Positions 1-33,638 of a stretch of DNA of 33,638 nt are shown here, piece by piece. The stretch's first letter is position 1; every line of letters begins with the position of its first letter. Source of the stretch: Clostridiaceae bacterium BRH_c20a (GTDB lineage: Bacteria > Bacillota > Peptococcia > Peptococcales > BICA1-8); assembly GCA_000961765.1 (NCBI GenBank), contig LADT01000032.1:1-33638 (forward strand), in the 5' to 3' direction. The position numbers and the translations under genes were made by a program. The notes beneath the pieces are model-generated. The model was not told the DNA's origin, did not search any database, and worked only from the letters and a program-made list of their open reading frames with translations.

Positions 1-109
1 CTTCATTTATCCATTTGCATGGATAAATGCGTCTATTCGTCTTACTTATACTGCTATACAGTATGTCCGTGGGCGCGTGGGCGAGCTAAGAATAAATAAG
101 TTTCAACCA

Positions 110-137
110 AACCACCTTTACTGGGTGGTTTATTTTT
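110..137 (+). terminator. Rho-independent terminator inside each 219-bp unit
   Basis: AACCACC pairs with GGTGGTT (110-116 with 124-130), followed by a T-rich tail. It is repeated at 329-356 and 548-575, so the presumed upstream rRNA operon would end in three copies of one terminator, backed by a fourth, related one at 909-931. Confidence 0.8.
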
Positions 138-167
138 GATTTTCGCGCTCACGCGCCCACGAATAGA

Positions 168-217
168 CGGAAAGACGCTAAGTCCGCAGGGTCCTGGAAG
201 AGTAGGTCGTTGCCAGG
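168..217 (+). pseudogene. 5S rRNA 3'-end fragment, copy 1
   Basis: The segment ends in GAGTAGGTCGTTGCCAGG, the usual 3' end of Bacillota 5S rRNA (loop E/helix IV return and helix I 3' strand). No 5' half of 5S lies in the unit, so this cannot be a functional gene. It is the boundary segment of the tandem duplication. Confidence 0.72.
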
Positions 218-386
218 AACTTCATTTATCCATTTGCATGGATAAATGCGTCTATTCGTCTTACTTATACTGCTATACAGTATGTCCGTGGGCGCGTGGG
301 CGAGCTAAGAATAAATAAGTTTCAACCAAACCACCTTTACTGGGTGGTTTATTTTTGATTTTCGCGCTCACGCGCCCACGAATAGA

Positions 387-436
387 CGGAAAGACGCTAA
401 GTCCGCAGGGTCCTGGAAGAGTAGGTCGTTGCCAGG
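387..436 (+). pseudogene. 5S rRNA 3'-end fragment, copy 2
   Basis: Identical to the fragment at 168-217, one 219-bp period later. It has no matching 5' half of 5S rRNA. Confidence 0.72.
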
Positions 437-605
437 AACTTCATTTATCCATTTGCATGGATAAATGCGTCTATTCGTCTTACTTATACTGCTATACAGT
501 ATGTCCGTGGGCGCGTGGGCGAGCTAAGAATAAATAAGTTTCAACCAAACCACCTTTACTGGGTGGTTTATTTTTGATTTTCGCGCTCACGCGCCCACGA
601 ATAGA

Positions 606-655
606 CGGAAAGACGCTAAGTCCGCAGGGTCCTGGAAGAGTAGGTCGTTGCCAGG
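606..655 (+). pseudogene. 5S rRNA 3'-end fragment, copy 3
   Basis: Third identical 5S tail, ending the tandem array. Downstream sequence diverges right after the CCAGGAACTT end. Confidence 0.72.
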
Positions 656-679
656 AACTTTTTCTTATACTGCTAGACT

Positions 680-872
680 GAACGTCGGCATCTGATGAAT
701 GATAACTTTTGTGGATGAATTTCCTTTTTTGTCAAACTGCATGATGCATCTGCTATTGGGATTCATTCTCCGATGCATCCCAAGAAAGTGACTCTAAAGT
801 TGATGCATCCCTTAAGCTAGACCCTGGTGCAGATGCCTCGTGTGAGCTTCACATGCATTGCATACATCCTGG
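680..872. repeat. Spaced GATGCATC array (family B, locus 1)
   Basis: GATGCATC or a near match occurs at about 743, 772, 802, 832 (GATGCCTC) and 862 (CATACATC), with weaker matches near 713 and 683, a spacing of 29-30 bp. The sequence between cores is also partly conserved. The stretch around 802-840 matches, in reverse complement, the one around 22215-22255. The stretch around 738-780 likewise matches the reverse complement of 22275-22315. Confidence 0.75.
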
Positions 873-908
873 TAGACTGACCTTTATTATAAAAATTTTC
901 CAAATCAG

Positions 909-931
909 CCACCTAAACAAGGTGGTTTTTT
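909..931 (+). terminator. Rho-independent terminator
   Basis: CCACCT pairs with AGGTGG around an AAACA loop, followed by six T. Its stem resembles the terminator in the 219-bp units, so it is probably the last terminator of the upstream rRNA operon. Confidence 0.8.
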
Positions 932-939
932 GTTATACT
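931..939 (+). promoter_or_regulatory. Extended -10 promoter candidate
   Basis: TGTTATACT fits TGn plus a TATAAT-like -10 box. It lies directly behind the terminator and 29 bases before the ATG of the next gene. No good -35 box is visible. Confidence 0.4.
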
Positions 940-967
940 AATAACTAATAGAGAGGTGTTGGGAAAT

Positions 968-1399
968 ATGTTGCTGGATTTAAGTAGTCTTAAAAGAGCA
1001 ATTTCATCAATGGAGAGAGCAAGAAACTTCGCGGACGAAAGATTAGCTCATAATAATATATCTATAGATGAGAAAGAAGTTATTCAAGCTGGTGTTATTC
1101 AAAACTTTGAATTTACTTATGAACTAGATATTGTTATAGATATCCTTAAAAAACACATACCGAATTTCGAAATTTTTGTATTTGGATCTAGATATAAGGG
1201 TAATACTCATGAACATTCTGACTTAGACCTAGCCATCAAAGGGCCAGATAGGATTGATCTTTTACTCATTGCCGATATTAGGGATGACTTTCAAAATTCC
1301 CTTCTTCCATTTCGAGTAGATATAGTTGATTTTAATGGAGTTTCACCTGAATTCCAAAATGTCATCTTAAATAATAGTATTGTTTTAAAAATGAATTAA
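968..1399 (+). CDS. Truncated HEPN (HI0074-like) fused to MNT nucleotidyltransferase domain
   Basis: Residues 1-50 match the N-terminal part of HI0074-type HEPN proteins, up to the signature FEFTYEL. The chain then passes straight into a minimal nucleotidyltransferase (MNT) domain with GSRYKGNTHEHSDLD, which is the GSX10DXD active-site motif, and a third acidic strand, VDIVDF. The rest of the HEPN domain, including any RNxxxHxY ribonuclease motif, is missing, so this looks like an in-frame deletion joining neighbouring hepn and mnt genes. The parent families form HEPN-MNT toxin-antitoxin pairs in which the MNT enzyme adenylylates the HEPN toxin. The start is ATG 968, behind GAGAGGTG with 9-base spacing; a GTG at 956 would overlap that ribosome site. 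The encoded protein is 143 residues. It could be a surviving antitoxin-like enzyme or a decaying remnant. Confidence 0.75.
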   Translation: MLLDLSSLKRAISSMERARNFADERLAHNNISIDEKEVIQAGVIQNFEFTYELDIVIDILKKHIPNFEIFVFGSRYKGNTHEHSDLDLAIKGPDRIDLLLIADIRDDFQNSLLPFRVDIVDFNGVSPEFQNVILNNSIVLKMN

Positions 1400-1407
1400 T
1401 TGCTTCA

Positions 1408-1842
1408 TTATTTGCTTGATTGTTTTATGCTAATTAGCAGGTTTGTTAAAATAATAAAGATAAGAGCAAGGAATATCCCTATTGAATCAATAAATATGTC
1501 GGAAAGTTTACCATCGCGTCCGGGTACATAATATTGATGCCATTCATCAGATACGGCGAATATTAGGGAGAGCCCAGGGGCAAGAAAAATACTTAGCCTG
1601 ATATAAAATGATTTTAAAGCTACGTATAATAAGACAGTCAAAACAAAATACTCAAATATATGCATGGTTTTCCGGATAATAAACTCAAGCAAATCTATCT
1701 GAGTTTTATTAAAATTACTATGTATTAAATTATATTTTTTTAGTAAGGGCACAGCCAAGAGGTTTGGCTGATTGGAAGCAATGTAAATACCTGCTGCCCA
1801 AATAATCATAAATATTATAATAACAATACGCTTATATTTCAT
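1408..1842 (-). CDS. VanZ-like family membrane protein
   Basis: This is a small protein with four likely membrane segments (about residues 6-24, 55-75, 80-100 and 115-140). It carries the VanZ family signature: K.MH..EYF near the second segment, then DEWHQYYVPGRDGKLSDIFI followed by DSIG. VanZ-like proteins are widespread in Bacillota; apart from low-level teicoplanin resistance for VanZ itself, their roles are poorly defined. The start is ATG at 1842, because AGGTG lies six bases upstream; the longer GTG start at 1851 would overlap that site. The gene is divergent from the phosphohexomutase gene and convergent with the MNT gene, so it is probably a single transcription unit. No resistance neighbours (vanHAX) are present, so a drug-resistance role is not implied. 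Confidence 0.88.
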   Translation of the reverse strand: MKYKRIVIIIFMIIWAAGIYIASNQPNLLAVPLLKKYNLIHSNFNKTQIDLLEFIIRKTMHIFEYFVLTVLLYVALKSFYIRLSIFLAPGLSLIFAVSDEWHQYYVPGRDGKLSDIFIDSIGIFLALIFIILTNLLISIKQSSK

Positions 1843-1876
1843 AGATATCACCTGTAAAAAAATGGTTATGTGTGGA

Positions 1877-1885
1877 ATTATAACA
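1877..1885 (-). promoter_or_regulatory. Extended -10 promoter for the VanZ-like gene
   Basis: On the minus strand the sequence reads TGTTATAAT, a TGn extension and a perfect -10 box, about 35 bases before the ATG. No clear -35 box was found. Confidence 0.45.
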
Positions 1886-1963
1886 CAAATTTTTATTTAA
1901 TACACACCATGATGAGAAAGATGATCTTCTTAGGGTCTAAATTGAAGGTTTCGAGGTGTTGAA

Positions 1964-3691
1964 ATGGATTATTTGAAAAGCTATAAAAAGTGGGTTAATT
2001 ATTCAAAATTGGATTTTGGATTGAAAAAAGAGCTGGATGAAATTGTTGATAACCCAGCACAGATCGAGGATAGTTTTTATAAAGATTTGGAATTTGGTAC
2101 CGGGGGTTTAAGGGGGATTATTGGAGCGGGAACAAATAGAATAAATATTTATACGGTCCGTAAAGCAACCCAAGGTTTGGCAAACTATATTAAAAAAACT
2201 AATGGGGGCAGCAAAGTTGTTATTGCCTATGACTCACGGTATAAATCAAAGGAATTTGCTGAACAGGCTGCACTAGTTTTAGCTAAGAATAATATTGCAG
2301 CTTATGTGTTTAATGAGCTTACCCCTACTCCTATCCTTTCCTATGCAGTCAGGGAGATACAGGCAGTTGCTGGGATAGTTATTACGGCTAGTCATAATCC
2401 CAAGGAATATAATGGTTATAAGGTCTATTGGAGTGATGGTGGACAAATAACTGATAATATTGCCAATGCAATAACCAGAGAGATAAATATAATTGCTGAT
2501 GAACTATTAGTGGAAATTTTAGATAAGGAGTTTGCTAAGGGAAAAGGTTTGTTTCGCTGGTTAGATGATGGGATACTTAATGCCTATGTTGCAAAAACCA
2601 AGGAACTGGTCTTAAGGCAAGATATAATTAAAGAAGAAGCTGATAAAATTAAAATAGTATATACGGCATTACATGGTACCGGCAATACCCCAGTCACTAG
2701 GGTGCTGCAAGAGGTCGGGTTTAATAATGTAGTAGTGGTACCAGAACAGTGTGAACCTGATTGCGACTTTTCTACTGTTAAATGTCCTAATCCGGAAGAA
2801 CATGCAGCTTTTGAATTAGCGATAAATTTAGCGAATGAAATAAAGGCCGATATTGTCATGGGCACCGACCCAGATGCTGATAGAGTAGGGGTAGCTGTTA
2901 GGGATCCTGGGGGTAAGTATCTTATGCTCACAGGGAATCAGCTAGGTGCGTTAATGATTGATTATATTTTGCAAATGAAAAAGCATAATAATTCTATCCC
3001 TGCTAATGGTGTGGTAGTGAAGACCATTGTAACCTCGAGTATGGGGGTTAACATTGCACAAAAGTATGGTGTGGGTTACATAGATGTTTTGACCGGCTTC
3101 AAGTACATTGGTGAAAAGATTAAAGAATTTGAGGAAAAAAATAGTTACGCTTTCCTTTTTGGTTATGAGGAAAGCTATGGTTATTTGATTGGAGATTATG
3201 TCCGGGATAAAGACGCTGTACAAGCCTGTCTGGTAGTGGCAGAGATGGCAGCATATTATAAATCACGGGGGATTAGTTTATTAGACCGCTTAAATCAATT
3301 ATTTGAAGAATTCGGTTATTATCAAGAAGACTTAGTTTCATTTAATCTGAAAGGTATAGCAGGACAGGAACGAATTAAGAGAATATTAGATACATTACGG
3401 GCAGAGAGCCCTAAGATTATTGCTAGTAAAAAGGTGAATGTCATTAGTGACTATCTGCATGAATCGATGCTCAGCCTAGTATCTGGTGAGATGAAGTCAA
3501 CAAAGCTGCCAAAAGCTAATGTTTTGCATTTTACATTAGAGGATGGTTCATGGTTTTGTATCAGGCCTTCCGGTACCGAGCCAAAGCTCAAAATATACTT
3601 TAATATAGTTGGGGAGTCAAGGGATGAAGCCGATCAAAAATTGAGCAATCTAAAGGCTAGTGTTCTTGCAATTATCGATCAAATTAGTTAA
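1964..3691 (+). CDS. pgcA: Phosphoglucomutase/phosphomannomutase (alpha-D-phosphohexomutase)
   Basis: The 575-residue protein has the length and layout of Bacillota PgcA-type phosphoglucomutases, which interconvert hexose 6- and 1-phosphates in the cytosol and feed UDP-glucose and cell-envelope synthesis. Visible motifs are the phosphoserine loop TASHNPKEYNGYK (Ser143), the metal-binding loop GTDPDADRVGV (about 300-309), the sugar loop GYEESYGY (about 397) and the C-terminal phosphate-binding loop RPSGTEPKLKIYF (about 540). All four are intact. The ATG follows GAGGTGTTGAA. The gene stands alone, with a VanZ-like gene divergent upstream and an MNT-HEPN gene downstream. Substrate preference (glucose or mannose) cannot be read from the motifs alone, so the symbol is tentative. 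Confidence 0.93.
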   Translation: MDYLKSYKKWVNYSKLDFGLKKELDEIVDNPAQIEDSFYKDLEFGTGGLRGIIGAGTNRINIYTVRKATQGLANYIKKTNGGSKVVIAYDSRYKSKEFAEQAALVLAKNNIAAYVFNELTPTPILSYAVREIQAVAGIVITASHNPKEYNGYKVYWSDGGQITDNIANAITREINIIADELLVEILDKEFAKGKGLFRWLDDGILNAYVAKTKELVLRQDIIKEEADKIKIVYTALHGTGNTPVTRVLQEVGFNNVVVVPEQCEPDCDFSTVKCPNPEEHAAFELAINLANEIKADIVMGTDPDADRVGVAVRDPGGKYLMLTGNQLGALMIDYILQMKKHNNSIPANGVVVKTIVTSSMGVNIAQKYGVGYIDVLTGFKYIGEKIKEFEEKNSYAFLFGYEESYGYLIGDYVRDKDAVQACLVVAEMAAYYKSRGISLLDRLNQLFEEFGYYQEDLVSFNLKGIAGQERIKRILDTLRAESPKIIASKKVNVISDYLHESMLSLVSGEMKSTKLPKANVLHFTLEDGSWFCIRPSGTEPKLKIYFNIVGESRDEADQKLSNLKASVLAIIDQIS

Positions 3692-3818
3692 CAAGTAGTT
3701 TGATTGATTTAGGTTTTTAAATTTAAGTCCAAAGTATATAGATATGTGGGTAGTCCTGGGAGAAATCTCAAGGATTTTTCTATAACTTAAGATATGGTAT
3801 TTATATTATGGTAAAATG

Positions 3819-3827
3819 TGGTACAAT
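3819..3827 (+). promoter_or_regulatory. Extended -10 promoter for the MNT-HEPN gene
   Basis: TGGTACAAT is a TGn extension plus a good -10 box. Transcription would start near 3834, downstream of the first in-frame ATG (3808), which supports the later GTG start at 3886. Confidence 0.5.
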
Positions 3828-3885
3828 GGCTTTGAGTAGCGTAGAGTTTGGAAGATTTATTGTTGTATTTGAAAGGGTGAAATGT

Positions 3886-4653
3886 GTGGCTGAAAGATAT
3901 GGATTATCTAAGGAAGATTTTTATAATATATTAGATTTGTTTAAAAAGTATTCAGATATAGTTGCCAAGGTTATTATTTTTGGTTCTAGAGCAAGGGGAG
4001 ATTATAAAAAAAACTCAGATATTGATATGGCGATAGTTTTTAAAAAAGATAATTATAAGATTTATGAGATAATAGAGGAGTTAGAAACTAAAAATATTAT
4101 ATATACATTCGATATTATAGATTTTGATAAAATATCTAATGAAAAGTTACGTAGTTATATAATAAATGAAGGAAAAGTAATTTTTTTATCTAATGAAAAA
4201 GGGGAGATGCTTGTGACATTAAATAAGGTAATGGATAAGCTTGAAAATTTCAAAAATGCATATAATAAGCTAACTGAAAGTTTAAATAGGGATTTCCTTG
4301 AAGACGATATTGTAATAGATGCCGCCATAAAAAGATTTGAGTTTACATATGAACTATCTTGGAAGCTGATGAAATCATATCTTGAATATACGGGTAGCTT
4401 TGAAAGTACTAATCCGAGAAATACAATAAAGACAGCCTTTAAAGAGGGATTAATATTAGATGGTGATATATGGTTAAAAATGATTGTCGACAGGAATAAA
4501 ACGGCTCATACATATGATGAAAAAAATGCATTGGAAGTTTTAAAAAATACTAAAGATATATATGTTCCTTTATTTAAAAATCTTATTTCTAAGATTGAAG
4601 ATGAATTACGTGACCAAGGGGACAGTCCCCTTGGTCACGATTCGATCATTTAA
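3886..4653 (+). CDS. MNT nucleotidyltransferase-HEPN ribonuclease fusion (toxin-antitoxin in one chain)
   Basis: The N-terminal MNT domain has GSRARGDYKKNSDID (GSX10DXD, residues 33-47) and the third acid in FDIIDF (about 76). The C-terminal HI0074-type HEPN domain (about 110-250) has RFEFTYELSWK and RNKTAHTY (203-210), the RX4HXY motif that holds the RNase residues and the tyrosine adenylylated in characterised MntA/HepT pairs. Both halves look intact, so toxin and antitoxin are one polypeptide of 255 residues. The GTG start is chosen for AGGGTG six bases before it and the -10 box at 3822. A second well-placed ribosome site, GGGGAG, precedes an in-frame GTG at 4213 exactly at the domain boundary, so HEPN may also be made alone (146 residues). 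The last residues are encoded by a palindromic repeat. Confidence 0.88.
   Translation: MAERYGLSKEDFYNILDLFKKYSDIVAKVIIFGSRARGDYKKNSDIDMAIVFKKDNYKIYEIIEELETKNIIYTFDIIDFDKISNEKLRSYIINEGKVIFLSNEKGEMLVTLNKVMDKLENFKNAYNKLTESLNRDFLEDDIVIDAAIKRFEFTYELSWKLMKSYLEYTGSFESTNPRNTIKTAFKEGLILDGDIWLKMIVDRNKTAHTYDEKNALEVLKNTKDIYVPLFKNLISKIEDELRDQGDSPLGHDSII
4201..4215 (+). promoter_or_regulatory. Internal ribosome-binding site and GTG start at the MNT/HEPN boundary
   Basis: AAAGGGGAG, six bases, then GTG 4213 in the frame of the fusion. Spacing and strength match genuine starts elsewhere in the window. Translation from here would give a free HEPN protein of normal family length. Confidence 0.5.
4609..4639. 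repeat. Perfect 14-bp palindrome within the end of the MNT-HEPN gene
   Basis: Arms 4609-4622 and 4626-4639 are perfect inverted repeats around CAG, with core GGGGACAGTCCCC flanked by TGACCAA and TTGGTCA. Similar palindromes are dispersed in many clostridial genomes. Here the element is translated, giving the tail residues RDQGDSPLGH, and probably doubles as a terminator-like hairpin. Confidence 0.85.
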
Positions 4654-4937
4654 CTATAAAATTTTCAGGTATCCTATGTAAAATTTTTCTTATCATGGAT
4701 TCCACTGGGATGCTTGCGTAGGATTGTATAGTATATTATAATGTAGTAAGAAGCAAATTTTCATTTTAAAAATATTATTATATCAATAATTCTAAATTCT
4801 AAATTCTAAATTCTAAATTCTACATTAGTTTAAATCCCCCCTTAATATAACTGTGAAAACAGAACCCCGCTTAGCCATGGGCATAGGATGTGAACTTATT
4901 ATTAATTTTTCCATTTTTATTAACCTGTGGTTTAAAG
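4654..4937. other. Intergenic region with a 7-bp tandem repeat
   Basis: Lies between the convergent MNT-HEPN and gapA genes. Five heptads of ATTCTAA run from 4789 to 4823, the last ending in C. Nothing else with coding or RNA character was seen. Confidence 0.6.
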
Positions 4938-4938
4938 A

Positions 4939-4965
4939 AAAAGCCCTCCATTTGGAGGGCTTTTT
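4939..4965 (-). terminator. Terminator of gapA
   Basis: AAAGCCCTCCA pairs with TGGAGGGCTTT around a two-base loop, with A- and T-rich flanks on both sides, 20 bases past the gapA stop. It can work in both directions, which also suits the convergent MNT-HEPN gene. Confidence 0.85.
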
Positions 4966-4985
4966 CATTTGGGAGGGAATATATT

Positions 4986-6014
4986 CTAGCCTGCTAGCTT
5001 GCGCTGATCTTTAACCATTTGAGCTCCTACATAAGAAACTAAATCTATAACACGGCAGCTGTAGCCCCATTCATTATCATACCAGGCTAAAATTTTAGCT
5101 GTGTGGGGTCCTACTACCATAGTTGATAATCCATCAATAATTCCTGAGTTGGTATTTCCGGTAAAGTCTACAGAAACCAGAGGTTCATCACAATAAGCTA
5201 AGATCCCTTTAAGTTTTGTTTCACAGGCTTTTTTAAGAAGATTATTTAAATATTCTACAGATATTTCTTCCTCACATTCAATTACTAGGTCTACTAAAGA
5301 AACATCAGCAGTAGGAACTCTTATAGCTAAACCGTTTAGTTTACCTTTTAATTCAGGTATTACTTCCGTTACTGCTTTGGCTGCACCGGTAGTGGTGGGG
5401 ATGATGGATTGAGTACAGCCACGAGCTCTTCTTAAATCCTTATGCCGATTGTCGAGATTTTTTTGGTCATTTGTAAAAGCATGGACAGTAGTCATCAAGC
5501 CGCTTTTTATAGTTAAATTATCATTAAGCACCTTTACGATAGGCGCTAGGCAGTTGGTAGTACAGGATGCATTGGATATGATATTGTGGCTTTTATTATC
5601 ATAAATTTTTTCATTAACACCCATCACTATAGTAGCGTCAATATTTTTTCCAGGTGCTGTAAGAATTACTTTTTTGGCACCTGTTTTCAAATGAACTTCT
5701 GCTTCCCGATTGTTAAATTTGCCGGTAGATTCAATTACAATATCTACACCTAATTTCCCCCAGGGAAGATTTTCTGGGTTTCTGTCAGAAAATAATCTAA
5801 TTTCTTTGCCATTTATTAATAATCCGTTTTCTGTTGCTGTTACTTCCCCTTGAAAAATACCATGGGTTGAATCATACTTAAATAAATGTGCTGTAGTTTT
5901 CGGGTCTGCTGTACTGTTGATAGCTACAACCTCTAAATCGGACCTTTCTAAGGCAACTCTTAAACAAAGCCGGCCGATTCTTCCAAAACCATTAATTCCA
6001 ACTTTAGTAAGCAT
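4986..6014 (-). CDS. gapA: Glyceraldehyde-3-phosphate dehydrogenase, type I
   Basis: Cytosolic glycolytic/gluconeogenic enzyme that oxidises glyceraldehyde 3-phosphate with NAD(P) and phosphate. The 342-residue protein begins with the Rossmann motif GINGFGRIGR and carries the catalytic signature ISNASCTTNCLAP (Cys151), the catalytic His in TTVHAFT (His178) and the C-terminal WYDNEWGYS. Length and motifs are normal. The ATG follows GGAGGT at ideal spacing. The gene is alone: no pgk, tpiA or cggR lies beside it, unlike the usual Bacillota glycolytic operon. Directly upstream is a 31-bp-spaced repeat array, so its promoter must lie within or beyond that array. Cofactor preference was not determined. 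Confidence 0.97.
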   Translation of the reverse strand: MLTKVGINGFGRIGRLCLRVALERSDLEVVAINSTADPKTTAHLFKYDSTHGIFQGEVTATENGLLINGKEIRLFSDRNPENLPWGKLGVDIVIESTGKFNNREAEVHLKTGAKKVILTAPGKNIDATIVMGVNEKIYDNKSHNIISNASCTTNCLAPIVKVLNDNLTIKSGLMTTVHAFTNDQKNLDNRHKDLRRARGCTQSIIPTTTGAAKAVTEVIPELKGKLNGLAIRVPTADVSLVDLVIECEEEISVEYLNNLLKKACETKLKGILAYCDEPLVSVDFTGNTNSGIIDGLSTMVVGPHTAKILAWYDNEWGYSCRVIDLVSYVGAQMVKDQRKLAG

Positions 6015-6039
6015 TTATGCGACCTCCGTGTTCTATTTC

Positions 6040-6330
6040 TTATGGGTTGAGCTGTTGCGTCTGACAATTGCTTCAGGGACAATTTATTGCGTCTGACTTT
6101 TTCGTGGGTTAAGCTATTACGTCTGACAATTACTTTGGGGTTACTTATTGCGTCTGATATACTCCTGGGTGAAACTCTTGCGTCTGCTAAATCAGACACT
6201 AGATGTTAACCAAGCAGTATATCAGACCCATTATTCTTACTATCAACGTTTGTGTCAGACGCAAAACTTTTCTTAGAAGTAATTGTCAGAACAACAATAT
6301 TCACCTTGCAGTAATGTCAGACTCATAATG
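6040..6330. repeat. Inverted array of GCGTCTGAC units (family A, locus 1)
   Basis: GCGTCTGAC or a close variant starts at 6057, 6089, 6119, 6150 and 6180 (spacings 32, 30, 31, 30). Past a centre near 6200-6240 the reverse complement GTCAGAC(GC) appears at about 6254, 6283 and 6314. Sequence between cores is also related (AATTACT, GGGTTAAGCT). The whole is one long imperfect palindrome directly upstream of gapA. Confidence 0.85.
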
Positions 6331-6600
6331 CTCGCCCATAAGTATGTGAAGTAAAGCGACTAGGAAGTATTCTCCATTTGTGTTAGAAATCCTTGTCATA
6401 ATCGATAAACCATTCTTATATATGAGTATTTATTACGGGATTTGTGCTGACCAAATGGGACAAAAAGCGTCCCTGTTTTTAGGGGACTTATTATATATAT
6501 TTCAAGAAGGGAAAATTGTTAATGCTAAAATAAGGAAAGTATTATAGAATAATATATAAATGATTTCTGTATGAAATTCTTAACAGGTTGTTGTATACTA
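6331..6600. other. Intergenic region with no gene recognised
   Basis: Nothing coding was recognised. GGGAC (6457-6461) can pair with GTCCC (6469-6473) before TGTTTTT, a weak terminator-like hairpin with no + strand gene upstream of it. Confidence 0.4.
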
Positions 6601-6615
6601 AATACAGGGGAAGAT

Positions 6616-6720
6616 AGGTTAAGGTTAAGGTTAAGGTTAAGGTTAAGGCTAAGGCTGAGGTTGAGATTGAGATTAAGATTAAGATTAAGATTAAGATTAA
6701 GATTTCGCTGCGCTAGATTA
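6616..6720. repeat. Hexanucleotide array GTTAAG/GATTAAG with CGCTGCGCTAGA tail
   Basis: About fifteen degenerate 6-bp units (GTTAAG drifting through GCTGAG to ATTAAG) end in TTCGCTGCGCTAGATTA. The same array type with the same tail occurs at 19688-19795. Open frames across it read as alternating Leu-Arg or Asn-Leu and are artefacts. Confidence 0.9.
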
Positions 6721-6765
6721 GACCATAGACCAGACAAGAGACAAAAGACGATTGGACATAAACTT

Positions 6766-6842
6766 AGACCATAGACCATAGACCATAGACCATAGACCAT
6801 AGACCATAGACCATCGACCATCGACCATAGACCATCGACGAT
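6766..6842. repeat. Heptanucleotide array AGACCAT
   Basis: Eleven 7-bp units: seven AGACCAT, two CGACCAT, one AGACCAT and one CGACGAT, ending about 55 bases before the oadA-like start. Confidence 0.93.
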
Positions 6843-6896
6843 GATCTAACTACATAGCTTGGTATTTAAAAAAATATATAATTAGGAGTGGATTAA

Positions 6897-8789
6897 ATGA
6901 GTGGGCAAAAGAGGCACATAGGTATTACTGATACAACCTTAAGGGATGGGCACCAGTCACTACTGGCTACTCGCATGAAGACTAAGGACATGCTTCCCAT
7001 CGCTGAAAAAATGGATGAAATGGGCTTTCATTCGTTAGAGGTATGGGGTGGAGCTACATTTGACTCATGTATGCGTTTTTTAAATGAAGATCCATGGGAG
7101 AGACTAAAGACTCTACGGAAGGCCTTTCAAAAGACTAAACTCCAGATGCTTTTACGGGGGCAAAATTTAGTGGGCTACAAGCACTATGCTGATGATGTAG
7201 TTGAGGCATTTGTTGCTAAAGCTGCTGAGCATGGTATTGATATCTTTAGAATTTTTGATGCCTTAAATGATGTGCGCAACATGCAGAAGGCTATGGAAGA
7301 GGTTCGTAAAAACGGTAAACATGTACAAGCTACTATCTGCTATACCCTAGGACCTATCTATGATCTGGAATATTACCTGAAAATGGGTCGTGAGCTAAAG
7401 GATATAGGAGCTGATTCCATTTGTATCAAGGATATGGCCGGTATCTTGTCACCTTATGCTGCATATGATTTAGTGCTTGCTTTGAAAAAGGAATTATCAC
7501 TGCCTATCCAAATGCATACCCATTATACTAGTGGGATGGGTTCGATGATGTATTTGAAGGCAATTGAAGCTGGCGCAGATGTGGTGGATACAGCAAACTC
7601 CGCGTTAGCTTTAGGGACCTCCCAGCCCGCAACAGAAACAATGATTGCTGTATTAAATGAGGGCGCTTATGAGACAGGTATTGATTTAGAGCAGGCTTCA
7701 TTATTAGCTGAGTACTTTAAGGAAGTACGTAAAGACTATGAAGAATTTGATGTCTATAAGGCGGGGGTTGATGTAAATGTCCTCCGCTATCAGGTGCCAG
7801 GCGGCATGCTTTCCAACTTTATTTCCCAGCTTTCTCAAGCTAATGCTTTGGATAAATTTGAAGCTGTATTGCAGGAAGTTCCAAGGGTTAGGGCAGATAT
7901 GGGTTTCCCGCCTCTGGTTACACCCTCTAGCCAAATCGTTGGTTCCCAGGCAGTTTTAAATATTTTAACTGGTGAAAGATACAAAATGGTTACCAATGAG
8001 GTTAAGAACTATATGAAAGGCCTTTATGGTAAAGCACCCGGAGAAGTTAACGAGGAAATTAGAAAGAAAATTATTGGGGATGAAAGACCTATTACTGTTC
8101 GACCTGCAGATTTATTAGAACCGCAAATCGAGTCGGCTAAGCAGGAAATCGGGGAATTGGCTAAAAACATGGAAGAACTCTTATTATATATCCTCTTCCC
8201 GCAGGTAGCTAAGCCTTTCCTAGAAGGGACTTCAACCGCAGAAGAGTCACAGCCTAAGTCAGTTGCTAAGAAAGAGGAGCAACAGGTTGAACCCAAACCA
8301 ATGGCAGTAGCACCTATTAATACGAATTTATCTTCTGGTGTAGGCAGTGCAGCCAGCTTTGCTGCAAATAGAAAAAACACCCGTACAGGCGGCATAAGCT
8401 TTAACTTTAACGGTAAAATTGAAAAACTGAAAATATCAGTTGATGGTAATGGCTATAAGGTTGATACAGGAAAATTCGATGATGAAAAGGAAGAACAGGA
8501 AGAACAAAATAATGAGATCCCTAGCCACGATGCAAAGGAAGAAAAAGAAGCTCCTAAAGTAGCTAATATATCTGCTGATAGCACAGTAACTGCTCCTATG
8601 CCCGGGAAAATTTTTAAAGTAATTCTCAGTAAAGGTTCTAAAGTTAGACAAGGCGATATAGTAATGATTTTGGAAGCTATGAAGATGGAAAATGAGATTC
8701 TAGCACCTATGGATGGAACAGTAGGGGAAATTTCTGTTGCAGAAGGGGATGCAGTGAATCCAGGGGATATTCTGTTTAAAATTAAATAA
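6897..8789 (+). CDS. oadA: Biotin-dependent carboxyltransferase (oxaloacetate decarboxylase alpha / pyruvate carboxylase subunit B)
   Basis: The carboxyltransferase domain fills residues 1-455: DTTLRDGHQSLLATRM near the start, LLRGQNLVGYKHY, the carbamylated-lysine strand SICIKDMAGIL and the metal-ligand HTHYTSGMG. A long charged linker rich in Glu and Lys follows. The C-terminal biotinyl domain has the biotinylation motif EAMKMENE, so the lysine is present. Such proteins move carboxyl groups between biotin and pyruvate/oxaloacetate, either as the B subunit of two-part pyruvate carboxylase or as the alpha subunit of a sodium-pumping decarboxylase. No biotin carboxylase (pycA) or oadB/oadG lies in the window, so the two roles cannot be separated and the symbol is provisional. 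The ATG follows AGGAGTG. A strong terminator follows directly. Confidence 0.92.
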   Translation: MSGQKRHIGITDTTLRDGHQSLLATRMKTKDMLPIAEKMDEMGFHSLEVWGGATFDSCMRFLNEDPWERLKTLRKAFQKTKLQMLLRGQNLVGYKHYADDVVEAFVAKAAEHGIDIFRIFDALNDVRNMQKAMEEVRKNGKHVQATICYTLGPIYDLEYYLKMGRELKDIGADSICIKDMAGILSPYAAYDLVLALKKELSLPIQMHTHYTSGMGSMMYLKAIEAGADVVDTANSALALGTSQPATETMIAVLNEGAYETGIDLEQASLLAEYFKEVRKDYEEFDVYKAGVDVNVLRYQVPGGMLSNFISQLSQANALDKFEAVLQEVPRVRADMGFPPLVTPSSQIVGSQAVLNILTGERYKMVTNEVKNYMKGLYGKAPGEVNEEIRKKIIGDERPITVRPADLLEPQIESAKQEIGELAKNMEELLLYILFPQVAKPFLEGTSTAEESQPKSVAKKEEQQVEPKPMAVAPINTNLSSGVGSAASFAANRKNTRTGGISFNFNGKIEKLKISVDGNGYKVDTGKFDDEKEEQEEQNNEIPSHDAKEEKEAPKVANISADSTVTAPMPGKIFKVILSKGSKVRQGDIVMILEAMKMENEILAPMDGTVGEISVAEGDAVNPGDILFKIK

Positions 8790-8792
8790 ATA

Positions 8793-8828
8793 AATAATGG
8801 TCTCCTCACGAAAGGAGACCATTATTTT
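8793..8828 (+). terminator. Rho-independent terminator of the oadA-like gene
   Basis: AATAATGGTCTCCT (8793-8806) pairs with AGGAGACCATTATT (8813-8826), followed by T residues. The stem is 14 bp and starts four bases after the stop. Confidence 0.92.
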
Positions 8829-8829
8829 A

Positions 8830-9144
8830 AGTGACTACACTGAAAATAAAATTAAAACCACGAGGTCCTTCGGACCACACGGATAAAAACAGATAAAGCT
8901 TTGGCAATATTGTAAGTTGATTTTCATTGGATTCGGTGGTGCATATATATTGGTTTTATTCTCGCCCACTCACCCACTAATTGACTGCTAAAAGGGTCAT
9001 GTTAATGTTAAAAGAATATAGAGACTAAAATCCCATGGGTCAGGCCCAACTTGAATTAAAAATATTAAAACAGCTAAAGTTAATCACCTGGTCGTGAATG
9101 AGTTTTTGCTACTTTATGATAGCATTAAATAGGAGGTGTAAACT
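8830..9144. other. Intergenic region upstream of the sigma-54 activator
   Basis: No gene recognised. A small hairpin GGTCC-TTC-GGACC lies at 8864-8876. No convincing promoter was found; AGGAGGTG at 9131-9138 is the ribosome site of the next gene. Confidence 0.4.
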
Positions 9145-10860
9145 ATGTTGGAAAGTTTGACCTTGGAAAAAAGTTTATACATTAATCTAGATGATTTTAA
9201 TAAACAAGATATATTAGAGACCTTTTGCGCGGCAAAGACAACTCAGTTACCAGTAATAAGTAACACTAGGGTGGTTGGAATACTAGATATATACTCTTTT
9301 CTAAAATTAACAGATAACCAGTCTGTTCATGATATATTACGTAAAGATATTATCGTTGCATCAGAACATGAGCACATTTCTAATTTTGAAAGCTTAGAAC
9401 AAGAAGTATTACCCTTTGTTGATGGTGCAGGATGTTATATAGGTTATAAAAAAAGGGAATATAAACAATCAAAAGAGATGCAATTTTATAAAGAATTGCA
9501 GGAGGAGTTTGATGCAATTTTCCAATTTTCTTTTGATGGGATATTTATTGCAGATGGAAAGGGAAACGTAATTCGGCTAAATAAAGCTAGCGAACGTATT
9601 GATGAGGTTAAGGCTGATGAAGTTTTGGGTAAAAACATGAAAGATCTAGTAGCCCGTGGGATATATTCAGAGTCGGTAACTTTAAAGGTATTGGAAGAAA
9701 AAAAACCTGTAACAATATTGCAAAAAACAAAAAGTGGTAAAGAAGTAATGGCTACAGGTACTCCTATATTTAAAAATGGTGAACTCTATAGAGTAGTTGT
9801 TAATTGCAGAGACATTACACAATTAAATACGCTAAAAAATGAATTGAGAAACGTACAGCTAAAGAGCGAAAAATATGAATCAGAATTAAAATTATTAAGA
9901 AAAGTGAACGTAAGGACCGATGATATAATAGGTAACAGTCCCCAGTTGAATAAAGTTCTAACAGTTGCCTTGCGTGTGGCAGGAGTAGATACTACTGTTC
10001 TGTTGTTAGGGGAATCAGGTGTTGGTAAGGAAGTATTTAGTAAATTCATCCATCGGAACAGTAGCCGTAAAGAAGGGTCTTTTATTAAAATAGACTGTTC
10101 CGGTATTCCCGAAAATCTCTTAGAATCGGAACTTTTCGGTTATGAAAAAGGGGCTTTTACCGGGGCTAATAAAACAGGAAAAGTCGGAATGATTGAATTA
10201 GCTAATGAAGGAACACTATTTTTAGATGAAATAGGGGAACTTCCCTTTAGTTTGCAAGCAAAGTTATTAAGGGTATTTCAAGATAGAGAGATTTTAAAAA
10301 TTGGTGGGACAAGTCCAATTTCAGTGAATATTAGAATAATTGCTGCAACTAATAAAGATTTGGAGAGTATGGTAAAGCAAAATCAATTTAGGGAAGATCT
10401 TTTTTACCGTTTAAATGTAGTACCAATTATTATTCCTCCTCTGAGGGAGCGGAGAGAGGATATTCAGCTGCTCATTAGTTACTTTTTAGAGAAGTTTACT
10501 AGAAAGTTCGGCTTAGAAAAAGTAATTGACCCTGAAACTTTGGGTCTGTTACTAGACTATAATTGGCCTGGAAATGTGCGGGAATTAGAAAACATGATCG
10601 AACGATTAACGGTAACAACCACAAATAAGGTTATTAAAGCAGAAGACCTTCCCGAAAAAATCTATAGGTCTAATGGAAAAGGAGAGTTGTTGTTAAGTAA
10701 TGAGTCATTTAGAATATTAACTGATAATTTTGAAAAGAATCTTTTGCAACAGACGATAAAAAAAGCAAAAAGTATTCAAGAAGTAGCAATCATGTTAAAA
10801 TTAGATGTAAGTACTATCAGAAGAAAATTAAACAAACACAAGTTAAAAAATCCATACTAG
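9145..10860 (+). CDS. Sigma-54-dependent transcriptional activator with CBS-like and PAS sensor domains
   Basis: Order of domains in 571 residues: a degenerate CBS pair (about 1-105), a PAS domain (about 118-228), a short coiled linker, the AAA+ sigma-54 interaction domain and a Fis-type HTH (about 525-571). Walker A is GESGVGKE (289-296), the sigma-54 contact loop GAFTGA is intact (336-341) and Walker B is LFLDEIGE (358-365). It would remodel sigma-54 RNA polymerase and drive open-complex formation. The -24/-12 promoter before the ureohydrolase gene, 177 bases past its stop, is the obvious target, making a RocR-like local activator likely. CBS and PAS suggest that it senses a nucleotide or small ligand, but the ligand cannot be named. 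AGGAGGTG supports the ATG. Confidence 0.93.
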   Translation: MLESLTLEKSLYINLDDFNKQDILETFCAAKTTQLPVISNTRVVGILDIYSFLKLTDNQSVHDILRKDIIVASEHEHISNFESLEQEVLPFVDGAGCYIGYKKREYKQSKEMQFYKELQEEFDAIFQFSFDGIFIADGKGNVIRLNKASERIDEVKADEVLGKNMKDLVARGIYSESVTLKVLEEKKPVTILQKTKSGKEVMATGTPIFKNGELYRVVVNCRDITQLNTLKNELRNVQLKSEKYESELKLLRKVNVRTDDIIGNSPQLNKVLTVALRVAGVDTTVLLLGESGVGKEVFSKFIHRNSSRKEGSFIKIDCSGIPENLLESELFGYEKGAFTGANKTGKVGMIELANEGTLFLDEIGELPFSLQAKLLRVFQDREILKIGGTSPISVNIRIIAATNKDLESMVKQNQFREDLFYRLNVVPIIIPPLRERREDIQLLISYFLEKFTRKFGLEKVIDPETLGLLLDYNWPGNVRELENMIERLTVTTTNKVIKAEDLPEKIYRSNGKGELLLSNESFRILTDNFEKNLLQQTIKKAKSIQEVAIMLKLDVSTIRRKLNKHKLKNPY

Positions 10861-10912
10861 AAAACAATAGTGCAATTTTGCCTTTTGGGAGGCTAAATTG
10901 CACTATTGTTTT
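10861..10912. promoter_or_regulatory. Perfect 18-bp inverted repeat between activator and sigma-54 promoter
   Basis: 10861-10878 is the exact reverse complement of 10895-10912; inside, GCC pairs with GGC. It follows the activator stop with no gap and sits about 125-180 bases upstream of the -24 box. It may be the activator gene's terminator (TTTT follows), the upstream activating sequence, or both. Confidence 0.8.
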
Positions 10913-11036
10913 CACTCCTGACAATATCAACACTGTACAGCTTTTATCGAGTCATTTTATAAATATATGAAAGCAGTTTTGCACTTGGAAATAACCCCTG
11001 GTCCTTCTAATTCCTTAATTTCTTAACTTTTCAGAA

Positions 11037-11053
11037 TTGGCATAATTATTGCA
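11037..11053 (+). promoter_or_regulatory. Sigma-54 promoter (-24/-12)
   Basis: TTGGCATAATTATTGCA matches TGGCAY-N5-TTGCA, with GG at 11039-11040 and GC at 11051-11052, exactly 12 bases apart. It lies 33 bases before the ureohydrolase ATG and just past a sigma-54 activator gene. Confidence 0.88.
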
Positions 11054-11086
11054 AATATTTCAATGAAAAAGAAAGGAGGTTTATAA

Positions 11087-12025
11087 ATGACTACAAACGC
11101 GTTAAATTCACCAAGGTTTTGCAACACCGGAACTTTTATGAGAATGCCCCAATTTAAATCAGCAGAAGGGTTAGACTTTGTTATTGTAGGAGTTCCCTTT
11201 GATACTGGTAGCTCTTATCGAAGTGGATCGAGGTTTGGTCCGACAGCAATTAGAAATATTTCGGCAATGATAAAGCCAAACAATGTTCAATTAGAAGTAA
11301 ATGTTTTAGAAAACCTAAAGGGAGCAGATTATGGAGATATTTCTATAATTCCTGGTTATATTGAACCTACTTTTGAAGTAATTGAAAAAGAATTAGCTCC
11401 TATTATTGAAGCAGGTGTTATTCCTATTTGCTTAGGAGGAGACCACTCTATTACTCTGGCGGAACTTAGGGCTATTGCAAAGAAGTATGGACCAGTATCT
11501 TTGGTTCACTATGATTCCCATTTAGATTTAAATAAACAAGTATTTGGACAAAACCATAACCATGGTACGCCTTTTAGACGAGCAGTTGAAGAGGGCATTA
11601 TAGATCCTCATACTTCAATACAAGTTGGAATGAGAGGGTCCCTATATGACCCTGATGATTTTAAAATTGCTGCTGAATTGGGTTTTAAAGTTATTCCAGC
11701 TGATAAAGTTAGGGAACTGGGGTTAAAGGAAACTGGTAGGCAGGTTAGAGAAAGAGTTGGCAATAAATTAGCTTTCTTTACTCTTGATATCGATTTTGCT
11801 GATCCGGCCTATGCTCCTGGTACTGGGACTCCTGAAGTAGGTGGTTTTACATCCTTTGAAACCCTATCTCTTATAAGAGAAACAAAAGAAATTAACTTTG
11901 TAGGTTTTGATATTGTTGAAGTACTACCAGCTTACGATTCAGCAGAAATTACTGCATATCTGGCAGCAAATATTGGATTTGAGTTTATTTCAATGCTTGC
12001 TTTAAAGAAAAAGCTGAATAGGTAG
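11087..12025 (+). CDS. Ureohydrolase, agmatinase family (SpeB-like)
   Basis: The 312-residue protein has the binuclear manganese site of the arginase/agmatinase family: GGDHSI, HYDSHLDL (D-x-H-x-D) and LDIDFADPAYAPG (D-x-D), then GTGTPEVGG. Members hydrolyse a guanidino group to urea plus an amine or amino acid. Agmatine to putrescine plus urea is the commonest call for this sequence type, but guanidinobutyrate or other guanidino compounds fit as well. The family's usual DAH is DSH here, a mild substitution next to the metal ligands. The gene is first behind the sigma-54 promoter and 46 bases upstream of a YjiH-type membrane protein, suggesting use of a guanidino nitrogen source. AAAGGAGGT supports the start. 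Confidence 0.9.
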   Translation: MTTNALNSPRFCNTGTFMRMPQFKSAEGLDFVIVGVPFDTGSSYRSGSRFGPTAIRNISAMIKPNNVQLEVNVLENLKGADYGDISIIPGYIEPTFEVIEKELAPIIEAGVIPICLGGDHSITLAELRAIAKKYGPVSLVHYDSHLDLNKQVFGQNHNHGTPFRRAVEEGIIDPHTSIQVGMRGSLYDPDDFKIAAELGFKVIPADKVRELGLKETGRQVRERVGNKLAFFTLDIDFADPAYAPGTGTPEVGGFTSFETLSLIRETKEINFVGFDIVEVLPAYDSAEITAYLAANIGFEFISMLALKKKLNR

Positions 12026-12071
12026 ACGGTATGAATAAAATCGCTGGTTAGATAAAATTGGAGGTGTTTAA

Positions 12072-13544
12072 ATGGGTGATTTAGGCATAGCACCAAATAA
12101 AAATATAGGCAATGGAGGGTCAGATATTGATAAAGACTTAAACAACCCTAGTTATTTAGATACAATTAATTTAGATAAAACAAGTTATAGTAAGGGTCTA
12201 ACGAAATCCATAATATTTACATTATTAGCAATAATAATATTTTTTGTACCGCTTACTCTTAATGGAAACATAGATGTCCCCTTTGGTCATATTTATAACT
12301 TTTTCTTAAAACTATTCGGGAATTTTGGATTATGGGTTGCAACAATTATTATTCTTGTAAACGCATTTGCTGGCGTTTATGGAAAATTCTTTTCAGCAAA
12401 AGACACTGCTATTCATAAATTTTATAAAGACGATTCTGTTATTCATCCTTTTATATATCTACTGGGAGCAGTATACATCTTAGTTTATGCACTAGATGTT
12501 AGCTTTATTGGTTTTGTGGGACCTGAGTGGATTGTAGGTGCGGATACTGGAGGAACTGTAGTACCTTTTATCTTATTAGCAGTAGTATGGATTATTTTGG
12601 TGGGGGCTTTCTTTATTCCATTTTTATTAAATTATGGTGGAATTGACTTTGTAGGAGCTATATTAGAGCCATTAATGAGACCCGTATTTAAAGTGCCCGG
12701 TAAAAGTGCTATCGACGCTACTACATCTTTTGTAACCTCATCATCCATGGCGGTTATCATTACAAGTAAATTATACAACTCCAATGTGTATACTAAGCGA
12801 GAGGCTGCAATAATTACAACAGGTTTTAGTGCAGTAAGTGTTGGTTTTGCCATGCTTGTAATTAAAACAGCAGGGTTAGCAGAACATTTTACGTTAGTAT
12901 ATTTTTCATCCTTAATAATTGCCTTTATAATTTCGGCTATAATGGCGAGAATTCCACCCTTAAATAAAAAAGAAGATGTATACTATAATGGGAGAGTACA
13001 AACAGTAGAAGATAGAACTAATGAAGCTAAATTTGAACTTGCCATGTTTAAAAGAGGTGTTGACAGAGCTGCTAAAAAAGCTTATTATGCGAATAGCATT
13101 TTTGAAGAAATAAAAAACAGTTTGCTCAGCGGTATATTTATTATCCCAAAAGTCATCAGTTTTATTTCCGCAGTAGGTATTACTGGTTTAATAGCTGCAG
13201 AATATACTCCGATCTTCAAGTATTTAGGTGCAGCATTTATTCCATTGTTAAATTTATTTAGTGTTCCTAACGCAGTAGAAATAGCCCCTTCGCTGCCGGT
13301 TGGTATTGCTGAAATGTTCTTACCTGTTTTGCTAATTGCTGATAAAGTTGACGTGCTAAATATTGGCGCCAGGTATTTTATAACTACGGTGTCAATGGTT
13401 CAAATTCTTTTTTTCTCAGAAACTATAGCTGTTATTTTAGCTACTAAGCTACCGATAAAACTGTGGGAGCTAGTTGTCATCTTCGTATTAAGAACAGTTG
13501 TTGCAATACCTATTGTAGCGGCATTTATGCATATACTATTCTAA
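12072..13544 (+). CDS. YjiH family (nucleoside-recognition/Gate domain) membrane protein
   Basis: The 490-residue integral membrane protein has about ten hydrophobic segments after a hydrophilic N-terminal stretch of about 45 residues. The conserved core includes KSAIDATTSFVTSSSMAVII and a C-terminal segment with NAVEIAPSLPVGIAEMFLP, characteristic of YjiH/Gate-domain proteins. They are thought to be transporters, but no substrate is established. Here it shares the sigma-54 operon with a ureohydrolase, so uptake of a guanidino compound or export of its amine product is a reasonable guess. GGAGGTG precedes the ATG. A hairpin follows the gene. Confidence 0.82.
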   Translation: MGDLGIAPNKNIGNGGSDIDKDLNNPSYLDTINLDKTSYSKGLTKSIIFTLLAIIIFFVPLTLNGNIDVPFGHIYNFFLKLFGNFGLWVATIIILVNAFAGVYGKFFSAKDTAIHKFYKDDSVIHPFIYLLGAVYILVYALDVSFIGFVGPEWIVGADTGGTVVPFILLAVVWIILVGAFFIPFLLNYGGIDFVGAILEPLMRPVFKVPGKSAIDATTSFVTSSSMAVIITSKLYNSNVYTKREAAIITTGFSAVSVGFAMLVIKTAGLAEHFTLVYFSSLIIAFIISAIMARIPPLNKKEDVYYNGRVQTVEDRTNEAKFELAMFKRGVDRAAKKAYYANSIFEEIKNSLLSGIFIIPKVISFISAVGITGLIAAEYTPIFKYLGAAFIPLLNLFSVPNAVEIAPSLPVGIAEMFLPVLLIADKVDVLNIGARYFITTVSMVQILFFSETIAVILATKLPIKLWELVVIFVLRTVVAIPIVAAFMHILF

Positions 13545-13571
13545 AAAAAGTATAGGTAAAAACAGTTATAA

Positions 13572-13610
13572 GAAGGCATCTGTATAAATTATACGGGTGC
13601 TCTCTTTTTA
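13572..13610 (+). terminator. Terminator or attenuator hairpin after the YjiH gene
   Basis: GAAGGCATCTGTAT (13572-13585) pairs with ATACGGGTGCTCTC (13591-13604), allowing some G-U pairs, followed by TTTTTAGGAGG. The T-run runs into the ribosome site of the next gene, so partial read-through would set its expression. Confidence 0.7.
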
Positions 13611-13621
13611 GGAGGTATGTT

Positions 13622-14164
13622 ATGTATTGGGAAAAAGCAGGACCGGCAAACTCTGAGGCTACAGTAGAGTTAGCCATAAATAGAGCAAAAGAGTTAGATA
13701 TTAAACATTTGGTAGTAGCTTCACGGACGGGAAAAACGATTCAATTGTGTTTGAATAAGGGGCTTGAGCTTGTTTGTGTTACCCATCATGTGGGCTATCT
13801 TGGACCTGGTATAGATGAAATGGAAGCTAAAATTCGTCAAGAATTATCTGAAAGTCGAGTGAAACTTCTTACAACTACCCACTTAATGGCAGGATTAGAT
13901 CGAGGAGTGCGTACTAAATTTAAGGGTATTTACCCCAGTGAAATAATAGCAGAAAGTTTAAGAATGCTGGGTCAGGGGGTAAAGGTGTGTGTAGAAATAT
14001 CTGTTATGGCATTAGACGCAGGCCTAATACCATATGGGGAAGAAGTAGTAGCTATTTCGGGTACTAATAATGGTGCCGATACTGCAGCAGTAATTCTTCC
14101 TGCTCACTCTAATGACATATTTAGGACTAAAGTTAAAGAAATCATCTGCAAACCTAGAAATTAA
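13622..14164 (+). CDS. Solitary pyruvate kinase alpha/beta (C-terminal) domain protein
   Basis: The 180 residues cover only the domain that forms the C-terminal regulatory lobe of pyruvate kinase. The usual opening (ATVELAINRAKELDIKHLVVAS), a T/SRTGKT loop and a strand ending CVTHHVGYLGPG are visible. No TIM-barrel catalytic domain is present, so it is not a pyruvate kinase. Free-standing proteins of this type occur in many anaerobes and archaea and have no agreed function; the lobe binds phosphorylated effectors in the full enzyme. AGGAGGT precedes the ATG. It follows the sigma-54 operon behind a hairpin and may be its third, attenuated gene. Confidence 0.85.
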   Translation: MYWEKAGPANSEATVELAINRAKELDIKHLVVASRTGKTIQLCLNKGLELVCVTHHVGYLGPGIDEMEAKIRQELSESRVKLLTTTHLMAGLDRGVRTKFKGIYPSEIIAESLRMLGQGVKVCVEISVMALDAGLIPYGEEVVAISGTNNGADTAAVILPAHSNDIFRTKVKEIICKPRN

Positions 14165-14251
14165 CAATTAAAAGGGAGAATGGTGAGGGTTCTTATGCTT
14201 CCTTAACCATAATTTATTATTCGTGGTTATAATTTGGGTATATTATCGCCC

Positions 14252-14292
14252 ACCAATATTAAAGCCGAGCAAAGCTCGGCTTTAATATTGGT
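14252..14292. terminator. Perfect 19-bp hairpin between convergent genes
   Basis: 14252-14270 pairs perfectly with 14274-14292 around AAA. The core AAAGCCGAGC/GCTCGGCTTT is a bidirectional terminator shape. The last codons of the minus-strand zinc-ribbon gene lie within it. Confidence 0.8.
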
Positions 14293-14428
14293 CACAATAG
14301 TCTTGGTAGCAACGGGGGCAAAGTTCATTGCCCTTTTTATCTGTAATGGATTTATATTCGGAAAAAGGTTCATCAACTAAGTCTAAGGCTTGCCCACATC
14401 TGGCACAGGTGTTTGGAAATTTTGACAA
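14282..14428 (-). CDS. Small zinc-ribbon protein
   Basis: This 48-codon frame on the minus strand reads, from a TTG start at 14428, SKFPNTCARCGQALDLVD, then an acidic/polar middle, then GNELCPRCYQDYCDQY and stop. Two Cys pairs (CARC and CPRC), 28 residues apart, form a classic four-cysteine zinc ribbon; a fifth Cys follows. AAGGTGG lies eight bases before the TTG. In-frame GTG codons at 14437 and 14440 are alternative starts, but they overlap that site. It is convergent with the pyruvate-kinase-lobe gene and shares its hairpin terminator. The function is unknown; such ribbons bind nucleic acid or partner proteins. I base the call on the cysteine pattern and on the gene's fit with ribosome site and terminator. 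Confidence 0.72.
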   Translation of the reverse strand: MSKFPNTCARCGQALDLVDEPFSEYKSITDKKGNELCPRCYQDYCDQY

Positions 14429-14556
14429 GGTTTTCACCACCTTATATGGGTGTCTGGCATTATTATATGTAGAACTAAGCAGGATATGTATCGTATTATG
14501 CAGAAATAAGAACTTTGAAAAATAGTGTTGAAGTGTGATGTTATGGGGTGGATTTT

Positions 14557-15714
14557 ATGAAGAAAAATTCAGTTGTACCTTCTTTGGAGGAAATCATTGA
14601 AGAAACAATTACAGCTATAGAAAATAGTAAAAATCAGATCTTTGATATTGCTGAAAATGCTCGAATTGAAATGGAGAGAATTCTGCAAAAATTGGAGTCT
14701 GTTAAACAAAAAGTCATTGAAGTGATTAATGAATTAGAAAGAATTGAGAGACTAGAAAAGGCTGCACGGGTTCGATTGATGGAGGTTAGCCGAGATATTA
14801 AAAAGTATAAAGAGGAAGATATCAGAAAAGCGTATCTTAATGCTAGTAATCTGCAGGCAGAGGTTAGAATTCTTGAAAATAAAGAAAATCAGCTTCGGGA
14901 AGAAAGAACAGAATTGGAAAGGCAGTATAAAAGGCAGTTGGATACAGTTGCTAAAGCAGAGAGGCTGGTTTCCCATGTAGGGGTAGCCTTAAATTATTTA
15001 ATGAAAAATATTCAAGGTCTTAATAATAAGCTAGAAGAGATAGAAGCCCGAGGTAATCTAGGGTCACGTATTATTAAAGCCCAGGAGGAAGAACGAAGAC
15101 GGGTAGCCAGGGAAATTCATGATGGACCTGCCCAGTCTATGGCCAATATAGTTTTACGAGCTGAGTTCTGCGAAAGGCTCTTAGACAAAGATGTTGTTCT
15201 GGCAAAGAAAGAGATTCACCAATTAAAGGAGTTAGTTAGAAACAGCCTGAAGGACGTCCGGAAAATTATCTATGATTTAAGGCCAATGGCTTTAGATGAT
15301 CTTGGTTTGATACCGGCTCTAAACAGATATATAGAAGAATTCATTGAAAGATTTGGTATAATTGTTAGATTTCTACCCTCAGAAATACGCATGCGGCTTC
15401 CGAATACTTTAGAAGTGACGATTTTCCGAGTTATTCAAGAGGCCCTGCAAAATGTTCAAAAGCATTCGGGCGCACGGAAGGTAGTAATTAATTTGCTGGT
15501 TGCGGAAATGGAAGTCAGTTTGGATATTAAAGATGATGGGCGTGGTTTCCCCGTAGCCGAAGTTTTTGCTGACAATGATAGAGACGGATATGGACTCTTA
15601 GGTATGAAAGAAAGAGTGGAGTTATTGCAAGGACAATTTAACATCCAGTCTGTAACCGGAAAAGGTACAGATATCAAAATAATTATCCCTATTCAAAGTC
15701 CGGATGAGGAGTGA
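14557..15714 (+). CDS. degS: DegS-like cytoplasmic sensor histidine kinase
   Basis: Residues 1-165 are a coiled-coil DegS-type sensor region with no membrane segment. The HisKA_3 dimerisation/phosphoacceptor helix follows, with RRRVAREIHDGPAQSMANI (His188). The HATPase domain shows the N box QEALQNVQKHS, the G1 box DDGRGFP and the G2 box GLLGMKERV. All catalytic elements are present. Start ATG 14557 is preferred because GGGGTGG lies five bases upstream; GTG 14548 would fall on that site. The stop overlaps the ribosome site of the response regulator gene, so the pair is translationally coupled. In relatives DegSU controls exoenzymes, motility and biofilm; the Tad pilus locus just downstream is a plausible target, but no binding site was identified. 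Confidence 0.93.
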   Translation: MKKNSVVPSLEEIIEETITAIENSKNQIFDIAENARIEMERILQKLESVKQKVIEVINELERIERLEKAARVRLMEVSRDIKKYKEEDIRKAYLNASNLQAEVRILENKENQLREERTELERQYKRQLDTVAKAERLVSHVGVALNYLMKNIQGLNNKLEEIEARGNLGSRIIKAQEEERRRVAREIHDGPAQSMANIVLRAEFCERLLDKDVVLAKKEIHQLKELVRNSLKDVRKIIYDLRPMALDDLGLIPALNRYIEEFIERFGIIVRFLPSEIRMRLPNTLEVTIFRVIQEALQNVQKHSGARKVVINLLVAEMEVSLDIKDDGRGFPVAEVFADNDRDGYGLLGMKERVELLQGQFNIQSVTGKGTDIKIIIPIQSPDEE

Positions 15715-15718
15715 GTGT

Positions 15719-16369
15719 ATGGGTATTAAAATACTGATAGTTGATGATCATGTATTATTAAGAGAAGGCTTAGTGAAAATTCTTTCTTTGGATAATGATT
15801 TAGAGGTTATAGGTGAAGCCAGTCGGGGTGAAGAAGCAGTTGCTTTAGCCAGAGAGTTAACCCCTGATGTAATATTAATGGATATCAATATGCCGGGGAT
15901 AAATGGTATAGAAGCAACAAAAGTAATCAAGACTGAAATGCCCCAAATTGGGATTATTGCTTTAACTATCCATGATGATGAAGAATATATCTTTGAGCTG
16001 GTAAGAGCAGGGGTATCTGGTTATGTTTTGAAGGATATTCAGCCGGAGCGATTGATAGCGGCAATAAAAGATGTGGCCCAAGGGAAATCGGTGATTCACC
16101 CTGCAATTACCGCCAAGCTTTTGGGAGAATTTAACCGGCTATCTGAGAGGAAGACCCGACCAAGTTCCTTTGATGACTTGACTATTAGGGAATTGGATGT
16201 ATTGGAGCTGATTGCCAAGGGTATGGCAAACAAAGATATAGCGCAAAGCCTGTTTATCAGTGAGAAGACGGTGAAAAACCATATTACCAATATTTTTCGC
16301 AAGCTTAGTGTGGATGATAGGACACAAGCTGCACTATATGCTATCAAAAACAAATTAGTCAACCTGTAG
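15719..16369 (+). CDS. degU: DegU-like response regulator (NarL/FixJ family)
   Basis: The receiver domain (about 1-120) has the acidic pair VDD (9-10), the phosphoacceptor Asp55 in ILMDINMP, the switch Thr in ALTIHDD and Lys in YVLKDIQ. A LuxR-type HTH (about 150-216) carries LTIRELDVLELIAKGMANKD and SEKTVKNHITNIFRKL. The ATG at 15719 follows GAGGAGTGAG and lies four bases past the kinase stop; an upstream in-frame ATG at 15704 would overlap the kinase. It is the cognate partner of the DegS-like kinase. A 127-bp hairpin element follows, its left arm starting within the stop codon region. Confidence 0.94.
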   Translation: MGIKILIVDDHVLLREGLVKILSLDNDLEVIGEASRGEEAVALARELTPDVILMDINMPGINGIEATKVIKTEMPQIGIIALTIHDDEEYIFELVRAGVSGYVLKDIQPERLIAAIKDVAQGKSVIHPAITAKLLGEFNRLSERKTRPSSFDDLTIRELDVLELIAKGMANKDIAQSLFISEKTVKNHITNIFRKLSVDDRTQAALYAIKNKLVNL

Positions 16370-16492
16370 GCTGGTGAAAAGTGGCATCTAGCGTCGTTCC
16401 AAAAAGGGGTCAAAATCCTCAACGTATCCTTATACGCCTCCGGTTTTGCCCCCTTTTTGCGCCTAGCTATCCACCACTTTTGACCAGCCTAC
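16366..16492. repeat. Long hairpin element with conserved tip (copy 1), after degU
   Basis: Outer arms 16366-16384 and 16474-16492 are nearly perfect inverted repeats. An inner stem (16401-16415 with 16444-16458, AAAAAGGGG against CCCCCTTTTT) encloses the tip TCCTCAACGTATCCTTATAC GCCTCCGG (16416-16443). A second element with a matching tip but a different stem is at 31215-31310. It probably ends the degSU transcript. Confidence 0.85.
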
Positions 16493-16529
16493 GAAGTTGA
16501 ATATACTTTTTTATAATATTTACATCTAT

Positions 16530-16642
16530 ATATTAATGCGGACCTATTATCTAACTCCAAAGACATCATGCTGACCCAATGGATTACTTTTGAGCCGTCA
16601 TGCCGACCCAATGATTTATCCTGTTAGCCGTCATGCTTCTCC
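16530..16642 (+). repeat. Spaced ATGCCGAC array (family C, locus 1)
   Basis: ATGCGGAC, ATGCTGAC, ATGCCGAC and ATGCTTCT start at 16536, 16568, 16600 and 16633 (spacings 32, 32, 33), all in one orientation. Two units share GAGCCGTCATGC / TAGCCGTCATGC. The same motif forms a two-armed array at 26115-26376. Confidence 0.8.
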
Positions 16643-16643
16643 T

Positions 16644-16764
16644 GGACACTGGGCACTGATCACTGTATCCTGATTCCGGGTCACTGGGCACTGATCCCTG
16701 AGCACGAGACCCAAGAAAATTGCCCCAATCAAACCACTAGTCACTAGTAACTAGTCACTAGTAA
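16644..16764 (+). repeat. Two degenerate heptanucleotide arrays
   Basis: From 16644 nine heptads follow without a phase break (GGACACT, GGGCACT, GATCACT, GTATCCT, GATTCCG, GGTCACT, GGGCACT, GATCCCT, GAGCACG). From 16737 come CTAGTCA, CTAGTAA, CTAGTCA, CTAGTAA. The two arrays differ in sequence but share the 7-bp period. Confidence 0.85.
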
Positions 16765-16811
16765 CTCTCATACAATAAACCACACCTACAGTATAGATGG
16801 GGGTTTTCGTG

Positions 16812-17222
16812 ATGCTTTACTGGGATTGGGTGCTGGCCTTGGGAATATTGTTATTTGCGCTGTGGTTGTGGGTGAGCTTTTACAAAGGTGGATTTTTTGT
16901 AAAAAGCAAAAAAGACTTGCAATATTTAATAGTGGTAGTGCAAAATAAAGAAGGACTAATCGAAGCAATTATCAGGAAGGCTATCTTACTGCAGCGTCAG
17001 CTAGGTGAGAATACAAAACTCATTATTGTAGATTTAGATTCTAGTGATAAAACTCTGGAGATTATAAAAAGAATGGCTTATCCAAAAAATTATTTTACAA
17101 TCTTTTTATTTAAGGACCGACAGAAATTTATGGAGTTTGTCGAAGAGTGTATAAATGAGGATTGTTTTGTTATGGATTACTCTAATACTAATGACTATAA
17201 GTCAGTATATTATAGGAATTGA
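16812..17222 (+). CDS. Small membrane-anchored protein with a Rossmann-like, GT2-resembling domain
   Basis: I do not recognise the family. The 136 residues start with one membrane segment (about 3-22), then a short basic stretch, then an alpha/beta domain. The strand LIVVVQNKEG, the helix that follows and LIIVDLDSSDKTLEIIKRMA resemble the first nucleotide-binding half of GT-A (family 2) glycosyltransferases, but there is no later DxD or acceptor half. ATG 16812 or GTG 16809 are both served by the GGGGG at 16799-16803; the ATG at 16797 overlaps it. It has its own terminator and precedes the Tad pilins. A membrane-bound nucleotide-sugar binding remnant is one possibility. Confidence 0.6.
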   Translation: MLYWDWVLALGILLFALWLWVSFYKGGFFVKSKKDLQYLIVVVQNKEGLIEAIIRKAILLQRQLGENTKLIIVDLDSSDKTLEIIKRMAYPKNYFTIFLFKDRQKFMEFVEECINEDCFVMDYSNTNDYKSVYYRN

Positions 17223-17245
17223 AAAATATATGAGTCAAAAGTCCG

Positions 17246-17275
17246 GGAGGCCACTTAGGCCTCCTATTTGTTTTT
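17246..17275 (+). terminator. Rho-independent terminator
   Basis: GGAGGCC (17246-17252) pairs with GGCCTCC (17258-17264), followed by TATTTGTTTTT. It separates the GT2-like gene from the pilus locus. Confidence 0.85.
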
Positions 17276-17302
17276 AGGACAATAGGCTCTTAATAAAGAT
17301 AA

Positions 17303-17378
17303 GACTTGTGCCTGATACCGTAAGGACGGGTTCTGGTGTTAAGATAAACACACCACAAGGGAAGTTGCCGGTGACCAA
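17303..17378 (+). ncRNA. Candidate structured leader upstream of the Flp pilin genes
   Basis: CTTGTG (17305-17310) pairs with CACAAG (17354-17359). Inside are CCGT-AAGG-ACGG (318-329 of 17000) and GTGTT/AACAC (17336-17340 with 17347-17351). A GC-richer GGGAAGTTGCCGGTGACC block follows, then an A-rich linker and the pilin ribosome site. The dense local pairing in an otherwise A+T-rich leader suggests a regulatory RNA, but I could not fit it to the c-di-GMP-I, c-di-GMP-II or cobalamin consensus. Confidence 0.35.
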
Positions 17379-17409
17379 AAAAATAAAAATAAATTCGGAG
17401 GTGCTTTAA

Positions 17410-17589
17410 ATGATGAATTTAGTAAAAAGATTATGGAATGAAGAAGAAGGCCAAGGGATGGTTGAGTATGGTTTGATTATTGCTTTAATTTCTGTAGTTG
17501 CGATATTAACATTGACAAACATTGGAACTGAATTGCTGGGTAAATTCGAGAAGGTTGAAAATGCATTAAATCCTCCGGCCACTCCTTAA
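17410..17589 (+). CDS. Flp-type pilin 1
   Basis: The 59-residue prepilin has a short basic/acidic leader and the processing site EEG-QGMVEYGL, so cleavage after Gly leaves a mature N-terminus with the conserved Glu-Tyr pair. A hydrophobic helix (IIALISVVAILTLTNIG) follows, and the tail ends NPPATP. This is the structural subunit of the Tad (Flp) pilus. Processing would be by the prepilin peptidase encoded at 17844. GGAGGTG supports the ATG; an ATG at 17413 is the immediate alternative. Confidence 0.93.
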   Translation: MMNLVKRLWNEEEGQGMVEYGLIIALISVVAILTLTNIGTELLGKFEKVENALNPPATP

Positions 17590-17607
17590 TCCCGATTTAG
17601 TTATATT

Positions 17608-17772
17608 ATGTTAACGCTGGCAAAAACACTCTGGAAAGATGAAGAAGGACAGGGAATTATAGAATATGTTTTTATCTTGATCTTCGTCTCATTAGCATTG
17701 GTTTTAACACTGGGGAATGTTGGGACTAGCGTTGTCGCTAAGTTCCAAAGCATAAATGATAATATTCAATAA
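17608..17772 (+). CDS. Flp-type pilin 2
   Basis: This 54-residue prepilin has the same plan as pilin 1: leader MLTLAKTLWKDEEG, mature QGIIEYVF, a hydrophobic helix and a short polar tail. It has no visible Shine-Dalgarno sequence before its ATG and lies 18 bases past the first pilin stop, so it is probably translated by coupling or at a lower level. A minor or tip pilin is a plausible role. A terminator follows. Confidence 0.88.
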   Translation: MLTLAKTLWKDEEGQGIIEYVFILIFVSLALVLTLGNVGTSVVAKFQSINDNIQ

Positions 17773-17781
17773 AGAAGTTTT

Positions 17782-17812
17782 AAAATAGCCCTACTTGTTG
17801 TAGGGCTATTTT
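17782..17812 (+). terminator. Terminator separating pilins from the assembly genes
   Basis: AAAATAGCCCTA (17782-17793) pairs with TAGGGCTATTTT (17801-17812). It would allow more pilin mRNA than assembly-gene mRNA from one promoter, a common arrangement for pilins. Confidence 0.88.
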
Positions 17813-17843
17813 AAAAAACAGACACGATTAAGAGGTGAAAAAA

Positions 17844-18344
17844 GTGCTGGATGCTTTACTGATTATTACTCTAACAATTTGTCTTGTTACAGATATTAGA
17901 CGGAAAAAAATATATAATGTTATTTTAATGCCAGCATTGATTGCTGGTTTCGCTATCAACATTTATAACCTGGGTTTAACAGGTCTAATATTTTCTATTA
18001 AAGGTTTTTTTGTGGGATTAATATTTTTATTGCTTCCCTTCATCTGGGGTGGTATAGGTGCTGGTGACGTTAAACTCCTAGCTACAATTGGAGCGATAAA
18101 GGGGCCGGAATTTGTTTTTTATGCTTTTTTGGGAGCGGGACTGACTGGTGGAATTATTGCAGTAATTATTTTACTGTTCCAAAAAAGGCTTTTTTCAACA
18201 CTACGGGATTTATGGAAAGGAATTATAGTTTTATTTGCTACTAAATTCAAGGTTGCTAATTTTGGAAGTAAAAATGCTAATAACATGTTTCCGTATGGTA
18301 TTGCCATAACGTTAGGGGCATTATCAGCCTATTTTGTGGGGTGA
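17844..18344 (+). CDS. tadV: Prepilin peptidase, TadV/CpaA type (A24 aspartic protease)
   Basis: A polytopic membrane protein of 166 residues that cleaves Flp prepilin leaders at the cytoplasmic face. The two catalytic aspartates are visible: TDIRRKKIYN in the N-terminal part and GAGDVKLL, the GxGD motif. It lacks the N-methyltransferase domain of PilD, as usual for TadV. GTG 17844 is preferred: AGAGGTG at 17831-17837 lies six bases before it, while GTG 17835 falls inside that site. It is the first gene after the pilin terminator and is followed five bases later by tadE. Confidence 0.92.
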   Translation: MLDALLIITLTICLVTDIRRKKIYNVILMPALIAGFAINIYNLGLTGLIFSIKGFFVGLIFLLLPFIWGGIGAGDVKLLATIGAIKGPEFVFYAFLGAGLTGGIIAVIILLFQKRLFSTLRDLWKGIIVLFATKFKVANFGSKNANNMFPYGIAITLGALSAYFVG

Positions 18345-18349
18345 TATAA

Positions 18350-18745
18350 ATGATAAATAAAATTTTCAAAAGTGAGAAAGGACAGGCTTTAGTCGAATTA
18401 GCCTTTATATTACCCATCTTACTTATGATTGTTTTTGGTATTACCGAGTTTGGAAGAGTTTTTGGTACACAATTGATACTGGCCAATAGTGCTAGAGATG
18501 CAACTAGATATGCATCCGTTGGAGCTACGGATTTAGAAATTATAAATAGAATAGAAGGAAGTTCTACTGTATTAGATTCTACAAAACTAAATATCAGTAT
18601 ATCCCCTTCTGATACGTCTAGGGTCCGCGGAGAAGCAGTGACAGTTAAGATCCAGTATCCGGTGGATATATATGCTCCGGTGATATCAAATATTATCGGT
18701 GACCCTTTTATTGCAAAAGGTGAAGCGATAATGAGAATGGAGTAG
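18350..18745 (+). CDS. tadE: TadE-like pilus assembly protein
   Basis: The 131-residue pseudopilin-like protein has the TadE signature at its N-terminus: SEKGQALVELAFILPILLM, then GITEFGR and the helix end NSARDATRYAS. One membrane helix is followed by a small extracytoplasmic domain. TadE proteins are processed by the TadV peptidase and help pilus assembly. GGGTGAT supports the ATG. The stop directly abuts the next start. Confidence 0.93.
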   Translation: MINKIFKSEKGQALVELAFILPILLMIVFGITEFGRVFGTQLILANSARDATRYASVGATDLEIINRIEGSSTVLDSTKLNISISPSDTSRVRGEAVTVKIQYPVDIYAPVISNIIGDPFIAKGEAIMRME

Positions 18746-19678
18746 ATGAGTATGGTAAATAAGTTATTAACTGATGAGCGGGGAAGTGCAATAGTTATAT
18801 TCGCTTTAGGCGTAACAATGTTTTTTGGATTTTTATCCTTTGTCGCTGATAGTGGTTTATTATTTTTTAATGAAGCAAAGCTGACTAATGCCGTTGATGC
18901 CTCAGTTTTAGCTGGAGCCCAAGAGCTACCTTATTATCCATCAGCTGCGGTTGTGAAGGCTATTAATTATGCTGCAGCAAATGGATTAGATGCAAATGAA
19001 GTAGATGTAGAGGTTTTTGATAGTAATAAAAAAATAAAAGTTACTTCTACTAAAAATGTGAAGCTGCTCTTTGGAAAAGTTTTGGGAATTGAGAGCGGAG
19101 AAGTTGAACATACTGCTGTAGCGGAAGTCGCTGCTATCGTTGGGGTGGGAGGCGCAGCACCCTTGGGAATCGAGAAACATGAGTTTGAATTTGGTCAGCA
19201 GTATACCCTGAAGGTGGGTGCAGGTGATACTAGCGAATTAGAAGGTGAAATAAGCCCCGGATGGTTTGGTGCATTGGCATTAGGAGGACCAGGGGCAAAT
19301 ACATATGAAAATAATCTAACCTATGGATATTCAGGTAACCTCAAAATTGGTGATATAATCGATATTCAAACAGGAAACATATCTGGACCAACAAAGAAGG
19401 CAATTGATTATAGAATTGCAGAGGATAAACATACTCCCTACTGTACTGTTGATCATTTTGCAAGAAACTGTTCAAGGTTAATTAAAGTACCTGTAATTGA
19501 GCCTGTTGCTCAGAAAGAAGTAAAAATCATTGGTTTTTCAATGTTTTTAATAGATGATGTAACCGGGAGCGGAAATGAAAGCTATGTAAAAGGAAAATTT
19601 GTAAAAACAATAACATCAGGAGAAATTGATCCTAGTTCACAGGATTTTGGCCTGGTTGGTGTTAGGTTGATTCAGTAA
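18746..19678 (+). CDS. TadG-like pilus assembly protein
   Basis: The 310-residue protein begins with a TadG-type segment: LLTDERGSAIVIFALGV, one membrane helix, then DSGLLFFNEAKLTNAVDASV LAGAQELP, typical of Tad/Flp-associated TadG-like proteins. The rest is an extracytoplasmic domain with two cysteines (TPYC and ARNC) that could form a disulphide. The von Willebrand region of long TadG proteins is absent. ATG 18746 touches the tadE stop; ATG 18752 has better spacing from GGAG at the tadE end. It is followed by a hexanucleotide array before cpaB. Confidence 0.85.
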   Translation: MSMVNKLLTDERGSAIVIFALGVTMFFGFLSFVADSGLLFFNEAKLTNAVDASVLAGAQELPYYPSAAVVKAINYAAANGLDANEVDVEVFDSNKKIKVTSTKNVKLLFGKVLGIESGEVEHTAVAEVAAIVGVGGAAPLGIEKHEFEFGQQYTLKVGAGDTSELEGEISPGWFGALALGGPGANTYENNLTYGYSGNLKIGDIIDIQTGNISGPTKKAIDYRIAEDKHTPYCTVDHFARNCSRLIKVPVIEPVAQKEVKIIGFSMFLIDDVTGSGNESYVKGKFVKTITSGEIDPSSQDFGLVGVRLIQ

Positions 19679-19687
19679 CCCGTCCCG

Positions 19688-19795
19688 GGTTGAGGTTAAG
19701 GCTGAGGCTGAGGTTGAGGTTGAGGTTAAGGTTAAGGTTGAGGTTAAGGCTAAGGTTGAGGTTAAGATTAAGATTGCGCTGCGCTGGATTGAGAG
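19688..19795. repeat. Hexanucleotide array inside the Tad operon
   Basis: About fourteen degenerate GTTGAG/GTTAAG/GCTGAG units end in GATTGCGCTGCGCTGGATT, matching the array and tail at 6616-6720. It fills the gap between the TadG-like gene and cpaB. Confidence 0.9.
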
Positions 19796-19829
19796 ATCTA
19801 TAAGAATTAGACTAATAAGAGGTGACAAG

Positions 19830-20540
19830 ATGCGTAATAAGCTGGTTATTATTTTGGCAATAGTTTTTGGCTTGACAACAGCCTTTATGGTTTTAAATTA
19901 TTTGCAAGAAGTGAAGAAGGCAATGGATGATAATGATTACGTTGAAATTGCAGTAGCTAATCAGGATATCCCTGTTAATACCATAGTTTCAAATACAATG
20001 GTTGGAATGAAGAAAATACCTTCTCAATATATGCATCCACAGGAGTTTACTGATAAGGATCAAGTAGTAGGGAAAATAGCTCTAGCACCTATTGTTGTGG
20101 GGGAAGGTTTTATGAAAAATAGATTACTTGAACAAGGAGATAAGAAGGAAGGTCTAGCTTATCTAATACCTAAAGGCAAAAGGGCCTTAACAATACCCGT
20201 GGATGAAGTGAGTGGTATTAATGGATTAATAAAGCCGGGCGATCACGTAGATATTATTAGTACTGTTACTATTGGGGAACTGGAGCAAAAGACTTACACC
20301 CTGATTGTCTTGCAGGATATTGAGGTTTTAGCGGTCGGAAAAAATATTGGGAAAAGTGAAAATCTAGCAAATACAGAAGAGACAAATACTGCAACATTAG
20401 CTGTTACCTTAGCTGAAGCAAAACCTTTAATGATGGCAAATCAGAGGGGGGTAATTCGTTTAATGCTTAGATCACCAATTGATGAAAGTAAAGGTTATTC
20501 ACCACCATTTACAATGGAAGAGCTTCTTACACAAAATTAA
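19830..20540 (+). CDS. cpaB: Flp pilus assembly protein CpaB/RcpC
   Basis: The 236-residue protein has an N-terminal membrane anchor (about 4-22), an SAF-type domain (about 38-100, AVANQDIPVNTIVSNTMV) and the CpaB region with KGKRALTIPVDEVSGINGLI KPGDHVDII. CpaB acts in the extracytoplasmic part of the pilus machine. In Gram-negatives it works with the secretin CpaC, which is absent here as expected for a monoderm. AGAGGTGACAAG precedes the ATG. It is flanked on both sides by repeat arrays. Confidence 0.92.
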   Translation: MRNKLVIILAIVFGLTTAFMVLNYLQEVKKAMDDNDYVEIAVANQDIPVNTIVSNTMVGMKKIPSQYMHPQEFTDKDQVVGKIALAPIVVGEGFMKNRLLEQGDKKEGLAYLIPKGKRALTIPVDEVSGINGLIKPGDHVDIISTVTIGELEQKTYTLIVLQDIEVLAVGKNIGKSENLANTEETNTATLAVTLAEAKPLMMANQRGVIRLMLRSPIDESKGYSPPFTMEELLTQN

Positions 20541-20569
20541 TACTTGCGGGTGACATCTACTTAGGGGCT

Positions 20570-20905
20570 GGGATTATGGGTCTGACAATACTTAAGGGTA
20601 AATATTACGCGTCTGACAATTGCTTAAAGGTCTAGCTTGAGCGTCTGACAATACTAATGGGTTGAGCTTGAGCGTCTGACAAATACTCATTGGTTGAGCT
20701 TGAGTGTCTGACAAATACTCATAGGTTGAGCTATTGCGTCTGCTTAAAACATCGGCCGCCAAAGCTTGTGTCAGACGCAACATGTTCACCCAGAAGATAG
20801 TGTCAGACGCAACAAATTGACCGAGAAGTATTGTCGGGCGCAAAAAGTAGCCTAGAAGTAAATGTCAGACGCAATAGCTAGACGGAGAAGTATACCAATT
20901 AATAA
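20570..20905. repeat. Inverted array of GCGTCTGAC units (family A, locus 2)
   Basis: GTCTGAC starts at 20580, 20611, 20643, 20674, 20706 and (GTCTGCT) 20738: spacings 31, 32, 31, 32, 32. Past a centre at about 20745-20765, its reverse complement starts at 20770, 20802, 20833 (one base changed) and 20864. Units also share AATACT.AT.GGTTGAGCT. It separates cpaB from cpaE. This is the clearest copy of the family. Confidence 0.92.
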
Positions 20906-20931
20906 TAAGATTGCTAACTGGGGGGAAAGCC

Positions 20932-22155
20932 ATGGAGAAGATTAAAGTTCTGATTGTTGATGATATTTCAGAAACACGGGATAATATAAATCGACTGCTT
21001 AAATTAGAAGAGCATATTCAGGTAGTGGGTGAAGCGTCAAATGGGGAACAAGCAATTAAGAAAGCAGAGCAGCTTTTACCTGATGTAATATTGATGGATA
21101 TTAATATGCCCATAATGGATGGAATGGCAGCAACAGAAAAAATATCTTTAAGCTTGCCTAATATCGCCGTTATTATGATAAGTGTGCAAGGTGAAGCGGG
21201 GTATTTAAAGAAAGCAATGATGGCAGGAGCAAGGGAATATTTGGTTAAGCCCTTTAGTGCTGATGAGCTAGTTGATGCAATTAAGCGGACATATGATTTG
21301 GAAAAAAAACGACTAGGAAAGCTGGAGGGCTCAAAAAGGATATTCGGCAAACCAAAGGATAATAAGCCCCAGGTAATTACTATATTTGGAACTAAGGGTG
21401 GAGTGGGCAAGACTACTCTGTCCGTAAATATTTCCGCGCAATTAGCTAAAAAAACTAAGAAAAAGGTTGTCTTGGTAGATTTGGATTTGCAGTTTGGTGA
21501 TGTATCGGTTTTTTTTAATGTGAGCCCTAAAAAGAGTATTGCAGAACTTGTTCAGGAAAGAAGTCAATTAACAATAGATTTGGTGGAAAGCTATTTAATT
21601 CCCCATATCTCAGGTGTTAAAATATTACCTGCCCCAATGAGACCGGAGTATTCAGAATTGGTTACTCCTAATAATATTTTAGAAATTTTAACAATATTAC
21701 GTCAAAATTATGATTACGTAATTATTGATACTCCTCCCTTTTTTCAAGATACAAATTTAAGTGCCCTTGATATGTCAAATCAGGTACTTCTAATTATGAC
21801 TATGGATTTACCTACTGTTAAGAATATGAAACTGAGTCTTGAACTATTAGACACATTGCATCATAAAGAAAAAACAAAGCTAATACTAAATAGGGCTTCT
21901 GAAGATTTAGGTATCAATGCTGCTGATGTGGAAAATGCCTTGGATTTTTTGATTTCGCACCAAATCCCCAGTGATGGCAAGCTTGTTGTAACATCTGTAA
22001 ATAAGGGAATACCTTTCGTCCTTAGCAATTCAAATGCCAAGGTAAGTAAAGCGGTAGACAATATTACAAATATAGTTATTGAAGACACTGGCTATCAGAA
22101 AGAATTATTGGAAAGTAGACAGCGCAAGAAGCTATTTGGTAAATTGTTTGGATAG
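20932..22155 (+). CDS. cpaE: CpaE/TadZ-like protein: receiver domain fused to a MinD-type ATPase
   Basis: Residues 1-120 are a complete response-regulator receiver: acidic pair VDD (10-11), Asp56 in ILMDINMP, switch Ser84 in MISVQG and Lys106 in YLVKPFS. Residues 145-407 are a ParA/MinD-like ATPase with the deviant Walker A TKGGVGKTT (about 154-162) and LVDLDLQFGD. CpaE/TadZ proteins position the Tad machine in the cell. In well-known CpaE proteins the receiver-like part has lost phosphorylation residues; here the set is intact, so phosphorylation, perhaps via the nearby DegS-like kinase, is possible. ATG 20932 follows GGGGGGAAAGCC; a longer frame from TTG 20911 has no better site. Confidence 0.93.
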   Translation: MEKIKVLIVDDISETRDNINRLLKLEEHIQVVGEASNGEQAIKKAEQLLPDVILMDINMPIMDGMAATEKISLSLPNIAVIMISVQGEAGYLKKAMMAGAREYLVKPFSADELVDAIKRTYDLEKKRLGKLEGSKRIFGKPKDNKPQVITIFGTKGGVGKTTLSVNISAQLAKKTKKKVVLVDLDLQFGDVSVFFNVSPKKSIAELVQERSQLTIDLVESYLIPHISGVKILPAPMRPEYSELVTPNNILEILTILRQNYDYVIIDTPPFFQDTNLSALDMSNQVLLIMTMDLPTVKNMKLSLELLDTLHHKEKTKLILNRASEDLGINAADVENALDFLISHQIPSDGKLVVTSVNKGIPFVLSNSNAKVSKAVDNITNIVIEDTGYQKELLESRQRKKLFGKLFG

Positions 22156-22184
22156 AGAAAACAGGTTGGCTAAAGTTAATATTA

Positions 22185-22335
22185 TGGGATGCATCCCATG
22201 CATGTTAATATTAAATGAGGCATCTGCACCTAGGTCTAGCTCAAAGGATGCATCAAAATAAATTGACATCCATCTGATGCATCATGCAGTATAACCTAAT
22301 AGCAGATGCATCCTAGAAGGCTGACATTCATCTAT
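22185..22335. repeat. Spaced GATGCATC array (family B, locus 2)
   Basis: GATGCATC or GAGGCATC starts at 22188, 22217, 22247, 22276 and 22305: spacings 29, 30, 29, 29. Over most of its length it is the reverse complement of the array at 680-872, including the sequence between cores (GGTCTAGCTCAAAGGATGC here, GCATCCCTTAAGCTAGACC there). It fills the gap between cpaE and cpaF. Confidence 0.88.
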
Positions 22336-22399
22336 ATCCGTTATTTTTCTTTAGCACTGCAGCACTGTAGAACTGTTTTTAAAAATAGAGGTGAAATAT

Positions 22400-23752
22400 A
22401 TGTCCTTATTACAAAGACTAGATAAACAAAAAAATACTGTAACTGAAGCACCCCAAATTAAAGAGCAAAAAAGGCAAAAGGAAGAAAACGCTGACAAATA
22501 CGGGGCATTGAAAATTAAAGTCCACAAAGAAATTATTGAGAATATGGACAAAGAACTAAAAGCCATAAATATATCTGATGATTCTCTAGAAAAAAAGGTA
22601 GAAGAATTTGTAGCTGCAATTTTGGACAGGGATGCAGGGTTCTTACCTTTTTCTGAGAGACAAAAAATCACATCTGAAATGCTTGCGGAGGTTTTAGGCT
22701 TTGGCCCCATCGAAAAGCTAATAAATAATGAGGAAGTTACGGAGATAATGGTAAATGGTCCTAAGCAAGTATATGTAGAAAAAAAGGGTAAACTGACCCT
22801 TACGGATATTACATTTAGAGATGATAATCATGTCATGCATATTATAGAAAAGATAGTTGCACCAATAGGTAGGAGAATTGATGAGAGTATGCCTATGGTT
22901 GATGCCCGCCTACCCGATGGGTCAAGGGTAAATGCAATAATTCCCCCGTTATCTTTAAAGGGTCCAAGTATAACTATTAGGAAGTTTTTCAAGGATCCTC
23001 TTAAGATACATGATTTAATCAGGTTTGGAACAGTGACGGCTCCTATCGCTAAGTTCCTTGATGCTTGTGTAAAAGCAAGACTTAATATTGTAATCTCCGG
23101 AGGAACGGGTAGTGGAAAAACAACTACGCTCAATGTTTTGTCTTCTTTCATTCCAAATGATGAAAGGATAGTAACTATTGAGGATGCTGCGGAATTACAA
23201 CTTGGTCAGGAGCATGTCCTCACGTTGGAAACAAGGTCACCCAATATTGAAGGGAAAGGGGCGATTACTATGAGAGATCTTGTAAGAAACTCCTTGCGTA
23301 TGCGGCCAGATAGGATAGTTGTAGGTGAGGTAAGATCAGGGGAAGCTTTAGACATGCTGCAGGCAATGAACACAGGTCACGACGGGTCCCTAACGACAGG
23401 GCATGCCAATACTCCCCGGGATATGTTGGCTCGTTTAGAGACAATGGTTTTAATGGCAGGAATGGATTTACCTGTTAGGGCTATTCGAGAACAAATGGCT
23501 GCTGCAATTGATATAATCGTCCAGCAAAATAGATTAAGGGATGGAAGTCGGAGAATAACACACATTACGGAGGTTGTAGGCATGGAGGGTGATGTAATTG
23601 TATTACAGGATATTTTTAAATATGAACAAATGGGTATTGGTGACAAAGGGGATATTATCGGAGAACATAGGGCAACCGGAATAATGCCTAAATTCATTAG
23701 CCAAATTGAAGCAGAGGGAATTAAACTACCCGATCATATATTTCTTCCCTGA
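22400..23752 (+). CDS. cpaF: Tad pilus assembly ATPase CpaF/TadA
   Basis: A 450-residue secretion ATPase that powers Flp pilus assembly at the inner face of the membrane. The N-terminal helical region (about 1-110) is followed by the conserved VTEIMVNGP and VDARLPDGSRVNAIIPP segments. Walker A is SGGTGSGKTTT (about 233-243). The Asp box MRPDRIVVGEVRSGE and the His box GSLTTGHANTPRD follow. All look intact. ATG 22400 follows AGAGGTGAAATAT; the GTG at 22391 overlaps that site. tadB and tadC follow. Confidence 0.96.
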   Translation: MSLLQRLDKQKNTVTEAPQIKEQKRQKEENADKYGALKIKVHKEIIENMDKELKAINISDDSLEKKVEEFVAAILDRDAGFLPFSERQKITSEMLAEVLGFGPIEKLINNEEVTEIMVNGPKQVYVEKKGKLTLTDITFRDDNHVMHIIEKIVAPIGRRIDESMPMVDARLPDGSRVNAIIPPLSLKGPSITIRKFFKDPLKIHDLIRFGTVTAPIAKFLDACVKARLNIVISGGTGSGKTTTLNVLSSFIPNDERIVTIEDAAELQLGQEHVLTLETRSPNIEGKGAITMRDLVRNSLRMRPDRIVVGEVRSGEALDMLQAMNTGHDGSLTTGHANTPRDMLARLETMVLMAGMDLPVRAIREQMAAAIDIIVQQNRLRDGSRRITHITEVVGMEGDVIVLQDIFKYEQMGIGDKGDIIGEHRATGIMPKFISQIEAEGIKLPDHIFLP

Positions 23753-23795
23753 GCCCTTATTTAAGTTATGAAACTATCGAAAGGGAGAATTACAT

Positions 23796-24758
23796 GTGCT
23801 GATTCTAATTAGTGTCTTTAGTTCACTAACAATAATATTCTTATTTATCGGAATATATCTAATACTGACTGCTAAAAAAAGAGAAATACTAAGCCGTATG
23901 AAAAAGTTTACCCGTACGTCGGGTCAGATAATCATTGATGAGCATCTGGAAAATAAAGAAAGGTTAGAATTGAAAAACCTCCTTCGGATTTTAGGAAAGG
24001 TATTTGAAGCTAGAAGTTACACAAAAAGGCTAGAGCAGGAATTACTCAAGGCAGACATTCCTATGCGTGGCTCAGAATTTATTGTATTTTATATAATTAC
24101 AGTTTCATTTTTAAGTATGCTTGGATTCCTTATAGGTGGTTTTTCCCCGGCAATTGTATTGGGGCTTTTGGGATTTCTACTGCCTAATTTTTTTGTTAAA
24201 AGGAAAAAAAAGCAGCGCTTTGAGAAACTGGGTCTCCAAATCGGAGACTGTTTAACAGTGATGTCAAATTCCCTTCGTGCCGGATTTAGTTTTCAACAGG
24301 CAATGGAACTAGTAAGTAAGGAAATGATAGGGCCTCTAGCTATGGAATTTGGAAAAACATTGAGAGAAATAAATTTTGGGACTCCTGCAGAACAAGCTCT
24401 CATAAATATGGCAGAGAGGGTAGAGTGTGATGATTTAGATTTGATGATAACTGCAGTGTTAATTCAAAGACAAATTGGAGGTAACTTGGCTGAAATATTA
24501 GATAACATATCCACAACTTTACGTGAGCGTATACGGATAAAGGGTGAAATTAAAACATTAACTGCCCAGGGGAGAATATCTGGGATGATTATTGGGCTTA
24601 TGCCGCCAATATTATTTGCTATCCTCTTAGTTATAGACCCTGGTTATATTATGAAGCTCTTGGAAAGAGAGACTGGTATTTTGCTGCTTGGTGGAGGCGT
24701 AATATCAGAGGTAATTGGTTTCTTAATTATCAGGAAGATTGTTTCAATAGAGGTCTAG
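23796..24758 (+). CDS. tadB: Tad pilus membrane platform protein TadB
   Basis: The 320-residue protein of the type II secretion F superfamily has a membrane segment at the N-terminus (about 2-24), two more around 98-145 and two at the C-terminal end (about 262-315). The cytoplasmic T2SSF domain lies between, with SNSLRAGFSFQQAMELVSKE and the D-D-L-D-L-M motif. TadB and TadC form the inner-membrane platform driven by CpaF. Start is GTG 23796, eight bases after GGGAG. tadC begins 11 bases after its stop. Confidence 0.93.
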   Translation: MLILISVFSSLTIIFLFIGIYLILTAKKREILSRMKKFTRTSGQIIIDEHLENKERLELKNLLRILGKVFEARSYTKRLEQELLKADIPMRGSEFIVFYIITVSFLSMLGFLIGGFSPAIVLGLLGFLLPNFFVKRKKKQRFEKLGLQIGDCLTVMSNSLRAGFSFQQAMELVSKEMIGPLAMEFGKTLREINFGTPAEQALINMAERVECDDLDLMITAVLIQRQIGGNLAEILDNISTTLRERIRIKGEIKTLTAQGRISGMIIGLMPPILFAILLVIDPGYIMKLLERETGILLLGGGVISEVIGFLIIRKIVSIEV

Positions 24759-24769
24759 GAGGTAAGAAT

Positions 24770-25693
24770 ATGATTTGGGTTATTGTTTCTTTAAGCTTCT
24801 TTACAGGGACGTTATTTATTTATGGGGGTTATTTAATTCTCGCCTCTGACAAACTCCAAATTCAATGGCGTTTAAAAAACATTAAGGCCGAAAGAGAAAA
24901 AGGTAGAGAGTTAATTGATGAGTTGCAAAGACCGTTCATGGATCGGATTGTAAGACCTTTTTTAAATTCCTTAGCTAATTTCACTAAAATGTTTACACCT
25001 GCAAAAAAAAGAACTAGTCTAGAAAGAAGACTTTTGCTGGCAGGAAACCCTGGAAGGCTTACTGCGGCAGAGTTTTTATCAGTGCATTATTCATTAGCAG
25101 TTATGGTAGGTGTAGCGGGTTATTTAGCTGCATTCATTGGTAAATGGGGACCATTGATGAATGTATTATCAGCTCTAGTAGGAATTTTTTTTGGCTACAT
25201 ACTTGTAGACGTGTATATAAATGTAAGAACAAAATACAGACAAGCAGATATGACGAAGAATCTACCTGATGTTTTAGACTTATTGACCGTTAGTGTAGAG
25301 GCAGGTCTTGGCTTTGATTCTGCTCTGCAGAAGGTTGTCCAAAAGACAAAAGGATCTATATCTATTGAATTTGGGAAAACACTGCAGGAGATTAAAATGG
25401 GTAAACAGCGTAAGGAGGCTCTAAGAGATTTAGGTCTAAGAACTGGGGTAGAGGATTTAAATACATTTATTAGTGCTGTAATTCAGGCTGATCAACTAGG
25501 AGTTAGTATTGGCAATGTGCTAAGGATTCAAGCAGAACAGATGAGGAGAAAACGTAGACAAAGAATTGAAGAAAAAGCTATGAAAGCACCAATTAAAATG
25601 TTAATACCTATGGTACTTTTTATCTTTCCAACAATTTTTATTGTCCTGCTAGGTCCAGCTGTCCTAGAGGTTTTGGAAAATATGGCTAAATAA
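24770..25693 (+). CDS. tadC: Tad pilus membrane platform protein TadC
   Basis: The 307-residue paralogue of TadB has the same plan: N-terminal membrane segment, a central pair (about 108-150), a cytoplasmic T2SSF domain with LPDVLDLLTVSVEAGLGFDS, and a C-terminal membrane segment (about 276-300). Its RRKRRQRIEEKAMKAPIKML stretch before the last segment is typical. AGGAGGTAAGAAT precedes the ATG. It is the last pilus gene of the locus. Confidence 0.93.
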   Translation: MIWVIVSLSFFTGTLFIYGGYLILASDKLQIQWRLKNIKAEREKGRELIDELQRPFMDRIVRPFLNSLANFTKMFTPAKKRTSLERRLLLAGNPGRLTAAEFLSVHYSLAVMVGVAGYLAAFIGKWGPLMNVLSALVGIFFGYILVDVYINVRTKYRQADMTKNLPDVLDLLTVSVEAGLGFDSALQKVVQKTKGSISIEFGKTLQEIKMGKQRKEALRDLGLRTGVEDLNTFISAVIQADQLGVSIGNVLRIQAEQMRRKRRQRIEEKAMKAPIKMLIPMVLFIFPTIFIVLLGPAVLEVLENMAK

Positions 25694-25769
25694 TAAAAAA
25701 ACCTTTATAGTGTTTTGGAGGAGCGTTTTATTATAATGAATTAATGATACTTTATTCTAGAGGTGCACT

Positions 25770-26114
25770 ATGAGAAAATTAAGTGTTATAAGTATGAGTG
25801 ATAATCAATTAATAGGTGATAAGATTAAGCTTGCGGATACTTTTACTACTAGGCTAAAAGGGCTTCTAGGCAAATCAGAGCTTCAAGAAGGGGAGGGATT
25901 AATTCTTGCTCCCTGCAATGCTATTCATTGTATCGGAATGAAATTTGCTATTGATGTTATTTTCATGAATAAATATAAACAAGTAGTCTGGTTAAGGGAA
26001 AATATGAAGCCCGGTACTAAGGAAGCTAAGCTGGATGCTGTTTTTGTACTGGAAGTTGCCAGCGGAGTTGTTAAAGAAAAGGGGATTGAAATTGGACATG
26101 TGCTAAGCTGGTGA
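25770..26114 (+). CDS. DUF192 family protein
   Basis: The 114-residue protein matches the DUF192 family: TFTTRLKGLLGKSEL near the start, LILAPCNAIHCIGMKFAIDV IFMN in the centre, and LEVASGVVKEKGI near the end. DUF192 proteins have a small beta fold and no settled function. In many Bacillota and in archaea they sit near Tad-like pilus or secretion genes, as here. No signal peptide is visible, so this one appears cytosolic. AGAGGTG precedes the ATG. Confidence 0.88.
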   Translation: MRKLSVISMSDNQLIGDKIKLADTFTTRLKGLLGKSELQEGEGLILAPCNAIHCIGMKFAIDVIFMNKYKQVVWLRENMKPGTKEAKLDAVFVLEVASGVVKEKGIEIGHVLSW

Positions 26115-26376
26115 GTGGCATGACGGCTAATCAGTCAATTTTAAGGTCGGCGTGACGACTTACAAGTAAGTTAATGGGTCGGCGCGACGTCTAATGAGCT
26201 ATTTTATTTGGTCGGCATTTAAAAACAACAGTTACTTACTGCTGACATGCAGATCTACCCTTTAGCTTTTATGCAGACAATCAGTATAACCAGCTAGCCG
26301 TCATGCCGACATCTCGAATTACCCAGCAGACGTCACGCGGGCCTTCAGCCTATCCCCAAAGCAATAATGCCGACGT
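26115..26376. repeat. Inverted array of ATGCCGAC units (family C, locus 2)
   Basis: Left arm in minus orientation: GGCATGAC, GGCGTGAC, GGCGCGAC and GGCATTTA at 26117, 26149, 26181 and 26214 (spacings 32, 32, 33). Right arm in plus orientation: ATGCAGAT 26247, ATGCAGAC 26271, ATGCCGAC 26303, ACGCGGGC 26335 and ATGCCGAC 26367 (mostly 32). The first unit begins at the DUF192 stop codon. The rest of the gap to 26506 shows only TCCAGCGCAAGCTGG, a short palindrome at 26403-26417. Confidence 0.85.
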
Positions 26377-26506
26377 TAGGTATATCCTTTTAGTCGTATT
26401 TTTTCCAGCGCAAGCTGGTTTTTATTTTTTGCCTTAAATGGAAATAATACACAAGGAGTGCTAAAATTATAGTATGGAGAATTCTGAGCTAGAAGGAGGA
26501 AGAAGA

Positions 26507-27421
26507 TTGAAGAGGGTAGTTAGTATAAGCTTAGGTTCTAAAAAGAGGGATCACAAAGTTGAGGCGGCTATTTTAGGCGAAAAGTTCTTGATTGAAAGAA
26601 TTGGGACGGACGGAGATATGGAGAAGGCAATTGCTTATATCAAGGAGTTGGATGGCAAAATAGATGCCTTTGGTATGGGCGGCATTGATTTATATATTGT
26701 AGCCGGAGATAAAAGGTATATACTTCGAGATGCCAAGCGATTAAAAGAAGCGGCTAGAATAACACCTATGGTAGATGGCAGTGGATTAAAGAATACTTTA
26801 GAAAGAAAAGTAATAGAATATCTACAGGAAAATTTATATGTTAACTTTCCCGAAAAAAAAGTCCTTTTAGTATGTGGGGTTGACCGGTTTGGGATGGCAG
26901 AAGCACTAGAAAATACAGGGGCCAGTGTTACCTATGGCGACTTGATTTTTGGACTAGGACTGCCTTTTCCTCTTAGGTCACTAAAAACCCTGGCTAGGGC
27001 GGCTCGGGTAATTGCACCTGTTGTCAGTCAGCTGCCCTTTGAAATGATTTATCCAACGGGTTTAAAACAGGAGTCTACTGTTGAAAAATTTGGTGAATAC
27101 TACCAAGAAGCAGATATTATTGCCGGTGATTTTTTATTTATTAAAAGATATATGCCGTCAAGCTTGGAAGATAAGATTATTATCACAAATACTGTAACCC
27201 ATGAAGATATAGAGATATTAAAGAATAGAGGAGCAGAACAGCTAATTACTACAACACCGGAGCTAAATGGCAGGTCCTTTGGCACTAACGTTATGGAAGC
27301 TGTTTTAGTTGCTTCAGCAGGTGGAGGAAGGGAATTATCGAGTATCGATTACCAGATGCTTTTAGATAAGGCAGGATTTGTTCCCCGTATTTTAGATTTA
27401 CGAAAGGCAATATTAGCCTAG
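26507..27421 (+). CDS. Conserved protein of unknown function, partner of the acyl-ACP reductase-like gene
   Basis: I do not recognise a catalytic signature. The 304-residue soluble protein has alternating strands and helices, with marked segments DAFGMGGIDLYIVAGDKRY, LLVCGVDRFGMAEALE, GDLIFGLGLPFPLR and TTPELNGRSFGTNVMEAVLV. I recall similar proteins carrying a 'quinate 5-dehydrogenase' label in relatives, but nothing here shows that activity. TTG 26507 is chosen because AAGGAGG lies seven bases upstream and the conserved part starts there; ATG 26474 is an alternative with 13-base spacing to AAGGAGTG. Ten bases separate it from the next gene, so the two are co-transcribed and probably work together. 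Confidence 0.7.
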   Translation: MKRVVSISLGSKKRDHKVEAAILGEKFLIERIGTDGDMEKAIAYIKELDGKIDAFGMGGIDLYIVAGDKRYILRDAKRLKEAARITPMVDGSGLKNTLERKVIEYLQENLYVNFPEKKVLLVCGVDRFGMAEALENTGASVTYGDLIFGLGLPFPLRSLKTLARAARVIAPVVSQLPFEMIYPTGLKQESTVEKFGEYYQEADIIAGDFLFIKRYMPSSLEDKIIITNTVTHEDIEILKNRGAEQLITTTPELNGRSFGTNVMEAVLVASAGGGRELSSIDYQMLLDKAGFVPRILDLRKAILA

Positions 27422-27431
27422 GGGGAATTTT

Positions 27432-28532
27432 ATGAACAAGTTCGCATTTATTATTCATCCTATAGAAATTGCAGATATATATAGGAAGTTTCCGCTTTTA
27501 GAAAAACTGCCAGTAAATTTAGTAGAGAAAACATTTAAATATTTACCGCCCATGAAAGTATCGGTAATTGAAGGTGTGAAATCACCTTGGGGAGAGGTCC
27601 AAGGATTTTTTATTGCTTGTCCGCTGACGACAAGACAATTATTAACCTTGCCGGAAGAAGTATCGATTAAAAAGATAATAGAAGCAGTCAAAGTGGCGGA
27701 AAAGCTAGGCGCCCAAGTCGTAGGCTTAGGTGCTATGACTTCGGTGGTAGGAGATGGGGGCATAACAATCGCAAAGAATAGTAATATTCCTGTAACAACG
27801 GGAAATAGCTATACAGTAGCCAGCGCTATAGATGCAACATTAAAAGCCGCAGCTTTAATGGACATTGATATTAGTAATGCCAATGTAGCGGTACTAGGTG
27901 CAACTGGTTCAGTGGGAAGTGTTGTGGCTCGTTTAATAGCTCGAAAATGTAAGTCTTTGATGCTTGTGGCCAGAAATAATGAGAGATTAAGTAAATTAGC
28001 AAGAATTGTAATGTATGAAAGCGGCATCGCCCTTGAAGTAAGCTGTGAGTCAAGGAAGGTTTTATGTAAGGCTGATATAATAATATCTGTGACATCCTCT
28101 ATGGATACAGTAATTAATCCCGAGGATTTAAAGCCCGGTGCAGTAGTTTGTGATGTGGCAAGACCAAGGGATGTATCACTAGCAGTCCAAAAGCTTAGAA
28201 AAGATGTTTTGGTCATAGAGGGCGGGGTAATTAAAGTCCCCGGACCAGTTAATTTCAACTTTAACTTTGGATTTCCTCCTGGCTTAGCCTATGCCTGTAT
28301 GGCTGAGACTATGATTTTAGCTTTAGAAAGTAAATGGGAATGCTTTTCATTAGGCAGGGAATTGAGCATTGCGGGTGTTGAGGAAATCAAGACCTTGGCA
28401 ACAAAACATAATTTCCAGCTAGCAGGCATGCGCAGTTTTGAAAAAACCTTAACTAATGGGCAGATAAGTCGAATTAAGAATGAGGTTATAATGAAGAGAG
28501 AAAAGGAATATAATATAGTGGCTAGTATTTAG
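27432..28532 (+). CDS. Homologue of long-chain acyl-ACP reductase (AAR)
   Basis: The 366-residue protein resembles cyanobacterial AAR, which reduces fatty acyl-ACP to aldehyde, along its length: VVGLGAMTSVV, VTTGNSYTVA, the Rossmann loop VAVLGATGSVGS (153-164), LVARNNERL, then AYACMAETMILALESKW and FSLGRELSI, ending with KHNFQLAG. Cys289 in ACMAE aligns with the Cys of FACFAEA that carries the acyl thioester in the cyanobacterial enzyme. A shikimate-dehydrogenase-like label is possible from the Rossmann fold alone, but the C-terminal match favours AAR. No aldehyde deformylating oxygenase is in the window, and an anaerobe would not use that oxygen-dependent partner. The substrate is unknown. 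Confidence 0.75.
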   Translation: MNKFAFIIHPIEIADIYRKFPLLEKLPVNLVEKTFKYLPPMKVSVIEGVKSPWGEVQGFFIACPLTTRQLLTLPEEVSIKKIIEAVKVAEKLGAQVVGLGAMTSVVGDGGITIAKNSNIPVTTGNSYTVASAIDATLKAAALMDIDISNANVAVLGATGSVGSVVARLIARKCKSLMLVARNNERLSKLARIVMYESGIALEVSCESRKVLCKADIIISVTSSMDTVINPEDLKPGAVVCDVARPRDVSLAVQKLRKDVLVIEGGVIKVPGPVNFNFNFGFPPGLAYACMAETMILALESKWECFSLGRELSIAGVEEIKTLATKHNFQLAGMRSFEKTLTNGQISRIKNEVIMKREKEYNIVASI

Positions 28533-28533
28533 T

Positions 28534-28589
28534 GACTGGTGCTCGGTGACTGGTGATTAGGGCTCAGGGCTCAGTGACCGGTGCCCGGA
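28534..28589 (+). repeat. Degenerate heptanucleotide array
   Basis: Eight heptads in phase: GACTGGT, GCTCGGT, GACTGGT, GATTAGG, GCTCAGG, GCTCAGT, GACCGGT, GCCCGGA. It begins two bases after the AAR-like stop codon. Confidence 0.88.
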
Positions 28590-28611
28590 AAAGATATTTC
28601 TATTGGGATGG

Positions 28612-28725
28612 AATTTTGGGTCTGACAATTACTAAAGAGGCATTTAATTGCGTCTGACAATTACTAAAGAGGCATTTTATTGCGTCTGACAGTACTTTTG
28701 TGTGAACATATTGCGTCTGACCCAA
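28612..28725 (+). repeat. One-armed GCGTCTGAC array (family A, locus 3)
   Basis: GTCTGAC starts at 28620, 28652, 28684 and 28715 (spacings 32, 32, 31). The first two intervals are nearly identical (AATTACTAAAGAGGCATTT). All units face one way, opening with GGGTCTGAC and closing with GTCTGACCC. Confidence 0.92.
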
Positions 28726-28766
28726 GCATTGCATGTCATTGCTATGAAAGCTACTGATTCAGCTAT

Positions 28767-28844
28767 GTCATCCTGAGGGAGGAACGACCGAAGGATCTTA
28801 AGCTTCTTCACTACGTAAGATCCTTCGCTATCGCTCAGGATGAC
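28767..28844. repeat. Dispersed-type palindrome with GTCATCCTGAG ends
   Basis: GTCATCCTGAG (28767-28777) pairs with CTCAGGATGAC (28834-28844), and CGAAGGATCTTA (28789-28800) with TAAGATCCTTCG (28816-28827). This GTCATCCTGAG...GAAGGATCTT palindrome recurs in many unrelated bacterial genomes. A second common dispersed motif, GTCATTGCGAG, is at about 28908. Confidence 0.85.
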
Positions 28845-29024
28845 GGGAATGCTTTAGTTTATAGTGGTGTGGTCAATACGTGTTAATTATAAATAGATCC
28901 CTGCCTGTCATTGCGAGTGCTAGTGAAGCAACCTGGCTTAATGTTTTTCTGTAGAACTGTAGCACCTTAGCCTTAATCTAACGGAATGCAATGAAGTGGA
29001 ATCTTAATCTAGCGAAGCGAAACC

Positions 29025-29056
29025 TTATCCAAATTTGCTTTGGCAAATTTGGATAA
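29025..29056. terminator. Perfect 14-bp hairpin before the greA promoter
   Basis: TTATCCAAATTTGC pairs with GCAAATTTGGATAA around TTTG. It ends 11 bases before the -35 box. There is no T-run, so it may be an insulator or a protein site rather than a true terminator. Confidence 0.6.
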
Positions 29057-29067
29057 ACTGTAAACCC

Positions 29068-29096
29068 TTGACAAAAAGCCAGTCCATTATTATAAT
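29068..29096 (+). promoter_or_regulatory. Consensus sigma-A promoter of greA-lysS
   Basis: TTGACA, 17 bases, TATAAT: a perfect match in both boxes and spacing. The transcript would start near 29103, giving a leader of about 115 bases with a small hairpin (AAGCACT...AGTGCTT). Confidence 0.92.
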
Positions 29097-29218
29097 TACC
29101 GTTAGAGTTAGAAGCACTGAAGCCATAGGAGCTGAAGTGCTTATCTTAGTATTATTAGGAACTTAGAACGTTATAGAATAAAAAAAGTTAGAAAAAGATT
29201 AAAAGAGGGAGAGTTATT

Positions 29219-29698
29219 ATGGCTGAAAAAGAGGTAATGTTGACCAGAGCGGGTTTAGCGAGACTTGAGGAAGAACTGGATAATCTCAGAATAGTGAAAA
29301 GGAAAGAAGTCGCAGAAAGAATAAAACAGGCCATTGAATTTGGTGACATCAGTGAGAATTCTGAGTATGAGGATGCCAAAAATGAACAGGCATTTATTGA
29401 GGGCAGAATTATTACTATTGAAAAAATGCTTAGAAATGCCAAGGTTATTGAAGATGATGAAAGAGAAGCAGGGGTAGTTTCTATTGGCTCTACCGTTACT
29501 TTAAAAGATATAGAATTCGATGAAGTAATAGAATATAAAATAGTTGGCTCTGCGGAAGCTGACCCTCTGCAAAATTTAATTTCTAATGAATCCCCTGTAG
29601 GTAGATCACTATTGGGTAAAAAAGAGGGTAATATTGTTGATGTTGATGCACCTGTAGGTAAACTCAAGTTTCAGGTTTTAGATATAAGCAACAAGTAG
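29219..29698 (+). CDS. greA: Transcription elongation factor GreA
   Basis: The 159-residue protein is of normal length. It has the N-terminal coiled-coil hairpin, with [17 protein letters not shown] and the acidic tip region [15 protein letters not shown], followed by the C-terminal globular domain with SIGSTVTL and [18 protein letters not shown]. GreA rescues backtracked RNA polymerase by stimulating transcript cleavage. The ATG follows GAGGGAGAG. lysS starts 23 bases downstream, so the two genes form an operon behind the promoter at 29068. Confidence 0.97.
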
Positions 29699-29703
29699 TT
29701 TGA

Positions 29704-31200
<1,497 letters not shown>

Positions 31201-31214
31201 AAACGTATGCCCAT

Positions 31215-31310
31215 AAGCGGCGTCTAGCTGCGTTGTCAAAATAGCCAAATTCCTCGACGTATTACCTATACGACTGCGGATTTGGCTATTTTTTACGCCT
31301 TGCTATACTT
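31215..31310. repeat. Long hairpin element with conserved tip (copy 2), after lysS
   Basis: ATAGCCAAAT (31241-31250) pairs with ATTTGGCTAT (31280-31289). The tip TCCTCGACGTATTACC then TATACGACTGCGG (31251-31279) matches that of the element at 16366-16492, and flanking GCGTCTAGCTGCGTTG and TACGCCTTGCTATA match its next outer layer. The paired arms differ between the copies but stay complementary. It is placed just behind a gene, like copy 1. Confidence 0.85.
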
Positions 31311-31507
31311 GCTTCTGAACATCCGTTAAGCTAGATGCACAATCTTCCAACCTTACACTATTTCACTATTCCACTGGCTTCTAGGACTTTAGTCCAGATT
31401 ATTTCTTATGCCCTCAAAAACTTGTCCCAGGGGTCGAAATATTTAACATAACGAGAGGCGCCTCGTTCTTGTAAAACTACATAATTAAAATTGGGGGTAA
31501 AAGAGGT
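31311..31507. other. Intergenic remainder before the DUF5667 gene
   Basis: No gene or array recognised. A small inverted repeat AGGCGCCT (31456-31463) lies about 45 bases before the next ATG. No confident promoter was found. Confidence 0.35.
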
Positions 31508-32842
31508 ATGAAAAGAAAAGTTATTGCATTTTTAATCTTATTTATGTTTATTTTTAATATTTGTGCAGTTAGTGCATTTGCAAATAATGATAGCAGCAGT
31601 GAACAAGTAAGCACAGAAACAACATCCCTGGATGAAAGTAATACAGATGATGAAAATACAACCATCGAGGTTGAAATTGATAATGGAGAAGGACCTGCCC
31701 AGGTAATTATTATTGATGTTGATCCCGGTACTACACCTGATGAAACCTTTTACAGTATAAAAAGACTTTTTGAAAAAGTGCACTTATTCTTAACTTTCTC
31801 TGCAGAAGATAAAGCGGTACTTTTAACTGAGTTTGCTGAAAAGAGACTGGCAGAAGCCCAGGCCATGGATGATGCAGGTAAATTAGAATTAGTTAAGGAT
31901 ATGGTAGAGGAATATGCTGCTGCATTATTAAATGCTAAAGAGAAGGCCGAGGAATTAGTCATTGATGGGCTTTCTATCCAGGAAGTAATTAAACAAATAG
32001 AGAAGCTTTTAGATGATAACATTGAGGTTTTGAATAAAGTAAAATCAGAGTTGCCTGAGCTAGAGCAGAATCTCAACTCTATTAAAGAGAGTTTAATAGT
32101 AATAAAAACTATTTCTGAAACTATTGATCAATTGGAAGAAGATACTGGTGTAGACGAAGAAGAGGAAAATACAATATCTTTAAATGGATTGACAATTGAA
32201 GAGCAAGTAAAGGCCTTAAGAGATGCGGGTTATGGTTATGGTGAAATAAGTTTAGCATTAACCATGGCTGAAAAAGCGGATGTTAGCATTGATGATATTG
32301 TAGAAATGCGAAACAGTGGTTTAGGCTGGGGTAATGTAACAAAAGAGCTTGGCATGCATAAACGGGACATCGCTAAAAAAATTGGTAAAATGGTATTGGA
32401 TAGTAAAAAAGCCCTTCTGGAAGTAGAGGAAGTGAAAGAAGATGAGGGAAATAAGGATTCAGAAAAGATAGACGAAGAAAAACCTGACTTAAAAGACGCT
32501 ATTGAAGAAGATGAGAACGAAGTAGCTGAAGAAAAAACAGTAGTAGTAAAGGAATTACTAAAAAAAGAAATAAAGAATAGAATTCAAGAAATCAAAAGGG
32601 AACACGGGAAAGCAGAAATTGAACTGACAAAAGAAGTACAAAAAAAGAAGGAAGAACTTAAAAGGGAAGCTGAATTAAAAGAAGCAGAAATTAAAAGAGA
32701 AGTGATGAAAAAAGAAATAGAGATGAAAAAAGAAATGGTTAAAAATCAAGGGGAAAAGATTAAAGAAAACATGAAAGAAGATAAAAAAGGCCAGGATGAA
32801 AAGGGGAAATTGAAAAAGGGAAATAATAATGATGTCGATTAG
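31508..32842 (+). CDS. DUF5667-domain secreted protein with charged coiled-coil tail
   Basis: The 444-residue protein starts with a signal peptide (basic MKRK, hydrophobic core, cleavage likely after AFA at about 24). A DUF5667-type helical region follows (about 75-195): PDETFYSIKRLFEKVHLFLT, then AEKRLAEAQAMDDAGKLELV. A mid segment (about 225-300) has IEEQVKALRDAGYGYGEISL and NSGLGWGNVTKELGMHKRDI, which look like two helical repeats. The last 100 residues are almost only Lys and Glu with few others, a long single helix or coiled coil. DUF5667 proteins are common surface or secreted proteins of Clostridia with no known role. The gene stands alone between lysS and the rrn promoters. AAAGAGG precedes the ATG. 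Confidence 0.82.
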   Translation: MKRKVIAFLILFMFIFNICAVSAFANNDSSSEQVSTETTSLDESNTDDENTTIEVEIDNGEGPAQVIIIDVDPGTTPDETFYSIKRLFEKVHLFLTFSAEDKAVLLTEFAEKRLAEAQAMDDAGKLELVKDMVEEYAAALLNAKEKAEELVIDGLSIQEVIKQIEKLLDDNIEVLNKVKSELPELEQNLNSIKESLIVIKTISETIDQLEEDTGVDEEEENTISLNGLTIEEQVKALRDAGYGYGEISLALTMAEKADVSIDDIVEMRNSGLGWGNVTKELGMHKRDIAKKIGKMVLDSKKALLEVEEVKEDEGNKDSEKIDEEKPDLKDAIEEDENEVAEEKTVVVKELLKKEIKNRIQEIKREHGKAEIELTKEVQKKKEELKREAELKEAEIKREVMKKEIEMKKEMVKNQGEKIKENMKEDKKGQDEKGKLKKGNNNDVD

Positions 32843-32865
32843 ACGATAACGATATTTAGAAGTAA

Positions 32866-32896
32866 TCCGGCTCTCAATAGAGAGTCGGAGTTTTTT
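32866..32896 (+). terminator. Rho-independent terminator of the DUF5667 gene
   Basis: TCCGGCTCTC pairs with GAGAGTCGGA around AATA (one mismatch), followed by six T. Confidence 0.9.
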
Positions 32897-32991
32897 ATTA
32901 TCAATATCTACTGTATGAATAGAATAAAACTACAAATAATATAGGATAAATACAATAGGATAAATGGTGGGTAAATGGTGCCCGATTTATA

Positions 32992-33020
32992 TTGACATTA
33001 CTTATTTCCCATGGTATCAT
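32992..33020 (+). promoter_or_regulatory. rrn promoter P1
   Basis: TTGACA, 17 bases, TATCAT, with TGG just before the -10 box. It is the first of two tandem promoters before the 16S gene. A GTCGCTG...CAGCGAC hairpin (33028-33045) opens its transcript. Confidence 0.85.
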
Positions 33021-33097
33021 AATTAATGTCGCTGATCAGCCAGCGACAATTTTAATCGAATGTTAACAGTCTTCTGCTTCCTGCCAGAAACTGGTTG

Positions 33098-33127
33098 TTG
33101 ACGGAAGAAGCTAAAAGATGGTACAAT
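33098..33127 (+). promoter_or_regulatory. rrn promoter P2
   Basis: TTGACG, 18 bases, TACAAT, with TGG before the -10 box. Tandem with P1, as is usual for Bacillota rRNA operons. Confidence 0.75.
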
Positions 33128-33373
33128 AAGTTTCGTCGCCGCGAGAGAGTGGCGGTGAGCGAGAAAAAGTTCTTTGAAAATTAAACAGTTGTAAAAACAT
33201 GCGTTTGGCTCAAAAGTCAAAAAACGATTTTCGAGTTTAAAAACAAAGAATGAGCTAATCAAGCTTATCCATCATTGCATTGATTTAAATACTTTGCCAA
33301 CTAGGCAAAGTGTTAAGGATAGCAATATAAAAATGTGTGATTAAGGAAACTGAATAAGCACACATTTTTAATA
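33128..33373 (+). promoter_or_regulatory. rRNA leader with boxA-like sequence and processing hairpins
   Basis: GTTCTTTGAAAATTAAACAG (33169-33188) is the boxA-like antitermination segment typical of Bacillota rrn leaders. Two clean hairpins follow: ACTTTGCC/GGCAAAGT (33291-33311) and AAAAATGTGTG/CACACATTTTT (33329-33369). The second ends a few bases before mature 16S and is a likely maturation site. The minus-strand open frame across this leader is not a gene. Confidence 0.75.
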
Positions 33374-33638
33374 TATTATTGGAGAGTTTGATCCTGGCTC
33401 AGGACGAACGCTGGCGGCATGCCTAACACATGCAAGTCGAACGAAACGGAGGTCGGTCATCAGAGGTCAGAAGTCAGATTGAGCTAACATTAATAGCTTC
33501 TAAAATATCTAATTCTGACATCCGATTTCTGACGACTGACTTCCGTTTAGTGGCGGACGGGTGAGTAACGCGTGGGTAACCTGCCCATAAGACTGGGATA
33601 ACACCGGGAAACCGGTGCTAATACCGGATACGTTCTTT
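33374..33638 (+). rRNA. rrs: 16S ribosomal RNA (5' part, runs off the window)
   Basis: GGAGAGTTTGATCCTGGCTC and AGGACGAACGCTGGCGG mark the 5' end, followed by the conserved CACATGCAAGTCGAACG and GGCGGACGGGTGAGTAACGC G. The exact 5' base is estimated from other Bacillota. The V1 region (helix 6) between about 33449 and 33547 is about 70 bases longer than usual: 33444-33483 pairs with 33511-33547 to make an extended imperfect stem. The rest of the visible sequence looks like a normal functional gene. This is a partial gene, about the first sixth. Confidence 0.97.
33449..33547 (+). repeat. Heptanucleotide-repeat extension of 16S V1
   Basis: The 5' arm reads in 7-base steps GAGGTCG, GTCATCA, GAGGTCA, GAAGTCA, GATTGAG (33449-33483). 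The 3' arm reads TTCTGAC, ATCCGAT, TTCTGAC, GACTGAC, TTCCGTT (33513-33547). The arms pair with each other, many changes being G-U compatible. Confidence 0.82.

Follow-up and report, generated by a model that had tools for sequence, protein, structure and literature searches.

The window analyzed here, i.e., the whole 33,638-nucleotide stretch, carries a two-armed array of short tandem repeats between cpaB and cpaE, together with two further arrays of the same kind. In the following list, G003 designates the closest genome from another genus.

19830–20540, forward strand: cpaB, upstream gene (open reading frame); its stop codon at 20540 adjoins the array, and the G003 orthologue and its gap are known
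20541–20557, forward strand: degenerate first module, shortened internally, TACTTGCGGGTGACATC, abutting the cpaB stop codon (sequence reading, core-like match at 20546)
20558–20745, forward strand: left (forward) arm, six 30-bp modules at 20558, 20589, 20621, 20652, 20684, and 20716 (PSSM scores 26–36)
20746–20768, no strand: 23-bp loop, with an H-type inner end on its left (GCGTCTGCTTAAAACATC...) and a C-type one on its right (GCTTGTGTCAGACGC)
20769–20892, reverse strand: right (reverse) arm, four modules at 20769, 20801, 20832 (degenerate), and 20863 (PSSM)
20932–22155, forward strand: cpaE, downstream gene with an N-terminal receiver domain (open reading frame; CpaE 88% identical in G003)
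6037–6344, no strand: another two-armed member of this repeat family, lying upstream of the GAPDH gene; the PSSM detected five modules in forward and four in reverse orientation, the one at 6190 being doubtful
28598–28722, forward strand: one-armed array, four modules terminating in the C-type inner end, with CAGTGCC-type heptamers ahead of them (repeat finder, PSSM)

Sequence reading, repeat finders, and a PSSM built from the module copies of the source genome itself all identified six forward and four reverse GTCTGAC cores between cpaB and cpaE, as a first-pass annotation of this DNA had described at 31- or 32-bp spacing. These cores are part of 30-bp modules (TACTTNNGGGTNNANNTNTTGCGTCTGACA) separated by linkers of 0–3 nt (window 20558–20892), with start-to-start distances of 31, 32, 31, 32, and 32 bp, a 53-bp step across the loop, and then 32, 31, and 31 bp. 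While that annotation considered only 9–15 bases per unit to be tightly kept, the conserved unit extends over ~30 bp and includes C3, T4, G9, G10, A13, A14, and T17 besides the core. It was correct in excluding a CRISPR: these are regular direct repeats as in CRISPRs, but they adjoin each other without spacers and form two opposed arms. Within the window, GCGTCTGAC with at most one mismatch was found 19 times, compared to 1.56 expected from shuffling. The heptamer GTCNGAC is its own reverse complement, and GTC-N-GAC is the only self-complementary portion of the module consensus.

The same modules are dispersed throughout the source genome (G000; 4.5 Mb assembly, 92 contigs), in which exact GCGTCTGAC occurs 218 times versus 4 for a reversed control, and CGTCTGAC pairs at the array spacing occur 76 times versus 0. 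The genome-wide excess of 31–32 bp spacing that the first pass had proposed to look for is thus very strong. Overall, G000 contains ~70 arrays, including 59 in the loci fetched (288 module occurrences; 22 two-armed and 37 one-armed arrays), although these array counts are slightly inflated because the ends of contigs C4 and C19 apparently hold one split array, and C29 and C56 the same array. Across four genera, all 39 arm junctions in two-armed arrays were convergent and none divergent. Two-armed arrays in G000 fill their intergenic gaps, the median distance being 0 bp on the side of the upstream stop codon and 21 bp on the side of the start codon, and at one locus (L076) the outer module provides the stop codon of the upstream gene. 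No description of this repeat was found in the literature searched, and among viral contigs, 86 pattern matches were obtained, none of which included two PSSM modules among those scanned.

In two-armed arrays, the two arms usually differ at their inner ends: the H end consists of GCGTCTGATAAAATC followed by CCCAGTG-type heptamers, and the C end of GCGTCTGACACAAGC. Module subtypes are distributed along the same lines, with a GAA subtype abundant in H arms (43/86) and a TNTAG subtype abundant in C arms (35/83). One-armed arrays mostly display a C inner end, often with heptamers outside and other intergenic repeats further out. Several heptamer families, of the 6–7 bp repeat kind, recur around one-armed arrays; in the window, intergenic runs of such repeats (AGGTTA, TAGACCA, GGTTGA) are also found at 6616–6839 and 19688–19776.

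Next, we evaluated the spacing of modules along arms. In G000, spacings were mostly 30 (15%), 31 (40%), or 32 bp (40%), with a mean of 31.35 and a standard deviation of 0.91 (n = 213), and the mean in G003, computed from the spacing histogram, was ~30.7. Adjacent cores remain close to three helical turns apart, and this near-three-turn spacing is found in G000, G003, G004, and G001. Successive spacings in G000 were uncorrelated (lag-1 r = −0.05, p = 0.6), and spacing variance rose roughly linearly over up to five steps; without compensation between steps, the register of the cores is thus lost along the arm. The proposal that every core would lie on one DNA face therefore does not hold for whole arms, but does approximately for neighboring modules.

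The repeat family is limited to one GTDB family, within which it was detected in all five genera sampled, with cores differing between genera and widely varying copy number. Model R1 yielded 138 matches in G000, 94 in G003, and 50 in G004, and none in 41 class members outside the GTDB family, while model R2, searched in 26 genomes, yielded 102 matches in G001, 5 in G002, and two weak ones outside the family (G021, best E 0.003). Divergence between G000 and G003 is high: across seven gene pairs, fourfold degenerate sites are 36% identical over 844 sites, i.e., saturated. Where the orthologous G003 gap was found, an array or remnant was kept for eight of nine two-armed arrays, compared to only one of nine one-armed arrays (Fisher p ~0.003, hand arithmetic). 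One-armed arrays thus look recent, as the eight other sites are empty in G003. In G003, only a remnant of the cpaB–cpaE array itself is left (L298), and the corresponding gap in G002 spans only 28 bp; this and the empty G003 gaps are too diverged for alignment to the base.

Individual gaps illustrate both retention and loss or gain of arrays. G004 carries arrays in the glyA, tktB, mraW, DUF881, and alaS gaps, and the alr gap is occupied in G000, G003, and G001, in the latter with a G001-type core. No array is present in the glyA gap of G001 or G002, nor in the rapZ gap of G004, G001, or G002, the latter gap being occupied in G000. The comparison of orthologous gaps suggested in the first pass thus gave a divided answer: genera differ by gains and losses of units, whose spacing is nonetheless regular rather than random. 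In three genera, arrays were also observed to separate an aminoacyl-tRNA synthetase gene from the T-box or T-box-like terminator ahead of it (L064, L328, L343), namely after a T-box leader and before ileS in G001 (Rfam match), and after a T-box-like terminator and before alaS in G000 and G004.

At each of its positions, the module shows the same profile in G000, G003, and G004, although the G003 and G004 modules were gathered with the G000 matrix, which biases the comparison towards agreement. This agreement in three genera despite synonymous saturation supports the selection on the module that had been proposed from the first sequence reading. At module position 26, T is present in 94% of modules in G000, 69% in G003, and 65% in G004, and A in 1%, 25%, and 32%, respectively; because of the G000 matrix used for collection, the A fractions in G003 and G004 are probably underestimates. 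In G001, position 26 is A in 80% of modules, and the core is GGTCAGA instead of the GCGTCTGAC of G000. By eye, related 30-bp periodic arrays that have TTGTCAGA as their core and differ in the middle part could be recognized in G002 (L400:1230–1390, L347:1270–1370), and these TTGTCAGA-core arrays are scarcely detected by R1 or R2.

Modules are also duplicated and shared. Duplicated blocks include 95-bp blocks at L055, repeated blocks at L047, and identical 32-bp units at L064, and near-identical modules (two mismatches) in different arrays form 79 pairs, compared to 2–4 under an independent-position null, an excess due in part to the array split across contigs C4 and C19. Conservation of the core could partly stem from recopying between arrays instead of selection for binding, which we consider a real alternative.

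We then compared these arrays to known repeat and transposon systems. BOX elements of Streptococcus pneumoniae (125 elements, 422 modules) combine three unlike modules in the order boxA-(boxB)n-boxC, with a tandemly variable middle module and one element in a composite with T-boxes; compared within one species, they are over-represented between convergent genes, and such small interspersed repeats are usually seen as slow one-species parasites (PMC3049150). The arrays described here are likewise small, interspersed, modular, and lineage-restricted, with tandem variation and T-box association, but they repeat a single module type in a pair of arms that converge, do not follow the boxA-(boxB)n-boxC order, match background gene orientation, and persist between genera. 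REP/BIME/REPIN sequences, mobilized by RAYT (Y1) transposases, share the hundreds of short intergenic copies, both orientations, and regular spacing, and include protein-binding sites (PMC2817692, PMC3116915); REPs, however, are palindromes that alternate in orientation, whereas the 30-bp module described here is non-palindromic, and its orientation strictly follows the arm. With regard to the terminal inverted repeats of MITEs, the arms of two-armed arrays are inverted and built from the same module, but they are only ~52–54% alike at variable positions, and other arrays are one-armed. The ends of Tn7 and CAST elements are formed by repeated, equally oriented TnsB sites, face each other, and are unlike each other (e.g., PMC10201428), an arrangement that resembles the two unlike, facing arms of same-orientation units seen here; the arrays differ from these ends in having a short loop and no cargo.

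No transposase could be identified for the arrays among the Tn7-like element and Y1 loci examined. A complete-looking Tn7-like tnsA-tnsB-tnsC-tniQ set lies beside glmS in G000 (L381:6634–12999, contig C36; Mu-transpos_C match), the side of glmS being the classic Tn7 site. There is no module near its transposition genes, the nearest array being located ~3 kb beyond tnsA, past glmS, and arrays are found in G001 and G004 without any Mu-transpos_C match, so that we rejected Tn7-type ends as an origin. Y1 transposase genes number 19 in G000, one each in G001, G003, and G004, and none in G002; an array adjoined none of the 11 Y1 loci scanned, which makes a RAYT/REP system less likely. We also asked whether pairs of one-armed arrays might delimit larger elements, but the pair on contig C26 flanks ordinary acyl-CoA/etf genes without a transposase.

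Taken together, these observations lead us to favor, with a probability of about 0.5, an old BOX/MITE-like non-autonomous interspersed family, whose modules would be protein-binding sites; the arrays would be inherited at their positions, with an ongoing exchange of modules between them. In a full element, tandem 30-bp modules form two arms that converge on a polar loop, and the whole occupies the space separating a stop codon from the Shine-Dalgarno sequence of the next gene. Each module would then provide one of a series of side-by-side sites, about three helical turns apart, for a putative sequence-specific protein, which could be a mobilizing protein or else a host factor by which the sites were co-opted. 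The specificity of this protein may have drifted along with the core (from GCGTCTGAC to GGTCAGA), aided by module exchange between arrays, and one-armed arrays may represent the more recently dispersed fraction. The two possibilities raised in the first pass, a protein–DNA role or an unusual copying mechanism, thus both gained support as candidates. The architecture, the distribution within the GTDB family, the persistence of arrays in given gaps across genera, the turnover of modules, the occurrence of shared module types in different arrays, and the retention of the core despite saturated neutral sites are demonstrated by the data, while a binding protein, a way of spreading, and a function for the host are features that we infer.

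Several other explanations can be considered. Arrays are located between co-directional genes, immediately before the Shine-Dalgarno sequence, and in some cases follow a T-box (ileS, G001) or T-box-like terminator (alaS, G000 and G004), all of which would suit an operon-internal RNA element in which the long imperfect hairpin of a transcribed array controls the processing, stability, or relative expression of its neighbors, like intercistronic REP/BIME. Such a hairpin, also suggested in the first pass, is physically possible: the predicted minimum free energy (MFE) of the cpaB–cpaE array is −129 kcal/mol, far lower than the −77 kcal/mol obtained with the right arm flipped. Signs of selection for pairing were nevertheless not observed, as mirror modules were no more complementary (0.537 alike) than non-mirror (0.523) or unrelated ones (0.543), and native arms, evaluated from two inner modules per arm, formed weaker duplexes (−52.1 kcal/mol) than chimeras (−58.8 kcal/mol). 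The latter difference mainly reflects arms of different subtypes, and is not significant when only H–C chimeras are considered (−53.4 versus −56.1 kcal/mol, p = 0.07). We thus rejected a selected RNA hairpin, and likewise an RNA polarity, since H-to-C order is unbiased relative to transcription (9 against 6). Arms are moreover often very unequal in module number (7/1, 1/5), one-armed arrays are present in both orientations, and a hairpin alone would not require an identical core at every locus. In Rfam, the cpaB–cpaE array had no match at the gathering score, and nine other sources matched T-box and TwoAYGGAY RNA only, both outside the arrays. Overall, we regard control by an RNA element as unlikely, at around one chance in a handful.

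Binding could alternatively be architectural, with a nucleoid or segregation protein using the three-turn spacing, as the conserved bipartite module and the recurrence of this spacing in four genera might suggest; given the loss of register along arms and the very different copy number between genera, we consider this somewhat less probable still. A comparably low likelihood may be assigned to a parasitic repeat without host role, BOX-like and kept by its own copying, for which the core would be a requirement of the copying machinery. Lineage-specific one-armed arrays inside mosaics of other repeats, modules common to different arrays, and a frequency of two-armed arrays in co-directional gaps no higher than that expected from background gene orientation are all consistent with this explanation, yet two-armed arrays stay in the same housekeeping operon gaps across synonymously saturated genera, a persistence exceeding the expected life of decaying copies unless they are recopied.

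More speculatively, a dedicated putative protein might polymerize on convergent arrays in housekeeping operon gaps (cpaB–cpaE, mraZ–mraW, tktA–tktB, and before glyA and alaS) and exert a family-wide, operon-internal control, dozens of sites per genome having switched sequence together between genera, at least some in the same gaps; we see this as rather improbable. Since arrays hold their places and their 30-bp module across synonymously saturated genera, along with a genome-wide shift of the core, it becomes testable whether such repeats are selected protein-binding sites, and how dozens of sites shift specificity together.

Finally, the window includes other features of note. A dispersed repeat with a REP-like look (TCATCCTGAG...GATCCTTCGCTATCGCTCAGGATGA) adjoins arrays at window 28760–28850 and at L038 and L066. 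At the contig start (window 1–660), a 219-bp unit is present three times in identical form, possibly an assembly artefact, and a 16S rRNA gene (Rfam RF00177) is cut by the contig end at 33376–33638. Judging from its translation, the product encoded at 3808–4653 combines a nucleotidyltransferase-like N-terminus with a second domain, of the MNT/HEPN-pair kind.
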